64,000 nt of DNA from Ornithinimicrobium cerasi. Lineage in GTDB: Bacteria; Actinomycetota; Actinomycetes; Actinomycetales; Dermatophilaceae. Location: NCBI RefSeq assembly GCF_003702705.1, contig NZ_QZMN01000003.1, positions 1 to 64,000 of the forward strand. Reading direction: 5' to 3'. A program made the translations under genes and the position numbers. The notes beneath the pieces are model-generated. The model ran no database searches and had not been told where the DNA came from. It saw nothing but the letters and a program-made list of their open reading frames with translations. This document shows positions 1 through 64,000 of the stretch, in pieces; the first letter of the stretch is position 1; each line of letters begins with the position of its first letter.

Positions 1-430
1 ACGTGGGTCGGGAGTGTGACAGCGGGGAGCCCGGTGACCTGTCCAAGGCACACTTGTGGGAATCCCCCCCAAAGGCCGACCTCGCGTTGATTCCAACCCA
101 CGCCGAACGGCCCGCCCTCGAAACGAGAGCGAGCTGGTCGCAACCCACCGCGAGCCGTGCACTGCTGCGCGGGAGGCGGCCCGTGCCGGTTCACAGGCCT
201 GGAGATCAATCACCGGGGCGTCGTCGTTTTGTTCACGCGGCTGAGGCCGTGTCCAGCGCCGCGTCCTGCGGTTAGTAGCTACCTCATGGCCGGCCTCCTT
301 GCGCGCGTGCCGAGGGGCGGGGCAGGACGGGAGGTCGGTGGCACCGAAGGGAGGGGCTCTACGCCCTTCACGGGCGGAGCGATGGCGGCTAGGATAGGAG
401 CCACGTCAGCACCCACTTTGCTGTCGTCCG
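1..430. other. No gene recognised at left edge
   Basis: No reading frame here looks like a real protein: the possible frames are short, rich in Arg and Pro and carry no motif, and base composition is somewhat less GC-rich than in the neighbouring genes. The stretch lies beyond the terminator of tRNA-Pro. A TAGGAT hexamer at 390-395 could be a -10 box but nothing recognisable follows it. Confidence 0.5.
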
Positions 431-459
431 ACCCCCGGAGGTTGCCGCCTCGCGGGGGT
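431..459. terminator. Terminator-like hairpin
   Basis: ACCCCCG (431-437) pairs with CGGGGGT (453-459), and GAGG (438-441) with CCTC (448-451), leaving a bulged G at 452. There is no U-tract. No gene is assigned to it, so its role is unknown. Confidence 0.35.
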
Positions 460-479
460 CATTCATGGCCGCAGCCGAC

Positions 480-501
480 CCAGTTATGCCCCAGTTATGC
501 C
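480..501. repeat. 11-bp exact tandem duplication
   Basis: CCAGTTATGCC occurs twice in direct tandem (480-490 and 491-501), just past the tRNA-Pro terminator. It is the only such repeat in this edge region. It may be a chance duplication or a relic of recombination near a tRNA 3' end. Confidence 0.6.
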
Positions 502-518
502 CACTCGGGACAACGAAA

Positions 519-555
519 ACCGGCCCTGACTGCGTTTCCGCAGGTCAGGGCCGGT
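519..555 (-). terminator. Rho-independent terminator of tRNA-Pro
   Basis: A 12-bp perfect stem (519-530 with 544-555) is extended inward by TGCG/CGCA around a TTTC loop. On the minus strand it is followed by GGTTTTCGTTG, a modest T-rich run. It lies 11 nt past the 3' end of tRNA-Pro. Confidence 0.8.
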
Positions 556-562
556 ATCCTAG

Positions 563-639
<77 letters not shown>

Positions 640-680
640 TGGCTCGCGCGCGCGACGAGACGCCGTGCGCAGCGTCCGCA

Positions 681-710
681 AGGATAGCCCACCGCACGCC
701 GGGATCTAAA
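681..710 (-). promoter_or_regulatory. Promoter of tRNA-Pro
   Basis: On the minus strand TTTAGA (complement of 705-710) is followed after 18 nt by TATCCT (complement of 681-686), about 40 nt before the mature tRNA. The same TATCCT box with an 18-nt spacer precedes tRNA-Thr at 33405, which supports the call. Confidence 0.75.
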
Positions 711-751
711 TCCGTCGGCGGTCCGCAGGGGGGCAGCCCCCACGTCCTGGG

Positions 752-1708
752 TCAGGGCCGGGGCACGAGGGTCAGCAGCGTCGCGCCCGGCCGGCACCAG
801 AACCGGAACGGCGTGTAGGGGTTGCCGCCGAGCCCGGCCGAGACGTGCAGCCAGGCGGCACCCGGGGGAGCCTGCGACGACGGGGCGGAACCCGCGCCGG
901 GCCACCAGCGGGAGAGCCCCGCCACCCGGCCGGTGTCGAGGTCGCAGTTGGTGACGAGCGCACCATACCCCGGGACCTGCAGCTGGCCCCCGTGCGTGTG
1001 CCCCGCCACGACCAGGCCCGCCCGGTCCTCGGTCATCGCGTCGAGGATCCGCCGGTATGGCGCGTGCGTCACCCCGATCGTCAGCGCGACGTCGTCAGCC
1101 GCGGGGCCCGCCACCGACGCGTAGTCGTCGTAGTCCAGGTGCGGGTCGTCGACCCCGACGAGCTCCAGCGCCACCCCCTGCACGTCCAGCCGCGCCCGCC
1201 GGTTGGTCAGGTCCACCCACCCCCGGGCGGTCAGCCCGCCGACGAGGTCCCCGGTCGGCAGCCTCTCCGGGTCCGTGTCGTCGTGCGGACGCTCGCCCCG
1301 ACCGACCCTGACGTGGCTGTCGTCGAAGTAGCGCAGCGGGTTCTTGGCCCTCGGCGCGAAGTAGTCGTTGGACCCCAGCACGAAGGCGCCAGGCACGTCG
1401 AGGAGCCGGTCGACGGTCTCCAGCAGCGCCGGCACGGCAGCGTGGTCGGCCAGGTTGTCACCGGTGTCGACGACGAGGTCGGGCTGCAGGTCGGAGAGCG
1501 CCGCGACCCAGGTGCGCTTGACCCGCTGCCGGGGCACGAGGTGCAGGTCGGAGATGTGCAGCACCCGGAGGGGGCGGGTGCCGGGAGGCAGGCACGGCAC
1601 CTCCACCCGGCGCAGGGCGAACCACCGCGGCTCGACCCAGGTCGCGTAGGCCACCCCGCCCACGGCCAGCGCCGCCCCCGCGCTCAGCACACGCCATACC
1701 CGGTCCAT
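752..1708 (-). CDS. Metallophosphoesterase (calcineurin-like), membrane-anchored
   Basis: A 318-residue phosphoesterase of the YaeI/YkoQ type that probably acts outside the membrane. The binuclear-metal motifs occur in order: HISDLHL (51-57), DTGDN (81-85), GSNDY (112-116, where most family members have GNHD), a His in THAP (214-217) and GHTHGG (236-241). A hydrophobic segment at 8-24 could anchor it. The ATG at 1708 was chosen because it has GAGGA 8 nt upstream; a longer version would run into the divergent yqeY gene. The M. tuberculosis counterpart by position would be Rv3683, next to ponA2. The substrate is unknown; lipid head groups or nucleotides are possible. Confidence 0.9.
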   Translation of the reverse strand: MDRVWRVLSAGAALAVGGVAYATWVEPRWFALRRVEVPCLPPGTRPLRVLHISDLHLVPRQRVKRTWVAALSDLQPDLVVDTGDNLADHAAVPALLETVDRLLDVPGAFVLGSNDYFAPRAKNPLRYFDDSHVRVGRGERPHDDTDPERLPTGDLVGGLTARGWVDLTNRRARLDVQGVALELVGVDDPHLDYDDYASVAGPAADDVALTIGVTHAPYRRILDAMTEDRAGLVVAGHTHGGQLQVPGYGALVTNCDLDTGRVAGLSRWWPGAGSAPSSQAPPGAAWLHVSAGLGGNPYTPFRFWCRPGATLLTLVPRP

Positions 1709-1769
1709 CCCCTGATCCTCGCAGGCCGCAGGACCGAGGGGCGTCAGCGGCTGGTGAGAGACTGGCGTC

Positions 1770-2234
1770 ATGAGCGACCAGACCGGACTGAAGGCGACCC
1801 TCCAGCGTCATCTCACCGACGCGATGCGTGCCCAGGACAAGGTGCGCGCCGGCACGCTCCGCATGGCGCTCACCTCCATCACCAACGAGGAGGTCGCCGG
1901 CAAGGAGGCCCGGGTGCTGGGCGAGGACGAGGTCCTCAAGGTGCTCGCCAAGGAGGCGAAGAAGCGCCGCGAGGCCGCGGAGGCCTACACCGGAGCAGGG
2001 CGTCCCGAGCTTGCGGAGGCCGAGGAGGCGGAGCTTGCCGTGCTGGAGGGCTACCTGCCCGCCCAGCTCGACGACGCCGAGCTCGAGCAGATGGCCCGCG
2101 AGGCGGTGGCCGAGCTGGGGGTGAGCGGCATGGGCGGCATGGGCCAGGTGATGAAGGTCTTGACGCCCCGTGTGGCAGGTCGGGCCGAGGGCGGCCGGGT
2201 GGCGGCTGCGGTCCGGGGAGCCCTGCAGGCCTGA
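1770..2234 (+). CDS. GatB/YqeY domain protein
   Basis: A 154-residue protein of the stand-alone YqeY family, related to the tail domain of the GatB amidotransferase subunit that contacts tRNA. The sequence is typical end to end: an opening MSDQTGLKATLQRHLTDAMR helix, an alanine- and glutamate-rich coiled middle with KKRREAAEAY, and a GMGGMGQVMK turn with a conserved glycine pattern near the end. It is divergent from the metallophosphoesterase, with 61 nt between starts. Its cellular role is not established in any organism I know of. Confidence 0.92.
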   Translation: MSDQTGLKATLQRHLTDAMRAQDKVRAGTLRMALTSITNEEVAGKEARVLGEDEVLKVLAKEAKKRREAAEAYTGAGRPELAEAEEAELAVLEGYLPAQLDDAELEQMAREAVAELGVSGMGGMGQVMKVLTPRVAGRAEGGRVAAAVRGALQA

Positions 2235-2268
2235 CCCACCCCAGGTCAGGTATGCCGCCGCACGCGCC

Positions 2269-4911
2269 TCAGTCGTCCTGACCGGGCGGGTCGGTCCCGG
2301 GCGGCCCGTTGCCTGGACCGCCGTTGCCCGGGTCCTCGTCGCCCGGCGGGGGCGGCGGGACCGGCGCGGGGGCGCTCGGCGGCGGCTCGGGAGCGGGGGC
2401 CGGAACCGGGGCCGGCTGCGGTGCGGGAGCGGGCTGCGGTGCGGGAGCAGCCTGCTGCGGCTGGGGCTGCGGGACCGGTTGCGGTCGAGCCTGCTGCTGC
2501 ACCGGGGCGAAACCGGTGGAGACGTGCAGCACGACGGGTGTGTCGGTGCGGATCGAGGAGCCGACACCCGGCGTGGTGTAGACCACGCTGCCCTCGGCCT
2601 GGCTCGAGCCCACCCGCTGGATGCTGGCTGTCAGACCCGCCTCGCGCAGCTCCTCCTGGGCGTCCTCCTCGCTCATCCCGATGACGCTGGGGATGGTGAC
2701 GCGCTTGCCGTTGAGGATCTCGGTCGACGGCTTCTCCCAGTCCTCGTTCGGGAGGTCCCGGTGCGCCCAGTCCATGAAGCGCTTCCAGGTCGGGGCCGCG
2801 AGGGAGGAGCCGAACAACGGTCCGTCCACGAAGGTGTCGCCGATGGTCAGGTCGACCATGTCGCCGTCGTAGGGCTGGGAGTTGCCGATGCGCCCGCCGA
2901 CGAAGATGGCGGTCGACAGCTGCGGCGTGAAGCCCGCGAACCAGGTGTGCGTGGAGTTGTCGTTGGTGCCGGTCTTGCCGCCGGCCGGCCGGCCGCCGTC
3001 GAGGATCGCCTTCCAGCCCGAGCCCTCCATGCTGACGACGCCCTTGAGCAGCTCCACCGTGCCGAGCGCCACCTCCTCGTCGACCACGCGCTCACAGGCC
3101 TGCTGCTCCAGCGGGATCTCGTTGCCGTCGGAGTCGAGCACTTTGGTCACCGGGGTCGGCGGGCAGTAGATGCCGCCGGAGGCGAACGCCGCGTAGGAGG
3201 CGGCGACGGTCAGCGGCGAGCCGTAGTCCGAGCCGAGGACGATCGAGGGCGGGAAGGGGTCCGGCTCGGCGCCGTTGCCCTGGTGCATGCCCATGGCGGT
3301 CATCGTGTCGCGGATGTCGCAGGTGCCGACCTGCGAGGCCAGGGTGGCGAAGGCGGTGTTGACCGAGAGGCTGGCCGCCTGGCGCAGCTCCATCTCCGGG
3401 TCGTGGTTCTGGTCCTGGGCGTTGCGGACGGTCCAGTAGTCCTCACCGATCGTGCAACCCTCCTGGAAGTCCTCCTTCTGGAAGACGCCCACGGGGTGGG
3501 TCTCGCCGTCGGAGGGCATCGGCTGCGGGTCCTCCGGGTTGTCCAGCCAGACGCCGGAGGAGCTGGCCAGACCGGGCTCCTCGATCTTCAGCGTCGCCTC
3601 GACGGGGATGCCCTTCTTGAGGGCCTCCACCAGGGTGTACGCCTTCGCGATCGAGCCGATCTGCATACCGCCGGGCCCGCCGTGGACGGTGTCGACGTTC
3701 CAGTTGACCGAGGTGGACTCGATCTTGTCCGAGGACTCCTCGAAGGAGTACTCGCTGGACTGGGCGAGCGCGACCACGTGGCCGGTGCCCGGCTGGACCA
3801 CCGACGCGGCGGAACCGACGTGGTACTCGTTCGGCGGGGTCGCCTCGCGCAGCATCTCCCCGAGGGTGTCCGACATCTCGACGTCCAGGGTGGTCTCGAC
3901 CGTCAGACCCTCGGTCGTCAGCCGCTCCAGCCGCTCGTCGGGCGTCTTGCCCAGCGCCGGCTGCTGCAGGAGCCAGGCGGTGACGTAGTCGCAGAAGTAG
4001 GGGTTGCGCGAGTTGATGCACGACCGCTGGCTGTCCCGCAGGTTCCCCTCGATCAGCTGCTGCACCGACAGGCCCTTCGCGGCCTCCATCTGGCCCTCGG
4101 TGATGAGGTCCTGCTGGTACATCTTGTCGAGCACCGTGTTGCGGCGGGCCTCAGCGAGCTCGGGGTTGGCCACCGGGTTGGTCGCCGTGGGGGAGCGGAC
4201 CACACCGGCCAGGGTCGCGGCCTGGGCGATGGTCAGCTCGGAGGCCGTGGTGTTGAAGTAGTGGCGGGCCGCCGCCTCGACGCCGTAGACGTTGTCGCCG
4301 TAGAAGGCCAGGTTGAGGTAGCCGACGAGGATCTCGTCCTTGGTCAGGCGCTCCTCGAGGGTGACGGCGTACTTCAGCTCCCGCAGCTTGCGGATGTAGC
4401 CGTCCATGCCGGCGCGGGCGTCGAGCTGGCGGATGGCGTCGGCGTCGCCGTCCTTGAGCGCCTCCTCCTTGAGGGCCATCTTGATGTACTGCTGGGTCAG
4501 CGTCGACCCGCCCTGCGTGTTGTCGCTGGTGGCGTTGGAGACCACGGCGCGCGCCAGCGCCTCCACGTCCATCCCCCCGTGCTGGTAGAAGCGCTCGTCC
4601 TCGATCGCGACCTGCGCCTTCTTCATCCACTCCGAGATGTCCCCGCTCTCGACGATGATGCGGTTCTGCTTGGCGGGTGTCGCGAGCACCGAGCCGTCGG
4701 CGGCGAGGATGCGCGACTGCTGCGCCAGCGGGTTCTGGTCGAGGTCGCCGGGGAGGCGCTCGAACATGCCCACCCCCTCGCGCGCGGCGAAGCCAGCGGC
4801 GCCCACGACGGGCGCGACGAGTCCCGCGCCGATGATCCCCATCAGCACCGAGACGGCCAGGAAGACCCCCAGCAGCGAGGTCAGCTTGGCCGCGGTGAAG
4901 GCAGAACGCAT
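2269..4911 (-). CDS. ponA2: Class A penicillin-binding protein with PASTA domain
   Basis: An 880-residue bifunctional peptidoglycan synthase. After a membrane anchor (about 11-38) comes a GT51 glycosyltransferase domain with EDERFYQHGG (104-113) and QGGSTLTQQ (133-141). The transpeptidase domain has SIAK (420-423, nucleophile Ser420), SVN (516-518) and KTG (646-648). A single PASTA domain (738-799) follows, then an 80-residue tail rich in Pro, Ala and Gln. PASTA plus a neighbouring metallophosphoesterase matches M. tuberculosis PonA2. A TACCGT box ends exactly 6 nt before the ATG, so the mRNA is probably leaderless; GGAGGG lies in those same 6 nt, too close to act as a normal ribosome site. 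Confidence 0.94.
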   Translation of the reverse strand: MRSAFTAAKLTSLLGVFLAVSVLMGIIGAGLVAPVVGAAGFAAREGVGMFERLPGDLDQNPLAQQSRILAADGSVLATPAKQNRIIVESGDISEWMKKAQVAIEDERFYQHGGMDVEALARAVVSNATSDNTQGGSTLTQQYIKMALKEEALKDGDADAIRQLDARAGMDGYIRKLRELKYAVTLEERLTKDEILVGYLNLAFYGDNVYGVEAAARHYFNTTASELTIAQAATLAGVVRSPTATNPVANPELAEARRNTVLDKMYQQDLITEGQMEAAKGLSVQQLIEGNLRDSQRSCINSRNPYFCDYVTAWLLQQPALGKTPDERLERLTTEGLTVETTLDVEMSDTLGEMLREATPPNEYHVGSAASVVQPGTGHVVALAQSSEYSFEESSDKIESTSVNWNVDTVHGGPGGMQIGSIAKAYTLVEALKKGIPVEATLKIEEPGLASSSGVWLDNPEDPQPMPSDGETHPVGVFQKEDFQEGCTIGEDYWTVRNAQDQNHDPEMELRQAASLSVNTAFATLASQVGTCDIRDTMTAMGMHQGNGAEPDPFPPSIVLGSDYGSPLTVAASYAAFASGGIYCPPTPVTKVLDSDGNEIPLEQQACERVVDEEVALGTVELLKGVVSMEGSGWKAILDGGRPAGGKTGTNDNSTHTWFAGFTPQLSTAIFVGGRIGNSQPYDGDMVDLTIGDTFVDGPLFGSSLAAPTWKRFMDWAHRDLPNEDWEKPSTEILNGKRVTIPSVIGMSEEDAQEELREAGLTASIQRVGSSQAEGSVVYTTPGVGSSIRTDTPVVLHVSTGFAPVQQQARPQPVPQPQPQQAAPAPQPAPAPQPAPVPAPAPEPPPSAPAPVPPPPPGDEDPGNGGPGNGPPGTDPPGQDD

Positions 4912-4917
4912 CCCTCC

Positions 4918-4923
4918 ACGGTA
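4918..4923 (-). promoter_or_regulatory. -10 box, leaderless ponA2
   Basis: TACCGT on the minus strand, then 6 nt, then the ATG at 4911. This spacing places the transcription start on the A of the start codon. Confidence 0.55.
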
Positions 4924-4947
4924 CGGGAGGTTCCTGAGGATTCCGTG

Positions 4948-5718
4948 TCAGTGCGGGGCGAGCAGGCGCGCCACGTGCGCCAGCAGCACGGGATGGGCCG
5001 CGGACGCGGGGTCCACCAGGGCGAAGTGGCCGACCCCGTCGAGCACGTCCAGCCGGTCGCGGCCGGGGGTCGCGCACCGCTCCCACCACGAGCGCGACAC
5101 CTCCGGCGGCACCGCCTCGTCGGCGCTCCCGTGCACCACGACCACCGGGTATGGCGACCGGCCCAGCCGGGCGGGGTCGGCGCGGTCGTAGCGGGCCGGG
5201 TGGGTGCGGGGCGTGCCACCCACGAGGTCCTGCGCGGCCCCGTCGTCCAGCCCCAGCTCGGCCACCATCGTCAGGTCGAGGCAGCCGGCCAGGCAGACCG
5301 CACCGCGCAGGCCCCGGACCGCCCGGGTCTCCGGCTGGTGCAGCAGCCACGCGGCCAGGTGGCCACCGGCGGAGTGCCCCACCAGCACGACCGGGGACTC
5401 GCCCGTCTCGAGCCCCGTCGCCGCCAGCGCTGCGGCGACGTCGCGGAACGTCCCGTCCCACCCGCCGTGCTCCATCCCGGTGCGTGCGTACTCGAGGAGC
5501 GCGACGGCATACCCCTCCGCGGCCAGCGCGGTGGCGAGCGGACGGAGGTGCGCGCGGTCCCACGCAGCGCGCCAGAACCCGCCGTGCACGAGGACCACCC
5601 AGCCGGACGCGCCCACGGGCTCCCCGACCACCTCGTAGACCTGGTGCGGCAGCGGGCCGTAGGGGACGATCCGGCCGGGCGGCACCGGCGGGTGGTGCAG
5701 GATCGCTCGGTCGGTCAC
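4948..5718 (-). CDS. Alpha/beta hydrolase (arylformamidase-like esterase)
   Basis: A 256-residue hydrolase. HGGFWR (45-50) is the oxyanion-hole motif seen in kynurenine formamidase and related esterases, GHSAG (114-118) carries the nucleophile Ser116, and Asp200 (HGSAD) and His231 (VGH) complete the triad. No signal peptide is seen, so it should be cytoplasmic. The GTG at 5718 was chosen because AAAGG lies 6 nt upstream and residues before it do not resemble the family. It stands where many actinobacteria have whiB4 and a pair of ArsA-like ATPases between ponA2 and ridA. The natural substrate cannot be told from sequence; no tryptophan catabolism genes are nearby. Confidence 0.85.
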   Translation of the reverse strand: MTDRAILHHPPVPPGRIVPYGPLPHQVYEVVGEPVGASGWVVLVHGGFWRAAWDRAHLRPLATALAAEGYAVALLEYARTGMEHGGWDGTFRDVAAALAATGLETGESPVVLVGHSAGGHLAAWLLHQPETRAVRGLRGAVCLAGCLDLTMVAELGLDDGAAQDLVGGTPRTHPARYDRADPARLGRSPYPVVVVHGSADEAVPPEVSRSWWERCATPGRDRLDVLDGVGHFALVDPASAAHPVLLAHVARLLAPH

Positions 5719-5763
5719 GTCCTGCCTTTCTGGGTGACGTCGGGGCGGGCGAGGGACGACGAG

Positions 5764-5769
5764 TAGGGT
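5764..5769 (+). promoter_or_regulatory. -10 box, leaderless DUF4177-like gene
   Basis: TAGGGT, then 7 nt, then ATG at 5777. Confidence 0.5.
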
Positions 5770-5776
5770 CGGCGTC

Positions 5777-5938
5777 ATGACGACGCAGCAGTGGGAGTAC
5801 GCCACCGTCCCCCTCATCATCCACGCCACCAAGCAGATCCTCGACCAGTGGGGCGAGGACGGCTGGGAGCTCGTCCAGGTCGTGGCCGGTCCGGACGGGA
5901 CGAACCTGGTGGCCTACCTCAAGCGTCCCAAGGCCTGA
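5777..5938 (+). CDS. Small conserved DUF4177-like protein (53 aa)
   Basis: A 53-residue acidic, tryptophan-containing protein beginning MTTQQWEYATVPL and ending in a Lys/Arg-containing LKRPKA tail. The pattern W-E-Y at the start and GWELVQV in the middle is typical of the short DUF4177-like proteins found beside ridA in actinobacteria; M. tuberculosis has one at the same place (Rv3678A). The fold should be a small alpha/beta sandwich. It lies 24 nt upstream of ridA and probably shares its transcript. A TAGGGT box 7 nt before the ATG suggests a leaderless mRNA. Function unknown. Confidence 0.85.
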   Translation: MTTQQWEYATVPLIIHATKQILDQWGEDGWELVQVVAGPDGTNLVAYLKRPKA

Positions 5939-5962
5939 CCCTCCGACGACAGGAGCACCCCG

Positions 5963-6451
5963 ATGACCGAGCAGACCCGCAGCGCCGTCGAGCAGCGGCT
6001 GGCCGAGCTGGGGCACGACGTGCCGGACGTGGCCGCCCCCGTGGCCGCCTACGTCCCCGCGATGCAGCACGGCGACCTGGTCTTCACCTCCGGCCAGCTC
6101 CCGTTCGTCGGGGGCGTCCTGCCCGCGACCGGCAAGGTCGGGGAGGGTGAGGGCCTCGTCGACCCGGAGGAGGCCAGGCGCCTCGCCGCCCTCTGCGCCC
6201 TCAACGCCATCGCGGCCGTGCGCTCGGTCGTCGGTGACCTCGACAAGGTGGTCAGGGTCGTCAAGGTCGTGGGCTTCGTCGCGAGCGACCCGGCCTTCAC
6301 CGGCCAGCCCGGGGTGATCAACGGTGCCTCCGAGCTGCTCGGGCACGCGTTCGGGGACGCCGGCGTGCACGCGCGATCGGCGGTGGGCGTGGCGGTCCTG
6401 CCGCTCGACACGCCGGTCGAGGTCGAGATCACCGTCGCCGTCTCCTCCTGA
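5963..6451 (+). CDS. ridA: RidA/YjgF-family enamine/imine deaminase
   Basis: A 162-residue member of the RidA superfamily. Signature stretches include GDLVFTSGQLPFVGG near residues 37-51, an alanine-rich central helix (CALNAIAAVRSVVGDLDKV) and a C-terminal ARSAVGVAVLPLDTPVEVEI strand with the conserved Arg before SAVGV that binds the carboxylate of the imine substrate. Canonical RidA hydrolyses reactive 2-aminoacrylate released by PLP enzymes. At 162 residues it is longer than archetypal RidA (about 130) and belongs to the longer branch common in actinobacteria, so the exact substrate is uncertain. An AGGAG ribosome site lies upstream of the ATG. Confidence 0.93.
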   Translation: MTEQTRSAVEQRLAELGHDVPDVAAPVAAYVPAMQHGDLVFTSGQLPFVGGVLPATGKVGEGEGLVDPEEARRLAALCALNAIAAVRSVVGDLDKVVRVVKVVGFVASDPAFTGQPGVINGASELLGHAFGDAGVHARSAVGVAVLPLDTPVEVEITVAVSS

Positions 6452-6455
6452 GGTC

Positions 6456-7412
6456 GTGGGAACCCCGCCTGCGCGCGGCTTCCGCGACTTCCGGATGCCG
6501 GAGGTCATCGCGGCGCCGTCGCGCGCGTGGCTGGCCAGGGCCGAGGCGGAGCGCCCCGTCGCCCCGCCCCGCGCCTCGTCCACCGTCATGCTGCTGCGCG
6601 AGGCCGGTGAGGGCGGGGTGGAGGTCTTCGTGCTGCGGCGGGCCTCGAGCATGGCGTTCGCCGCCGGCATGGTCGCCTTCCCCGGCGGGGGGGTGGACCC
6701 CCGTGACGCCGACCCGGGCGTGCCCTGGAGCGGACCGACGCCCCAGGAGTGGGCCGGCCGGCTGGGCGTCGAGGAGGCCGTGGCTCGCGAGCTGGTCATC
6801 GCCGCAGCCCGGGAGGTCTTCGAGGAGTGCGGCGTGCTGCTGGCGGGACCGGGCCCGCACGAGGTCGTCGCCGACCTCACCGACCCGGCCTGGGACCGGC
6901 ACCGGGAGAGGCTGCTGGACCGGAGCCAGAGCTTCGGCGAGATGCTCACCGATCTCCGGCTGGTGCTGCGCACCGACCTGCTGGCCCTGCGAGCGCACTG
7001 GATCACGCCCACCTGCGAGCCGCGGCGCTACGACACCTGGTTCTTCGCCGCCAGGATGCCGCAGGGCCAGGTCGCCGACGCGCGGACCTCGGAGGCCGAG
7101 CGCGTGGCGTGGACGTCCCCCGCGGACCTCCTCGCCGAGCAGGCCGCCGGGCGCGAGGTGATGCTGCCGCCGACGCAGGTGATGGCCGAGCAGCTGTGTG
7201 ACGTGGACGATCTCGACGACTGGCTCGCCCGGCCGGTGCCCGTCCACGCGGTCATGCCGTGGCCGGTGGAGCGGGACACGGTGATGTGGATGCGGGTGCC
7301 CGTCGACCCCGACGGGCACGGACTCCCGTCGCCGTCGCCGTCGCCGTTGCCGTCGCCGTCGTTCGTGTCCTCGGGAGACGACGACGCCGGTCCGTGCCCC
7401 CAGGAGCCCTGA
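6456..7412 (+). CDS. NUDIX hydrolase with split Nudix box (NUDT19-like)
   Basis: A 318-residue NUDIX protein. The GGG (77-79) that opens the Nudix box and the REVFEECG that closes it (119-126) are separated by about 40 residues instead of about 15; such an insertion is known in NUDT19/RP2p-type CoA and nucleotide diphosphatases. The C-terminus carries a (Pro-Ser)n tract coded by a 6-bp microsatellite. The GTG at 6456 follows the ridA stop by 4 nt; an internal ATG at 6495 is an alternative start. It is translationally close to ridA and the downstream MBL gene, suggesting one operon. Substrate unknown; acyl-CoA or nucleotide diphosphates are plausible. Confidence 0.85.
   Translation: MGTPPARGFRDFRMPEVIAAPSRAWLARAEAERPVAPPRASSTVMLLREAGEGGVEVFVLRRASSMAFAAGMVAFPGGGVDPRDADPGVPWSGPTPQEWAGRLGVEEAVARELVIAAAREVFEECGVLLAGPGPHEVVADLTDPAWDRHRERLLDRSQSFGEMLTDLRLVLRTDLLALRAHWITPTCEPRRYDTWFFAARMPQGQVADARTSEAERVAWTSPADLLAEQAAGREVMLPPTQVMAEQLCDVDDLDDWLARPVPVHAVMPWPVERDTVMWMRVPVDPDGHGLPSPSPSPLPSPSFVSSGDDDAGPCPQEP
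7326..7361 (+). repeat. CCGTCG microsatellite (6 units)
   Basis: Six in-frame CCGTCG units, the fourth with a C to T change (CCGTTG), code for Pro-Ser pairs at the C-terminus of the NUDIX protein. Length changes by one unit would keep the frame. Confidence 0.85.
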
Positions 7413-7415
7413 CCG

Positions 7416-8225
7416 GTGCGCGGCGCCCCACCGGCCGACCCCGCCTGGCAGGGCGGGGGCTGGGGCGAGCGCGCCGTCTGCGTGCTCTGCCCGAACCCCT
7501 CCCCGATGACGCTCGAGGGCACGAACACGTGGGTCCTCGCCGAGCCGGGCAGCCGCGACGTCGTCGTGGTGGACCCCGGTCCGCTCGACGAGCAGCACCT
7601 GCGCACCGTCCTTGACCACGTCGCCGGCCGGGACGCCCGGGTGGCGCTGACCCTCCTGACGCACGGGCACGCCGACCACGCCGAGTCGGCGCCCCGGTGG
7701 GCCGGGCTGACCGGAGCACCGGTCCGTGCCGTCGGTCGCGGCCACGACGACCTCGCGGCCGGCGAGACGCTGCGGGTCGGCGGGCTCGAGCTGCTCGTCG
7801 TGCCCACGCCGGGGCACACCGCGGACTCCGTGTCGTTCCTCCTTCCCGCCGAGCAGGTGCTGCTGACCGGTGACACGGTGCTCGGCCGGGGGACGACGGT
7901 GGTGGCCTACCCCGACGGTGACCTCACGTCATACCTGGACTCCTTGGCGCGCCTGGAGCGGCTCACCCGGTCCGGGGCCGCGACGAGCATCGCCCCCGGC
8001 CACGGGCCGGTGGTCCCCGACGCCGTCGGCACCGTCGAGTACTACCTCGCGCACCGGCACGAGCGGCTCGAGCAGGTCCGCGCCGCGGTCGCCGAGCTGC
8101 GCAGGGGTCCGCGCGAGCTCGCGGACGCGGTGGTGGAGCGGGTGTATGCCGACGTGCCCCGCTCGGTCTGGCCGGCGGCCCGGCTCAGCGTCCTGGCCCA
8201 GCTCGACTACCTGGGCGAGCTCTGA
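7416..8225 (+). CDS. Metallo-beta-lactamase-fold hydrolase (LACTB2-like)
   Basis: A 269-residue MBL-fold protein. The zinc-binding HGHADH motif is at 83-88, followed by PTPGHTADS, a GDTVLG aspartate motif and APGHGP, i.e. all four metal-site blocks in order. A C-terminal winged-helix-like region follows (about 205-269), as in LACTB2-type proteins, some of which are RNA endonucleases. M. tuberculosis Rv3677c is the positional counterpart, upstream of crp. The GTG start lies 3 nt after the NUDIX stop with AGGAG 9 nt upstream, so it is co-translated with ridA and NUDIX. Whether it is a nuclease or a thioesterase cannot be decided here. Confidence 0.9.
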   Translation: MRGAPPADPAWQGGGWGERAVCVLCPNPSPMTLEGTNTWVLAEPGSRDVVVVDPGPLDEQHLRTVLDHVAGRDARVALTLLTHGHADHAESAPRWAGLTGAPVRAVGRGHDDLAAGETLRVGGLELLVVPTPGHTADSVSFLLPAEQVLLTGDTVLGRGTTVVAYPDGDLTSYLDSLARLERLTRSGAATSIAPGHGPVVPDAVGTVEYYLAHRHERLEQVRAAVAELRRGPRELADAVVERVYADVPRSVWPAARLSVLAQLDYLGEL

Positions 8226-8251
8226 CGCCTCCCCGCCGACCCCCATCCGCA

Positions 8252-8320
8252 ACTCACAGGCGTCGAACGTGAGAACGGCCGGATGCATCCGGCGCCCAGA
8301 AGGGGTTCGCGCCTGTGAGT
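8252..8320. repeat. Inverted repeat ACTCACAGGCG/CGCCTGTGAGT with inner palindrome
   Basis: An 11-bp perfect inverted repeat (8252-8262 and 8310-8320) brackets a 16-bp perfect palindrome, GCCGGATGCATCCGGC (8278-8293). It fills the gap between the convergent MBL and crp genes and may act as a bidirectional terminator. The ACTCAC/GTGAGT ends recur in the topA downstream region (26934-27049), suggesting a repeat family. Confidence 0.7.
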
Positions 8321-8333
8321 AGAGGGTGTGACC

Positions 8334-9011
8334 TCAGCGGGCGCGGCGGCGCAGGCGGGGCACGTCGAGCAGCGTGACCGCCTTGGCCCCGAGCATGATC
8401 CATCCGCGGTGGGCGAAGTCGGCGAGCGCCTTGTTGACCGTCTCCCGGCTCGCGCCGACCAGCTGCGCGAGCTCCTCCTGGGTGAGGTCGTGCGCGACGA
8501 GCAGGCCCACGTCGGTGCGCCGCCCGAAGCGGTCAGACAGGTCGAGCAGGGCCTTGGCCACGCGCCCCGGCACGTCGGTGAACACGAGGTCCGAGATCCC
8601 CTCGTTGGTGCGCCGCAGCCGGTGGGCGAGGCCGGCGAGCATCTGCATGGCCACCTCGGGATGGTCGGCGAGGAAGGTGCGGAGGGCGTCGTTGCCGAGG
8701 GAGATGAGCTCGCTGTTGGAGACGACGTAGGCGGTGCTCAGCCGGGGGCCGGGGTCGAAGAGGCTGAGCTCGCCGAACATCTCCCCGGGGCCCAGCACCG
8801 ACAGCAGGTTCTCGCGGCCGTCGGCGGAGGTGCGGGCGAGCTTGATCTTGCCGGAGACGGTGACGTAGAGCGAGTCGCCGGGATCCCCCTCCCGGAAGAC
8901 GACCTCCCCCCGGCTGAGCCGGCGGGGGGTCATGGTGCCGATGAGCCGCTCCGCCGTGGGTTCGTCCAGGGCGGAGAACAGTGGTGCCTTCATCACGACA
9001 TGCTGGTCCAC
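8334..9011 (-). CDS. crp: Crp/Fnr-family cAMP-responsive regulator
   Basis: A 225-residue global regulator. The cyclic-nucleotide-binding domain contains GDSLYVTVSGKIKLAR and the phosphate-binding cassette FGELSLFDPGPRLSTA; the helix-turn-helix is DLTQEELAQLVGASRETVNK, nearly identical to M. tuberculosis Crp (Rv3676) and corynebacterial GlxR. The GTG at 9011 makes VDQHVVMKAPLF align with the start of those proteins; ATG at 8993 is an alternative. The FGELS and RLST elements that contact cAMP in the family are intact, so cAMP binding is expected. It is divergent from nth with about 70 nt between the starts, so their promoters overlap. Confidence 0.94.
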   Translation of the reverse strand: MDQHVVMKAPLFSALDEPTAERLIGTMTPRRLSRGEVVFREGDPGDSLYVTVSGKIKLARTSADGRENLLSVLGPGEMFGELSLFDPGPRLSTAYVVSNSELISLGNDALRTFLADHPEVAMQMLAGLAHRLRRTNEGISDLVFTDVPGRVAKALLDLSDRFGRRTDVGLLVAHDLTQEELAQLVGASRETVNKALADFAHRGWIMLGAKAVTLLDVPRLRRRAR

Positions 9012-9071
9012 AGCCACATCGTCGCACGTCGCGGGCATGGAGGTGCGGATGGGTGTGTCGCGCGTCACGTC

Positions 9072-9077
9072 TAGGCT
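9072..9077 (+). promoter_or_regulatory. -10 box, leaderless nth
   Basis: TAGGCT, then 6 nt, then GTG at 9084. Confidence 0.6.
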
Positions 9078-9083
9078 GGGACG

Positions 9084-9833
9084 GTGAGCAGCGCACCTCC
9101 CGAACCCGAACTCGACCGAGCCGCGCCTACGCCGACGGGCGAGAGCGGGCTGGCCCTGACCCGTCGGGCACGGCGGACGTACCGGCTGCTCGCCGAGCGC
9201 TATCCCGACGCCCGCTGCGAGCTCGACTTCGCCGATCCCTACCAGCTCCTCGTGGCCACGGTGCTGTCCGCCCAGACCACGGACGTGCGGGTCAACGGGG
9301 TGACGCCCACGCTGTTCGCCCGCTACCCCGACGCCCGGTCCCTGGCTGCCGCCGATCGGGCCGAGGTCGAGGCCATCGTCCAGCCCACCGGGTTCTTCCG
9401 GGCCAAGACGGACAGCCTGCTCAAGCTCGCCGCCGACCTGGTCGAGCGTTTCGACGGGACCGTCCCCGGGCGGCTGCGCGACCTCGTCACCCTGCCAGGG
9501 GTGGGGCGCAAGACCGCCAACGTCGTGCTCGGTGACGCGTTCGACGTGCCCGGGATCACCGTGGACACGCACGTGGGTCGCCTGGTCCGACGGTTCGGGT
9601 GGACCGCCGAGGAGGACCCCGTCAAGGTCGAGCACGCGGTCGGGGCGCTGTTCCCCCGGCGGGAGTGGACCCGCCTCTCGCACGTCCTGATCTTCCACGG
9701 TCGACGCACCTGCCACGCCCGCAACCCGGCCTGCGGCGCCTGCCCGGTCGCCCGGCTGTGCCCCTCCTACGGGACGGGTGAGACCGACCCGACCCGGGCC
9801 GCCGCCCTCGTGCGCACGGCGCCCCGGGGCTGA
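9084..9833 (+). CDS. nth: Endonuclease III (DNA glycosylase/AP lyase)
   Basis: A 249-residue base-excision repair enzyme for oxidised pyrimidines. The helix-hairpin-helix [13 protein letters not shown] contains the catalytic Lys, VDTHVGRL carries the catalytic Asp, and the iron-sulfur loop C-X6-C-X2-C-X5-C is complete in [17 protein letters not shown]. It has an N-terminal extension of about 25 residues rich in Pro and Glu, as in other actinobacterial Nth proteins. A TAGGCT -10 box 6 nt before the GTG indicates a leaderless mRNA. It is divergent from crp, the same arrangement as Rv3674c/Rv3676 without the intervening gene. Confidence 0.95.
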
Positions 9834-9846
9834 GGGGCGCCGGCGC

Positions 9847-10497
9847 GTGACGGCATACCTGCCCCCGGCGTGGCTCGCCGACTTCGCCCGCAGGGTCCCC
9901 GACCTGCCCGGCGAACGGTTCGCGCGTTTCCTGCCGCCGCCGCAGGGCGGCCGGCGGCACTCGGCCGTGCTCGTGCTCTTCGCCCCAGGGGTGACCGACC
10001 CTGACGACACCACGGTCGTGATCACCGAGCGCGCCCACACCATGCGCTCGCACCCCGGCCAGCCGGCCTTCCCGGGAGGGGGGACCGAGCCGGGGGACGC
10101 GGACCCCGCCGCGACCGCGCTGCGCGAGGCGGCCGAGGAGATCGACCTCGACCCCACCGGGGTGGACGTGCTGGGGGAGCTGCCGACGCTGCACATCCCG
10201 GTCAGCGGTTACGACGTGACGCCCGTCCTCGCCTGGTGGCGCGAGCCGAGGCCGTCGACGCTGTGGGCCAGGGACCCGCGTGAGGTGGCGCGCGTGCTGC
10301 AGCCCAGCGTGGCCACGCTGGTGGACCCGGCGGGGCGGTTCCAGGTCTCCCACCCCAGCGGCTTCGTCGGTCCCGCGTGGGACGTGGAGGGGCTGCTCGT
10401 GTGGGGCTTCACCGGAGGCATCCTCGACCGGGTGCTGGACCTTGCCGGGATCGCCCCGCCGTGGGACCGGGGGGTCACGCGGCCGCTTCCCCTGTGA
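9847..10497 (+). CDS. CoA pyrophosphatase-type NUDIX hydrolase
   Basis: A 216-residue NUDIX protein. SHPGQPAFPGGGTEPGD is the UPF0035-type motif of CoA diphosphatases (NudL, NUDT7), running directly into the Nudix box that ends TALREAAEEIDL. Expected reaction: CoA (or oxidised CoA) to 4'-phosphopantetheine plus 3',5'-ADP. The GTG at 9847 lies 13 nt after the nth stop, so both are likely in one transcript, as in M. tuberculosis (Rv3672c). The last 10 residues (DRGVTRPLPL) are unremarkable. Confidence 0.9.
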   Translation: MTAYLPPAWLADFARRVPDLPGERFARFLPPPQGGRRHSAVLVLFAPGVTDPDDTTVVITERAHTMRSHPGQPAFPGGGTEPGDADPAATALREAAEEIDLDPTGVDVLGELPTLHIPVSGYDVTPVLAWWREPRPSTLWARDPREVARVLQPSVATLVDPAGRFQVSHPSGFVGPAWDVEGLLVWGFTGGILDRVLDLAGIAPPWDRGVTRPLPL

Positions 10498-10542
10498 CAG
10501 GGACAGCGTCGCTGCGCCCGCGCGTCCCGCGGACCGCGGGGG

Positions 10543-11022
10543 TCAGGCCCGGGGGGCGGTGGTGAGCGCGGCCTGCGGAGGGGTGCCCTCCTTGAAGTGT
10601 GCCGGCGCGTTCTTCAGGGACGCCACGGTCTGCTTGCCGTTCTCGATGGCGCGCTCCGGCTTGCCCTTGACCTGGGTCACCTGCTTCTTGCCCACCAGGG
10701 CCAGCACGCCCGCCACGACGAAGAGCACCGCGGCGACGATGAGCAGTGAGGCCCACCAGGGCAGCCAGATGTTGAGCACGGCTGCCAGCCCGAGGAGGAG
10801 CAGCCCGAAGCCGTAGAGCCCGAGCACGGCCGCGCCCGCGAACATCCCGGCGCCCTTGCCCGCGTGCTGCACGTCCTGCTTGATCTCCGCCTTGGCGAGC
10901 TCGAGCTCGCCGCGCATGATCTGCGAGACGTCGGTCGAGACGTCGCTGACGAGCTGTCCGATGGTGCGCTCGCCGGCGGTGCCGGTGAGCGGCTGGGGGC
11001 CGGGGTCGACGGGTGTGCTCAT
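10543..11022 (-). CDS. Actinobacterial Holin-X (phage holin superfamily III) protein
   Basis: A 159-residue integral membrane protein. A Ser/Asp-rich N-terminus is followed by an amphipathic helix (TIGQLVSDVSTDVSQIMRGE), two transmembrane hairpins at about 64-86 and 90-111, and a basic tail with KKQVTQVKGKPERAIENGK. The architecture matches the Holin-X family that is chromosomal and common in actinobacteria; despite the name it is not prophage evidence. M. tuberculosis Rv3669 occupies a similar spot. On the minus strand TAGGCT stands 7 nt before the ATG, so the mRNA is probably leaderless. Function unknown. Confidence 0.85.
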   Translation of the reverse strand: MSTPVDPGPQPLTGTAGERTIGQLVSDVSTDVSQIMRGELELAKAEIKQDVQHAGKGAGMFAGAAVLGLYGFGLLLLGLAAVLNIWLPWWASLLIVAAVLFVVAGVLALVGKKQVTQVKGKPERAIENGKQTVASLKNAPAHFKEGTPPQAALTTAPRA

Positions 11023-11029
11023 GGTGCGG

Positions 11030-11035
11030 AGCCTA
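11030..11035 (-). promoter_or_regulatory. -10 box, leaderless Holin-X gene
   Basis: TAGGCT on the minus strand, then 7 nt, then ATG at 11022. Confidence 0.55.
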
Positions 11036-11100
11036 ACCGGGTGAGGGGGCCGATGCAGGTCGGCCGAACCCGCGCGCCCGTCGTGACCGGGCAGACAAGT

Positions 11101-11139
11101 GGGTCCGCCCGGCACCCCCTGTGCGTGCCGGGCGGACCC
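11101..11139. terminator. Strong 15-bp perfect hairpin between divergent genes
   Basis: GGGTCCGCCCGGCAC (11101-11115) pairs perfectly with 11125-11139 around a 9-nt loop. It lies upstream of both flanking genes, where no annotated transcript would end. On the minus strand ACTTGTCT follows. The likeliest role is as terminator of an unannotated minus-strand RNA starting near 11230; attenuation of the Holin-X gene from an upstream promoter is the alternative. Confidence 0.6.
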
Positions 11140-11235
11140 ATTCGACACCCGGTCCCGTGACAGCCGGTGGGGCTCTCCCCGAGGGGGGCCGCCTTGTCGA
11201 CGCCTTCATCCTCCCACGCGTCACACCCCGTTCCT
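11140..11235 (-). ncRNA. Possible small RNA or leader (unidentified)
   Basis: This 96-nt stretch precedes the strong hairpin at 11101-11139 on the minus strand. TCGACA and TGTCGA in it can pair around a C-rich arm with GGCCCCCC, and an AT-rich patch suited to a promoter lies at 11241-11266. A 60-odd-codon frame with GGAGG before its ATG also crosses it but is Arg/Pro-rich and without similarity that I recognise. The call as an RNA is inference only. Confidence 0.25.
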
Positions 11236-11242
11236 AGCCGGA

Positions 11243-11261
11243 TTTGGTAAGGGTTTGTTAA
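11243..11261 (+). promoter_or_regulatory. Direct repeat TTTGGTAA/TTTGTTAA, 11-bp period
   Basis: TTTGGTAA (11243-11250) and TTTGTTAA (11254-11261) are spaced by exactly one helical turn in the most AT-rich patch of this divergent intergenic region. This is the layout of an activator or response-regulator site. The factor is unknown. Confidence 0.35.
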
Positions 11262-11306
11262 AGAATGCCGGGTAACCCAGCGGCGGTCCGCGAGGCCGCC
11301 ACGACC

Positions 11307-11312
11307 TACAGT
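11307..11312 (+). promoter_or_regulatory. -10 box, leaderless Fic-fold gene
   Basis: TACAGT, then 6 nt, then GTG at 11319. Confidence 0.6.
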
Positions 11313-11318
11313 GACCCG

Positions 11319-12188
11319 GTGAGAACCGACCTCCAGGACGCGCTCGGCCAGCTTCTGGACCTGGACGGGGTCGCCCCGGCCGTGGACGCCGCGCGGGAGT
11401 CGTGCACCGCGCTGCGCTGGCACGAGGGTTTGCGTCGGCGGGTCCCGGAGGCGGCGGCCGAGTCCAGGGTGCGGGGCGCGACGGCGAGCGCCCTGCTCGA
11501 GGGGGCCGAGCCGGCGGGCTCCGCGGGCACGGTGGGGCTCGTCCGCGACCTGGTCCGCGGGGCGGTCCCCTGGGACGCGCGCGACCTCGACCCGGTATGG
11601 CGTGTGCTCGTCGGGGTGGTCCGCGCGACCTCCGCGACCGAGCAGGTGGGCGCCGCCCAGCTCAGGTCACCGGCCCAGGTGCTCGCGTCCCTGCACGCGG
11701 CCGCCACGGGCGGGCTGCTGCCGATGGAGCAGGTCGGTCGTCCCCGGCTGGCGGGAGAGGGGTGCGCCGAGTGGTCGGAGCTCGGGGAGCCGTGCGACGT
11801 CGCCGAGGCGGAGGCGCGCCTCGGCGTGGTGCACGACCTGCTCGCCGCGGTACCCGTCGGGCGCCTGCCGGTGCTGCCGCTGGCGGCCGTCGTCCATGCC
11901 GAGATCATGGTCGTGCGTCCCTTCGTCGCCGGGAACGGTGTCGTGGCCAGGGCGGTGGAGCGGGCGGTGCTGCGCGTCGGAGGGCTGGACCCGACCGGGG
12001 TCGCCGTGCCGGAGATCGGGCACGCGGACCGGGCGGGCACCGACTACCGCGGGGCCCTGACGGCCTACGCGTCGGGAGGTCGCGAGGGGGTGCGGCTCTG
12101 GCTGCTGCACTGTGCCGACGCCGTCCGACGGGCGGCGGCCGAGGGTGTCCGGGTGGCCGACGCGGTGCGTGCGGGCCGGCTGGCCTGA
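11319..12188 (+). CDS. Fic-fold protein lacking the catalytic histidine
   Basis: A 289-residue protein annotated as an oxidoreductase in some actinobacteria, but it carries Fic features. SALLEG (57-62) fits the inhibitory helix motif (S/T)XXXE(G/N), and RPFVAGNGVVAR (200-211) matches the Fic core HPFXXGNGRXXR except that the catalytic His is Arg200 and the first Arg is Val208. The phosphate-binding GNG is kept. It should therefore be unable to AMPylate by the usual mechanism. The GTG at 11319 is preferred over an upstream ATG at 11265 because TACAGT lies exactly 6 nt before it. It stands directly upstream of the 6C RNA and Tad operon, a conserved neighbourhood. Confidence 0.75.
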   Translation: MRTDLQDALGQLLDLDGVAPAVDAARESCTALRWHEGLRRRVPEAAAESRVRGATASALLEGAEPAGSAGTVGLVRDLVRGAVPWDARDLDPVWRVLVGVVRATSATEQVGAAQLRSPAQVLASLHAAATGGLLPMEQVGRPRLAGEGCAEWSELGEPCDVAEAEARLGVVHDLLAAVPVGRLPVLPLAAVVHAEIMVVRPFVAGNGVVARAVERAVLRVGGLDPTGVAVPEIGHADRAGTDYRGALTAYASGGREGVRLWLLHCADAVRRAAAEGVRVADAVRAGRLA

Positions 12189-12272
12189 GAGGCACGGACG
12201 AGTCCGGGCCGCGCCCCTGCGCGCCCGCCCGTGATGAGGGGTTCGGCACGACACGCGCACCACCGGGCGTAC

Positions 12273-12302
12273 TTGCTTCGGGCCCCGCCCGGGTGCCATA
12301 CT
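12273..12302 (+). promoter_or_regulatory. Promoter of 6C RNA
   Basis: TTGCTT (12273-12278), an 18-nt spacer, and CATACT (12297-12302). The expected transcription start is near 12308. Confidence 0.7.
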
Positions 12303-12307
12303 TGGCG

Positions 12308-12410
12308 AACAGCGCTCCTCGCAAGAGTCGTAGCGCGGGTACTGAGGGTCAACCCCCCCTGACCCTTGGTACCGACGGCCCCGGCATCCCCCCCGCCGGG
12401 GCCGTCCCCA
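12308..12410 (+). ncRNA. 6C small RNA
   Basis: Two hairpins each present a run of cytosines in the loop, the defining feature of the actinobacterial 6C RNA. Hairpin 1 has a 7-bp stem AGGGTCA/TGACCCT (12345-12351, 12360-12366) with a loop of A plus seven C. Hairpin 2 has a 12-bp stem (12374-12385, 12395-12406) with a loop of AT plus seven C. The location between the Fic-like gene and the Tad ATPase gene agrees with the mycobacterial and streptomycete loci, where 6C also sits beside the Tad operon. In those organisms C-loop RNAs act on G-rich ribosome sites. Ends are estimated from the promoter and second stem. Confidence 0.9.
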
Positions 12411-12571
12411 TGTCCCCTGGCGGTCGGTGAACCCGCCGGCGCAGCTGCCTCCTGCTCCTGCCTCAGGTCCCGGTCGGTGCCCCGTCCACACGCCCCCCTG
12501 CCGCGCTGGTGCCGTCCACAGATCCCGTCGTGCGGCTTCCGGTCCGCGGGGGCGGCGCCGACGCTGGGGGC

Positions 12572-13708
12572 ATGACCCAGGACGAGCGCACCGACCCAGC
12601 AGGCTCGAGGCCCGAGACGTGGCCTCGAGCCTCCCTCGTGGCTGCCCTCGGTCCGCTCGCCGCGCTCGTGGACGACCCCTGCGTCACCGACGTGCTGGTC
12701 AACGGGGACACCGGCGTGTGGTCCGACCGCGGCGGTGGCCTGGAGGAGTCCGGCGTCGTCCTCAGCGACGAGCGCACCGTCCGGCGTCTGGCGGTGCGCC
12801 TCGCCGGTCTGGCGGGGCGCCGGCTCGACGACGCCAGTCCCTGGGTGGACGGGTTGCTCCCCGGCGGGGTGCGCCTGCACGCCGTGCTCCCGCCGCTCGT
12901 GGAGGGCGGGCCGCACGTCAGCCTTCGGGTGCCTCGTTCGGTCGCGCCCACCCTGCGGGCCCTGCAGGGCTGGGGGGCGCTCGACGACGAGGCTCGGCAG
13001 GTGCTCGAGGCCGTCGTGCGGGCCCGGCTCTCCTTCGTGGTCACCGGCGGGACCGGGTCGGGCAAGACCACCCTGCTGGCGGCCATGCTGGCACGGGTGG
13101 ACGCCCGCGAGCGCGTCGTCGTGGTGGAGGACGTACGGGAGCTCCGCGTCGACCACCCCCACGTGGTCCACCTCCAGGGCCGGAGCAACAACGTGGAGGG
13201 ACGGGGCGAGGTCACGCTCACCACGCTGGTGCGGCAGAGCCTGCGGATGCGCCCGGACCGGGTCGTCGTGGGCGAGGTGCGAGGGGCCGAGGTGCGCGAG
13301 CTCCTCGCCGCGCTGAACACCGGCCACGAAGGCGGCTGCGGCACCCTGCACGCCAACAACGCCGCCGACCTCGTGAGCCGGGTGGAGGCCCTGGGCGCCC
13401 TCGCCGCGATGACACCGTCGGCGGTGCACGCCCAGCTGGCCAGCGCCATCGAGGTGGTCCTGCACGTCACGCGCTCCGGCGCGGGCCGGCGCGAGCTGGT
13501 GGAGGTGGCCGTGCTGGAGAGGGCGGCCGACGGCAGGGTGAGCACGGTGCCCGCCCTCGTGGGTGGGCCCGGCCGGTGGCGCACCGGTGCGGGCTGGGAC
13601 AGGTTCGTCTCTCGTGCCGGCCTGCCGGCCGACCTGGTGGCACCGGGGAGCGGCACCGGCCCGGAAGGGGACCCGCCCGGGCACGCACCCCACGGGTGGA
13701 CGCGATGA
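12572..13708 (+). CDS. tadA: Tad/CpaF-type pilus assembly ATPase
   Basis: A 378-residue secretion ATPase (Rv3659c-like). The N-terminal domain has DPCVTDVLVNG (35-45); the motor domain has Walker A GGTGSGKTT (159-167), an Asp box around VVVEDVRE, RMRPDRVVVGEVRG and the His box GHEGGCGTLHANNA. It powers assembly of Flp-type pili. The ATG at 12572 has only a G-rich stretch as a ribosome site, interesting because 6C-type C-loops bind G-rich sites. The last codons overlap tadB by ATGA. The CpaE/Ssd-like protein that precedes this gene in mycobacteria is missing. Confidence 0.92.
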   Translation: MTQDERTDPAGSRPETWPRASLVAALGPLAALVDDPCVTDVLVNGDTGVWSDRGGGLEESGVVLSDERTVRRLAVRLAGLAGRRLDDASPWVDGLLPGGVRLHAVLPPLVEGGPHVSLRVPRSVAPTLRALQGWGALDDEARQVLEAVVRARLSFVVTGGTGSGKTTLLAAMLARVDARERVVVVEDVRELRVDHPHVVHLQGRSNNVEGRGEVTLTTLVRQSLRMRPDRVVVGEVRGAEVRELLAALNTGHEGGCGTLHANNAADLVSRVEALGALAAMTPSAVHAQLASAIEVVLHVTRSGAGRRELVEVAVLERAADGRVSTVPALVGGPGRWRTGAGWDRFVSRAGLPADLVAPGSGTGPEGDPPGHAPHGWTR

Positions 13709-14556
13709 TGCGCTCCCAGCTCCTGCCGGACGTCGACGTCCTGCTCGGGGCGTGCGCGCTGCTGGTCGTCCTGGCCGTCCTCCTCTGGCCCCGGGGAGAC
13801 GGGGCAGAGCCGCCGTCGCCCTCGTCGCCGTCCCCCTCGTCGCCACCCTCGTCGACCTCGGGGGAACCGGGTGGGCGCGGGCGCCGGAGGTCACCGGCGA
13901 CGCGACGGGACGTCACCGGTCAGGGCAGGTTCGAGTCCCTCGTGACCCCGACCGGCCCGCCATCTCCGGTTGCGCGCGGGTCCGTCGTGGGCCGGATGCT
14001 GACGCGCCCGGCACGCCGCGACCTCGCCGAGGTCCATCTTCTCGACGCTCTGGCGGCTGCCCTGGAGGCGGGTCTGCCCACGGACCGGGCGCTGCACCTG
14101 GCGCTGGACAGCGTCGAGGACGAGGGGAGGGCGGCCGCCTGGGCGGACCTGAGGCGCTCGGCGGACCTCGGGCTGCCCCTCGCGCCGTCCTGGGACCGCG
14201 CCGCCCGGCGGACTGGCAGTCCCGCGATCGCCGCGGCGGGTCGGGCGTGGGCGGTGGCCGCGCTGTCCGGCGCCCCCCTGGCGGCCGCGGTCAGGTCCAG
14301 CGCCCACGCCGCCCGTGAGCGGCACCGTCTCCTCAGGGCGGTCGAGGTGGCGACGGCCGGGGCGCGGGCCACGGTGACCGTGCTGGGCCTGTTGCCCGTG
14401 GCCGGTGCAGGGCTGGCCGCGGTGCTGGGCATCGCGCCGACGACGCTCTACGGCAGTCCCCCCGCAGTCATCTCCGCGGCGGCGGGCCTGGCCCTCCTGC
14501 TCCTGGGCCACCTCGTCGTCCGGGCGCTGGTCGCCCGCGTCGTGGCGGGGGTGTGA
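13705..14556 (+). CDS. tadB: TadB-like inner-membrane pilus assembly protein
   Basis: A 283-residue type II secretion F-domain protein. An N-terminal membrane segment (about 11-28) is followed by a low-complexity Ser/Pro linker (37-55), a cytoplasmic F-domain half with EVHLLDALAAALEAGLPTDR, and two hydrophobic segments near the C-terminus. It begins within ATGATG at the tadA stop; ATG 13708 is an equally good start. Together with TadC it should form the membrane platform for the pilus. The sequence is shorter than typical TadB but similar to other actinobacterial versions. Confidence 0.82.
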   Translation: MMRSQLLPDVDVLLGACALLVVLAVLLWPRGDGAEPPSPSSPSPSSPPSSTSGEPGGRGRRRSPATRRDVTGQGRFESLVTPTGPPSPVARGSVVGRMLTRPARRDLAEVHLLDALAAALEAGLPTDRALHLALDSVEDEGRAAAWADLRRSADLGLPLAPSWDRAARRTGSPAIAAAGRAWAVAALSGAPLAAAVRSSAHAARERHRLLRAVEVATAGARATVTVLGLLPVAGAGLAAVLGIAPTTLYGSPPAVISAAAGLALLLLGHLVVRALVARVVAGV

Positions 14557-15218
14557 GTGTGGACGGGGTGCTGGCACACCTGATCGCGACGGGTCTCGCC
14601 GGGGCAGCCGCGGTCCTGACGTGGCCGCCCCCGGCGCGGCGGTCATGGGCACCGCGCGGACGAGGACCTGCTGGTGGACGGTCCGCGTGGCGGGGCAACG
14701 CCGGGTCTGGGGTCGGCGCGGGGTGGCGGGTCAGGACCGGAGGGTACCCCGGGAGCCGTTCCCGGCGCGAGGGGCCGGACGCCCGGGCAGGCAAGCGCCT
14801 GGTCCCTGACGCCATGGAGCTGATGGCCGTCGCGCTCACCGGAGGCGCCTCCGTGGGCGCCGCGGCACGGACGGTGTCGTCCACCCTGCCGGAACCCCTG
14901 GCGGGTCAGCTCCGCGACGTCGCGGAGGACCTGCGCGGCGGGGAGGACACGGACGATGCGTGGCGGGCGGCCGGCGCCCACTGGGCACCAGCGCGGCGCT
15001 GCCTGGACCTCGCGCAGTCCTCGGGCGTCCCCCCGGCGGAGGCGCTCGTCCGTGCGGCGCAGGACGTGCGGTGCGACGCGGTGGCCGACGTCGAGGTCGC
15101 GGCGGCGCGGCTGGGGGTGCGGCTGGTCCTGCCTCTGGGTCTGGCCTACCTGCCCGCGTTCGTGCTCACCACGATCGTCCCGGTCGTGCTCGCGCTGACC
15201 GGAGAGCTGTCCTGGTGA
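14553..15218 (+). CDS. tadC: TadC-like inner-membrane pilus assembly protein
   Basis: A 221-residue second platform protein with a type II secretion F-domain: DAMELMAVALTGGASVGAA, then a charged helix (LRDVAEDLRGGEDTDDAWRA) and a C-terminal hydrophobic hairpin (LVLPLGLAYLPAFVLTTIVP). Its N-terminal 60 residues are Arg/Gly-rich after one membrane segment. The GTG at 14553 overlaps the tadB stop by 4 nt. Function is inferred from the family and operon position. Confidence 0.82.
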   Translation: MSVDGVLAHLIATGLAGAAAVLTWPPPARRSWAPRGRGPAGGRSAWRGNAGSGVGAGWRVRTGGYPGSRSRREGPDARAGKRLVPDAMELMAVALTGGASVGAAARTVSSTLPEPLAGQLRDVAEDLRGGEDTDDAWRAAGAHWAPARRCLDLAQSSGVPPAEALVRAAQDVRCDAVADVEVAAARLGVRLVLPLGLAYLPAFVLTTIVPVVLALTGELSW

Positions 15219-15284
15219 CGAGGGTCGTCACCAGGGCGCACGTGCGTCCCAACCGGGACGTACACACCCACAAGGAGGGGAACG

Positions 15285-15494
15285 ATGAGGAAGAGCACCA
15301 TCCGACACCAGGTCCGCCGCACGTTCAGGCAGCTGCGATCCGGCAGGGACGCGGGTATGTCGACCGCGGAGTACGCGGTCGGGACGATCGCCGCCTGCGC
15401 CTTCGCGGCGCTGCTGCTGATGGTCATCCGGTCCGGGGCGGTCGAGGGACTGGTCACGACGGTCATCACGACCGCGCTGTCGGTGTCCCTGTGA
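15285..15494 (+). CDS. Flp-type pilin (DUF4244)
   Basis: A 69-residue prepilin (Rv3656c-like). A basic leader is followed by GMSTAEYAVGTIAACAFAAL, where cleavage after the Gly before Met-Ser-Thr and the Glu at +5 match type IV/Flp pilins; a single hydrophobic helix follows. This should be the major pilus subunit. It has the strongest ribosome site of the operon (AAGGAGGGG 4 nt before ATG) after a 66-nt gap, consistent with high expression. No prepilin peptidase gene is present in the window, so processing must rely on one encoded elsewhere. Confidence 0.88.
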   Translation: MRKSTIRHQVRRTFRQLRSGRDAGMSTAEYAVGTIAACAFAALLLMVIRSGAVEGLVTTVITTALSVSL

Positions 15495-15856
15495 CCGGGC
15501 GCGGGCGCCGGGATCGCGAGGGTGGCATGGCTACTGCCGAGCTGGCGCTGGCGCTGCCCGCCGTGATCCTGGTGCTCGCGCTCTGTCTCACCGGCCTGAC
15601 CCTGGCTGTCGACCAGATCCGTTGCGAGGACGCCGCGCGCGTTGCTGCGCGTGCGGCGTCCCGCGGCGAACCCGGGCCCCTCGTGCGGGAGCTGGCGCTG
15701 TCCCGTGCGCCGCAGCGGTCCGCGGTGACGGTGAGCACGGGTGAGGGGACGGTCCTCGTGGTCGTCGAGGCCCCGGCCAGGAACCGGCACCTCCGGGCAC
15801 TCCCGGCCGCCGTCGCGAGGGCGGAGGCCGTCCTGGAGCCCGGTGTGACGCCGTGA
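15491..15856 (+). CDS. TadE-like minor pilin
   Basis: A 121-residue protein with EGGMATAELALALPAVILVLAL near the N-terminus, the TadE signature: a cleavable basic leader, Glu five residues into the mature form and a hydrophobic helix. The remainder (DQIRCEDAARVAARAASRGE onward) is a small periplasm-facing domain. The GTG at 15491 overlaps the pilin stop by 4 nt. It corresponds to M. tuberculosis Rv3655c. Confidence 0.85.
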   Translation: MTGRGRRDREGGMATAELALALPAVILVLALCLTGLTLAVDQIRCEDAARVAARAASRGEPGPLVRELALSRAPQRSAVTVSTGEGTVLVVVEAPARNRHLRALPAAVARAEAVLEPGVTP

Positions 15857-15897
15857 GCCGAGACGCCGTGAGCCGAGACGCCATGAGCCGAGACGGT
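15853..15897 (+). repeat. Three tandem 15-bp start-codon units
   Basis: GTGAGCCGAGACGCC at 15853-15867 and 15868-15882, then ATGAGCCGAGACGGT at 15883-15897. Each unit begins with a usable start codon (GTG, GTG, ATG), so the following gene has three in-frame starts five codons apart. Confidence 0.95.
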
Positions 15898-16269
15898 GGC
15901 CCCGAGCGGGGGAGCGGGACGGTGCTGGCGGTCGGGCTGGTGGCGGTGGTCTCGACGCTCCTGCTGGCCGGGCTGCTCGTGGCCGCGGTCGCGGTCGCCG
16001 GGCAGCAGGCCCGCACCGCCGCCGACCTCGCCGCGCTCGCGGCCGCGGGACAGGTGGTGCACGGTGGTGACGAGCCCACGACCTGCGCGGTCGCCCGTCA
16101 GGTGGCCGAGCGCAACGGGGGCGGGCTGACCGGGTGCAGCGTCGTCGGCCCGGCCAAGGCGGAGCCAGGTCCGCTCGGAACGGTCGAGGTCGTGGTGACC
16201 CGACCGGTCGCGGGGACCGCCTGGGAGGTCACCGCGAGGGCGAGGGCTGGCGGGGTCCTCCCCCCGTGA
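15853..16269 (+). CDS. Rv3654c-like TadE/TadG-family protein
   Basis: A 138-residue protein closing the Tad operon. After an N-terminus made of repeated Ser-Arg-Asp-Ala units, GSGTVLAVGLVAVVSTLLLA begins the hydrophobic pilin-like helix, followed by QQARTAADLAALAAAGQVVHG, the stretch typical of helicase-associated or Flp/TadG-like secreted proteins in actinobacteria. Cys at two places in the C-terminal half (TTCAVAR, GCSVVG) could form a disulfide outside the cell. The first GTG overlaps tadE's stop by 4 nt; starts at 15868 or 15883 are equally possible because of the tandem repeat. Confidence 0.8.
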   Translation: MSRDAVSRDAMSRDGGPERGSGTVLAVGLVAVVSTLLLAGLLVAAVAVAGQQARTAADLAALAAAGQVVHGGDEPTTCAVARQVAERNGGGLTGCSVVGPAKAEPGPLGTVEVVVTRPVAGTAWEVTARARAGGVLPP

Positions 16270-16282
16270 GCGGACGACCCGT

Positions 16283-16708
16283 TCAGCGGTCCAGGTCGAG
16301 GCGGCTGCGGTCGCCGGCCGTCCCCGTGGTCCCGCTCCCGGGTCGCGGTGCGGTGGACGGCGGCGCGCCGGCCCCGGTGGACCCTGACGGCCGTGAGAGT
16401 GACGTCCGACCCGTCGTCGCGTCGTCGGCCCGCTCGGTACGACGGTCCTGCACCTTGGCCTGCTTGCGCAGCTCCCGCACCTCGCGGGCCCGACGTGCCT
16501 TGCTGCGGGCGCCCGCCCCGACCATCCAGAAGCCGAGGGCCGCGACGAGGAGGGTGAGCAGCCCGGCGAGGTAGAGCCACAGCGGCGGCAGGTCGAGGTT
16601 GAGGATGCCGTAGTCGAGCCGGACGCTCGCCATGTCCACGGTCGCGAGCACCATGTAGGCGACGACGGCCGCGGCGAGGAGGAGGAGGAGGAAGCCGAAG
16701 ATCAGCAT
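16283..16708 (-). CDS. Two-helix membrane protein with coiled tail (LapA-like)
   Basis: A 141-residue protein with two transmembrane helices (about 1-23 and 41-63) separated by a short loop, then a basic helix (RSKARRAREVRELRKQAK) and a disordered tail rich in Ser, Thr, Gly and Pro. The layout resembles LapA/DUF1049 proteins. GGAAAGG lies 7 nt before the ATG. It is convergent with the Tad operon, 13 nt away, and shows no sign of belonging to it. Function unknown. Confidence 0.7.
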   Translation of the reverse strand: MLIFGFLLLLLAAAVVAYMVLATVDMASVRLDYGILNLDLPPLWLYLAGLLTLLVAALGFWMVGAGARSKARRAREVRELRKQAKVQDRRTERADDATTGRTSLSRPSGSTGAGAPPSTAPRPGSGTTGTAGDRSRLDLDR

Positions 16709-16834
16709 GTCAGCGCCTTTCCAGGCAGCGGGCTCGGGCTGCGGACGACGTCGTCGTCCGCGTGGTCACGCGGGGTCGAGACTAACCGAGCGGAGGGGAC
16801 CGCACCACGTGGGCGGGGCCGGGTCCGGCGGCGC

Positions 16835-19150
16835 TCACCCGGTGGGCACGCTCACCGAGCGTTCGGAGAGCAGGTGGGAGAGCACGGCGACGGCACCCGC
16901 CTTGGCGAGAGGGTCGTTGCCGCTGCCGCACTTGGGCGACTGCACGCAGCGCGGGCAGCCTGCCTCGCAGTCGCACGCCTCGACCAGGTCGCGGGTCGCC
17001 GCGAGCCAGGTCACCGCCTCGCGGAACCCGCGCCGGGAGAACCCGGCACCGCCCGCGTGACCGTCGTAGACCATCACCGTCGGCAGGCCGGTGTCTGGGT
17101 GGAGGGGGGTCGAGACCCCGCCGACGTCCCACCTGTCGCACGTGGCGAGCAGCGGCAGCATGCCGATGGAGGCGTGCTCGGCGGCGTGCAGGGCACCCGG
17201 AACCGCGTCCTCCCCGACGCCGGCCAGGGCGAGCTCCTCCTCGGGCAGCGTCCACCACACCGCCTGGGTCACCAGGCAGCGCTCCGGCAGGTCGAGCGGG
17301 TGCTGGCCCAGCACCTCCCCAGACGGCAGCAGCCGCTGGAAGCCGGTGACCCGCGTCGTCACCTCGACCCGCCCGGTGCACAGGTGCGCGGCTCCCCACG
17401 CCGTCGCGGACTCGGTCTCGGTGATCGTGAAGGTGCTCTCGGTGCGCGCCCGGGTCGACCACCCGGGGTCGCCCACCACGACCATCGCCACACCCGCCTC
17501 GAGGTCCAGGTGGGTCACGACGTGCGCCTGCCCCTGGTGGACGTAGACCGCCCCGACGTGGACGGTCGTCAGGGCCCGCTCCTCGTCCACGGTCCCCAGC
17601 ACGCGCCCGCTGCGGACGTCGACGATCTGCACGGCCTGCCCGGCGTCCCGCAGCTGCACGTGGTCGCTCGGCCGGTCCTCCCGGGCCCAGAACCAGCCGG
17701 TCGGGCGACGCCGCAGCACCCCACCGGCCACCAGCTGCTCGGCGAGGGCGGGCACGCCGGCACCGAACCAGCGCACGTCGTCCCTGGTCAGCGGGAGCTC
17801 GGCGGCGGCGGCGGCGAGGTGCGGGCCGAGGACGTAGGGGTTCTCCGGGTCGAGCACGCATGCCTCCACCGGGGCGTCGAAGATCAGCTCCGGGTGCGCC
17901 AGCAGGTAGGCGTCGAGCGGGTCGTCCGCGGCCACGAGGACCGCCAGCGACGGCGAGCCCCGACGCCCCGCCCGCCCGGCCTGCTGCCAGAACGAGGCCC
18001 GGGTGCCGGGCCAGCCGGCCATGACGACCGCGTCGAGCCCGGCGATGTCGATGCCCAGCTCCAGGGCCGTCGTCGCCGCCAGCCCCATGAGGCGGCGCTC
18101 CCGCAGGGCGCGCTCCAGCTCGCGCCGTTCCTCGGGCAGGTAGCCGCCGCGGTAGGCCGCGACGAGCGACCCCTGCGGGCAGCCGCGCGACCCGAGGTCC
18201 TCGCGGGCACGGCTCGCCACGGTCTCGACCCCGGGTCGGGAGCGTGCGAACGCGACCGTCTGGACACCTACCTCGACGAGGTCCGCGAGGAGCGACGCCG
18301 TCTCCGCGACGGTGCCCCGCCGGGTGCCGTCCTCCGCCTCCGGGGGCTCCCACAGGGCCACCACCGTCTCTCGGCGCGGCGAGGCGTCCTGGGTGACGGC
18401 CTCGACGGGCTGCCCGACGAGGGTGCTCGCCAGCACCTCCGGCTCGGCCACCGTGGCCGAGGCCAGGATCACGGTGGGGGAGGCGCCATACCTCGCCGCG
18501 ACCCGCAGCAGGCGGCGCAGCACGGCCGAGACGTGGGCGCCGAAGACGCCGCGGTAGACGTGGCACTCGTCGACGACGACGTAGCGCAGCGCGCGCAGGA
18601 ACCCGCGCCAGCGCTCGTGCCCCGGCAGCAGCGTGTGGTGCAGCAGGTCCGGGTTGGTCAGGACGTAGTGCGCGTGCTGGCGCACCCAGCGACGCTCCTC
18701 CGGCGGGGTGTCCCCGTCCAGCGCCGCCGTCCGCACCCCGGGAACGGCCAGGGTATGCAGCCGCGCGGCCTGGTCCGCCCCGAGCGCCTTCGTCGGGGCG
18801 AGGTAGAGCGCCGTCGCCCCCCGCCCGGTGACCGACCCGACGCCCTCGCAGAGCGCCGTGAGCACCGGCAGGAGGTAGCCGAGCGACTTGCCCGAGGCCG
18901 TCCCGGTGGCGACGACGACGTGCCGGCCGGACCGGGCCAGCTCGGCCACCCGCGACTGGTGCTCCCACAGCGAGGTGATGCCCTCCCCGTGCAGGGCGGC
19001 GGTCACCTCGGGCGCGACCCACGACGGCCACTCGACGGTCCGCCCCTCGCGCGCGGGGAGGGTGCGGGCGTGCACCAGCCGACCGGCCCGTGGCCCGCGG
19101 GTCAGGTGGGCCAGGGTCGTCAGCGGGTCGAACGGGAGCACCTCGGACAT
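16835..19150 (-). CDS. MrfA/YprA-type DEAD/DEAH helicase with DUF1998 zinc cluster
   Basis: A 771-residue superfamily 2 helicase (Rv3649-like). Motif I is ATGTASGKSLGY, motif II is DECH, followed by the conserved SAT (LASATVAEP) and motif VI QQAGRAGRRG. The C-terminal DUF1998 region carries the four-cysteine cluster CDCEAGCPRCVQSPKC, known in Bacillus MrfA, which with an exonuclease repairs mitomycin C lesions. No MrfB-like nuclease gene is nearby. The ATG at 19150 was chosen because MSEVLPFDPL begins the conserved part; a TACCGT box lies 10 nt upstream. It is divergent from hppA. Confidence 0.9.
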   Translation of the reverse strand: MSEVLPFDPLTTLAHLTRGPRAGRLVHARTLPAREGRTVEWPSWVAPEVTAALHGEGITSLWEHQSRVAELARSGRHVVVATGTASGKSLGYLLPVLTALCEGVGSVTGRGATALYLAPTKALGADQAARLHTLAVPGVRTAALDGDTPPEERRWVRQHAHYVLTNPDLLHHTLLPGHERWRGFLRALRYVVVDECHVYRGVFGAHVSAVLRRLLRVAARYGASPTVILASATVAEPEVLASTLVGQPVEAVTQDASPRRETVVALWEPPEAEDGTRRGTVAETASLLADLVEVGVQTVAFARSRPGVETVASRAREDLGSRGCPQGSLVAAYRGGYLPEERRELERALRERRLMGLAATTALELGIDIAGLDAVVMAGWPGTRASFWQQAGRAGRRGSPSLAVLVAADDPLDAYLLAHPELIFDAPVEACVLDPENPYVLGPHLAAAAAELPLTRDDVRWFGAGVPALAEQLVAGGVLRRRPTGWFWAREDRPSDHVQLRDAGQAVQIVDVRSGRVLGTVDEERALTTVHVGAVYVHQGQAHVVTHLDLEAGVAMVVVGDPGWSTRARTESTFTITETESATAWGAAHLCTGRVEVTTRVTGFQRLLPSGEVLGQHPLDLPERCLVTQAVWWTLPEEELALAGVGEDAVPGALHAAEHASIGMLPLLATCDRWDVGGVSTPLHPDTGLPTVMVYDGHAGGAGFSRRGFREAVTWLAATRDLVEACDCEAGCPRCVQSPKCGSGNDPLAKAGAVAVLSHLLSERSVSVPTG

Positions 19151-19295
19151 CGTGCCCACCACGGTACGTCGCGGCACCGACAACCAGCCCCGGCCCGCCG
19201 GGCGGTTCCCGGGGGAGGCACAGGGGGAGGCGGCGCGGCGGGGGCGGCGGGCACGACATACCATGACCGCGGCTGGCGTCCGGTCAGCCGGTCAG

Positions 19296-19356
19296 TACAG
19301 TGGCCGCATCCACAGGCGGGGAGGATCCCCGCCACGCTGCCCGCAGAGCCGCGGGC
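19296..19356 (+). promoter_or_regulatory. Promoter and structured leader of hppA
   Basis: TACAGT at 19296-19301 is a probable -10 box. The leader of about 70 nt holds two perfect small hairpins: GGCGGGGA/TCCCCGCC (19315-19322, 19326-19333) and GCCCGC/GCGGGC (19339-19344, 19351-19356), then AGGAGG before the ATG. A regulatory role is possible but not shown. Confidence 0.5.
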
Positions 19357-19375
19357 CACCCCAGGAGGTCTCCGC

Positions 19376-21703
<2,328 letters not shown>

Positions 21704-21709
21704 CCCGGC

Positions 21710-23251
21710 GTGACTGACCCGACCGACCCCGGGCGCGCGGCCCCTGCCGTCGTGCCCGGGGTCGTCGACGCCCTGCGCGCCGACCTGACGGCCGCGGGCT
21801 ACACCGTGGACCGCGTCGAGGAGGTGCTCGGCCCCCGGGCTGCCGCGGCGCTCCGCCGGGAGCAGCCCCTCCTGGCCGAGCGCGTCACCCGCGAGGTCGC
21901 GGACCCCGTCGCCACCCTCCTGCGGTGCTTCGTGCTCGGCCGGTCGGCCACCCGGGCGGCGCTCGACGCCGCGCTGCCCCGCACCACGGCCGACGGGCTG
22001 CTCGCGCTGCGGCTCGTCGCTGCGGCCGACGACGGGACGCCCGACAGCTTCGTCCCGACCAGCGACCTGCGGCCCTACGGCGACGAGGACCACACCTGGT
22101 GGGTGGTCTCGGACCTGTCCGAGCACGCCCTGGGCGGGGTGCTGCCCACCCACCACGTCCTCGGCGTCGGCGGCGCCTCGACCACGCTGGCCTCCTGGAC
22201 GCCCCGCCCGCACGTCGACCGGGCACTCGACCTCGGGACGGGTTGCGGCGTGCAGGCGCTGCACCTCGCCCTGCACGCCGGCCACCCGGCACATCCCGTC
22301 GTGGCGACGGACCTCTCCGCCCGCGCGCTGGACCTCGCCCGGCTCACGGCCGCCCTCAACGGGGTCGAGCTTGACCTGCGCCGCGGCAACCTCCTCGAGC
22401 CGGTGGCGGGCGAGCGGTTCGACCTCGTCGTGAGCAACCCGCCCTTCGTCATCACGCCGCGCGTGGCCGGGGTGCCCCTCTACGAGTACCGCGACGGGGG
22501 CGCCGCCGGGGACACCCTGGTCGCCCGGCTCGTCGGCCAGGTGGGCGAGCATCTCGCACCGGGCGGGATCGCCCAGCTGCTCGCCAACTGGGAGCTGCCG
22601 GCGGGCGAGGACTGGCGCGAGCGGGTGTCCGGGTGGCTGGCGGGGACCGGTCTGGACGCGTGGGTCGTCCAGCGCGAGGAGCAGGACGTGGCCGAGTATG
22701 CCGAGACGTGGGTCCGCGACGGCGGCCACCGCCCGGGGTCGGCCGGCTTCGAGGAGCTGTATGCCGCGTGGCTGGCGGACTTCGCCGCCCGGGACGTGGA
22801 GTCGGTGGGGTTCGGGGTGGTCACGCTCCAGCGACCCGCGACGGAGCGGGATCCCTGGCGGGACCTCGACGACGTGCGCTCGCCGGTGGCCTCACCCATG
22901 GGCCCGACCGTGCTCGCCGGGCTGAGGGCCCGCACCTGGCTCGCCGAGCACGACGACGACGCGCTGCTGGACGTGTCGTGGCAGGTCGCCGACGACGTGA
23001 CGGAGGAGCGCGTGGGTCGGCCCGGCGCCCCCGACCCGCAGGTGATCCAGGTCCGCCAGGGCGGGGGGCTGCGCCGGGTGGTCCGGCTGGGCACCCTGGC
23101 GGCGGGCGTGGTCGGCGCGTGCGACGGGGAGCTGACCGCCCGGCAGCTGTGTGCCGGGCTCGCCGTGCTGACCGAGGTCCCGGCCGCCGACGTGGAGGTG
23201 GAGGTCGTGCCGGTGCTGCGCGAGCTCGTCAAGGACGGGCTGCTGCGCTGA
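21710..23251 (+). CDS. Class I SAM methyltransferase, DUF7059 family
   Basis: A 513-residue protein. The N-terminal helical region (1-130) is the type called DUF7059, the middle has LDLGTGCGVQAL as the SAM loop and NPPF at 243-246, the catalytic motif of N-methyltransferases such as HemK, RlmG and DNA adenine enzymes, and the C-terminal 150 residues form a winged-helix-like domain. The NPPF motif implies methylation of an exocyclic or amide nitrogen; RNA, DNA and protein are all possible. The GTG at 21710 lies 6 nt after the hppA stop. Conserved next to topA in many actinobacteria. Confidence 0.82.
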   Translation: MTDPTDPGRAAPAVVPGVVDALRADLTAAGYTVDRVEEVLGPRAAAALRREQPLLAERVTREVADPVATLLRCFVLGRSATRAALDAALPRTTADGLLALRLVAAADDGTPDSFVPTSDLRPYGDEDHTWWVVSDLSEHALGGVLPTHHVLGVGGASTTLASWTPRPHVDRALDLGTGCGVQALHLALHAGHPAHPVVATDLSARALDLARLTAALNGVELDLRRGNLLEPVAGERFDLVVSNPPFVITPRVAGVPLYEYRDGGAAGDTLVARLVGQVGEHLAPGGIAQLLANWELPAGEDWRERVSGWLAGTGLDAWVVQREEQDVAEYAETWVRDGGHRPGSAGFEELYAAWLADFAARDVESVGFGVVTLQRPATERDPWRDLDDVRSPVASPMGPTVLAGLRARTWLAEHDDDALLDVSWQVADDVTEERVGRPGAPDPQVIQVRQGGGLRRVVRLGTLAAGVVGACDGELTARQLCAGLAVLTEVPAADVEVEVVPVLRELVKDGLLR

Positions 23252-23260
23252 GCCGGCGCC

Positions 23261-23956
23261 TCAGCCGTACTGGTAGCTGCTGCGGGAGACGAAGAAGCTG
23301 CGCCCCGTCTCGCCGCTGCTGCAGCTGACCCCGGCCTCGGCGGCCGAGCACGTCACCTGGCCGATGCTGATCGACGAGCCGTAGGGCAGCACGGCCACCG
23401 TCGCGCCGCCGAGGTCCAGGGTCTCCGACCCGTTCTGCTCGGCCCACCAGCCACCGGAGGAGACCACCGTCTGGGGGCGGATGGGGTCCTCGACGCAGGT
23501 CCAGGCGCCCGGGCCGTCGTTGATCATGATCGCCGTCGCAGCCTCGGCCGTGCAGTCGCCGAGGCTGTCGTCGACGAGGTGGTCGGCGCGGGGGGTGAAC
23601 GAGCGGTCGTCGACCTCGCAGACCGCGGTGACGTCGTTGAGGGTGCACGCGACGTTGCCGCTGGGCAGCACGAACGCGGCCCGGTCGCCCTCCACGACGA
23701 TCGCGGTGCCTCCGCCGGCCGACCTGGAGCCGGGCTCCACGGCGATGTCGGCCGGAGCCGTCGGGGGACCGGTGGGGGCGGGGGCCGTCTGCGCTGCCCC
23801 GTCGGTGGCGGCGTCCGTGTCCGGGGCCGGCCCGGCGGTCCCGGAGGCCCCGTCCGTCACGCCGCCGTCCTCGTCGTCCCCGCCGCAGCCGCTCAGCGTC
23901 AGCGCCGCCGCGAGCGCCACGGCGGCGAGGGCGCGCGCCCTCGCGCGCCTCGTCAT
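23261..23956 (-). CDS. Secreted lipoprotein, function unknown
   Basis: A 231-residue lipoprotein. The signal peptide has an Arg-rich start, a hydrophobic run and lipobox LSGC, followed by an Asp/Gly/Thr/Pro-rich linker and a globular part with at least six cysteines that could form disulfides outside the cell (e.g. VACTLND, AVCEVDD, GDCTAEA, TCVED). AGGAG is 5 nt before the chosen ATG at 23956. It is convergent with the methyltransferase gene. No recognised domain. Confidence 0.75.
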   Translation of the reverse strand: MTRRARARALAAVALAAALTLSGCGGDDEDGGVTDGASGTAGPAPDTDAATDGAAQTAPAPTGPPTAPADIAVEPGSRSAGGGTAIVVEGDRAAFVLPSGNVACTLNDVTAVCEVDDRSFTPRADHLVDDSLGDCTAEAATAIMINDGPGAWTCVEDPIRPQTVVSSGGWWAEQNGSETLDLGGATVAVLPYGSSISIGQVTCSAAEAGVSCSSGETGRSFFVSRSSYQYG

Positions 23957-24090
23957 ACCTGCTCCTGGGCGGACCGTCATAGGGGACCACCCTAGACGCT
24001 GCCGCCCCATGGGCTACGGTGACGCCCGAAGGTCCCGTGTCCGAGCCGTGACGAATCCGCGGCACGCGGAGCCTGCGAAGGAGTTTTCCC

Positions 24091-26847
24091 GTGGCAGCAG
24101 GACACAAGCTGGTGATCGTCGAGTCGCCGGCCAAGGCGAAGAAGATCGGCGAGTTCCTCGGCAAGGACTTCGTGGTCGACGCGAGCGTGGGGCACATCCG
24201 CGACCTGCCCAACCCCTCGGAGCTGCCTCCGGAGATGAAGAAGGGGCCCTTCGGCAAGTTCGCCATCGACGTGGACGGCGGCTTCGAGCCCTACTACGTC
24301 GTCGACGCCGACAAGAAGAAGAAGGTCAGCGAGCTGCGCCGCGCGCTCAAGGACGCCGACGAGCTCTTCCTGGCCACCGACGAGGACCGCGAGGGCGAGG
24401 CGATCGCCTGGCACCTGCTCGAGGTGCTCCAGCCCAAGGTCCCGGTCCGGCGGATGGTCTTCCACGAGATCACCAAGGAGGCGATCCAGCGCGCCGTGCA
24501 CGACACCCGGGAGCTGGACACCGACCTGGTCGACGCCCAGGAGACGCGCCGCGTGCTCGACCGGCTCTACGGCTACGAGGTCTCGCCGGTGCTGTGGCGC
24601 AAGGTCAAGCAGGGCCTCTCCGCGGGGCGGGTGCAGTCGGTCGCCACCCGGATGGTCGTCGAGCGGGAGCGGGAGCGGATGGCGTTCCGCTCCGCGTCCT
24701 ACTGGGACGTGGAGGGGGACTTCGCGCAGGCGGGTGCGGGTGCGTCCGCGAGCGAGTCGTTCACCGCCCGGCTCAGCGCGCTCGACGGGAGCCGGGTCGC
24801 GACCGGTCGCGACTTCGCCGACGACGGGACGCTGCGCACCGCGCAGACCGTGCACCTCGACGCATCTGGCGCCCAGGCGGTCGCCGACGGGACGCGCCAG
24901 GCGGACGTCGTCGTCAGCGAGGTCAACGAGAAGCCCTACACCCGACGCCCGTCCGCGCCGTTCACCACCTCCACGCTGCAGCAGGAGGCCTCGCGCAAGC
25001 TGCGGATGAACAGCCAGACCACGATGCGCACGGCGCAGCGGCTCTACGAGAACGGCTACATCACCTACATGCGGACCGACTCGACGACGCTGTCGAGCTC
25101 GGCGGTGAGCGCGGCGCGCTCGCAGGCCCGGGACATGTACGGCGCGGAGTACGTGCCGGACAGCCCGCGCACCTACGGCAAGAAGAGCAAGAACGCGCAG
25201 GAGGCGCACGAGGCGGTGCGCCCGGCGGGTGACCGCTTCCGGACCCCGGCCCAGGTGGCCGGGGAGCTGCGGGGCCAGGAGTATGCCCTCTACGAGCTGG
25301 TCTGGAAGCGCACCGTCGCCTCGCAGATGGCCGACGCCAAGGGCTCGACGGCCACGGTGAAGGTGAGCGCCTCGCTGCCCGAGGGGGTGCGCGGGGGGAA
25401 CGGGACGTCATACCGGACCGCGGAGTTCTCCGCCTCGGGCACGGTGATCACCTTCCGCGGGTTCCTCGCGGCCTACGAGGAGGGGCGCGACGAGAGCCGG
25501 TTCGGCTCCGACGACGACGCCGAGGGCGTGGGTCGGCGGCTGCCGCGGCTGAGCACGGGCGTGGCCCTGGAGACCTTGCGGGCCGAGGCCCGGGGGCACC
25601 AGACCAGCCCGCCGGCGCGCTACACCGAGGCCACGCTGGTCAAGGCGTTGGAGGAGAAGGGGATCGGGCGGCCGTCGACGTATGCCGCGACCGTCGGCAC
25701 GATCCAGGACCGCGGCTACGTGCGTACGAAGGGCTCGGCGCTGGTCCCGACGTGGCTGGCGTTCGCGGTGACGCAGCTGCTGGAGCGGCACTTCCCGACG
25801 CTGGTCGACTACGACTTCACGGCGTCGATGGAGGAGGACCTGGACCGGATCGCGAGCGGGGACCTGCAACGGGTCGCCTGGCTGCGCCGGTTCTACTTCG
25901 GCGACAGCGCGCAGTCGGTCGAGGGGCTGCGCGACCTCGTCCAGGACCTGGGCGACATCGACGCCCGGGCCGTCTCGACCATCCCGATCGGGGACGGCGT
26001 CGTGGTGCGCGTGGGTCGGTACGGTCCCTACGTCGAGGTCGAGGGCGGCGAGGACGGAGAGCCCCGGCGTGCGACGGTGAACGACGACGTGGCCCCGGAC
26101 GAGATGACCCCGGAGAAGGCGCGCGAGCTGCTGGAGGCCGCGGCCGACGACGGGCGGGTCCTGGGGACCGACCCGGGCACGGGGCACGAGGTGGTCGCGC
26201 GGGCCGGTCGGTACGGGCCCTACGTGACCGAGGTGCTGCCCGAGACGGACGAGCCGCCCAAGCGGGGTGCGAAGAAGGTCAAGCCGCGAACCGGGTCGCT
26301 GTTCCAGGGCATGGACCTGGCGACGATCGACCTCGAGACGGCGCTGCGGCTGATGTCGCTGCCGCGCGTCGTCGGCGTGGACCCGGCGTCGGGCGAGGAG
26401 ATCACCGCGCAGAACGGCCGCTACGGGCCGTACCTGAAGAAGGGGACCGACTCACGCTCGCTGGAGACCGAGACGCAGATCTTCGAGGTGACGCTGGAGC
26501 AGGCGCTGGCGATCTACGCGCAGCCCAAGCAGCGCGGGCGGGCGGCGGCCAAGCCCCCGCTGAAGGAGTTCGGCGACGACCCGGTGTCGGGCCGGAAGGT
26601 CGTGGTCAAGGAGGGCCGGTTCGGCCCCTACGTGACCGACGGCGAGACCAACGCCACCCTCCGCAAGGGTGACGAGCCGGAGGAGCTGAACGAGGAGCGT
26701 GCCTTCGAGCTGCTCGCCGAGAAGCGCGCGAAGGGCCCGACGACCCGCAAGCGCGCCGCGAAGAAGACGACGGCCAAGAAGACGACGGCCAAGAAGACGA
26801 CGGCCAAGAAGGCCCCCGCGAGGAAGACGACGGCGAAGCAGGCCTGA
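24091..26847 (+). CDS. topA: DNA topoisomerase I
   Basis: A 918-residue type IA topoisomerase relaxing negative supercoils. The Toprim domain opens with KLVIVESPAKAKKI and has the metal motif TDEDREGEA; the active-site tyrosine is Tyr326 in YITYMRTDS. The C-terminal half holds repeated topoisomerase C-terminal modules (each with RYGPYV-like cores such as GRYGPYVEV, GRYGPYVTE, GRYGPYLKK and GRFGPYVTD), without zinc fingers, as usual in actinobacteria. The last 30 residues are Lys/Thr/Ala repeats (26761-26847), a DNA-binding tail. The GTG start has GAAGGAG 9 nt upstream; a TACGGT box at 24015-24020 may be its -10. Confidence 0.96.
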   Translation: MAAGHKLVIVESPAKAKKIGEFLGKDFVVDASVGHIRDLPNPSELPPEMKKGPFGKFAIDVDGGFEPYYVVDADKKKKVSELRRALKDADELFLATDEDREGEAIAWHLLEVLQPKVPVRRMVFHEITKEAIQRAVHDTRELDTDLVDAQETRRVLDRLYGYEVSPVLWRKVKQGLSAGRVQSVATRMVVERERERMAFRSASYWDVEGDFAQAGAGASASESFTARLSALDGSRVATGRDFADDGTLRTAQTVHLDASGAQAVADGTRQADVVVSEVNEKPYTRRPSAPFTTSTLQQEASRKLRMNSQTTMRTAQRLYENGYITYMRTDSTTLSSSAVSAARSQARDMYGAEYVPDSPRTYGKKSKNAQEAHEAVRPAGDRFRTPAQVAGELRGQEYALYELVWKRTVASQMADAKGSTATVKVSASLPEGVRGGNGTSYRTAEFSASGTVITFRGFLAAYEEGRDESRFGSDDDAEGVGRRLPRLSTGVALETLRAEARGHQTSPPARYTEATLVKALEEKGIGRPSTYAATVGTIQDRGYVRTKGSALVPTWLAFAVTQLLERHFPTLVDYDFTASMEEDLDRIASGDLQRVAWLRRFYFGDSAQSVEGLRDLVQDLGDIDARAVSTIPIGDGVVVRVGRYGPYVEVEGGEDGEPRRATVNDDVAPDEMTPEKARELLEAAADDGRVLGTDPGTGHEVVARAGRYGPYVTEVLPETDEPPKRGAKKVKPRTGSLFQGMDLATIDLETALRLMSLPRVVGVDPASGEEITAQNGRYGPYLKKGTDSRSLETETQIFEVTLEQALAIYAQPKQRGRAAAKPPLKEFGDDPVSGRKVVVKEGRFGPYVTDGETNATLRKGDEPEELNEERAFELLAEKRAKGPTTRKRAAKKTTAKKTTAKKTTAKKAPARKTTAKQA

Positions 26848-26933
26848 GGCACGCGCGGCTGCCCGGCCCCCAGCGGACCGTCTCGCCGATCGAGAGCCCC
26901 GTGGTGCAGCCGGCACCCGACCCTGGCGGTGGT

Positions 26934-27109
26934 GTGTGAGTCAGGCATATCCGAACTCACACCACAGATCGCGGTCGCGAGTCACGGCTGGCCGCCATCT
27001 CGCGACCGGGTTCTGTCGTGTGAGTTCGATTGATCCGACTCACCTGACAGAATGCGGTCGCGAGAGCGCGGACAGGTGATGGGGGAGGTTCGCGAGAGGC
27101 TGGCGAACC
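26934..27109. repeat. Cluster of four inverted repeats
   Basis: The gap between convergent topA and the PLP-enzyme gene contains: GTGTGAGT/ACTCACAC (26934-26941, 26955-26962); CGGTCGCGAG/CTCGCGACCG (26972-26981, 26999-27008), with a further copy of CGGTCGCGAG at 27055-27064; TGTCGTGTGAGT/ACTCACCTGACA (27014-27025, 27038-27049, two mismatches); and GGTTCGC/GCGAACC (27087-27093, 27103-27109). Two of them share the GTGAGT/ACTCAC ends also found at 8252-8320. Confidence 0.75.
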
Positions 27110-27116
27110 GCGCGAG

Positions 27117-28292
27117 TCAGCGGGTGAGGGCCTGTCGCAGGTCGCTGATGACGTCCTCGGGCGACTCGAGGCCGACCGAGAGGCGCAGGAGGCCGGCGCC
27201 GGGCCTGGCGTCGCCGACCACCGGTCGGTGGGTCAGCGCGGCGGGGTGCTGGATGAGCGAGTCGACACCGCCCAGCGAGACCGCGTGCGTGATGAGCCCG
27301 CACGCGCCCGCCACGTGCGCGGCCCGCTCGTAGGAGCCCAGGTCGAAGGCCAGCACCGCCCCCGGGCCGCTCATCTGGGAGCCGACCAGCCCCTCCGGGT
27401 CGCGACCCTCGAGCCCCGGGTAGTAGACCTGCTCGACGTCGGCGTGGTCGGCCAGCCAGTGCGCGACGACCTGGGCCGAGTCCTGCTGCGCGCCCACGCG
27501 GACCGGCAGGGTCTGCAGGCCCCGGTGGGCGAGGTAGGCCGAGAGCGGGTGCAGGTTGCCCCCGGTGATGGCCCGCACCGGCCGGATCCGCGAGGCCAGC
27601 TCCTCGGACGTCGCCACCACCCCGCCCAGGACGTCGCCGTGCCCGGCCAGGAACTTCGTCACCGAGTGCAGGACCATGCTGGCCCCCAGCTCGAGAGGGC
27701 GCTGGAGCACCGGGGTGGCGAAGGTGTTGTCGACGAGCACCGGCACGTCCCCGGCCCGCGCGACGAGCGCCCGCAGGTCGACGAGGTCGAGGGTGGGGTT
27801 GGCCGGGGTCTCCACGAGGACCAGCCCGGTGTCCGCGGCGACCGCGTCGGCGACCCCCTCCGCGTCCGTCCAGGTGACCCTCGTGCCGAGCAACCCGGTG
27901 GCGAGGAGGTGGTCGCTGCCGCCGTAGAGCGGGCGGACCGCGACCACGTGCGGCCGTCCCGCCGCGACGCAGCTGAGCAGGGTCGCGGACAGGGCCGCCA
28001 TCCCGGAGGCGAACGCGACCGCGGCCTGGGCCCCCTCGAGGCTGGCCAGCGCCTCCTCGAAGCGGGCCACCGTCGGGTTCCACAGCCGCTGGTAGACCGC
28101 GGACTGGCCCTCCTGGCGGGCCCCGCCGCCCGCCATCCACTCGTAGGCCGCCCCGCCCGCCTCGACGTCGGGCAACGGGTAGGTGCTCGACAGGTCGATC
28201 GGCGGCACGTGCACGCCCAGCGCGGTCAGATCGGCACGTCCTGCGTGCACAGCCCGGGTTTCCACGGTGAATCGCTCGACGTCCATGGTCAT
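27117..28292 (-). CDS. Cys/Met metabolism PLP-dependent enzyme (cystathionine gamma-lyase/synthase type)
   Basis: A 391-residue fold-type I PLP enzyme. The cofactor Lys is Lys213 in HSVTKFLAGHGD; ASGMAALSATLL, the VLVETPANPTLDLVD block and the VDNTFATPVLQ strand are all family hallmarks. Members make, transsulfurate or degrade cystathionine, homocysteine or methionine; the exact reaction (gamma-lyase, gamma-synthase or methionine gamma-lyase) cannot be fixed here. Two ATGs two codons apart (28292, 28286) are possible starts, neither with a strong ribosome site. An Lrp-type regulator is divergent, 94 nt away, and is the obvious candidate regulator, so an amino-acid-induced degradative role is a fair guess. 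Confidence 0.85.
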   Translation of the reverse strand: MTMDVERFTVETRAVHAGRADLTALGVHVPPIDLSSTYPLPDVEAGGAAYEWMAGGGARQEGQSAVYQRLWNPTVARFEEALASLEGAQAAVAFASGMAALSATLLSCVAAGRPHVVAVRPLYGGSDHLLATGLLGTRVTWTDAEGVADAVAADTGLVLVETPANPTLDLVDLRALVARAGDVPVLVDNTFATPVLQRPLELGASMVLHSVTKFLAGHGDVLGGVVATSEELASRIRPVRAITGGNLHPLSAYLAHRGLQTLPVRVGAQQDSAQVVAHWLADHADVEQVYYPGLEGRDPEGLVGSQMSGPGAVLAFDLGSYERAAHVAGACGLITHAVSLGGVDSLIQHPAALTHRPVVGDARPGAGLLRLSVGLESPEDVISDLRQALTR

Positions 28293-28374
28293 ATCGTGCA
28301 GATATTGCGTCAGAAGATCAAGATGGCCGAAGCATTTCCAGGAACCCCCCGGGGAGTCCGGGCGGGGCACGTCA

Positions 28375-28380
28375 TACCCT
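28375..28380 (+). promoter_or_regulatory. -10 box, leaderless lrp-type gene
   Basis: TACCCT, then 6 nt, then GTG at 28387. No clear -35 is visible. Confidence 0.55.
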
Positions 28381-28386
28381 GTCCCC

Positions 28387-28899
28387 GTGCCGAAGAATCC
28401 TCGTGACGACAAGCCCCTCGACCCCACGGACCTGACCCTGGTCCGCCTCCTCGAGCAGGACGGGCGCATGTCCAACGCCATGCTCGCCCGCGAGGTCGGC
28501 ATCGCCGAGTCGACCTGCCTGGTGCGCGTCCGGTCCCTCCGGGAGCGAGGGGTGGTCCGCGGCATCCACGCCGACATCGACCCCGTGGCGGTCGGCCGCC
28601 CTGTCGAGGCGATGATCGCGGTCCGCTTCGGAGGGCACCGGCGCAGCCACTTCGAGCAGTTCACCCAGGAGGTCCCCGAGCTGCCCGGCGTCATCGGCGC
28701 CTACCACGTCTCGGGGGCCATCGACTACTTCGTCCACGTGGCGACCGAGTCGGCCGACGCGCTGCGTGACTTCGTCCTCGACCACCTCACCAACCGTCCG
28801 GGTGTCCTGCACGCCGAGACCGCGCTGATCTTCGAGTCGCTGCGCGGCCGGGGCACCCTGACCCGCGACGCCATAGACCCCTCCCGGCCCTCGGCTTGA
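28387..28899 (+). CDS. Lrp/AsnC-family transcriptional regulator
   Basis: A 170-residue regulator. The winged helix-turn-helix lies at about 10-60 (LVRLLEQDGRMSNAMLAREVGIAESTCLVRVRSL read in sections), followed by the RAM ligand domain with GVIGAYHVSGAIDYFVHV. Divergent from the PLP enzyme gene, which it probably controls in response to an amino acid. TACCCT 6 nt before the GTG suggests a leaderless mRNA. Its stop codon lies inside the -35 hexamer of the downstream merR-type promoter. Confidence 0.9.
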   Translation: MPKNPRDDKPLDPTDLTLVRLLEQDGRMSNAMLAREVGIAESTCLVRVRSLRERGVVRGIHADIDPVAVGRPVEAMIAVRFGGHRRSHFEQFTQEVPELPGVIGAYHVSGAIDYFVHVATESADALRDFVLDHLTNRPGVLHAETALIFESLRGRGTLTRDAIDPSRPSA

Positions 28900-28926
28900 C
28901 CCTCACGGGACGTGAGGCACCAGAGT
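28896..28926 (+). promoter_or_regulatory. MerR-type promoter with 19-bp spacer and operator dyad
   Basis: TTGACC (28896-28901) and CAGAGT (28921-28926) are 19 nt apart, too long for ordinary RNA polymerase use but the exact spacing of MerR-activated promoters. The spacer contains a perfect 7-3-7 dyad CCTCACG-GGA-CGTGAGG (28901-28917). The regulator's own GTG is 7 nt after the -10, so it should be autoregulated and leaderless. Confidence 0.8.
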
Positions 28927-28933
28927 CGGGGAT

Positions 28934-29722
28934 GTGACCACGAGCCAGCTGATGACTGACGACCTGCTGACGGTGGGCCAGGTGGCCGACCACCTCGGCG
29001 TGACGGTGCGCACCCTGCACCACTACGACGAGATCGGCCTGGTCGTGCCCTCCGCTCGCAGCCGGGCGGGGTACCGCCTCTACACCGAGGCCGACCTGCT
29101 CCGGCTGCAGCACGTCGTCGTCTACCGCCGGCTCGGACTCCCGCTCGAGGAGATCGGGACGATCCTGGCGGACGGCGCCGACAGCGACACGGTGGTGGAG
29201 CACCTGCGCCGGCAGCGGGAGGCGGTCACGCACCGGGTCGCCGAGCTCACCGAGCTCGTGACGGCCATCGACCGAGCCCTGGAGGCAGAGATGAACGACT
29301 ACGCGATCAGCCGCGAGGAGCAGCGGGAGCTGTTCGGCGACGGCTTCGACGACGGCTACGCGGCCGAGGCGGAGGAGCGCTGGGGCGACACCGACGCCTG
29401 GGCCCAGTCGCAGCAGCGCGCGAAGAGCTACCGCAAGGAACAGTGGCAGCAGATCAAGGAGGAGGGTGACGCGGTCAACGCCCGGTTCGTCGAGCTGATG
29501 GACGCCGGCGTCGACGCCGGGTCCGAGCAGGCGATGGACGCCGCCGAGGCGGCACGGCAGCAGATCTGCACGTGGTTCTACGACTGCCCCCGCCCGATGC
29601 ACGCCGCCATCGCCGAGATGTACGTGACCGACCCGCGGTTCACCAAGACCTACGAGGACGTCGCCCCGGGTCTGGCGCAGTACGTCCGGGACGCGGTCGT
29701 CGCCAACGCCGGCCGCGGCTGA
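28934..29722 (+). CDS. TipA-like MerR-family regulator (with TipAS-type domain)
   Basis: A 262-residue regulator. The MerR helix-turn-helix has TVGQVADHLGVTVRTLHHYD and the wing GLVVPSARSRAGYRLY, then a long coiled-coil helix (about 75-115). The C-terminal 140 residues, with NDYAISREEQRELFGDGF and QQICTWFYDC, match the TipAS domain that binds thiopeptides and other multidrug ligands in Streptomyces TipA. A Cys occurs in WFYDCPRP; TipAS binds thiostrepton covalently through a Cys. No efflux or resistance gene follows, so the likely target promoter in this window is its own. Confidence 0.9.
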   Translation: MTTSQLMTDDLLTVGQVADHLGVTVRTLHHYDEIGLVVPSARSRAGYRLYTEADLLRLQHVVVYRRLGLPLEEIGTILADGADSDTVVEHLRRQREAVTHRVAELTELVTAIDRALEAEMNDYAISREEQRELFGDGFDDGYAAEAEERWGDTDAWAQSQQRAKSYRKEQWQQIKEEGDAVNARFVELMDAGVDAGSEQAMDAAEAARQQICTWFYDCPRPMHAAIAEMYVTDPRFTKTYEDVAPGLAQYVRDAVVANAGRG

Positions 29723-29767
29723 GCCTGGCGCGTCCACAGGAGGCACGGGAGCGTCATACCGGTCACG

Positions 29768-29773
29768 TAGTCT
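29768..29773 (+). promoter_or_regulatory. -10 box, leaderless tmk
   Basis: TAGTCT, then 7 nt, then GTG at 29781. Confidence 0.55.
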
Positions 29774-29780
29774 TCCTGTC

Positions 29781-30485
29781 GTGACTGAGCCGACCCCGCC
29801 CCAGGCCGCCGCGCGCGGCGTGGGGCGGGGTCTGTTCGTCGCCTTCGAGGGTGGTGACGGGGCCGGCAAGTCCACGCAGTCCGGGCTGCTGGGGGCCTGG
29901 TTGGAGGCGCGGGGGTATGCCGTGCGCCGCACCCGGGAGCCGGGCGGCACCGGGCTCGGCCGCCAGATCCGCGACCTGCTGCTCCACGGGGAGGACGGCT
30001 CGGTGAGCCCGCGGGCCGAGGCGCTGCTGTTCGCCGCGGACCGCGCCCACCACGTCGCCTCCCTGGTCAGGCCCGCGCTGGAGCGGGGAGAGGTCGTGCT
30101 GACCGACCGCTATCTCGACTCCTCGGTGGCCTACCAGGGGGCGGCCCGCCAGCTCGGGCACGACGAGGTCCGGCAGCTGTCCCTGTGGGCGGTCGAGGCG
30201 CTGGTGCCCGACCTGACCGTGCTGCTCGACGTGCCCGCGGGGGTGGGCCGCGAGCGCCGTGGTGACGTCCACGACCGGCTCGAGCGGGAGGCCGACGCGT
30301 TTCACGACCGGGTCCGGGCCGGGTTCCTGCACCTCGCGGACCGCGACCCGGGCCGGTACCTCGTGCTCGACGCCACCCTTCCGGCCGACCAGCTGGCCGG
30401 GGCGGTGCGCGAGCGGCTGCTGCCGCTGCTGGAGCGGCTCCTCGCGACTGCGCCGGGGGGCACCACTGGGCGGGGCGCGTCATGA
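29781..30485 (+). CDS. tmk: Thymidylate kinase
   Basis: A 234-residue kinase making dTDP from dTMP. The P-loop is EGGDGAGKST, the Asp-Arg-Tyr motif is LTDRYLDSS, and RREPGGT-type substrate contacts appear as RTREPGGTGLG. The 20-residue N-terminal extension is Pro/Ala-rich. A TAGTCT box 7 nt upstream of the GTG suggests a leaderless mRNA. It overlaps holB by ATGA, the usual actinobacterial tmk-holB pair. Confidence 0.95.
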   Translation: MTEPTPPQAAARGVGRGLFVAFEGGDGAGKSTQSGLLGAWLEARGYAVRRTREPGGTGLGRQIRDLLLHGEDGSVSPRAEALLFAADRAHHVASLVRPALERGEVVLTDRYLDSSVAYQGAARQLGHDEVRQLSLWAVEALVPDLTVLLDVPAGVGRERRGDVHDRLEREADAFHDRVRAGFLHLADRDPGRYLVLDATLPADQLAGAVRERLLPLLERLLATAPGGTTGRGAS

Positions 30486-31699
30486 GCGTCTTCGACCAGC
30501 TCGTCGGCCAGGACCGTGTCGTCCGCACGCTGCTTCAGACGCTCACCACCCCCGGGGCCATGACGCACGCCTGGCTGGTCACCGGGCCGCCCGGGTCGGG
30601 GCGCTCCGTCGCGGCCCGGGCCTTCGCCGCGGCGCTCCAGTGCGACCGCGCGGACGACCCCGGCTGCGGCAGGTGCGAGGCGTGCCGGCTCGTCCTGGCG
30701 GGCAGCCATCCCGACGTGCGCATCGTCGACACCGAGCAGACGTTCATCAAGGTGGAGGAGGCCCGCCAGCTCGTCGTGGAGGCCCAGGCCCGGCCGAGCC
30801 TCGGTCGGTGGCGCGTCGTCGTCGTCGAGGACGCGGACCGCCTCAACGACCACTCGGCCAACACCCTGCTGAAGTCGCTGGAGGAACCGACCCCGCGCAC
30901 CGTCTGGATGCTGTGCGCGCCGTCCCTGGAGGACGTCCTGGTCACCATCCGCTCGCGGTGCCGGCACCTTCGTCTGGGCACCCCCTCGGTGACCGCCGTG
31001 GCTGACCTGCTCATCGAGCGGGACGGCGTCGACCCGGCGATGGCGCACTACGCCGCCCGCGCCGCGCAGAGCCACATCGGGATCGCCCGGCGGCTGGCGA
31101 CCCAGGAGCACGCGCGCAACCGGCGGCGCGAGATCACCTCCATCCCGCTCCAGCTCAGCGGCGTCGGAGCGGCGCTGGGGGCCGCGCAGGACCTCGTCAC
31201 CGAGGCCGGCGAGGGGGCCAGGGCGGCCTCCGACGACTACGCCGAGCAGGAGCGCCGCACCCTGCTGGGTCAGCTGGGTGCCGACCCGGCCGCCCGCGTC
31301 CAGCCCCCGTCGGTGCGGACCCACCTCAAGCGTCTCGACGACCGGTTGCGGGCCGAGTCCCGCCGCCAGCAGCACGACAGCATCGACGCCGCCCTCACCG
31401 ACCTCGCGTCGGTCTACCGGGACGCCCTGCTCGTGGCCACCGGCTCCCAGGTGGAGCTGGTCAACTCCAGCGAGCCGGAGCAGATCGGCCGGCTCGCGCG
31501 TTCGTTCTCGCAGGAGGGGCTGCTCCAGGCGCTGGAGACGATCGGTCTGGCCCGCCAGCGACTCATCGCCAACGGTGCACCGTTGCTCGTCCTGGAGGCC
31601 ATGATGATCGGTCTCGTCCTGCCCGGTCCGTCCCCCTCGGGGGTCGGACGCGGGCCGTCCGGGGGCGTGGGAGGCTCCCGCGGCGGCCCCTACTCCTGA
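30482..31699 (+). CDS. holB: DNA polymerase III subunit delta prime
   Basis: A 405-residue clamp-loader subunit. The Walker A region reads GPPGSGRS (35-42) with Arg in place of the catalytic Lys, as expected for the non-hydrolysing delta-prime subunit. Four cysteines (54, 62, 65, 68) form the zinc module. The SRC motif (TIRSRCRHL) that supplies the arginine finger is present. The C-terminus ends in a Gly/Pro/Ser-rich tail. Translationally coupled to tmk through a 4-nt overlap. Confidence 0.93.
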   Translation: MSVFDQLVGQDRVVRTLLQTLTTPGAMTHAWLVTGPPGSGRSVAARAFAAALQCDRADDPGCGRCEACRLVLAGSHPDVRIVDTEQTFIKVEEARQLVVEAQARPSLGRWRVVVVEDADRLNDHSANTLLKSLEEPTPRTVWMLCAPSLEDVLVTIRSRCRHLRLGTPSVTAVADLLIERDGVDPAMAHYAARAAQSHIGIARRLATQEHARNRRREITSIPLQLSGVGAALGAAQDLVTEAGEGARAASDDYAEQERRTLLGQLGADPAARVQPPSVRTHLKRLDDRLRAESRRQQHDSIDAALTDLASVYRDALLVATGSQVELVNSSEPEQIGRLARSFSQEGLLQALETIGLARQRLIANGAPLLVLEAMMIGLVLPGPSPSGVGRGPSGGVGGSRGGPYS

Positions 31700-31723
31700 T
31701 CCACCAGAAGGGACCCACCCACC

Positions 31724-33367
31724 GTGGCCACACTGCATACCCGCCGCCGGGGAGACCGCCCCGGTGCCGACCGCCCGTCGCGGCTGGTCCCGGGCCTCGT
31801 CGCGCTCAGTCTGCTCGCGGGGTGCTCGGGCGGTCAGGGAGCCCCCGACGCGACCTCCGTGGAGCCGTCGGCCGGGGGCGGGAGCAGCCCCGACGCGACC
31901 TCAGGGTCGGCGGACGGGGCGGCCGGCGAGACGTCGGACGGGACCTCCGCGCCGGCCCCGGTGGACGCCCCCGAGGGGCTCGAGGACTTCTACGGCCAGG
32001 AGCTGGGGTGGACCTCCTGCGAGAGCCTCTTCGAGTGCGCGACCGTCACGGTCCCGATCGACTACGCCGATCCCGGGGGCGGGACGATCGAGATCGCCGT
32101 CCTCCGCGCCCCCGCCAGGGGGGAGGGCCAGGGGTCCCTCCTGGTCAACCCGGGTGGCCCGGGCGCCAGCGGGGTCGACTACGCGATGTCCGCCGGCGCG
32201 GTGTTCTCCGAGGAGGTGCGGCGGGCCTACGACGTCGTGGGTTTCGACCCGCGGGGGGTCGGGCGGTCGGCTCCGGTCAACTGCGTCAGCGACGCGGAGC
32301 TGGACGTCTACCTGGGGCACGACACGACACCTGACGACGAGGCCGAGCGGGACCGACAGGAGGAGGTCCTGCGCGGCTTCGCGGAGGGCTGCCTCGAGAA
32401 CGCGCCGGACCTGGCGCCGCACCTGTCGACGGTCGAGGCGGCGCGTGACATGGACGTCCTGCGCAGCGCGCTCGGGGAGGAGACCGTGACCTACGTCGGC
32501 GCCTCCTACGGCACCTACCTCGGCACCATCTACGCCAACCTCTTCCCCGACCGCGTCGGACGGTTCGTGCTCGACGGCGCGATGGACCCGACCCTGGAGG
32601 GCGAGGAGGTCGGGAGGGGACAGGCGGCCGGCTTCGAGCGGGCGACCCGGGCGTATGTCGAGGACTGCGTCGCCCAGGGGGGCTGCCCCCTCGGCGCCGA
32701 CGTCGAGTCGGCGATGGCGCGGATCCCCGCCTTCCTCGACGAGCTCGACGCGCAGCCGCTGCCGGTGCAGGGGGACACGGTCACCGAGCTGACCGAGGGG
32801 TGGGCGTTCTACGGGATCGCCGTGGCGATGTACGACCAGACGGCCTGGCCCATCCTCAGCCAGGCCTTCGAGGCGGCCTTCGCCGGCAACGGGACCCTGC
32901 TGATGTTCCTCGCCAACGCCTACGCCCGGCGCGGCAGTGACGGCAGCTACTCCTCGAACATGATGGAGGCGTTCCAGGCCATCGGCTGCCTGGTGCCGGA
33001 GAGCGCCGAGACGGAGGAGAAGCCCGTGGCGGAGCGCGTCGCGGAGTTCTCCGAGGTGGCACCGACCTGGGGCCGCTACTTCGGGGCGGTCAGCGTGTGC
33101 GAGTACTGGGAGGTCAGCGGTTCGGAGGAGCCCGAGGACTACTCCGCGCCGGGCGCGGCGCCCATCGTCGTGATCGGCACCACCCGCGACCCCGCCACGC
33201 CGTACGAGTGGGCCGAGGGGCTCGCCGAGGTCCTCGAGTCAGGGGTCCTCATCAGCTACGACGGCGACGGGCACACGGCCTACGGTCGCTCCAACGACTG
33301 CGTCGACGACGCGGTCGACGCCTACCTGCTGGAGGGGACCGTCCCGCAGGACGGGCTGCGCTGCTGA
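31724..33367 (+). CDS. Secreted lipoprotein peptidase, TAP-like alpha/beta hydrolase
   Basis: A 547-residue exported serine hydrolase of the tripeptidyl-aminopeptidase/SlpD-E type. The signal peptide ends in lipobox LLAGC (Cys34), followed by a disordered Ser/Gly/Asp-rich linker to about residue 80. NPGGPGASG gives the oxyanion hole, GASYG the nucleophile Ser261, TRDPATP the Asp489 and GDGHTAY the His517, i.e. a full triad; the TAP C-terminal domain is complete. It should cleave short peptides or proline-containing N-termini at the cell surface. AAGGGA lies 8 nt before the GTG start. Confidence 0.92.
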   Translation: MATLHTRRRGDRPGADRPSRLVPGLVALSLLAGCSGGQGAPDATSVEPSAGGGSSPDATSGSADGAAGETSDGTSAPAPVDAPEGLEDFYGQELGWTSCESLFECATVTVPIDYADPGGGTIEIAVLRAPARGEGQGSLLVNPGGPGASGVDYAMSAGAVFSEEVRRAYDVVGFDPRGVGRSAPVNCVSDAELDVYLGHDTTPDDEAERDRQEEVLRGFAEGCLENAPDLAPHLSTVEAARDMDVLRSALGEETVTYVGASYGTYLGTIYANLFPDRVGRFVLDGAMDPTLEGEEVGRGQAAGFERATRAYVEDCVAQGGCPLGADVESAMARIPAFLDELDAQPLPVQGDTVTELTEGWAFYGIAVAMYDQTAWPILSQAFEAAFAGNGTLLMFLANAYARRGSDGSYSSNMMEAFQAIGCLVPESAETEEKPVAERVAEFSEVAPTWGRYFGAVSVCEYWEVSGSEEPEDYSAPGAAPIVVIGTTRDPATPYEWAEGLAEVLESGVLISYDGDGHTAYGRSNDCVDDAVDAYLLEGTVPQDGLRC

Positions 33368-33380
33368 CCGGCGCCCGCGT

Positions 33381-33410
33381 TTGGGAGCCCCCGCGGGCAT
33401 CGGGTATCCT
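33381..33410 (+). promoter_or_regulatory. Promoter of tRNA-Thr
   Basis: TTGGGA (33381-33386), 18-nt spacer, TATCCT (33405-33410). The -10 box and spacer length equal those of tRNA-Pro. Confidence 0.8.
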
Positions 33411-33440
33411 CGCGGGGGTTGTCTGCCGGGCAGGCAGCAC

Positions 33441-33514
33441 GCCGCCTTAGCTCAGTCGGCTAGAGCGATTCACTCGTAATGAATAGGTCACCGGTTCGAT
33501 TCCGGTAGGCGGCT
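33441..33514 (+). tRNA. tRNA-Thr (anticodon CGT)
   Basis: The acceptor stem GCCGCCT pairs with AGGCGGC, the D-arm is GCTC/GAGC, the anticodon stem ATTCA/TGAAT encloses CTCGTAA (anticodon CGT, codon ACG) and the T-arm is ACCGG TTCGATT CCGGT. Discriminator T at 33514; CCA is not encoded. It has its own promoter and terminator. Confidence 0.97.
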
Positions 33515-33524
33515 CCGAGCGCAC

Positions 33525-33558
33525 GAACGCCCCAGGTCCTCGCGGACCTGGGGCGTTC
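33525..33558. terminator. Bidirectional terminator
   Basis: A 15-bp perfect stem (33525-33539, 33544-33558) with a TCGC loop. It ends tRNA-Thr on the plus strand and lies 29 nt past the stop of the convergent DUF3352 gene on the minus strand. Confidence 0.85.
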
Positions 33559-33586
33559 ATCGTGCGGGCGCCGGTCGCTCAGTTGC

Positions 33587-35134
33587 TCACTCGTCGGCGA
33601 TGAGACGCAGCGTGAACCGGCTCTCGTCGGCGCCGGTGACGACCGTCGACCACCCCACCGCGGCCAGCCGCTCCAGGGCGGTCCGGGCGTCCTCGTCCTC
33701 GATCTCGGCCAGGTAGTCCTCCTCGAAGGCGTTGGCGTCGACGAAGAGGACCTGGTCGGCCTCGTCGGCGTCGGCGACCGCACCGGTGAACCTGGCGTCG
33801 TCGCCGAGGCGACCCTCGGGGGAGGCGACGGAGTCGACATACCCCTGCGAGACACCGAGGGTCAGCACGCCCTCGTCGGTGCGCTGGCGCACGAGCAGGG
33901 ACGGCACCCCGGCGTCCGTGAGCAGCGACTGGACCGCGGCGGTGTCGGTCTCGGCACGGTAGGCGACCGGGAGCTGGGGCAGGGCGAGCGTCTCGCCGCT
34001 CATCTCCTGGATCGCGTCGACGAGACCGGGACCCACGGCGATCGTCATGGAGTCGCCGAGCACGGCCTGGAGGTCGTCCGGCAGGGTGAAGCCCCGCTCC
34101 GCCGCGTCGTCCGTCACCCCCTGGACGAGGTCTGCGTCGATGCCGGAGGTGAGGTCCCAGACCGACTGCACCCAGTCCGCGCCGTTCTCCAGGGAGAGGG
34201 CCGCGGCGGTGTCCGCCGGGAGGTCCAGGACCAGCTGCGAGCTGTCCCCGGTCGGCATCGCGAACGCCTCGTTCCCGTGGGCGATGCCGTGGATCTCGAT
34301 CGCGTCCGGGCTGAGGCGCAGGGCACCGGCGGTGCGGCCGGAGACGATCGCCCGATGCTCGTCGGTGAGTCCCTCGGTCATCGCCGTGCCCGGGGCGCCG
34401 AGGGCGGCGGCCCCGCGGAGCGCTGCGTCCTCGAGGCCGGCGGCCCGCTCCATGTCGACCCAGAAGGACGCGACACCGGCGTCCCCGAGGTCGGCCATGT
34501 CCTGGGCGTAGGCGTCGTGATCGTCGAGCGTGCCCTGCTCCGCCGCCGCCCGGACGAGGTCGAGCTGCTCGGTGCGGGCCAGGACGACGTAGTTCCCGTC
34601 GAGGTAGTAGTCGAACTGGTCCTCGCCCGCGCTGTCGGCCCGGACGCGGTCCAGGGTCGCCAGCGCGGCCTCACCGTCACTGACCTGCAGCGCGACGGCG
34701 ACGAGGGGCTCCTCCTCGCCGTTCGGGACGATCGCGACCCCGGCCCGGTCACCCAGCCAGGGCTCGATGTCGCTCTCGTAGTCGAGGTCGCCGGGGACGT
34801 CACCGTCCTGCGCCAGCTTCTCCCAGACGTACTCGCGCCACTCGCCGGACTCCAGACGGGCCTGTGCCTCCGGGTCCAGGCCCTGGAAGAAGCGCACGGC
34901 CGCGACCTTGGTGCCGAGGGAGGGGTCGACGTCGACGCGGACGTAGGCCGCGGCGCTGGCGGGTAGCACGGAGTCCGGCTGCGCACCGTCGGTCCCGAGG
35001 AACTGGACCGCGGCGTACGCCCCGCCGCCGATGAGGACCGCGGCGCCCACACCCAGACCCACCATCAGCAGGCCCCGCCCGCCACGCCCGGGCTCCGTCA
35101 CGTCTCCGCCCGGCTGCTCCACGACTGTGCTCAT
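33587..35134 (-). CDS. DUF3352 domain membrane-anchored protein
   Basis: A 515-residue protein with a disordered Gly/Glu-rich N-terminus, one transmembrane helix (about 22-44) and a large extracellular domain rich in acidic residues (the DUF3352 region). Repeated patterns such as PASAAAYVRVDVDPS and VLFVDANAFEEDY fit this family. ATG 35134 is preceded by AGGGGAA at a good distance. Extremely acidic composition fits a surface or periplasm-like location. Function unknown. Confidence 0.83.
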   Translation of the reverse strand: MSTVVEQPGGDVTEPGRGGRGLLMVGLGVGAAVLIGGGAYAAVQFLGTDGAQPDSVLPASAAAYVRVDVDPSLGTKVAAVRFFQGLDPEAQARLESGEWREYVWEKLAQDGDVPGDLDYESDIEPWLGDRAGVAIVPNGEEEPLVAVALQVSDGEAALATLDRVRADSAGEDQFDYYLDGNYVVLARTEQLDLVRAAAEQGTLDDHDAYAQDMADLGDAGVASFWVDMERAAGLEDAALRGAAALGAPGTAMTEGLTDEHRAIVSGRTAGALRLSPDAIEIHGIAHGNEAFAMPTGDSSQLVLDLPADTAAALSLENGADWVQSVWDLTSGIDADLVQGVTDDAAERGFTLPDDLQAVLGDSMTIAVGPGLVDAIQEMSGETLALPQLPVAYRAETDTAAVQSLLTDAGVPSLLVRQRTDEGVLTLGVSQGYVDSVASPEGRLGDDARFTGAVADADEADQVLFVDANAFEEDYLAEIEDEDARTALERLAAVGWSTVVTGADESRFTLRLIADE

Positions 35135-35256
35135 CGTCGCTTCCCCTGTTCTGGCGGGCACGGATCCCGCCCTCGCGGGCCGCTCGTCGCCGGCGACCCT
35201 GCTCCCGAGACTAGACGCGCAACCTGAGAATCAGGTGTGCCTGCCCGGAGCATGGA

Positions 35257-35289
35257 CGACGCCCCGGACCGATCGGTTCCGGGGCGTCG
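35257..35289 (-). terminator. Terminator of ppa
   Basis: CGACGCCCCGGA (35257-35268) pairs with TCCGGGGCGTCG (35278-35289), plus CC/GG inside with one bulged T. It starts 48 nt past the ppa stop codon on the minus strand. Confidence 0.75.
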
Positions 35290-35337
35290 CACCTGTCCTG
35301 TGTCCGCGGCCGGCGAGATGTTGCTGCCGGCCGACGG

Positions 35338-35865
35338 TCAGTGGTGACCCTGGTGCGGCATCGGCCACCGGGCGGTGGTGACGCCCGCGTCCTTGGCGCG
35401 CTGGACGGCCTCGAGATAGCACCGCTCCGACTCCTCGCGTCCGGCCCAGTGCGCCCCCTCGACCGACTTGCCGGGCTCCAGGTCCTTGTAGACCTCGAAG
35501 AAGTGCTGGATCTCGAGCCGGGTGTGCTCGCCGATGTGCTCGAGGTCGCGGATGCCGCCCTTGCGGGGGTCGTCGGCGGGGACGCAGATGATCTTGTCGT
35601 CGCCACCGGCCTCGTCCCGCATGTGGAACATGCCGATCGGGCGGACCGCGACCAGGCAGCCCGGCCAGGTCGGCTCGTCCAGGAGCACCAGCGCGTCCAG
35701 CGGGTCCCCGTCCTCGCCGAGCGTCTCCTCGATGTAGCCGTAGTCGGCCGGGTAGCGGGTGGCGGTGAACAGCATGCGGTCGAGACGGATGCGTCCGGTC
35801 GCGTGGTCGACCTCGTACTTGTTGCGGCTGCCCTGCGGGATCTCGATCGTCACGTCGAACTGCAT
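35338..35865 (-). CDS. ppa: Inorganic pyrophosphatase (soluble, family I)
   Basis: A 175-residue enzyme hydrolysing pyrophosphate. The metal-binding signature is [11 protein letters not shown], with [15 protein letters not shown] at the N-terminus and a His-rich end (MPHQGHH). The actinobacterial order ppa divergent from dacB is kept. GAAAGAG precedes the ATG. With the proton-pumping HppA at 19376 the cell has both a soluble and a membrane pyrophosphatase. Confidence 0.96.
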
Positions 35866-35956
35866 GTGGGGGCTCTTTCTCGTCGGGGAGCGGCGTTAGG
35901 CTCTGGGGCCAGTGTCCCCCATCCCCGTCGATCCCCGGAAGGGAGGTCAGCGCAGC

Positions 35957-37474
35957 GTGGTGCCCGAGCCGGCCCGCCGGAGACGTCCGGGGCCCTCCAG
36001 GTATGCCGTCGCACCGGTCTGCCTGCTCATCCTCCTGCTCGCGGGGTCGCCCGGCGCCGCCGGTGCGGCCCCGGCAGGGCCGCACGACGCGGGCGCGACG
36101 TCGACGGGCGCGACCGTCCCCACCCCCGACGACGCGGCGGTGACGACGGACGCCCCCGCCGCCCCGACCACCCAGGCGGAGGCCCGGCCCAGGATCCGGG
36201 GGCTCGCGACCCCGCTGGGGCAGGTCGCCGACGGGGTGCTGCCCACCCGCGACTCGCTCAGCGCGGCGGTCTCGGACGAGCTGGCCAGCGACTGGCTCGG
36301 TCCCGAGGACCGCAGGGCGGTGACCATACGGGACGCGATGACGGGTGAGCACCTCGCCGACCGCAACGCCGACCTGCTCGTGACGCCGGCGTCGACGACG
36401 AAGATCCTGGCGGCCGCCGCGGTCGTGCAGGGCCTGCCGCCCGGTCGGACGTTCACCACGCGGGTGGTCGCCGGAACGACGCCCCAGGACGTGGTGCTGG
36501 TCGCCGGCGGCGACATGCTGCTGGCGCGCGGCGAGGGGGACCCGGAGCAGGTTGCCGGGAGGCTCGGCGCTGCCGACCTCGCGGCACGGACGGCGCGGTC
36601 CCTGCAGGACCAGGGCGTCACCGGGCCCGTCACGGTGCACCTCGACCTCGACCACGTCGCCGGTCCGGACGTCCTCGACTCGTGGACCGACTTCTGGGTC
36701 AGCGAGGGCTACACGGGCAGGGTGGTCCAGCTCGGGCTGGCCGAGGACATCGCCCTCCCGCAGGCCCCGTCCCCCGCCGACCCGCCGCAGGAGGTGGCCC
36801 GGGCCTTCCGGGACGCCCTCGTGAGAGCCGGCGTGGAGGTGAGCGGCGAGGAGGAGGCCGACGTCGAGGTGGTCAGCGCCGTCGAGGGTGCGGCGGAGCT
36901 GGCCTCCGGCGAGTCCGCACCCGTCCGCGACGTGCTGGCGCTGGCCCTGGCCACCAGCGACAACGCCATGGTGGAGCAGCTGGCCCGCCAGGCCGCCGCC
37001 GAGGAGGGGGTGGCGACGGACCGCGCCAGCGTCACCGGCTGGATCCGCGACACCGTCCAGGAGGCCTACGGGGTCGACCTCACCGGGGCCGAGATCGCCG
37101 ACGCGAGCGGCCTCTCGGACGGGACGCGCATCCCGGTGAGCGCCGTCGCCGACGTGCTCGTCGCGGGGGCCGACGGTCAGCACCCCGCACTCCAGGAGGT
37201 CCTCGCGGCCGGCGGCCTGCCGATCGCCGGCTACACCGGCACCCTCGCCACCCGCTTCCACCTGCCCGTGCACGCCGCCGGCGTCGGCAACGCCCGCGCC
37301 AAGACCGGGTCGCTGCCCAACGTCACCTCGCTCGCGGGCACGGTGGTCACCGCGGAGGGGCGTCTCCTCGTGTTCGCGATGACGGCCGACCGGATCGGCG
37401 AGGACGGGGCCGTCCTCGAGGCGCGCTCGGCGCTCGACGAGGTCGTCGCCCAGCTGGCCCGCTGCGGCTGCTGA
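35957..37474 (+). CDS. dacB: D-alanyl-D-alanine carboxypeptidase/endopeptidase (PBP4 type)
   Basis: A 505-residue exported class C penicillin-binding protein. A signal peptide (basic start, then VAPVCLLILLLAG) precedes an Ala/Thr/Pro-rich linker. Catalytic motifs: STTK (Ser146, Lys149), SDN (334-336) and KTG (449-451). It trims stem peptides of peptidoglycan. The GTG at 35957 has GGGAGG 10 nt upstream; a GTG at 35912, 9 nt after a TAGGCT box, would add 15 residues and is the alternative start. Confidence 0.92.
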   Translation: MVPEPARRRRPGPSRYAVAPVCLLILLLAGSPGAAGAAPAGPHDAGATSTGATVPTPDDAAVTTDAPAAPTTQAEARPRIRGLATPLGQVADGVLPTRDSLSAAVSDELASDWLGPEDRRAVTIRDAMTGEHLADRNADLLVTPASTTKILAAAAVVQGLPPGRTFTTRVVAGTTPQDVVLVAGGDMLLARGEGDPEQVAGRLGAADLAARTARSLQDQGVTGPVTVHLDLDHVAGPDVLDSWTDFWVSEGYTGRVVQLGLAEDIALPQAPSPADPPQEVARAFRDALVRAGVEVSGEEEADVEVVSAVEGAAELASGESAPVRDVLALALATSDNAMVEQLARQAAAEEGVATDRASVTGWIRDTVQEAYGVDLTGAEIADASGLSDGTRIPVSAVADVLVAGADGQHPALQEVLAAGGLPIAGYTGTLATRFHLPVHAAGVGNARAKTGSLPNVTSLAGTVVTAEGRLLVFAMTADRIGEDGAVLEARSALDEVVAQLARCGC

Positions 37475-37483
37475 CCGCCCTCG

Positions 37484-37502
37484 GCCGGAGGCCCCCTCCG
37501 GT
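37484..37502 (+). terminator. Terminator-like hairpin after dacB
   Basis: GCCGGAGG (37484-37491) pairs with CCTCCGGT (37495-37502) around a CCC loop, 9 nt after the stop. No U-tract. Confidence 0.5.
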
Positions 37503-37582
37503 CGGTCCCGTCCCGCCCCGAACCGCCGGCCGCCGGGCTCCGGGCGCCGGGCGTGCATTGCGCGCGGGGGAGGGGGACGGCA

Positions 37583-37588
37583 TACCGT
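37583..37588 (+). promoter_or_regulatory. -10 box, leaderless DUF2342 gene
   Basis: TACCGT, then 6 nt, then ATG at 37595. Confidence 0.6.
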
Positions 37589-37594
37589 CGGGGT

Positions 37595-38740
37595 ATGACG
37601 CAGACGCCCGCCCCGGAGGACACCGCCCCGCCCGCCCCGACCGCTGACGGTCTGCGCGGCAGCGACCTGGTCGACTGGGACTTCGCCGCCGCCGCCGCGA
37701 GCCGTCTCGTGCCGCCGGGTCCCCGGACCGTGCGAGGGGAGGTGGAGGAGCTGGTCGCCGAGCTGCGGCAGGCCGCCGGTACCGCGGTCGAGCCGGTCGC
37801 CTCCACCGCCCGGATGAGCACCCCGCCGGGCACCCCGGCAGCCCTGGTCGTCGACCGGGCGGGGTGGATCCGCGCCAACGCCGTCTCCATGGGCGCGATG
37901 CTCGGACCGGTCCTCGACGAGGTCGTCGGACGCAAGCGCGCCGCCGACGAGGCGCGCGCCCGGTCCCGGGGGAAGGAGGCGGCCCAGGTCGGCCCGACCG
38001 CCCAGCGGGTCGGGTCCACCATCACCGGCACCGAGGTCGCCGGGTTGCTCTCCTGGATGTCCACGAAGGTGCTCGGCCAGTACGACCTCGCCCCGCAGGG
38101 GACCCCCCGCCTGATGTTCGTCGCCCCCAACATCCTCACCGCGGAGCGCGAGCTGGACGTCGTGCCCCGCGACTTCCGGCTCTGGGTCGCGATGCACGAG
38201 GAGACCCACCGGGTGCAGTTCACCGCCGTCCCCTGGCTGCGCGACCACCTCATCGCCAGGGCGCGCGCCGTCGGCACCGAGGTGATGCCCGAGCCGGACC
38301 AGATGCAGCAGCGCCTCAAGGAGATCGTCACCCAGCTGCCCGGCGTGCTGCGCGGCGACACCGACATCACCCAGGTCCTGGCCACGCCGGAGCAGCGCGA
38401 GCACCTTGCCGAGATCACCGCGGTGATGTCGCTGCTCGAGGGCCACGCCGACGTGGTCATGGACGAGGTCGGCCCCAGGGTGATCCCCACGGTCCAGGAG
38501 ATCCGGGCGCGGTTCACCGAGCGCCGCAAGGGTGCCGGGAACGTCGACAAGATCCTGCGCCGCCTGCTGGGCATGGAGGCCAAGATGCGGCAGTACCGCG
38601 ACGGCGCCGTCTTCGTCCGGGCCGTCACCGACCAGGTCGGGGTCGACGGGTTCAACCAGGTCTGGACCTCGCCCGAGACCCTGCCCCGACCCGCCGAGAT
38701 CGCCGACCCGCAGGCCTGGGTCGCCCGCGTCCACGGCTGA
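37595..38740 (+). CDS. Zincin-like metalloprotease, DUF2342 family
   Basis: A 381-residue protein with the zinc-protease motif HEETH (201-205) and a downstream LLEGHADVVMDEVG helix that may supply the third ligand. Sometimes labelled coenzyme F420 biosynthesis-associated. No signal peptide, so cytoplasmic. It sits between dacB and tilS exactly as Rv3626c does. TACCGT 6 nt before the ATG suggests a leaderless mRNA; the first 20 residues are disordered. Substrate unknown. Confidence 0.88.
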   Translation: MTQTPAPEDTAPPAPTADGLRGSDLVDWDFAAAAASRLVPPGPRTVRGEVEELVAELRQAAGTAVEPVASTARMSTPPGTPAALVVDRAGWIRANAVSMGAMLGPVLDEVVGRKRAADEARARSRGKEAAQVGPTAQRVGSTITGTEVAGLLSWMSTKVLGQYDLAPQGTPRLMFVAPNILTAERELDVVPRDFRLWVAMHEETHRVQFTAVPWLRDHLIARARAVGTEVMPEPDQMQQRLKEIVTQLPGVLRGDTDITQVLATPEQREHLAEITAVMSLLEGHADVVMDEVGPRVIPTVQEIRARFTERRKGAGNVDKILRRLLGMEAKMRQYRDGAVFVRAVTDQVGVDGFNQVWTSPETLPRPAEIADPQAWVARVHG

Positions 38741-38744
38741 CCCG

Positions 38745-39830
38745 GTGCCCGGGCCGCCGGCCGCCGTGGCCCACGTCCGCCACGCCGTGCGTCGGGCGCT
38801 GGTCGCCGCGGACCTCGCCGGTGCCCGGACCTGGCTGCCGGGCACGCCGCCCGACGCCCAGGCCCCCCTCGTGCTCGTCGCCTGCTCCGGCGGCGCCGAC
38901 TCCCTCGCGCTCGCCGCGGGGACCGCCTTCGTCGCCCCCCGGCTCGGCCTCAGGGCGGGCGCCGTGGTCGTCGACCACGGGCTCCAGCGGGGCTCCGCCC
39001 AGGTCGCCGTGGACGCCGCGGTCCGGTGCCGCGACCTCGGGCTGGACCCCGTCGAGGTGGTCCCGGTGACCGTGGCTCCCTCGGACGGGGGGGTCGAGGG
39101 CGCGGCCAGGGACGCGAGGTATGCCGCGCTCACGGCCCGGGCGGCCGCGCTCGGCGCGGTCGCGGTGCTGGTCGGGCACACGCTCGACGACCAGGCCGAG
39201 CAGGTGCTGCTCGGCCTCGCCCGGGGCTCCGGCGCCCGCTCGCTGGCGGGGATGCCGGCACGGCGTCGCCTCGGTGACGAGGGTCGCGCGATGCTGCTGC
39301 GGCCCCTCCTCGGCACCCCCCGCGCCCGGACCCGGCAGGCCTGCGCCGACCTGGGGCTGCCCGCCTGGGAGGACCCGCACAACGACGACCCCCGCTTCAC
39401 CCGGGTCCGCGTGCGACGCGCGCTGGCCGACCTCGAGGCCGACCTCGGGCCCGGCCTCGCGGCCGCCCTGGTCCGCAGCGCCGACCTGCTCCGCGACGAC
39501 GCCGACGCGCTCGAGGCGGTGAGCGCGACGGCATACCTGGAGCTGGGGGACACGCCCTGGCAGGTGTCGGAGCTGGGCCGTCTGCCCCGCGCCGTCCGCA
39601 CCCGCCTGTGGCGGCGACTGGCGCTGGCGGCCGGCAGCCCGGGCACGGACCTGACGGCCCAGCACCTGCTCGCCGTCGACGACCTCGTGATGGGGTGGCG
39701 GGGGCAGGGAGAGGTGCACCTGCCCGGCGGGCTGCGCGCCGGACGCCGGGAGGGCCGGGTGTGGCTCGGCCGGGCCGACCCGAGCACAATGGCGGGTGAC
39801 CCCGCCGCGGGGCCCGACCCGACCAGCTGA
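38745..39830 (+). CDS. tilS: tRNA(Ile)-lysidine synthase
   Basis: A 361-residue N-type ATP pyrophosphatase that converts the wobble C of tRNA-Ile(CAU) to lysidine. The PP-loop is SGGADS (48-53), followed by [27 protein letters not shown] and the [12 protein letters not shown] block typical of TilS. The GTG start lies 4 nt after the metalloprotease stop, so both are likely co-translated. The C-terminal domain is short, as in other actinobacteria. Confidence 0.94.
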
Positions 39831-39844
39831 CACTAGGAGCGCGC

Positions 39845-40396
39845 GTGGACGCCGAGCACATGGGTGCCGACCTCGAGGACGTCCTCTACACGGAGGAGCA
39901 GATCCAGGAGCGGCTCGCCGAGCTGGCCGCCCAGGTCTGGGCGGACTACCGCGACAAGGACGTCCTGCTCGTCGGGGTGCTCAGGGGGGCGGTGATGGTG
40001 ATGGCCGACTTCGCGCGCGCGCTGCCCGGGTCGGCGGAGATGGACTGGATGGCGGTGAGCAGCTACGGCTCGGGCACCAAGTCCAGCGGGGTGGTGCGGA
40101 TCCTCAAGGACCTCGACACCGACATCTCCGACCGTCACGTGCTCATCGTCGAGGACATCATCGACTCGGGACTGACGCTGAGCTGGATCCGGACCAACCT
40201 CCAGTCCCGCGGGCCAGCGTCGGTCGAGATCTGCACCCTGCTGCGCAAGCCCGAGGCGGCCAAGGTCGAGATCGACGTGCGCTACGTGGGGTTCGAGATC
40301 CCGAACGCCTTCGTCGTGGGCTACGGCCTCGACTACGCGGAGAGGTACCGCAACCTGCGGGTCATCGGCACGCTGGCCCGGCACGTCTACAGTTGA
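39845..40396 (+). CDS. hpt: Hypoxanthine phosphoribosyltransferase
   Basis: A 183-residue purine salvage enzyme making IMP/GMP from the base and PRPP. The PRPP-binding motif is [16 protein letters not shown], and the family blocks [17 protein letters not shown] and [12 protein letters not shown] are present. AGGAG is placed 8 nt before the GTG start. It lies in the conserved tilS-hpt-ftsH order. Confidence 0.95.
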
Positions 40397-40530
40397 CGGA
40401 CCCCGGTTCACCGCCGACCTGGGTGGAACACGACATCTTCGCCGAGCGTTGTCGGCAGGAGACCTAGCCAGACACACCGATCAGGAGGAGCGGGGCGCCA
40501 CGGCGACGTGACGCCCCCGACGCGCCAGAC

Positions 40531-42570
40531 ATGAGCAATGCCAAGACGGGCCGGCCCCGCCCCAAGCCCAGTCCGTGGATGTGGATCTTCCTCTTCCTCG
40601 GCCTGGGCATCCTGTGGTTCTCGCTGCTGAACCCCAGCCCCTACAGCCGCATCGACACCGCCGACGCGCTGCGCCTGATCACCGAGGACAAGGTCGCCGA
40701 GGCGACGATCACCGACGACCGGATGGACCTCACCCTCAAGGAGGGTGAGACGTTCAGCTCCGACGACGTGCGCGAGACCAGCGAGGTCCAGGCCTACTAC
40801 GTCAGCGCGCGCGGCCCGGCCGTCATCGAGACGCTCGAGGAGCACCCGCCGAGCGAGGGGTGGACCGACGACACGTCCGGCCCCAACTTCTTCGTCTCGA
40901 TCCTCGCGAACTTCCTGCCGCTGCTGCTCATCCTGGCCCTGTTCCTGTGGCTGATGACCCGCATGCAGGGCGGGGGCCGCGGCGTCATGCAGTTCGGCAA
41001 GTCGAAGGCCAAGCTGGCGACCAAGGACATGCCGAAGGTGACCTTCGCCGACGTGGCCGGCGCCGACGAGGCCGTCGAGGAGCTGGAGGAGATCAAGGAG
41101 TTCCTCGCCGAGCCGCGCAAGTTCCTCGAGGTCGGCGCCAAGATCCCCAAGGGCGTGCTGCTCTACGGCCCCCCCGGCACCGGCAAGACCCTCCTCGCGC
41201 GGGCTGTCGCCGGCGAGGCGGGCGTCCCGTTCTACTCGATCTCCGGGTCCGACTTCGTGGAGATGTTCGTCGGCGTGGGCGCCTCGCGCGTCCGCGACCT
41301 GTTCGAGCAGGCCAAGGAGAACGCCCCGGCCATCATCTTCGTCGACGAGATCGACGCCGTCGGACGGCACCGCGGCGCGGGTCTGGGAGGCGGCCACGAC
41401 GAGCGCGAGCAGACCCTCAACCAGCTGCTCGTCGAGATGGACGGCTTCGACGTCAAGACCAACGTCATCCTCATCGCGGCGACCAACCGCCCCGACATCC
41501 TGGACCCGGCGCTGCTGCGCCCGGGCCGCTTCGACCGGCAGATCGCCGTCGAGGCGCCGGACATGCTCGGCCGCCTGCACATCCTGCAGGTGCACGGCAA
41601 GGGCAAGCCGCTCGCGGACGTCGACCTCATGGCCATCGCCCGCCGCACCCCCGGGTTCTCCGGGGCGGACCTGGCCAACGTCCTCAACGAGGCTGCGCTG
41701 CTGGCCGCCCGCAAGAACGAGCGGGTCATCAACGACAGCGACCTCGACGAGGCGATCGACCGCGTGATGGCCGGCCCGCAGAAGCGGACCCGCGTGATGA
41801 GCGCCAAGGAGAAGAAGATCACCGCCTACCACGAGGGCGGTCACGCCCTCGTGGCGGCGGCGATGAACCACACCGACCCGGTCAGCAAGGTGACGATCCT
41901 GCCCCGCGGGCGGGCGCTGGGCTACACGATGGTGCTGCCCGCCGACGACAAGTACTCCACCACCCGCAACGAGCTGCTGGACCAGCTGGCCTACGCGCTC
42001 GGCGGCCGGGTCGCCGAGGAGCTCGTCTTCCACGACCCCACCACCGGTGCGGCCAACGACATCGAGAAGGCCACCGGCCTGGCCCGCAAGATGGTGACCC
42101 AGTTCGGGATGAGCGAGCGGGTGGGCGCGGTGAAGCTCGGCGCGGGCAGCGGCGAGGTCTTCCTCGGCCGCGACATGGGCCACGAGCGGGACTACTCCGA
42201 GAACCTCGCCGGCGTCGTCGACCAGGAGGTGCGCCGTCTCATCGAGGCCGCGCACGACGAGGCCTGGCACGCGCTGAACGACAACCGCGACGTCCTCGAC
42301 GCCCTCGTCCTGGAGCTGCTCGACAAGGAGACGCTCAACGCTGACGCGATCGCCGCGATCTTCACCGACCTTCGCAAGCGTCCGGTCCGTCCGGTCTGGC
42401 TGTCCTCGGACGCCCGCACCATCCACGACTCCGGACCGGTCCTCACCGAGGCCGAGCGGCGCGCGCTGGCCAACGGGCACAACCCGCTGGCGGACGACGA
42501 CGTGGAGCGGCCGGCCGCGAAGGTCATCGAGGTCCCGGATGGCGGACGTGTCGATCCCGGCCCCCTCTGA
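40531..42570 (+). CDS. ftsH: ATP-dependent membrane zinc protease FtsH
   Basis: A 679-residue AAA+ protease with two transmembrane helices (17-33 and 122-140) flanking a periplasm-side domain. Walker A is GPPGTGKT (213-220), the second region of homology ends in RPGRFDRQI, and the zinc site is HEGGH (434-438). It degrades misfolded membrane proteins and regulators. No ribosome site is close to the ATG: AGGAGGAG lies about 40 nt upstream, and an 8-codon GTG mini-frame (40508-40534) ends in ATGA over the ftsH start. The 3' end overlaps folE by 32 nt. Confidence 0.96.
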
Positions 42571-43213
42571 CGAGGCTGCCCCGGACGAGGGTGAGGCCCC
42601 CGCCCCCGACGAGGGCGACGCCCCCGGAGGTCCGGCGCGGGTGGCGGTGGACCATGCCCGCATCGAGGCCGCCGTCCGCGAGCTGCTGCTCGCGGTCGGG
42701 GAGGACCCCGACCGGGACGGGCTGCTCGACACCCCGGCGCGGGTGGCCCGGTCCTACGCCGAGATCTTCTCCGGCCTGGGCCAGGACCCGGGCACCGTCC
42801 TCGGCACGACCTTCGACGTCGACCACGACGAGATGATCCTGGTCAAGGACATCGAGATGTTCAGCGTCTGCGAGCACCACCTCGTCCCCTTCCACGGCGT
42901 CGCCCACGTCGGATACATCCCCGGTCGGGACGGGCGGGTCGTCGGGCTGTCCAAGCTCGCCCGGCTCGTCGACGTCTTCGCCCGCCGACCCCAGGTGCAG
43001 GAGCGGCTGACCACCCAGATCGCCGACGCGCTCGAGGCGCACCTCGACCCGCGCGGCGTCATCGTCGTCGTCGAGGCGGAGCACCTGTGCATGTCGATGC
43101 GTGGCATCCGCCGGCCCGGCGCGCGCACCATCACCTCGACCGTGCGCGGCCAGCTGCGCAACCCCGCCACCCGCGCCGAGGCCATCACCCTCATGACCCG
43201 ACCGAACCCCTGA
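42539..43213 (+). CDS. folE: GTP cyclohydrolase I
   Basis: A 224-residue enzyme for the first step of folate synthesis (GTP to dihydroneopterin triphosphate). Zinc ligands are in [14 protein letters not shown] and [11 protein letters not shown]. An acidic, Pro/Ala/Glu-rich extension of about 35 residues precedes the catalytic domain and is coded partly within the end of ftsH (32-nt overlap). First of four folate genes in a row. Confidence 0.95.
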
Positions 43214-43234
43214 CCGTTGAGGCCGACGGCACCG

Positions 43235-44095
43235 ATGCACCCGCTCACCCACGACCTGCTGGCCCCGGGCCCGACCCGCATCATGGGTGTCCTCAACGTC
43301 ACCCCGGACAGCTTCAGCGACGGTGGTCGGTGGCTCGACCGCGATGCCGCCGTCGAGCACGGCCGACGCCTGGCCGGGCAGGGCGCTGACCTGGTCGACG
43401 TGGGTGGCGAGTCCACCCGCCCCGGCAGCGCCCGCACCTCGGAGCAGGAGGAGCTCGACCGGGTGGTCCCGGTCGTCGCGGAGCTCGCCGCCGACGGCAT
43501 CGCCGTCTCCGTGGACACCATGCGCGCCTCCGTCGCCCGGGCGTGCCTCGAGGCGGGAGCCGCGATGGTCAACGACGTCTCGGGCGGCCTCGCGGACGAC
43601 GCGATGCCGGGGGTGATGGTCGGCAGCGGCGCGCCGTTCGTCGCGATGCACTGGCGGGGCCTCCTCACCGACCCCCAGGAGCGGCCCGCCTACGACGACG
43701 TCGTCGAGGAGGTATGCCGCGAGCTCACCGAGCGCGCCGAGGCGCTGCTCCGCGCGGGGCTGGCGCGGGAGCAGGTGGTGGTGGACCCCGGCCTCGGCTT
43801 CTCCAAGGACGCGGCCCACAACTGGACCCTCCTGGCCTTCCTGGACCGGGTCGTGGCCCTCGGCCACCCCGTGCTCCTGGGTACCTCGCGCAAGCGCTTC
43901 CTCGGCCGGCTGGCCCGCCGCGGCGGGGAGCTCCCCGACGACCCCTCGACACCGACCGACCGGGACGCCGCCACCGCCGCCACCAGCCTCCTCGGGGCGC
44001 AGGCCGGGTGCTGGGCCGTACGCGTGCACGACGTCCCCTCGACCCGTGACGCCCTTGCGGTGTGGGAGATGGTGCGCCGTGCGCAGGACCGCTGA
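43235..44095 (+). CDS. folP: Dihydropteroate synthase
   Basis: A 286-residue enzyme joining pterin pyrophosphate and p-aminobenzoate; the sulfonamide target. MGVLNVTPDSFSDGG and GADLVDVGGESTRPG are the two classical signatures, and VDPGLGFSKD and GTSRKRFLG complete the pterin site. The ATG at 43235 (GAGG about 12 nt upstream) was preferred; a TTG at 43217 would add six residues. Overlaps the next gene by 17 nt. Confidence 0.95.
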   Translation: MHPLTHDLLAPGPTRIMGVLNVTPDSFSDGGRWLDRDAAVEHGRRLAGQGADLVDVGGESTRPGSARTSEQEELDRVVPVVAELAADGIAVSVDTMRASVARACLEAGAAMVNDVSGGLADDAMPGVMVGSGAPFVAMHWRGLLTDPQERPAYDDVVEEVCRELTERAEALLRAGLAREQVVVDPGLGFSKDAAHNWTLLAFLDRVVALGHPVLLGTSRKRFLGRLARRGGELPDDPSTPTDRDAATAATSLLGAQAGCWAVRVHDVPSTRDALAVWEMVRRAQDR

Positions 44096-44996
44096 GACCG
44101 ACGAGATCCGCCTGCTGGGGGTTGCCGCCCGCGGTCACCACGGCGTCCTCGAGCACGAGCGCCGGGACGGCCAGGACTTCGTCGTCGACGTCGTCCTGCA
44201 GGTCGACCTGGCGCCCGCCGGCCGCACCGACGAGCTGCGGCGGACGGTCAACTACGCCGAGGTCGCGGCCGAGGTGGTGGAGGTCGTCACCGGGCCCGCG
44301 CACGACCTCATCGAGACCGTCGCCGCGGACATCGCGGACCGGGTGCTGGCCCGCCCCCTGGTCGAGCAGGTCGAGGTGACCGTGCACAAGCCCCAGGCCC
44401 CCGTCGGCGTCCCGTTCGGCGACGTGCAGGTGGTCGTCCGCCGGACCAAGGACGTCCCCGTCGTCATCGCGCTCGGCGCCAACCTGGCCGGGACCGGGGG
44501 CACCGACCCGGACCGGACCGTCCGCGACGCGGCCCGCCGCCTGCACCGGGTGAGCGGTCTGCGCGCTGTCCGCGTGTCGCGGCTCTTCGTCACGGCACCG
44601 GTCGGCGGGGAGGCGGTCGTCGGCCAGCCCGACTACGTCAACGCCGTCGCGCTGGCCCGCACCCGGCTCGCCCCGGGCACCCTGCTCGCCCGGCTGCACC
44701 GGGTGGAGGCGGAGCACGGGCGCACCCGCGAGGTGCGCTGGGGGGCGCGCACGCTGGACCTCGACCTCGTGCAGTACGGCGACCCGCTCGCGGGTGCCGA
44801 CGTCACCTCGACGGACCCCGAGCTGCTTCTCCCGCACCCCCGCGCCCACGAGCGCGCCTTCGTCCTCCGGCCGTGGCTCGACGTGGACCCCGAGGCCGCG
44901 CTGCGCGTGGGGGAGGGGGTCGCGAGGGTGCGCGACCTCATACCCTCCACGGCGGATCAACCGGTGCGCCTGCTCGACGAGGAGGTGGGCGGATGA
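44079..44996 (+). CDS. folK: Fused dihydroneopterin aldolase / HPPK (FolB-FolK)
   Basis: A 305-residue bifunctional protein. Residues about 6-118 are FolB (IRLLGVAARGHHGVLEHE start, NYAEVAAEV, VTVHKPQAPVG), and about 122-290 are FolK (VVIALGANL, RVSRLFVTAPVGG, RTLDLDLVQYGD, LLLPHPRAHERAFVL). The two halves follow without a linker, so pteridine passes through two consecutive steps on one chain. The GTG start at 44079 lies inside the end of folP. The stop overlaps the DUF3180 gene by ATGA. Confidence 0.93.
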   Translation: MRRTAETDEIRLLGVAARGHHGVLEHERRDGQDFVVDVVLQVDLAPAGRTDELRRTVNYAEVAAEVVEVVTGPAHDLIETVAADIADRVLARPLVEQVEVTVHKPQAPVGVPFGDVQVVVRRTKDVPVVIALGANLAGTGGTDPDRTVRDAARRLHRVSGLRAVRVSRLFVTAPVGGEAVVGQPDYVNAVALARTRLAPGTLLARLHRVEAEHGRTREVRWGARTLDLDLVQYGDPLAGADVTSTDPELLLPHPRAHERAFVLRPWLDVDPEAALRVGEGVARVRDLIPSTADQPVRLLDEEVGG

Positions 44997-45487
44997 GCTC
45001 GCTCGAGGGCGTCACCCCCGCGCGGGGGCTGCTCGTGGCCGTGCTCTCCGCGATGGCGAGCTGGCTGCTGCTGCAGCTGGTGCGCGTGCTCGGCGGGGGC
45101 TACCCCGTCATCTCCTGGCTCGGGCTCGTCCCGCTCCTCGCGGTGACCGTGCTGGTCCTGGCGATGAGCTGGCAGATCCGCCGCTACGTGCAGGGCAGCT
45201 CGCGGGTGCGCCCCAGCCCGCAGCGCGGGCGCGGCACGCTCGTCGGTGCCCAGGCCGCGGCGCTCGGCGGGGCGGCCCTGCTGGGGTGGTACCTCGCGAA
45301 CGCCCTCGTCCACCTGCCGACCGTCGACGTGCCCAGCCACCGGGTCCAGCTGGTGTGGGGTCTCGTCCACGCCGGCGCGGCGGTGGCCCTGTCGGTCGCC
45401 GGCTTCGTCGGGCAGCACTGGTGCCGGATCCCGCCGGGTGACGACGAGGACGACGGCGTCCCGGACGGGGACCTCGCCTACGGCTGA
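44993..45487 (+). CDS. DUF3180 membrane protein
   Basis: A 164-residue protein with four predicted transmembrane helices (about 10-28, 37-57, 81-100, 117-134) and a short acidic C-terminus. The DUF3180 family is restricted to actinobacteria and is almost always coded directly after folK, as here. GGAGG lies 8 nt before the ATG. Function unknown; a link to folate or pterin transport is only a guess from location. Confidence 0.85.
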   Translation: MSSLEGVTPARGLLVAVLSAMASWLLLQLVRVLGGGYPVISWLGLVPLLAVTVLVLAMSWQIRRYVQGSSRVRPSPQRGRGTLVGAQAAALGGAALLGWYLANALVHLPTVDVPSHRVQLVWGLVHAGAAVALSVAGFVGQHWCRIPPGDDEDDGVPDGDLAYG

Positions 45488-45495
45488 GACCCCGG

Positions 45496-46470
45496 TCAGA
45501 CCAGCGCCTGCGCCACGAAGTCGGCGACCCTCGGCGGCGTCGGGATGTCCAGGCGCGCGGGGTCGACGGGGTCGAGCAGCCGTACCCAGGACGCGGCCCG
45601 CTGCGCCGCGCCGAGCCGGTCGGCCGCCTCCACCAGGGCCAGGCGGTCGCGCCGCGCGACCTCCGGCCAGCGCTCCGCGTAGGCGTCCACCAGGCGGCGG
45701 GTCAGCGTGGTGTCGGGAAGCGGTGCCTCGAGCGGGACCGCGGCGGCGCCCCGCAGGGCACGGTGGAGCACGGACCACGGGTGGGACCAGAAGGCGTCGC
45801 CGAGGTCGAAGGCACGGCACGGGCGGTCCGGGTCCTGCGGGGCGCAGGCGTTGCCGGGGTGGACGTCGTTGGGCTGCAGGGTGCTGGGCACGCCCGAGGC
45901 GTCGAGCCGATCCATGGCCCGGCGGAAGCGGGGGAGGGCCGAGCGGGCGCCGGCCGCGGCCGCGGGGTCGAGGTGCTGGGCGTCGGTGCGCGGGCGGGCG
46001 GTCAGGCCCTCCACCGTGCCCGCCAGCCAGTCGGTCGCCCCTGCGGCCTCGAGCGCGGGCAGCATGGCCAGGCGGTCGCGGGAGCCCTCGCAGCGACGCT
46101 GGAGGTCGGCGGCGTCGCCCACGAGCCGCAGCCACCCGGCCCCGGAGCGCTCGACGGGCGGCCCACCGTCCGGCAGGAGCCACCACCCCTCCGACGGCAG
46201 CACCGCCCAGGGGACGACGACGTGCTCGGGGGCGAGCCGGCCGAGCGCCAGCAGCAGCTCGCCCTCGAAGGCCTGACCGGGGTTGCCCGCCTTGAGGTAT
46301 GCCGTGCCGTCCCGGAGGGGGACCGCGTGCACCGCGGCCCAGAAGCGCACCTTGACCTCGGTCAGCGGCCCGGTGCGTCGCTCGCCCCGCGCCGCGAGCA
46401 CCTCGTCGACCCAGGCCGTGGCCCGGGCACGGAAGGGAGCCGACCGCCACGTCGCCACCACGTCCTGCAC
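45496..46470 (-). CDS. Phosphotransferase of the APH/choline kinase fold
   Basis: A 324-residue kinase-like protein. NDVHPGN (with LQP before it) is the catalytic loop, in place of the usual HGDLHPGN, and FDLGDAFW carries the metal-binding Asp. The N-lobe Lys is probably in GTAYLKAGN. The substrate may be an aminoglycoside-like compound, a sugar or a small metabolite; nothing nearby suggests antibiotic resistance. The GTG at 46470 is supported by a TACCCT box exactly 6 nt upstream on the minus strand (leaderless). Confidence 0.8.
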   Translation of the reverse strand: MQDVVATWRSAPFRARATAWVDEVLAARGERRTGPLTEVKVRFWAAVHAVPLRDGTAYLKAGNPGQAFEGELLLALGRLAPEHVVVPWAVLPSEGWWLLPDGGPPVERSGAGWLRLVGDAADLQRRCEGSRDRLAMLPALEAAGATDWLAGTVEGLTARPRTDAQHLDPAAAAGARSALPRFRRAMDRLDASGVPSTLQPNDVHPGNACAPQDPDRPCRAFDLGDAFWSHPWSVLHRALRGAAAVPLEAPLPDTTLTRRLVDAYAERWPEVARRDRLALVEAADRLGAAQRAASWVRLLDPVDPARLDIPTPPRVADFVAQALV

Positions 46471-46476
46471 CCGGGC

Positions 46477-46482
46477 AGGGTA
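46477..46482 (-). promoter_or_regulatory. -10 box, leaderless phosphotransferase
   Basis: TACCCT on the minus strand, then 6 nt, then GTG at 46470. Confidence 0.6.
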
Positions 46483-46569
46483 GCGCCGGTGCGGCAGGGG
46501 CAGCCGGTGGGCGCACCCGGCGGGGGCACCTGCGGAACCCGGCACCGCGCCGCTGTCCGACCCCCGGCC

Positions 46570-46575
46570 TACAGT
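46570..46575 (+). promoter_or_regulatory. -10 box, leaderless methyltransferase
   Basis: TACAGT, then 6 nt, then ATG at 46582. Confidence 0.6.
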
Positions 46576-46581
46576 GACGGG

Positions 46582-47241
46582 ATGAGCACCGAGCGCCACG
46601 AGGACGGCTCCGGCCTGGTCGACCCGAACCCCTCCTCACCGCGGCGGCCGACGACCCTGTGGCCGGGGCTGGACGACGTCGAGCACTCGCGGTGGTACGT
46701 CGAGCGGTTCCGGGGGCTGGCCGCGGACGGAGGCGACGTGCAGGGGGAGTCGCGGCTCGTCGACGTCCTCGCACCCAGGGGTGCCCGGCTGCTCGACGCC
46801 GGCTGCGGACCCGGACGCCACGGCGGTCACCTGTCCCGGCTCGGCCACCGGGTGGTCGGTGTCGACATCGACCCCGTCCTCGTCGCGGCCGCGCGGGAGG
46901 ACCACCCCGGCGCGACGTGGCTGGTGGCCGACCTCGTCAGCCTCGACCTCGCGGCGCAGGGGGAGCCGGACGCGTTCGACGGCGCGCTCCTGGCCGGCAA
47001 CGTCATGGACTTCATCCCCGGGCTGCACCGGGCCGAGGCCCTGCTCCGGGTGGCTGCGCACGTGCGACCGGGCGGCTTCGTCCTCCTCGGGTGCCGCACC
47101 GTCCGCGGCTTCACGCCGGAGGAGCTGGACGCGGTGCTCCCGGGCACCGGGTTGCGCCTCGAGCACCGCTTCGCCACCTGGGACCTGCAGCCCTGGGAGC
47201 CCGGGGCCAGCTTCTGCGTCAGCGTCCTGCGCCGCGTCTGA
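46582..47241 (+). CDS. Class I SAM-dependent methyltransferase
   Basis: A 219-residue methyltransferase. LLDAGCGPGRH (70-80) is the SAM loop, VVGVDIDP the acidic end of strand 2, and FDGALLAGNVMDFI motif IV. A disordered 30-residue N-terminus precedes it. Divergent from the phosphotransferase and leaderless by its TACAGT box. The last 23 nt overlap the convergent end of the thioredoxin/CcdA-like gene. Small-molecule substrate likely; identity unknown. Confidence 0.85.
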   Translation: MSTERHEDGSGLVDPNPSSPRRPTTLWPGLDDVEHSRWYVERFRGLAADGGDVQGESRLVDVLAPRGARLLDAGCGPGRHGGHLSRLGHRVVGVDIDPVLVAAAREDHPGATWLVADLVSLDLAAQGEPDAFDGALLAGNVMDFIPGLHRAEALLRVAAHVRPGGFVLLGCRTVRGFTPEELDAVLPGTGLRLEHRFATWDLQPWEPGASFCVSVLRRV

Positions 47242-48607
47242 CGCCCAGGCGGGGCAGGAGGACCCGGTGCACGACCAGCACGACCCCGCTGGCCACCAGG
47301 GCCGTGCCGAACACCGCGAGCGAGGACCCGACACCGCTCATCAGGTCCGGGTCGACGAGCACGACGACCGCGAGCGCGAGCATCAGCATGCCGCCGACGA
47401 GCTTGAGGATGCGGCCGTGCCGCTCCTGCAGGCGCGAGGCGCGCATCGTCACCACCGCGGTGGTGAAGATCGCGATCTCGTCGAGCTGGTAGATGAGCAT
47501 GTAGAGGAGGAGCAGCACCACGAACGTGCCCGCCGACGCCTCCTGCGCGGTGAGCAGGTTGGTCCACAGCAGCGGGAAGCCCGCGGTGCAGCCGAACTCC
47601 ACCAGCGACACTCCCGCGGCCAGCACCGCGGTCGCGCCCACGACCGCCGGCAGGTTGTCCCCCTGCGCCAGGACCCGGCGCATCGCCCGGTAGATGCCAG
47701 GCTTGCGCTCGTCCGCGATCGTGAACGAGAGACCCTGCCTGAACCAGAAGTAGTCCTTGATGCTCACCACCGCGAAGAGCAGCGCCACGAGGGCGACCAG
47801 CACCCGGATCCACGGGGCGAAGGCCACCACGGTGAAGACCGTGAAGAGCCCGGCGATGAACAGCGCGTAGATCGCGGCGGTGACGGCGATGAACGTCAGC
47901 CCGATGATCATCGTGCGGCGGCGCGACCCCGAGTTGAGCGACAGCGCGATGAGCACCGTGAGCACCCACAGGGAGCAGGGGTTGAAGCCGTCGACGAACG
48001 CGATCAGGGCGGTCGAGACCAGGAGCGAGCGCTCCCCCAGGTGGACGTCCCCGACGAGCGGGAGGCGCAGCACGTCGGCGGTGTCGTCCTCGGGCGCGCA
48101 CTGGAAGGGGTTGTCGGCGGTCCCCTCGCAGACCTCCCCGGTGGCCACCGTCCCGGACGTCCCCTCGGGCAGCCGGACGTCGGCGGGGTCTGGGCACCCC
48201 TGGTCCGTGCAGCGCTGCACCTCGGCCTCGATCTGCACGTCGTGCACGCCCTCGCGGAAGCCGACCCAGGCGCGCTCGCCGACGAGGATCACCGGCACGC
48301 CCAGCGCGCGCACGCGGTAGCGCTCCAGAGCGTCGACCAGGCGCGCCCGTCCGGCCGCGTCCTCCCAGACCTCGACCGCGACCAGCCGCATGCCGGGGGT
48401 GCGCGCCTCCAGGTCCTCCAGCCACGGCCCGGTCACCGCGCACACGGGGCAGCCCTCGCCGTAGTAGTACTCGACGACGACCTCGGTCGTCACCTCCTCC
48501 TGCGCCCTCGCGCCCGGCGGGAGCGCGAGGTCGACCGTCAGGAGGGCGAGCACCAGCGCCAGCGCGCCGAGGAGCACGCGCCGGACGAGGTCGGTCCGGC
48601 CCCTCAC
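47219..48607 (-). CDS. Thioredoxin-like domain fused to CcdA/DsbD-like membrane electron carrier
   Basis: A 462-residue protein. A signal peptide or anchor (9-29) leads to an extracytoplasmic thioredoxin-like domain with CPVC (53-56), then a loop with four more cysteines (133, 138, 160, 170), then about seven membrane helices. In the membrane part GFNPC (Cys211) and EFGC (Cys340) are placed like the transmembrane redox cysteine pair of CcdA/DsbD. This suggests reductant is passed across the membrane to the outer thioredoxin domain on one chain, with the outer domain N-terminal. GGGGAGGA lies 7 nt before the GTG start. Role in cytochrome c or envelope protein maturation is inference. Confidence 0.8.
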   Translation of the reverse strand: MRGRTDLVRRVLLGALALVLALLTVDLALPPGARAQEEVTTEVVVEYYYGEGCPVCAVTGPWLEDLEARTPGMRLVAVEVWEDAAGRARLVDALERYRVRALGVPVILVGERAWVGFREGVHDVQIEAEVQRCTDQGCPDPADVRLPEGTSGTVATGEVCEGTADNPFQCAPEDDTADVLRLPLVGDVHLGERSLLVSTALIAFVDGFNPCSLWVLTVLIALSLNSGSRRRTMIIGLTFIAVTAAIYALFIAGLFTVFTVVAFAPWIRVLVALVALLFAVVSIKDYFWFRQGLSFTIADERKPGIYRAMRRVLAQGDNLPAVVGATAVLAAGVSLVEFGCTAGFPLLWTNLLTAQEASAGTFVVLLLLYMLIYQLDEIAIFTTAVVTMRASRLQERHGRILKLVGGMLMLALAVVVLVDPDLMSGVGSSLAVFGTALVASGVVLVVHRVLLPRLGVRRGAGR

Positions 48608-48704
48608 CCCTCCATCCTCCCCGGCCCACGCGTCGGCGCGCAGCGTCCGCGGGTATGCCGTTGCTCACCCCCGGAGCACCGCGCCGCTCGGCCGGCGGCG
48701 GGGC

Positions 48705-49874
48705 CTACCGGTCGACGTCGCCCACGACGAAGAACATCGACCCCAGGATCGCCACCATGTCGGCCACGATCGTCCCCGGGAGCATCTCGCGCAGCACCTG
48801 CACGTTGCTGAACGAGGCCGACCGCAGCTTGAGGCGGTGCGGGGCCTTCTCTCCCCGGCTCACGAGGTAGTAGCCGTTGAACCCCAGCGGGTTCTCGCCC
48901 GCGAAGTAGTGCGCTCCCTCGGGCACCTTGAGGACCTTGGGCAGCTTGGTGCTGACCGGGCCGGGGCCCAGCTCCCGCAGGCGCTCCGTGCACGCCCGCG
49001 CCAGGTCGAGGGAGACGTGCACCTGCTCGGCGAGCACCTCCAGGCGGGCCAGGCAGTCACCGGCCTCGCGGGTGACCACCCGTCCCGGGCCCCCCTTGAC
49101 GAAGAGCTCCCCGTAGGCGAGGTACGGCTCGTCGCGACGCAGGTCGACGTCCAGCCCCGACCCGCGCGCGATCGGGCCGGACACGCCATACCCCAGCACC
49201 TGTCCGAGCTCGAGGACGCCGACGCCCCGGGTCCGGGCGGTGACGATCTCGTTGCCGATGATCATCCCCTCCAGCTCGGGCATCCGGCTGCGCACCTTCT
49301 CCACGGCCGCGTCGACCCGGTCCAGCCAACCCTCGGGCAGGTCGTGCAGCAGCCCCCCGACGCGGGTCGCCATGTAGTGCATCCGCCCGCCGCTGTACTC
49401 CTCCATCACCGCCTGCAGCTCCTCACGCTCGCGGAAGCTGTAGAACATCGGCGTGATGGCGCCCAGCTCCAACGGGTAGGACCCCAGGAACATGAGGTGG
49501 TTGAGGACCCGGCTCAGCTCGGACAGCAGCGTCCTGGCCCAGGTCGCCCGCTCCGGTACCTCCATCCCGAGCAGGTGCTCGACGGTCAGCGCCACCCCCA
49601 CCTCGTTGTTGAACGCCGACAGCCAGTCGTGGCGGTTGGCGAGCACGAGGATCTGGCGGTAGTCCCGCACCTCGAAGAGCTTCTCCGCGCCGCGGTGCAT
49701 GTAGCCGATGACCGGCTCCGCCGCGACGATCCGTTCGCCGTCGACCGTGATGCGCAGGCGGAGCACCCCGTGCGTCGCCGGGTGCTGGGGGCCGATGTTG
49801 AGCACCATCTCCGTGGTGCTCAGCCCGCTCACCCCGGTCGCGCCGAGGGAGACGTCGAGGTCGCGCGTGCTCAC
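48705..49874 (-). CDS. nuoD: Orphan NADH-quinone oxidoreductase subunit D-like protein
   Basis: A 389-residue homologue of the 49-kDa subunit of complex I; full length, with GPQHPATHG (28-36) and the family's closing VVGDVDR. No other nuo gene is in the window. Aligning by hand to Thermus Nqo4: quinone ligand His38 is kept as His35, but Tyr87 is Trp84 and Asp139 is Glu136. [10 protein letters not shown] keeps Arg61, equivalent to Arg85 of bovine NDUFS2, which NDUFAF7 dimethylates. A MidA (NDUFAF7-like) gene ends 10 nt upstream. The GTG is 7 nt after a TAGGGT box that includes the midA stop, so it may be transcribed separately and leaderless. It is probably not an ordinary complex I subunit. 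Confidence 0.9.
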
Positions 49875-49881
49875 CCGGCCC

Positions 49882-49887
49882 ACCCTA
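49882..49887 (-). promoter_or_regulatory. -10 box, leaderless nuoD
   Basis: TAGGGT on the minus strand, then 7 nt, then GTG at 49874. Its first three bases are the midA stop codon. Confidence 0.5.
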
Positions 49888-50889
49888 GCCACGCACCGCC
49901 ACCACCCACCGGAAGGAGCCCAGACCGCCCGGTGCGGTGAGGGCAGCCAGCGCACCCCTGCGGGCCAGGGCCGCCAGGTATGCCGGCGGGTCGGTCCGTG
50001 CGAGCTCGCGCGGCGGCTGGTCGGTCGGGGCGGGGGCGGTCGGGGCGGGGAGGAGGTCACGCAGGACTTCCGACTGGCGGGACACGTGACACCGGGTGAG
50101 ACGGTGATCCACCGTCACGTCCTGGAGCGAGTCCACGGCCACGTGCGCGGTGAGGTCGCAGCTGCCGTCCGGGACCGGCTCGACCTCGCGACCGGAGCGG
50201 AAGCCGGTGAGCGTCCCGTGGTGCGGCCGGTCGGCGCGCGTGTGGCCGTAGTCGACGGCCACCACCACCCCGCGGTCCACCCGTCGCACCAGCTCGGCCC
50301 AGGCGAGGTCGCGCGGGCGCCCGACCTCGGCCCGCAGCACCTCCGGGCCGAGCCAGCGGTCCGCCCAGGCGAGGTCGGGCCCGGCCAGAGGCGCGCCCCG
50401 CCCCTCGGTGCCGTCGGGTGCGACGGTGACCGCACGCCATACCCCGCCGGCGTCCCGCTCCGCGACGGGGCAGGGGACGACGTCGAGCCACTCGTGCGCG
50501 AGAACGAGGGTGTCCCGCAACCCGGTGAGCGTCGGGGGGAGCGCGGCCCCGCCCGGCGAGACCAGCCAGTCGTCCACCTCGAGCCCGTCCGGACGGGCGA
50601 CGACGTCGACGCCGGTGAGGCGCAGGGCGGGTTCGAGCCGCCGGAGGTGACCCAGCAGCTCACCGCGCCCGGTCCCGACGTCCACCACAGCCGGGCACCC
50701 GTGCCGCCGGGCCAGCGCGAGGACCGCCTCGGCCAGCACCTCCCCGGCGCCGGGGACCCCCTGGACCGACGTCGCGAAGTGCTCGCCGGGAGCGGCCCCG
50801 CGGTAGAACCCCCGCTCGCCGTAGAGCGCCTCCTGCCAGGCGACCACCCACGGCACCCGCCGGGCGCGGGGGGCTGGCTCGACGACCAT
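49885..50889 (-). CDS. MidA/NDUFAF7-family protein arginine methyltransferase-like protein
   Basis: A 334-residue SAM-dependent methyltransferase of the DUF185/MidA family. [11 protein letters not shown] (69-79) is the SAM loop, HEWLDVVPC corresponds to the NE-LDA-P motif, VVVAVDYGH is the conserved DYG block, and [16 protein letters not shown] with [12 protein letters not shown] is the family signature near the C-terminus. In animals NDUFAF7 symmetrically dimethylates Arg85 of the NuoD homologue NDUFS2. Here the gene is directly upstream of nuoD on the same strand, which strongly suggests enzyme and substrate. The ATG at 50889 gives the usual N-terminus ([16 protein letters not shown]). Confidence 0.9.
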
Positions 50890-50968
50890 GGGCGGTCAGT
50901 CTGGCACGCGGGGGCCCGTGACGCCGATGTCGTTTTCCTGCTAGACCAACCCGGGGCGGCGGGGCAGG

Positions 50969-52558
50969 ATGGACGTCGTGAGCGTCTCCACCTTCCACCT
51001 CGACCACGACCGCTGCTCGGCGGTCGTGCGGAGCCGGGACCCCCGCTTCGACGGGTGGTTCGTGACCGCCGTGCGCAGCACCCGCATCTACTGCCGGCCC
51101 AGCTGCCCGGCGGTCACCCCCAAGGTGGTCAACATGCGGTTCTACCGCTCGGCGGCCGCGGCCCAGGCCGACGGCTACCGCGCCTGCCGTCGCTGCCGCC
51201 CCGACGCGACGCCCGGCTCCCCAGAGTGGCACGTCCGCGGCGACGTGGTGGCCCGAGCCGTGCGGCTCGTCGCCGACGGGGTGGTCGAGCGCGAGGGGGT
51301 CGGGGGCCTGGCCGCGCGACTGGGCTACTCCACCCGCCAGGTCGAGCGGCTGGTGAGCGCCGAGCTCGGCGCCGGGCCGCTCGCGCTGGCCCGTGCGCAG
51401 CGGGCGCGGACGGCCCGGGTGCTCCTGGAGAGCAGCGGGCTGCCGATGGCCGAGGTCGCCTTCGCGGCCGGCTTCTCCAGCATCCGCTCGTTCAACGACA
51501 CGGTGCGCGCCGTCTACGCCGCCACGCCCACCGAGCTGCGCGCCGCTGCCCGTCGGGGGGAGCGGCCCGTCCCGTCGGGGGTGCGCGGGGCGCCCGGGGT
51601 GACCGGGCAGGGCGCGGTCGAGCGACCCGTCGTCGTGCTGCAGCTCCGGCTGCCCTTCCGCCCGCCGCTGCACGCGGTGAGCCTCTTCGGCCACCTGGCC
51701 GCCACCGCCGTCCCGGGCCTGGAGGTCTGGCGGTCGGGTCGCCTCGCGCGCAGCCTGGCGCTGCCCCACGGCAGCGGCGTCGTGCGGCTGACGCCGCCCG
51801 AGGAGGGCGAGCGGCACGTCGGGACCGAGCTGTGGCTGGAGGACGTGCGAGACCTGCCCGCGGCGATCCAGCGGGTGCGCCGGCTGCTGGACCTCGACGC
51901 CGACCCCGAGGCGGTCGACGCGCACCTGGCCGGCGACCCCCGGCTGGAGCCCCTGGTCCGGGCCCGCCCCGGGGTCCGGCTGCCCGGCACCGTGGAGGCG
52001 TCCGAGCTCCTCGTCCGGGCGGTCCTGGGGCAGCAGGTCTCGACGGCTGCCGCCGCCACGCACACGGCCCGGCTGGTGGGCAGGTTCGGCCGTCCCCTCC
52101 CTTCCCCGCTGCTGATGGACGGTGGACCGACGCACCTCTTCCCGACCGCGGAGGCGATCGCCGGAGCCGACGAGGACCAGCTCCCGGGCCTGCCCTCCAG
52201 CCGACGACGGACGCTCCTCACCGTCGCCGGCGCGCTCGCCGGGGCCGGTCTGGACCTCGGGCCGGGGTCGTCGTGGGAGCAGGCGCGCGCGGACCTGCTC
52301 GCGCTGCCCGGCGTCGGTCCGTGGACGACCGAGATGGTGGCGCTCCGCGGGCTCGGCGACCCCGACGCCTTTCCCGCGACCGACCTCGGGGTCCGCGTCG
52401 TGGCCGGTGCGCTGGGGCTGCCGACCGCCCCCCGGGCGCTCCTGTCCCGGGCGGAGCGGTGGCGCCCCTGGCGCTCCTACGCCGTCCAGCTGCTGTGGGC
52501 CTCCGGCGACCACGCCGTGACGAGGCTTCCCGACCGCCCCACCCAGGAGATGCCATGA
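50969..52558 (+). CDS. alkA: AdaA-AlkA fusion: methyl-sensing regulator and 3-methyladenine DNA glycosylase
   Basis: A 529-residue fusion. The Ada N-terminal zinc domain holds Cys42, Cys46, Cys73 and Cys76 (Cys42 is the likely methyl acceptor from phosphotriesters). An AraC-type helix-turn-helix follows (about 88-190), then an AlkA N-terminal domain (about 215-320) and a HhH-GPD glycosylase with LLALPGVGPWTTEMVALRG and catalytic Asp in PATDLG. It lacks the guanine methyltransferase domain, which is supplied by the overlapping ogt gene. Expected to sense DNA alkylation, activate the pair and remove alkylated purines. A GTG at 50978 is an alternative start. Confidence 0.93.
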   Translation: MDVVSVSTFHLDHDRCSAVVRSRDPRFDGWFVTAVRSTRIYCRPSCPAVTPKVVNMRFYRSAAAAQADGYRACRRCRPDATPGSPEWHVRGDVVARAVRLVADGVVEREGVGGLAARLGYSTRQVERLVSAELGAGPLALARAQRARTARVLLESSGLPMAEVAFAAGFSSIRSFNDTVRAVYAATPTELRAAARRGERPVPSGVRGAPGVTGQGAVERPVVVLQLRLPFRPPLHAVSLFGHLAATAVPGLEVWRSGRLARSLALPHGSGVVRLTPPEEGERHVGTELWLEDVRDLPAAIQRVRRLLDLDADPEAVDAHLAGDPRLEPLVRARPGVRLPGTVEASELLVRAVLGQQVSTAAAATHTARLVGRFGRPLPSPLLMDGGPTHLFPTAEAIAGADEDQLPGLPSSRRRTLLTVAGALAGAGLDLGPGSSWEQARADLLALPGVGPWTTEMVALRGLGDPDAFPATDLGVRVVAGALGLPTAPRALLSRAERWRPWRSYAVQLLWASGDHAVTRLPDRPTQEMP

Positions 52559-53049
52559 AGCACACCCGCGTGACCGTCGACTCGCCGGTCGGGCCGCTCG
52601 CCCTCGTCAGCGACGGGACGAACCTGACCGGGGTCTTCTTCGAGGAGCACCGGCACGCGCCGGGGGACCTCGGCCCCGACACCCCTCTGACCCAGGCGCC
52701 CCCGGTGCTCCGAAACGCGGCGGTCCAGCTCGAGGAGTACTTCCGGGGGGAGCGCCAGGACTTCGACCTGCCGGTGACGGCGGTGGGCACGGACTTCCAG
52801 CGGCGGGTGTGGGCCCTGCTGCGCACCATCCCCTACGGACGCACCTGGTCCTACGGCCAGCTCGCCGTGGCGCTCGGTCAGCCCGGCGCCTCCCGGGCCG
52901 TCGGCCTCGCCAACGGCCGCAACCCCGTGTCCATCGTCGTCCCGTGCCACCGGGTCGTCGGCTCCGACGGCGCCATCACCGGGTACGGCGGAGGGGTGGC
53001 GCGCAAGCAGCAGCTGCTCGACCTCGAACGCGGTGCCGCACTCTTCTGA
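52555..53049 (+). CDS. ogt: Methylated-DNA--protein-cysteine methyltransferase
   Basis: A 164-residue suicide repair protein for O6-methylguanine. The acceptor Cys131 is in IVVPCHRVVG, with the Asn hinge region GLANGRNP before it and the DNA-binding YGRTWSYGQLA helix. The ATG overlaps the alkA stop by 4 nt, making an alkylation-repair operon. Confidence 0.95.
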   Translation: MKHTRVTVDSPVGPLALVSDGTNLTGVFFEEHRHAPGDLGPDTPLTQAPPVLRNAAVQLEEYFRGERQDFDLPVTAVGTDFQRRVWALLRTIPYGRTWSYGQLAVALGQPGASRAVGLANGRNPVSIVVPCHRVVGSDGAITGYGGGVARKQQLLDLERGAALF

Positions 53050-53093
53050 CCGTGCGGACCGGTCGGGCGGTCGGGGGGCACGGGCGCGGCGGA

Positions 53094-53099
53094 TACCCT
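53094..53099 (+). promoter_or_regulatory. -10 box, leaderless lysS
   Basis: TACCCT, then 6 nt, then GTG at 53106. Confidence 0.6.
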
Positions 53100-53105
53100 G
53101 TTGGG

Positions 53106-54617
53106 GTGAGTGACGCGTCCCCCCACCCCACCCCCGAGGCCGACCTTCCCGAGCAGATGAAGGTCCGCCGTGCCAAGCGCGAGGCGCTGCTGGCCGACGG
53201 GGAGGCGTACGTCGTCGGGGTGCCCACCACCCACACGATCGGGCAGGTGCGCGAGGGCTGGGCAACCCTGGCGACGGGGGAGGAGACCCAGGACGAGGTC
53301 GGGGTCGCGGGGCGCGTGGTCTTCGTCCGCAACACCGGCAAGCTCTGCTTCGCCACCCTCCAGTCGGGGGACGGCACCCGGCTCCAGGCGATGCTCTCGC
53401 TGGCCGAGGTCGGCCAGGAGGCCCTGGACCGGTGGAAGGCGCTCGTCGACCTCGGCGACCACGTGTTCGTCCACGGCAGGGTCATCTGCTCGCGTCGGGG
53501 CGAGCTGTCGGTGATGGCGTCGTCCTGGCAGATGGTCTCCAAGGCCCTGCGCCCGCTCCCGGTCCTGCACAAGGACCTCTCGGAGGAGCAGCGGGTGCGG
53601 CAGCGCTACGTGGACCTGATCGTCCGCGACGAGGCCAGGCGGATGGTGCGCACCAAGGCCACCGTCCTGCGCTCGGTCCGCGCCACCCTGGACGAGCTCG
53701 GGTTCGTCGAGGTCGAGACCCCCATCCTGTCCACGATCCACGGTGGCGCGGCCCACCCGTTCTCGACCCATCTCAACGCCTTCGACATCGACATGTACCT
53801 GCGGGCGTACACGGAGATCGCCCTGAAGAAGGCCGTGGTCGGAGGGATCGAGAAGGTCTACGAGATCGGTCGCGTCTTCCGCAACGAGGGGATCGACTCC
53901 ACCCACTCGGCGGAATTCACCGAGCTGGAGTTCTACGAGGCCTACGGGGACCAGTTCACCGCCGCCGATCGCACGCGGTCGATCATTCTCAATGCCGCCG
54001 AGGCGACCGGCGTCGGCACGACGGTCACCGATTACCGGGGCCGCGAGATCGACCTCGCCGGTGAATGGCGCTGGCTGCCCATCCTCGACGCCGTCTCGGA
54101 AGCGGTCGGCGAGCAGGTCGTGGCCCAGGAGGACGCCGAGAACATCGCCCGACTTCGGCGGTCGGCGGAAAGTCACGACGTCGCCCTGCAGCCGGGATGG
54201 GACGCCGGGGAGATCATTCTCGAGATCTTCGAGCAGCTGGTCGAGGAGACCCTGATCCAGCCCACCTTCGTCTGCGACTATCCCGAGTCGGTCCGTCCCC
54301 TCGCCCGTCGCCACCGGGACCACCCCGGCCTCGTCGAGGCGTGGGACCTCATCATCGGCGGCGTCGAGCTGGCGCCCAGCTACACCGAGCTCGTCGACCC
54401 GGTGATCCAGCGCGAGCGGCTCACCGCGCAGGCCGCCCTCGCGGCCGGTGGCGACCCCGCGGCCATGCAGCTCGACGAGGACTTCCTGCGGGCCCTGGAG
54501 TACGGCGCCCCGCCCATGGGAGGCACGGGCATGGGCATCGACCGGCTCGTCATGCTGCTCACCGGCGCCGGCATCCGCGAGACGATCCTCTTCCCCCTGC
54601 TCAAGCCGGAGGCCTGA
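53106..54617 (+). CDS. lysS: Lysine--tRNA ligase (class II)
   Basis: A 503-residue class II synthetase. The OB-fold anticodon domain is at about 55-150 (GVAGRVVFVRNTGKLCFATL), motif 2 is YEIGRVFRNEGID, and motif 3 is GMGIDRLVMLLTG. Motif 1 is near FVEVETPIL. The GTG 6 nt after TACCCT suggests a leaderless mRNA. Between about 53930 and 54285 (residues 275-393) codons such as GAA, ATT, AAT, GAT, CTT, AGT and TAT appear repeatedly although they are very rare elsewhere in the window, which may mark a recombined segment. The reading frame is intact throughout. Confidence 0.95.
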   Translation: MSDASPHPTPEADLPEQMKVRRAKREALLADGEAYVVGVPTTHTIGQVREGWATLATGEETQDEVGVAGRVVFVRNTGKLCFATLQSGDGTRLQAMLSLAEVGQEALDRWKALVDLGDHVFVHGRVICSRRGELSVMASSWQMVSKALRPLPVLHKDLSEEQRVRQRYVDLIVRDEARRMVRTKATVLRSVRATLDELGFVEVETPILSTIHGGAAHPFSTHLNAFDIDMYLRAYTEIALKKAVVGGIEKVYEIGRVFRNEGIDSTHSAEFTELEFYEAYGDQFTAADRTRSIILNAAEATGVGTTVTDYRGREIDLAGEWRWLPILDAVSEAVGEQVVAQEDAENIARLRRSAESHDVALQPGWDAGEIILEIFEQLVEETLIQPTFVCDYPESVRPLARRHRDHPGLVEAWDLIIGGVELAPSYTELVDPVIQRERLTAQAALAAGGDPAAMQLDEDFLRALEYGAPPMGGTGMGIDRLVMLLTGAGIRETILFPLLKPEA

Positions 54618-54621
54618 GACC

Positions 54622-54837
54622 GTGGAGATCCTCACCGAGGGCTGGATGATCCTGGCCGCGCTGCTCCCCTCCATCGGGCTGCTCTTCCTCTTCTGGGTCA
54701 TCCTCAAGCACATCGTCGAGGGGGACCGTCGTGAGCGCGCCGCGTTGCGCAGGTGGGAGGCGGAACGGGACGCGGAGATGGCCGACAAGTCCGGCGAGTC
54801 CGGCGAGCGGGACAAGCCGATGAATTCGGCCGGGTAA
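54622..54837 (+). CDS. Small single-pass membrane protein
   Basis: A 71-residue protein with one transmembrane helix (about 9-28: WMILAALLPSIGLLFLFWVI) and a highly charged C-terminal tail (RRERAALRRWEAERDAEM onward). Starts with GTG 4 nt after the lysS stop, so it is probably co-translated. Small proteins of this kind often follow lysS in actinobacteria. No function known. Another reading would be a short shadow frame, but the clean helix plus charged tail favours a real gene. Confidence 0.65.
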   Translation: MEILTEGWMILAALLPSIGLLFLFWVILKHIVEGDRRERAALRRWEAERDAEMADKSGESGERDKPMNSAG

Positions 54838-54904
54838 TCCCCTTCGGCGAAACTCCCCCCCCCGATTCTTCTCGCCGGGCCGAACGTCGGCTACGCTTTA
54901 GATC

Positions 54905-54924
54905 ACCACTATCCCTGTAGTGGT
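54905..54924 (+). promoter_or_regulatory. Perfect inverted repeat in lsr2 leader
   Basis: ACCACTA (54905-54911) and TAGTGGT (54918-54924) around TCCCTG. TACGCT at 54892-54897 is a possible -10, putting the repeat at the 5' end of the mRNA, about 30 nt before the ATG. The region is markedly AT-richer than its surroundings. It may be an operator or an mRNA hairpin; Lsr2 autoregulation is one possibility. Confidence 0.5.
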
Positions 54925-54953
54925 ATCGGGACAGACAAAGAAGTGGAGAGACT

Positions 54954-55313
54954 ATGGTGCAGCGTGTCCAGGTTGTTCTCGAGGACGACGTGACCGGTGG
55001 CGAGGCCACGGAGACGGTGGAGTTCTCCCTCGACGGCGTGAGCTACGAGATCGACGTCAACGACGAGAACGCCTCTCGCCTCCGCAACGACCTCGCGGTG
55101 TGGATCGCCGACGCCCGACGGGCAGGTGGGCGGCGCCAGACCCGTCGCCGCCAGTCCTCAGGCTCAGGCTCTGGCTCCGGCACGGGCTCGGCATCGGCCA
55201 AGTCCGAGGAGCTGGCCCGCGTCCGTGAGTGGGGCCGGGAGAACGGTTACAAGGTGAGCTCGCGCGGCCGCGTGCCGCAGGAGCTCCAGGACGCGTACGC
55301 CGCGGCGCACTGA
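54954..55313 (+). CDS. lsr2: Lsr2 nucleoid-associated protein
   Basis: A 119-residue H-NS-like DNA-bridging protein that silences AT-rich, often acquired, genes. The N-terminal dimerisation part starts MVQRVQVVLEDDVTGGEATE with FSLDGVSYEIDVN; a Ser/Gly-rich linker (68-81) follows; the C-terminal DNA-binding domain has VREWGRENGYKVSSRGR, with the Arg-Gly-Arg minor-groove hook. GGAGAG lies 5 nt before the ATG. It follows lysS as in M. tuberculosis, and has its own leader region. Confidence 0.96.
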   Translation: MVQRVQVVLEDDVTGGEATETVEFSLDGVSYEIDVNDENASRLRNDLAVWIADARRAGGRRQTRRRQSSGSGSGSGTGSASAKSEELARVREWGRENGYKVSSRGRVPQELQDAYAAAH

Positions 55314-55333
55314 CGCCCGCGCGACCACGCGCC

Positions 55334-55373
55334 GACGGCGGGCCGGATCCCTTCGGGGAGCCGGCCCGCCGTC
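55334..55373 (+). terminator. Terminator of lsr2
   Basis: A 13-bp perfect stem (55334-55346, 55361-55373) with an inner TCCC/GGGA stem around TTCG. It begins 20 nt after the lsr2 stop. Confidence 0.85.
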
Positions 55374-55435
55374 GTCTGTCGGGCCGTGTCAGGTAACGAT
55401 TTGTTCCCAGACCGATAAGGGTGCATGATGGGCGC

Positions 55436-55522
55436 ATGGATTCCCGGGGCCGCCGCCTCACGCGGTGCTACGAGCTGGACCTCTCGCGCGTCAGCAGCAT
55501 GCTGATGCGCTCCTGCCGCTGA
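55436..55522 (+). CDS. Cysteine-containing leader peptide of the sulfate assimilation operon
   Basis: A 28-codon frame, ATG to TGA, ending in Arg-Ser-Cys-Arg, with Cys codons at 11 and 27 and many Arg. Actinobacterial sulfite-reductase operons are typically preceded by such a putative leader peptide with Cys near the end; in mycobacteria Cys-rich leaders have been shown to act as cysteine-responsive attenuators. A GATAAG/TAAGGG region at 55415-55421 could be the -10, giving a very short 5' end. GTG at 55421 is an in-frame alternative start. The main operon begins 100 nt downstream, with a possible hairpin between. Confidence 0.75.
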   Translation: MDSRGRRLTRCYELDLSRVSSMLMRSCR

Positions 55523-55551
55523 ACCCCGCACCCTCGTCCCGCAACCCGCTC

Positions 55552-55579
55552 GTCGCGGTGTGACGCACCGCCGCGCGAC
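55552..55579 (+). promoter_or_regulatory. Possible attenuator hairpin before sir
   Basis: GCGGTG (55555-55560) pairs with CACCGC (55566-55571) around TGACG, and GTC (55552-55554) can pair with GAC (55577-55579) if CGCGC is bulged. It lies between the leader peptide and the sulfite reductase gene, where a Cys-responsive control element would be expected. Confidence 0.35.
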
Positions 55580-55622
55580 CGGCGCCACGGCATACCCCGT
55601 GGCCGTCCCCCAGGAGAGGTCC

Positions 55623-57332
55623 ATGACCGTCCATGCCCCCACGCCGCCGCGCGTCCGCCCGTCCCGCTCGACCAGGTCCCAGGGCCAGTGGGCCGTCGAC
55701 GGCCCGGAGGCGCTGAACGACAACGAGCGCTTCAAGGCGCAGGACAACGGTCTCAACGTCCGCGAGCGGATCGAGACCGTCTACGCCCGGGACGGGTTCG
55801 ACTCCATCCCGACCGACGACCTCCACGGCCGGTTCCGCTGGTGGGGTCTCTACACCCAGCGCCGGCCGGGGATCGACGGCGGCCGGACCGCCCAGCTCGA
55901 GCCCCACGAGCTCGAGGACCGCTACTTCATGCTCCGGGTGCGCACGGACGGTGCCCTGCTCGGGCCGCGGGAGCTGCGGGTGCTGGGCGACATCTCCACC
56001 GACCTCGCACGCGGGACCGCCGACATCAGCGACCGCCAGAACATCCAGTACCACTGGGTCCGCATCGAGGACGTGCCCGAGATCTGGCGGCGGCTCGAGG
56101 CGGTGGGGCTGCAGACGACCGAGGCCTGCGGCGACACCCCGCGCGGCTTCCTCGGCAGCCCGGTGGCCGGCGTCGCGGCCGACGAGATCATCGACCCCAC
56201 CCCGGTCATCGAGGAGATCACACGCCGCTTCGTCGGTGACCCCGAGCTGGCCAACCTGCCCCGCAAGTTCAAGAGCGCCATCACCGGCCACCCGAGCCTC
56301 GACGTCGTCCACGAGATCAACGACGTGTCCCTCGTCGGGGTCGTGCACCCCGAGCTGGGCCCCGGGTACGACCTGTGGGTCGGCGGCGCGCTCTCGACCG
56401 CGCCGCGGCTGGCCGAGCGGCTCGGGGCGTTCGTGCCGCCGGAGCAGGCCGCCGACGTCTGGCACGGCGTCATCCAGGTCTTCCGGGACTACGGCTTCCG
56501 GCGCCTGCGCAACAAGGCGCGCCTGAAGTTCCTGCTGGCCGAGTGGGGCGCGGAGCGGTTCCGCGAGGTGCTCGAGACGGAGTACCTCGGCTACCGCCTG
56601 CCCGACGGACCGGCCCCCGCGGTCCCCACCACCTCCGGCGACCACGTGGGTGTGCACGCCCAGAAGGACGGCCGCTTCTACGTCGGGGCGGCCCCCACGG
56701 TCGGGCGGGTCGGCGGGAGCACCCTGCGCGGCCTGGCGGACCTGGTCGAGCGCGTGGGCGCCGACGGCGTGCGGCTCACCGCCTTCCAGAAGCTCGTCGT
56801 GCTCGGGGTGCCCGCCGAGCGGGTCGAGGAGCTCCTCGCCGGCCTGGCGCCCCTCGGCCTGACGGCGCGACCCAGCCTCTTCCGCCGCTCCACGATGGCG
56901 TGCACCGGGATCGAGTTCTGCAAGCTCGCGATCGTGGAGACGAAGGAGACCGCCGCGCGCGCCATCGCCACCCTGGAGGACCGGCTGGCCGAGGTCGAGC
57001 CGCTGCTCGACGGGCCGATCTCCCTGCACGTCAACGGCTGCCCGAACTCGTGCGCCCGCATCCAGACCGCCGACATCGGCCTCAAGGGCCAGATCGTCAC
57101 CGTGGACGGGGAGCAGGTGCCCGGCTTCCAGGTGCACCTCGGGGGCGGGCTCGCCTCCGCCGACCGCGACGAGGAGGCCGGTCTGGGTCGCACGGTCCGC
57201 GGGCTCAAGGTCACCGCCGAGGAGCTGCCCGACTACGTGGAACGGGTGGTGCGCAGCTACGCCGCGCAGCGCGTGCCGGGCGAGGCGTTCGCCACCTGGG
57301 CGCACCGTGCCGACGAGGAGGACCTGACGTGA
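55623..57332 (+). CDS. sir: Ferredoxin-type sulfite reductase
   Basis: A 569-residue siroheme/[4Fe-4S] enzyme reducing sulfite to sulfide. The cluster ligands are Cys427 and Cys433 (ACTGIEFC) and Cys473 and Cys477 (NGCPNSC); DISDRQNIQYHW and RKFKSAITG are family blocks with the siroheme-binding basic residues. NirA-type enzymes in actinobacteria are sulfite rather than nitrite reductases, and the operon context (APS reductase, siroheme synthesis) settles that here. GGAGAGG lies 3 nt before the ATG. Overlaps cysH by GTGA. Confidence 0.94.
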   Translation: MTVHAPTPPRVRPSRSTRSQGQWAVDGPEALNDNERFKAQDNGLNVRERIETVYARDGFDSIPTDDLHGRFRWWGLYTQRRPGIDGGRTAQLEPHELEDRYFMLRVRTDGALLGPRELRVLGDISTDLARGTADISDRQNIQYHWVRIEDVPEIWRRLEAVGLQTTEACGDTPRGFLGSPVAGVAADEIIDPTPVIEEITRRFVGDPELANLPRKFKSAITGHPSLDVVHEINDVSLVGVVHPELGPGYDLWVGGALSTAPRLAERLGAFVPPEQAADVWHGVIQVFRDYGFRRLRNKARLKFLLAEWGAERFREVLETEYLGYRLPDGPAPAVPTTSGDHVGVHAQKDGRFYVGAAPTVGRVGGSTLRGLADLVERVGADGVRLTAFQKLVVLGVPAERVEELLAGLAPLGLTARPSLFRRSTMACTGIEFCKLAIVETKETAARAIATLEDRLAEVEPLLDGPISLHVNGCPNSCARIQTADIGLKGQIVTVDGEQVPGFQVHLGGGLASADRDEEAGLGRTVRGLKVTAEELPDYVERVVRSYAAQRVPGEAFATWAHRADEEDLT

Positions 57333-58096
57333 GCGTCGCCACCACGGACGAGGTGCGGGCCGGTCGGCTGCGCGACGTCGCGCTCGAGGCGCAGGACCGG
57401 TTCGCCGACGCCGACGCCGACGCCGTCCTCGCCTGGGCGGCCGGGCGGTTCGGCCGCCGCCTCGCCGTCGCGTGCAGCATGGCCGACGCCGTGCTGCCCC
57501 ACCTGGTCGCCGAGCACGTCCCGGGCGTCGACGTCCTCTTCCTCGACACGGGCTACCACTTCCCGGAGACCGTGGCCACGCGCGACCGGGTCGCCGACCT
57601 GCTGGACGTCACCGTGGTCGACGTGCGGCCGCAGCTGTCGGTCGCCGAGCAGGACACGGCCCACGGCCCCGACCTCTTCGCCCGGGACCCCGGCGCCTGC
57701 TGCCGACTGCGCAAGGTGGAGCCACTGCGGGACGCCCTCTCCGGGTACGACGCCTGGGTCACCGGGGTGCGGCGCGAGGAGGGGCCGACGCGAGCCGGCA
57801 CGCCTCTGGTCACCTGGGACGAGACGTTCGGCCTGGTGAAGATCAACCCCCTGGCCGCCTGGACCTTCGAGGAGCTCCTCGCCTACTCCGAGCGGCACCT
57901 CCTGCCGTCCAACCCTCTTCTGGCGCAGGGCTACCCGTCGATCGGGTGCCGACCGTGCACCCGGGCGGTGGCGCCGGGGGAGGACCCGCGCGCGGGCCGG
58001 TGGGCCGGGTCCGCCAAGACCGAGTGCGGCCTCCACCCCGGCTCGCCCGCCACCCCCACCCTCCTCCCCACCCCGACCACCGAGGAGACGCGATGA
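57329..58096 (+). CDS. cysH: Adenylylsulfate (APS) reductase, [4Fe-4S] type
   Basis: A 255-residue reductase producing sulfite. Cys124-Cys125 and Cys207/Cys210 form the CC...CXXC cluster motif that marks APS-using (rather than PAPS-using) enzymes; the catalytic Cys233 is in ECGLH near the C-terminus. This fits the absence of an APS kinase gene or CysC domain in the operon. The GTG overlaps the sir stop and the stop overlaps cysD. Confidence 0.95.
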   Translation: MSVATTDEVRAGRLRDVALEAQDRFADADADAVLAWAAGRFGRRLAVACSMADAVLPHLVAEHVPGVDVLFLDTGYHFPETVATRDRVADLLDVTVVDVRPQLSVAEQDTAHGPDLFARDPGACCRLRKVEPLRDALSGYDAWVTGVRREEGPTRAGTPLVTWDETFGLVKINPLAAWTFEELLAYSERHLLPSNPLLAQGYPSIGCRPCTRAVAPGEDPRAGRWAGSAKTECGLHPGSPATPTLLPTPTTEETR

Positions 58097-59037
58097 CCAC
58101 GCTGACCCGCGACCGGAGCACGGCCCACCACCAGGCGCCCGCGCCGGCGCCCGACCTGCTCGACGCGCTGGAGAGCGAGGCCGTCCACATCATCCGGGAG
58201 GTGGTCGCCGAGCTCGAGCGGCCGGTGCTGCTCTTCTCCGGCGGCAAGGACTCGGTGGTGATGCTCCACCTGGCCGCGAAGGCGCTGTGGCCGGCTCGGG
58301 TGCCGTTCCCGGTGCTGCACGTCGACACCGGCCACAACTTCCCGGAGGTCCTGGCCTTCCGCGACACGACGGTGGAGCGGCTCGGGGTCGAGCTGGTCGT
58401 CGCCAGCGTGCAGGACTACCTGGACGACGGGAGGCTGCGCGAGCGCGCCGACGGCACGCGCAACCCGCTGCAGACCCTGCCCCTGCTGGACGCGATCGAG
58501 ACCCACCGCTTCGACGGCGTCTTCGGCGGCGGCCGGCGCGACGAGGACAAGGCGCGGGCCAAGGAGCGGGTCATCAGCCTGCGCGACGCGTTCGGCCAGT
58601 GGGACCCCAAGAACCAGCGCCCGGAGCTGTGGCGCCTCTACAACACCCGTCACCGCCCCGGCGAGCACGTGCGGGTCTTCCCGCTGAGCAACTGGACCGA
58701 GCTCGACGTGTGGCGCTACGTCGCCCGCGAGGGCATCGGGCTGCCCGACCTCTACTACGCCCACGAGCGGGAGGTCTTCGAGCGCGACGGGATGCTCCTC
58801 ACCCCCGGTCCGTGGACCGCGCCCCGGCCGGGCGAGACGGTGACCACGCGCACCGTCCGCTACCGCACCGTCGGCGACATGTCGTGCACCGGTGCGGTGC
58901 TCTCGGACGCCGCCGACGTGTCCGCGGTCATCGCCGAGGTCGCCGCGACGACCGTCACCGAGCGTGGCGCGACCCGTGCCGACGACCGCCTCTCCGAGGC
59001 CGCCATGGAGGACCGCAAGAAGGAGGGGTACTTCTGA
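58093..59037 (+). CDS. cysD: Sulfate adenylyltransferase subunit 2
   Basis: A 314-residue ATP pyrophosphatase making APS from sulfate and ATP. The PP-loop is LLFSGGKDSVVM, with the family blocks HVDTGHNFPEV, GGGRRDEDKARAKERV and MSCTGAV; the typical end DRKKEGYF is present. Works as a complex with CysN, whose ATG overlaps the cysD stop by one base (TGATG). Confidence 0.97.
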   Translation: MTTLTRDRSTAHHQAPAPAPDLLDALESEAVHIIREVVAELERPVLLFSGGKDSVVMLHLAAKALWPARVPFPVLHVDTGHNFPEVLAFRDTTVERLGVELVVASVQDYLDDGRLRERADGTRNPLQTLPLLDAIETHRFDGVFGGGRRDEDKARAKERVISLRDAFGQWDPKNQRPELWRLYNTRHRPGEHVRVFPLSNWTELDVWRYVAREGIGLPDLYYAHEREVFERDGMLLTPGPWTAPRPGETVTTRTVRYRTVGDMSCTGAVLSDAADVSAVIAEVAATTVTERGATRADDRLSEAAMEDRKKEGYF

Positions 59038-60380
59038 TGAGCACCGTGACCGAGCACCCGACCGGGGACCTGGCCGAGCACCTGGCCGGGGCGGCGCGCA
59101 CCCCCGGCCTGCTGCGGCTGGCGACCGCGGGCTCCGTCGACGACGGCAAGTCCACGCTCGTCGGGCGGCTGCTGCACGACACCAGGTCGGTCCTCGCCGA
59201 CCAGATGGCAGCCGTCGAGCAGGCCTCCCGCCGCCGCGGCTGGACCGGCGAGCTGGCCGACCTGGCGCTGCTGACCGACGGCCTGCGCGCCGAGCGCGAG
59301 CAGGGCATCACGATCGACGTCGCCTACCGCTACTTCGCCACCGCCCGCAGGTCGTTCATCCTGGCCGACTGCCCCGGCCACGTGCAGTACACCCGGAACA
59401 CGGTGACCGGCGCCTCGACCGCTGACGTCGTCGTCGTCCTCGTCGACGCCCGCCACGGGGTCGTCGAGCAGACCCGCCGCCACCTCGCCGTGGTCGGGCT
59501 GCTCCGCGCCCCGCACGTCATCGTCGCGCTCAACAAGATCGACCTCGTCGGGGACGCGGAGTCCGTGCACGCAGCGGTCTCCGCCGACGTGGACGCGCTG
59601 GCGCCCGTCCTCGGGCTGGACGACGTGCGGGTGGTCCCCGTCTCCGCCCTGCTCGGCGACAACGTCGTGGAACGCTCGGTGCGCACGCCCTGGTACGCCG
59701 GGCCGACGCTCCTGGAGCTCCTGGAGAACCTGCCGACCGCCACCCAGGAGCCCTCGGCCGTCCTGCGCTTCCCGGTCCAGCTGGTCATCCGCCCGCAGCA
59801 CGGCGCGGTCGACCCCGCCCACGTCGACTACCGGGGGTATGCCGGTCACGTCGCCTCCGGCGCGGTCGCCGTCGGCGACGAGGTGGTCGTGGCCTCGTCG
59901 GGGCGGCGCACGACGGTGGTCGGGATCGACCACGGGGGGCGCAGCGTCCGGCAGGCCGAGGCACCGCTGTCGGTCACCCTGCGGCTGGCCGACCAGCTCG
60001 ACATCTCCCGCGGCGACCTCATCGCCGCGGCGCAGGACGCACCGCTGTCCGTGCAGGCGACGGAGGCGGTGCTCTGCTGGCTCGCCGAGCAGCCCCTCCT
60101 CCCCGGCGCGCGGGTGCTTCTCAAGCACGGCACGCGCACGGTCCGGGCCAGGGTCGCGGCGCTGCACGACCGGCTCGACGTCGCGGCGATGCTCGTCACC
60201 CCCGTGGGCGCAGGAGGGGCGGGGCTGAACGACCTCGTCAGCGTCTCCCTCGCGCTCGCGGAGCCGCTGCCGCTGGAGGACTACGCCCGCTCCCGCGACG
60301 GCGGCAGTCTGCTGGTCATCGATCCGCACGACGGCACCACCCTGGCCGCAGGCCTGGTCGGCGCCGGGCTGAGGGTCTGA
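59037..60380 (+). CDS. cysN: Sulfate adenylyltransferase subunit 1 (GTPase)
   Basis: A 447-residue GTPase that drives CysD. G1 is GSVDDGKST, G2 around ITIDVAYRYF, G3 DCPGH and G4 NKID; the C-terminal EF-Tu-like domains follow. It lacks the CysC APS-kinase domain found fused in mycobacterial CysNC, consistent with direct APS reduction here. Confidence 0.96.
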   Translation: MSTVTEHPTGDLAEHLAGAARTPGLLRLATAGSVDDGKSTLVGRLLHDTRSVLADQMAAVEQASRRRGWTGELADLALLTDGLRAEREQGITIDVAYRYFATARRSFILADCPGHVQYTRNTVTGASTADVVVVLVDARHGVVEQTRRHLAVVGLLRAPHVIVALNKIDLVGDAESVHAAVSADVDALAPVLGLDDVRVVPVSALLGDNVVERSVRTPWYAGPTLLELLENLPTATQEPSAVLRFPVQLVIRPQHGAVDPAHVDYRGYAGHVASGAVAVGDEVVVASSGRRTTVVGIDHGGRSVRQAEAPLSVTLRLADQLDISRGDLIAAAQDAPLSVQATEAVLCWLAEQPLLPGARVLLKHGTRTVRARVAALHDRLDVAAMLVTPVGAGGAGLNDLVSVSLALAEPLPLEDYARSRDGGSLLVIDPHDGTTLAAGLVGAGLRV

Positions 60381-60382
60381 CC

Positions 60383-61675
60383 GTGGCCGTCACGCTGCTC
60401 GGGCTGGTGCTCGAGGGCCGCGCGGTCGTCCTGGTGGGCGGCGGTGCGGTGACCGCCCGCCGAGCCCGCGACCTGCTCGACGACGGCGGCGTGGTCACCG
60501 TCGTCGCGCCCGACCTCGTGCCCGAGCTGGCCGAGCTCGTGGCGGCCGGGCGGGTCGGCTGGGTGGACCGTGGCTACCTCGGTGCCCCGGACCTGGCCGG
60601 GGCCTGGCTCGTGCACACGGCGACCGGTGACCCCGTCGTCGACGCGCAGGTCGCCGCCGACGCGGAGGCGCAGCGCACCTTCTGCGTCAACGCCGGCGCG
60701 GCCGGCGCGGGCAGCGCCCAGGTGCCCGCCCGCGGCGAGGTGCGCACCCCCGACGGACCGGTCCGCGTGGCCGTCCACGCCGGCGGTGACCCGCGGCGGG
60801 CGGCGGCGGTGCGCACCTCCGTCGTCGAGCACGTGGGCTCGGGGGTGGCGGACCTGCGTGCGCGGCGCGCCCGCGGCCTGCCCCGGGGTGCGCGGAGGGG
60901 GAGCGCGACCGGCTGGGTCGCCCTGGTGGGCGCCGGGCCCGGTGACGACGGTCTGCTCACCCGCCGGGCGTCCACACTGCTCGCCGCCGCCGACGTGGTC
61001 GTCACCGACCGGCTGGTGCCGACCGGGGTGCTGGCCGGGCTACCCGAGGGCGTGCGGGTCGTCGACGTCGGCAAGACGTCCGGGCACCACCCGGTGCCGC
61101 AGGAGGAGATCAACCGGCTCCTCGTCGAGGAGGCGCTGGCCGGCCGCGGCGTGGTGCGGTTCAAGGGCGGCGACCCCTACGTCCTCGGCCGGGGCGGCGA
61201 GGAGCGTCTGGCCTGCGAGCGGGCCGGGGTCCGGGTGGAGGTGGTGCCCGGCATCACCAGCGCCGTGTCGGTCCCCGCAGCGGCCGGCATCCCGGTGACG
61301 CACCGCGGGGTGGCCAGGGGGTTCACCGTGGTGACCGGCCACGAGGACGTCCCGACGCTGCCCCCCGGCACCGACCACACCCTGGTGCTCCTCATGGGCG
61401 TCGCGACCCTGCGCCGGACCGCCGAGCTGCTCGTGGCGGGCGGGCGCCCGGCCGGCTGCCCCGTCGGCATCGTCGAGCGTGGCTGGACGCCGGACCAGCG
61501 GGTGACGCTCGGCACGCTCGCCGACATCGCGGAGCGGGCCGAGCTGGTGGGGGTCGCCTCGCCCGCCGTGGTCGTCGTCGGTGACGTCGTGCGCCTCGCG
61601 CACGACTGGGTCACCGAGGCGCATGGCGGGGCCGGTGCGCCCGACCCGGTGACCGTGCGGGGAGCGGTCGCGTGA
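60383..61675 (+). CDS. cysG: Siroheme synthase: precorrin-2 dehydrogenase plus uroporphyrinogen-III methyltransferase
   Basis: A 430-residue two-domain protein. The N-terminal NAD-binding domain (1-150) has VVLVGGGAVTARRARDLL; the methyltransferase domain (about 175-420) has VALVGAGPGDDGLLT, VRFKGGDPYVLGRGGEE and PGITSAVSVPAAAGIP. It carries uroporphyrinogen III to sirohydrochlorin. The third step, iron insertion, is probably done by the CbiX-like protein at 62589 rather than by this protein. Starts 2 nt after cysN and overlaps the next gene. Confidence 0.94.
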   Translation: MAVTLLGLVLEGRAVVLVGGGAVTARRARDLLDDGGVVTVVAPDLVPELAELVAAGRVGWVDRGYLGAPDLAGAWLVHTATGDPVVDAQVAADAEAQRTFCVNAGAAGAGSAQVPARGEVRTPDGPVRVAVHAGGDPRRAAAVRTSVVEHVGSGVADLRARRARGLPRGARRGSATGWVALVGAGPGDDGLLTRRASTLLAAADVVVTDRLVPTGVLAGLPEGVRVVDVGKTSGHHPVPQEEINRLLVEEALAGRGVVRFKGGDPYVLGRGGEERLACERAGVRVEVVPGITSAVSVPAAAGIPVTHRGVARGFTVVTGHEDVPTLPPGTDHTLVLLMGVATLRRTAELLVAGGRPAGCPVGIVERGWTPDQRVTLGTLADIAERAELVGVASPAVVVVGDVVRLAHDWVTEAHGGAGAPDPVTVRGAVA

Positions 61676-62592
61676 CGCACCTCCTGCTCATCGCGCTCGC
61701 CGGGTTCGGGGCCCAGCTCGTCGACGGCTCCCTGGGGATGGGCTACGGCGTGACGTCCGCGTCCCTGCTGCTCGCCACCGGGCTGGCCCCGGCCCTGGCC
61801 AGCGCCTCGGTCAACCTGGCCCAGCTGGGGACCACGCTGTCCTCGGGCGCGAGCCACTGGCGCGCCGGCAACGTCGACTGGGCGATCGTGCGGCGCCTCG
61901 CGCTGCCGGGCGGGATCGGGGGACTGCTCGGCGCCACCCTGCTGTCCTCGCTGTCCACCGACGCCGCCCGCCCGGTGATGGCCGTCCTGCTCCTGCTGCT
62001 CGGCGTCGCGGTCGTGCTGCGCTTCCTCACCCGCCCGCCGCTCGCGGGGGTGCGGGAGCGCCCGTGGACGCGCAGCCGCCGGTTCCTCGGGCCGCTCGGG
62101 CTGGTCGGCGGCTTCGTCAACGCGACCGGGGGCGGCGGGTGGGGGCCCGTCGTCACCTCCACCCTGCTCAGCACCGGTCCGACCACGCCGCGCCGCGTCA
62201 TCGGGTCGGTGTCCGCGTCGGAGTTCGTCGTCACCGTGTGCGCCAGCGTCGGGTTCCTCCTCGGGCTCGGCCTGTCCGGGCTGCACCTGGGGACGATCGT
62301 GGCGCTGATGGCCGGGGGGGTCCTCGCGGCCCCGGTGGCGGCGACCCTGGCCGGCCGCCTGCCGGCCCAGGTCCTGGGCGTGGCCGTCGGGTCGATGATC
62401 CTCAACCTCAACCTCGGCCCGGTCCTCGACGTCCTGGGCGTCCCGGGTACGCCGTCCACCGTCGCCCGGGCCGTCGTGCTGACGGCCACCGTGCTCCTGG
62501 TCGTCGGCGTCGCGGCGAGGCGCGTGCTGCGGAGGGGTCGCGAGGCTGAGGCCTCCCGTCCGGGCGACCCCGTCGGCGTGGCTGCCCCGTGA
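61672..62592 (+). CDS. TauE/SafE-family sulfite exporter
   Basis: A 306-residue membrane protein with about eight helices in two halves; DGSLGMGYGVTSASLLLATG and the glycine-rich GGFVNATGGGGWGPVVTS are the two TauE/SafE repeats. In a sulfate reduction operon it most likely exports sulfite or another sulfur anion, preventing toxicity, although import of sulfate cannot be excluded since no other sulfate transporter lies here. Overlaps both neighbours by 4 nt. Confidence 0.9.
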   Translation: MTHLLLIALAGFGAQLVDGSLGMGYGVTSASLLLATGLAPALASASVNLAQLGTTLSSGASHWRAGNVDWAIVRRLALPGGIGGLLGATLLSSLSTDAARPVMAVLLLLLGVAVVLRFLTRPPLAGVRERPWTRSRRFLGPLGLVGGFVNATGGGGWGPVVTSTLLSTGPTTPRRVIGSVSASEFVVTVCASVGFLLGLGLSGLHLGTIVALMAGGVLAAPVAATLAGRLPAQVLGVAVGSMILNLNLGPVLDVLGVPGTPSTVARAVVLTATVLLVVGVAARRVLRRGREAEASRPGDPVGVAAP

Positions 62593-63293
62593 GCCGCCGT
62601 CCGCTCGTCGTCGCGGCCCACGGCACCGCGAGCGGGGAGGGCAGGAAGGTCGTGGAGGGGTGCGCCGCGGCGGCCGCGGCCGAGCTGGGGGTCGCCCACG
62701 CCGTCGGCTACGTCGACGTCTGCGGGCCGACGCTGGAGGAGGTCCTCGCGTCCGAGGGGTCGGCCGGGGCTGGTCCGGTCGTCGTCCCCTACTTCCTCGC
62801 CTCGGGCTACCACGTGCGCCAGGACGTCCCGGGCGCCGTCGCCGAGGTCGCCGGCGCCCTCGTGACGCCCGCCCTGGGCGTCGAGCCGGAGGTGGTGGAC
62901 GCGCTCGCGGACCGGGTGCTCGAGGTCCTGCCCGACGCCGACGGCGTGGTCGTCACCGCGGCGGGGTCGAGCGTGGACAGCGCCCGCGCCGAGGTGGCCC
63001 TGGTCGCGGACCTGCTGGGGGAGCGCCTCGGGGTGCCGACGCGGACGGCATACCTCTCGGGTCCCGGTCCACGGCCGGCGTCGGAGGTGAGCAGCCTGCG
63101 CGAGGTGGGCTGCCACCGGGTCGCGCTCGCCGCGCACCTGCTCGCGCCCGGTCACTTCCTCGACCGCGCCCACGCCGCCGCCCTCGACCTGGGGCGCGTC
63201 GCCACCGGCCCCCTCGGGACCCACCCCGCCCTCGCCGCCCTCGTCGTGCGGCGCTACCGGGAGGCGCTGGACCGACCGTCGCCGCTGTCGTGA
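62589..63293 (+). CDS. CbiX/SirB-type sirohydrochlorin chelatase
   Basis: A 234-residue chelatase. LVVAAHGTASGEGR carries the first catalytic His; PVVVPYFLASGYHVRQDVPG contains the second metal-site His (GYHVR); the second half repeats the fold with RVALAAHLLAPGHFLDR. It should insert Fe2+ into sirohydrochlorin to give siroheme for Sir. Last gene of the operon. Confidence 0.9.
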   Translation: MSRRPLVVAAHGTASGEGRKVVEGCAAAAAAELGVAHAVGYVDVCGPTLEEVLASEGSAGAGPVVVPYFLASGYHVRQDVPGAVAEVAGALVTPALGVEPEVVDALADRVLEVLPDADGVVVTAAGSSVDSARAEVALVADLLGERLGVPTRTAYLSGPGPRPASEVSSLREVGCHRVALAAHLLAPGHFLDRAHAAALDLGRVATGPLGTHPALAALVVRRYREALDRPSPLS

Positions 63294-63329
63294 CACCACG
63301 AACGCCCTGGCGACGCCTGCGGCACGACA

Positions 63330-63350
63330 GCCGGGCACACCCGTGCCGGC
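63330..63350. terminator. Possible terminator between convergent genes
   Basis: GCCGGGCAC (63330-63338) pairs with GTGCCGGC (63343-63350) with one bulged G. It lies between the end of the sulfur operon and the convergent polymerase gene. Confidence 0.4.
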
Positions 63351-63354
63351 GGGG

Positions 63355-64000
63355 TCACACCTCCCCGATCGTCACCTGCACCAGCTCCGCCTCCCCCGCG
63401 GCCGCGGCCCCGACCTCCTCCCACGTCCGGGGCAGCGCCACCTGGGGCCGGGTGCGGCCGCGCAGCGACCAGGGGCAGATCGTCGTCTTCGCGCCGTTGT
63501 TCTGGCTCCAGTCCAGGAACACCTTGCCGGGCCGCAGCGCCTTCGTCATCCGCGCGGTCACCAGCCCGGGGTGCTCCGTCTCGAGCTGCTCGGCCAGCGC
63601 CCTGGCGACCGTGCTCACCTCGTCCGAGGTCCGCGTCCCCTCGAGCTCGCCGTAGAGCTGCATCCCCTTCGAGCCGCTGGTCACCGGACGGGTGGGCAGG
63701 CCGACGGCCTCGAGCCGCTCGCGCACCATCAGCGCGACGACGGCGCACTCGTGCAGCCCCGCGCCGGGTCCCGGGTCGAGGTCGACGACCATCCGGTCGG
63801 GAGGGAGCGGGGTGCCGTCCCCGCCGACGCGCCACTGCGGCACGTGCAGCTCCAGGCTGCCCAGGTTGACGAGGTAGACCAGCGCCGCGAGGTCCGTCAC
63901 CAGGGGGAAGGTGAGCGTGTCGCGGCCGCGCGAGGAGCCGGGCGTCGGCACCGTCACCCGCGGCAGCCAGTCCGGTGCGCCCGGGGGCAGGTTCTTCTCG
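63355..64000 (-). CDS. ligD: LigD-type polymerase domain (partial, runs off the window)
   Basis: The C-terminal 214 residues of an archaeo-eukaryotic primase-type polymerase used in non-homologous end joining; the 5' end is beyond the window. Visible blocks: EKNLPPGAPDWLPR, LVTDLAALVYLVNLGSLELH, the catalytic VVDLDPGPG (Asp-X-Asp), TSGSKGMQLYG and FLDWSQNNGAKTT. It may be a stand-alone polymerase or the end of a larger LigD; no ligase domain follows. The stop is at 63355. Confidence 0.9.
   Translation of the reverse strand, partial: EKNLPPGAPDWLPRVTVPTPGSSRGRDTLTFPLVTDLAALVYLVNLGSLELHVPQWRVGGDGTPLPPDRMVVDLDPGPGAGLHECAVVALMVRERLEAVGLPTRPVTSGSKGMQLYGELEGTRTSDEVSTVARALAEQLETEHPGLVTARMTKALRPGKVFLDWSQNNGAKTTICPWSLRGRTRPQVALPRTWEEVGAAAAGEAELVQVTIGEV

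Follow-up and report, generated by a model that had tools for sequence, protein, structure and literature searches.

The window, the 64-kb stretch of DNA analysed here, carries two adjacent genes on its reverse strand: midA, which encodes a methyltransferase, and nuoD2, which encodes a full-length homologue of the 49-kDa subunit of complex I (Table 1). The preliminary description had midA ending 10 nt before a full-length nuoD on the same strand, with no other complex I gene around. The coordinates bear this out, and the window contained no further match to PF00346 (NuoD) or PF00146 (NuoH). The short gap between the two genes suggests that they are carried on one transcript. A promoter scan at the locus returned no site, and the same scan gave a single terminator-like match, inside nuoD2. 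On the far side of midA, a divergent region encodes an Ada-AlkA fusion (Ada zinc, HTH, AlkA_N and HhH-GPD domains) followed by an O6-methylguanine-DNA methyltransferase. Downstream of nuoD2 lies a gene for a hydrophobic protein with a CPVC motif and no Pfam or NCBIfam match; from the motif we presume that it is perhaps thioredoxin-like.

Table 1. Features of the midA-nuoD2 locus, in window coordinates.
Feature	Position	Strand	Description
midA	49885-50889	-	334 aa, MidA/NDUFAF7-family SAM-dependent methyltransferase (PF02636, COG1565)
midA-nuoD2 gap	49875-49884	-	10 nt, from midA stop to nuoD2 start
nuoD2	48705-49874	-	389 aa, GTG start at 49874; 49-kDa subunit homologue (PF00346)
NuoD2 His35 codon	49770-49772	-	quinone-site His equivalent by alignment, kept
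NuoD2 Arg61 codon (HRG)	49692-49694	-	aligns with mammalian NDUFS2 Arg85; predicted MidA target
NuoD2 Trp84 codon	49623-49625	-	aligns with the quinone-site Tyr (mammalian Tyr108, Thermus Tyr87)
CPVC-motif protein	47219-48607	-	hydrophobic; downstream of nuoD2
Ada-AlkA fusion and following gene	50969-53049	+	divergent from midA
O6-methylguanine-DNA methyltransferase	52555-53049	+	PF01035

The methyltransferase of the window is a member of the MidA family by both profile and fold. Its product matched PF02636 over residues 125-261 (45.7 bits, cut-off 23.3, E 7.4e-12; Pfam); it had no NCBIfam match, and as a single-sequence query it found no match in the PDB. A profile of 20 relatives reached the Dictyostelium MidA homologue 5ztz (E 2e-43), 1zkd (E 2.8e-56) and 4f3n (E 7.8e-60), and these three solved MidA/DUF185 proteins outscored everything else by far. 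With the structure model (pLDDT 92), the top six Foldseek entries were all of the COG1565/1zkd/MidA kind, and the match to 5ztz had an E value of 1.6e-14 and a TM score of 0.68 on the query. G74 and G76 of the GxG motif, which we take to be the SAM site, were invariant across the 20 aligned sequences, two of whose rows (L061 and L142) are one gene. The genome holds no second copy of PF02636, the window gene being its sole match.

nuoD2 matched PF00346 at 228 bits (cut-off 24, E 1.5e-67; Pfam). Among the NCBIfam models it scored above the cut-off of NF004739 (367 against 360) and below those of TIGR01962 (372.5 vs 459.35) and NF008974 (371.4 vs 522). These scans used a longer mechanical ORF (48705-50060) that overlaps midA; the homologous part begins near 49874. 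Alignment agreed with the residue count of the preliminary description, in which Arg61 of this NuoD corresponds to mammalian Arg85 and stands 23 residues before the quinone Tyr site, Tyr108 in mammals (the number 108 comes from that description, 85 from it and PMC3750175). The position of the quinone site was thus correct, at residue 84, and the residue was not: NuoD2 has Trp there (NRHDW) in place of Tyr. The quinone-site His is kept as His35, which presumably equals mammalian His59. Both the arginine and the tryptophan were present in 80/80 named NuoD2 relatives (the best 80 of at least 521).

We examined midA-nuoD2 linkage in the same 80 top-ranking loci from named genomes, out of at least 521 NuoD2 relatives; the closest named relative among the matches listed was Ornithinimicrobium tianjinense (93%). 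The genetic coupling of midA and nuoD proposed earlier held up once adjacency was tabulated: midA was present at 76 of the 80 loci, a pairing far above chance. It lay upstream in tandem at 54 and in convergent orientation at 21 (Streptomyces and one other actinobacterium), so co-transcription is not general. At one further locus (L216), called 'tandem downstream' with an overlap, the orientation was not assigned. The four loci without midA had an upstream side only 0.6-4.5 kb long. Some pairs were kept close though 0.4-4.5 kb apart.

The preliminary description placed this pair outside any complex I operon and saw in it what was perhaps a separate module, quinone-linked or concerned with assembly. 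The rest of the genome (3.83 Mb, 87 contigs, 99.99% complete) does not fit that proposal, as it holds two complex I gene sets, both on contig C80, one of which has no D. The first, the canonical nuo1 operon (C80:100768-117138), contains all fourteen nuoA-N genes, including nuoD1, the only other NuoD gene of the genome (347 bits). Its A, C, E, F, G, J, K, L, M and N genes were identified by Pfam and nuoI1 by ORF alone; L, M and N share one antiporter model and were told apart by gene order. The second set, nuo2 (C80:69.3-80.6 kb), comprises nuoA2, B2, C2, H2, I2, J2, K2, L2, M2 and N2 (Pfam, NCBIfam), with nuoC2 at L040:10938-11504 and the second NuoH copy, nuoH2, at C80:76055-76966. This stretch gave no match to the genome's own NuoD, E, F or G. 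Where other lineages have D, between nuoC2 and nuoH2 (C80:77029-78934; L040:9030-10935), this genome has a weak HicB match (22.1 bits vs 21) together with a DUF4097 gene on the opposite strand, and a glyoxalase-like gene. Together with nuoD2 of the window, the Nuo2 set amounts to A, B, C, D and H-N without E, F and G, which is an 11-subunit gene content.

The genome-wide search for nuoA-N that had been proposed, with a complete nuo operon missing its own nuoD as the sign of a displaced subunit, thus did find a nuo cluster without nuoD. The cluster is not a complete operon, since E, F and G are also missing. A complete nuo operon without only nuoD was rejected for both sets, nuo1 having nuoD1 and nuo2 lacking D, E, F and G. 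We likewise rejected nuo1 as an operon in need of NuoD2 for its D subunit, because it carries nuoD1.

The subunits of this genome served as tblastn queries for reading nuo2 regions in other genomes. Outside the class Actinomycetes, a NuoD2-type D stood within the order A-B-C-D-H-I-J-K-L-M-N in 11 of the 14 stretches read (L140, L141, L142, L145, L146 and L305-L310; L146 and L309 end within M, and L307 gave no K match). No E, F or G lay inside these 11 operons, the sole G match (L146) belonging to a canonical cluster upstream. In the other three stretches (L143, L144 and L311) D2 had no nuo neighbours. Within Actinomycetes, all four nuo2 clusters read, from this genome (L040), Dermacoccus abyssi (L312), O. 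tianjinense (L313) and Streptomyces coeruleorubidus (L314), lacked D and had the order A-B-C-H-N. In D. abyssi almost nothing separated the nuoC2 match from the nuoH2 match, and a nuoC2 match was found at L314:8364-8825 in S. coeruleorubidus. On the simplest history, nuoD2 would have moved out of the nuo2 operon and either remained beside midA or come to lie there, a direction that we infer from these arrangements.

The D2-type genes inside nuo2 outside the class, together with midA following nuoN in three of these stretches (L140, L141 and L142), point to NuoD2 as the D subunit of Nuo2. Judging from sequence comparison, we put a probability of about 0.8 on the reading that a second complex I, Nuo2, which lacks the NADH-oxidising N module (E, F and G), has NuoD2 as its displaced D subunit, and that NuoD2 has been kept with a MidA that most likely dimethylates Arg61. 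The Nuo2 subunits, encoded at two loci here, would assemble into one complex, as their co-occurrence and the D-containing operons suggest. MidA would act on NuoD2 during assembly, as NDUFAF7 does on NDUFS2, dimethylating Arg61 next to Fe-S cluster N2 before NuoD2 joins NuoB2. Electrons may enter Nuo2 via NuoI2 from a ferredoxin-like donor. A midA-nuoD module standing alone, quinone-linked or for assembly and independent of any complex I, is in our view hardly credible: the window itself, with no other NuoD or NuoH gene, is what one would expect of it, but the genome has a nuo2 without D, a NuoH2-type copy (322-350 bits) was found in all 37 named genomes with NuoD2 that were tested, out of the 80, D2 lies within nuo2 operons outside the class, and the quinone-site Tyr is missing.

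The two complexes of this genome differ in the residues at N2. NuoD1 has HTG where NuoD2 has HRG, and NuoB1 has AGR where NuoB2 has SGT; Arg83 of Thermus Nqo6 aligns with the NuoB1 arginine. Because NuoD1 has Thr, the sole MidA of the genome has only NuoD2, of the two NuoD proteins, as an Arg85-type target. Nuo1 would accordingly be expected to need no MidA, its N2 arginine being supplied by NuoB1. We then read NuoB genes chosen from the listed rows as adjoining a NuoD of known type (29 + 29 = 58). Arg was present in NuoB at 29/29 genes beside a Thr-NuoD and at 0/29 beside an Arg-NuoD, where the residue was Thr in 26 and Ala or Ser in three, which are hydrogenase-like. In 55/55 Nuo-type NuoD/NuoB pairs read, exactly one partner supplied the arginine. 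The second NuoB of G062 (L285), which was left out of the 29 as it is not beside its displaced NuoD2, also had Thr. These NuoD and NuoB counts are not independent events, since they come mostly from two old paralogous groups. In a NuoD tree built from 75 of the 140 rows, after thinning of most close relatives with a name and removal of fragments <330 aa, the 64 Arg+Trp rows fell on one side of a branch with support 100/100; eight rows had Thr+Tyr (support 100/97) and three Arg+Tyr.

This distribution also bears on whether NuoD2 might instead take the place of NuoD1 in the canonical Nuo1 complex under some condition, as an alternative D subunit adjusted by MidA. In favour of such a swap, NuoD2 covers the full length of the 49-kDa subunit and shares 40% identity with NuoD1, and 36 of the 37 NuoD2-bearing named genomes tested have a NuoH1-type copy (385-416 bits). 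Such a swap would, however, set Arg61 against the NuoB1 arginine, giving two arginines at N2, a combination found in 0 of the 58 NuoB genes read, and the NuoD2-type D of other lineages lies within nuo2 operons. The exception among the 37, D. abyssi (L187, L312), has NuoD2 and nuo2, a NuoH of the NuoH2 type only, and no NuoD1 or NuoH1 match in an assembly whose completeness is not established; it is possibly a Nuo2-only organism. We regard the swap as very unlikely.

We next compared MidA with the type of NuoD across the phylum (246 genomes), where PF02636 was present in 76. Arg- and Thr-NuoD were typed with motif patterns at the DNA level and, in three genomes, by direct reading of the sequence. 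The patterns missed the Arg-NuoD of G052, G064 and G180, and the direct reading covered these three MidA genomes only, not motif-less genomes without MidA. Pattern matches were dropped as non-NuoD by their letters or place in two sets (G107:C13, G223, G144, G044, G209 and G041; G174, G066, G187, G163, G041 and G011). MidA was found in 72 of the 117 Arg-NuoD genomes, 2 of the 40 with Thr-NuoD only (G092 and G208) and 2 of the 89 in which no motif was found (G178 and G242, 83% and 68% complete). Arg-NuoD thus accompanied MidA in 72 of the 76 MidA genomes, and 25 of the 26 families with MidA included a genome with both. A Fisher test gave p 2.6e-22, a value that ignores ancestry and is not usable as a probability; the labels cluster by ancestry, so genome counts overstate the number of independent events. 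Of 69 genomes in which the patterns placed both genes, 41 had MidA and Arg-NuoD on one contig and 38 had them within 12 kb, the latter spread over 13 families. The remaining 28, including the six-contig G081, had the two genes on separate contigs, so the linkage is not universal. Among 14 control genomes, three had a PF02636 match, and E. coli had none. The text available of PMC3750175 gives the E. coli NuoCD arginine as unmethylated and the Paracoccus arginine as dimethylated.

Several of these figures would also suit a MidA that acts on another protein and whose place beside nuoD2 is inherited gene order with no functional link. Gene order can be old, and the genes are on separate contigs in the 28 genomes above. 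The 45 of 117 Arg-NuoD genomes without a PF02636 match, six of which had their nuo2 operon read (L305-L310), indicate that methylation is not indispensable for the NuoD arginine; G092 and G208, with PF02636 and Thr-NuoD only, indicate that some MidA relatives act on a different substrate or have no function connected with NuoD. We nevertheless consider this explanation unlikely. The pair stays close in both the tandem and the convergent arrangement, even across intervening kilobases, is kept though nuoD2 lies outside the nuo2 operon, and recurs within 12 kb in the 13 families. The family's known substrate, moreover, is the same residue: NDUFAF7 methylates NDUFS2 Arg85 during assembly, a step needed for complex I to assemble, according to the text available of PMC3829151.

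The pairing of NDUFAF7 with NDUFS2 in human, and of MidA in Dictyostelium, shares with the window its methyltransferase family, substrate family and arginine position; Pichia, Yarrowia and Paracoccus likewise have the NDUFS2-type arginine in dimethylated form. Unlike that system, the actinobacterial midA is genetically linked to a NuoD2 paralogue assigned to a complex without N module, and the canonical NuoD1 is without the arginine. Orphan nuoD2 and N-module-less nuo2 are already known in Streptomyces, and the arginine switch is known between species. The Streptomyces texts, as far as available (PMC3765725, PMC8388888), likewise describe a second complex I without N module and with nuoD2 apart. 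They list nuoA2, B2, D2 and H2-N2 and no nuoC2, with nuoJ2 marked as a pseudogene in PMC8388888, whereas this genome has a nuoC2 and S. coeruleorubidus gave a match to it; the same portions of these texts are silent on MidA, on the Arg/Thr switch and on the Trp. The 11-subunit complex I (no NuoE, F or G) has the same gene set, A-D and H-N; it differs in that D is at another locus here and NuoD2 relatives have Trp for the quinone Tyr. For the switch, the available text of PMC8042128 compares Thermus Nqo4/Nqo6 with Yarrowia NDUFS2/NDUFS7, Thr-NuoD going with Arg-NuoB or Arg-NuoD with Thr-NuoB, and the two side chains occupy the same space near N2. Here, in contrast, a single genome encodes the two arginine states, one per complex, and MidA goes with the complex whose arginine is in NuoD. 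In the literature listings and passages covered, no paper connected MidA with nuoD2 or with Actinomycetota, or reported both arginine states in one genome.

In the part of PMC8042128 available, changing the Yarrowia arginine led to loss of the N2 cluster, and removal of the methylase was named as the means of telling the effect of the modification from that of the residue. This gene pair bears on the role of arginine dimethylation for N2. One cell encodes two complexes, one with a NuoB arginine and no methyltransferase target, the other with a NuoD arginine and a separately deletable midA. Other lineages have the same nuo2 operon without midA, which adds to this natural comparison for the purpose of the predicted methylation.

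Trp at the quinone-Tyr position was found in every NuoD2-type sequence read, that is, in 55 distinct Arg+Trp regions (the loci with a Trp NuoD2 being the window, L007-L036, L140-L146 and L147-L226). We tentatively suggest that the complex-I-like pumps of the Actinomycetota NuoD2 clade might have kept a methylated N2 arginine and exchanged Tyr for Trp, with another route of quinone reduction or another acceptor and with MidA tuning N2, a doubtful proposal at present. The seven distinct regions with Arg+Tyr were other NuoD types.
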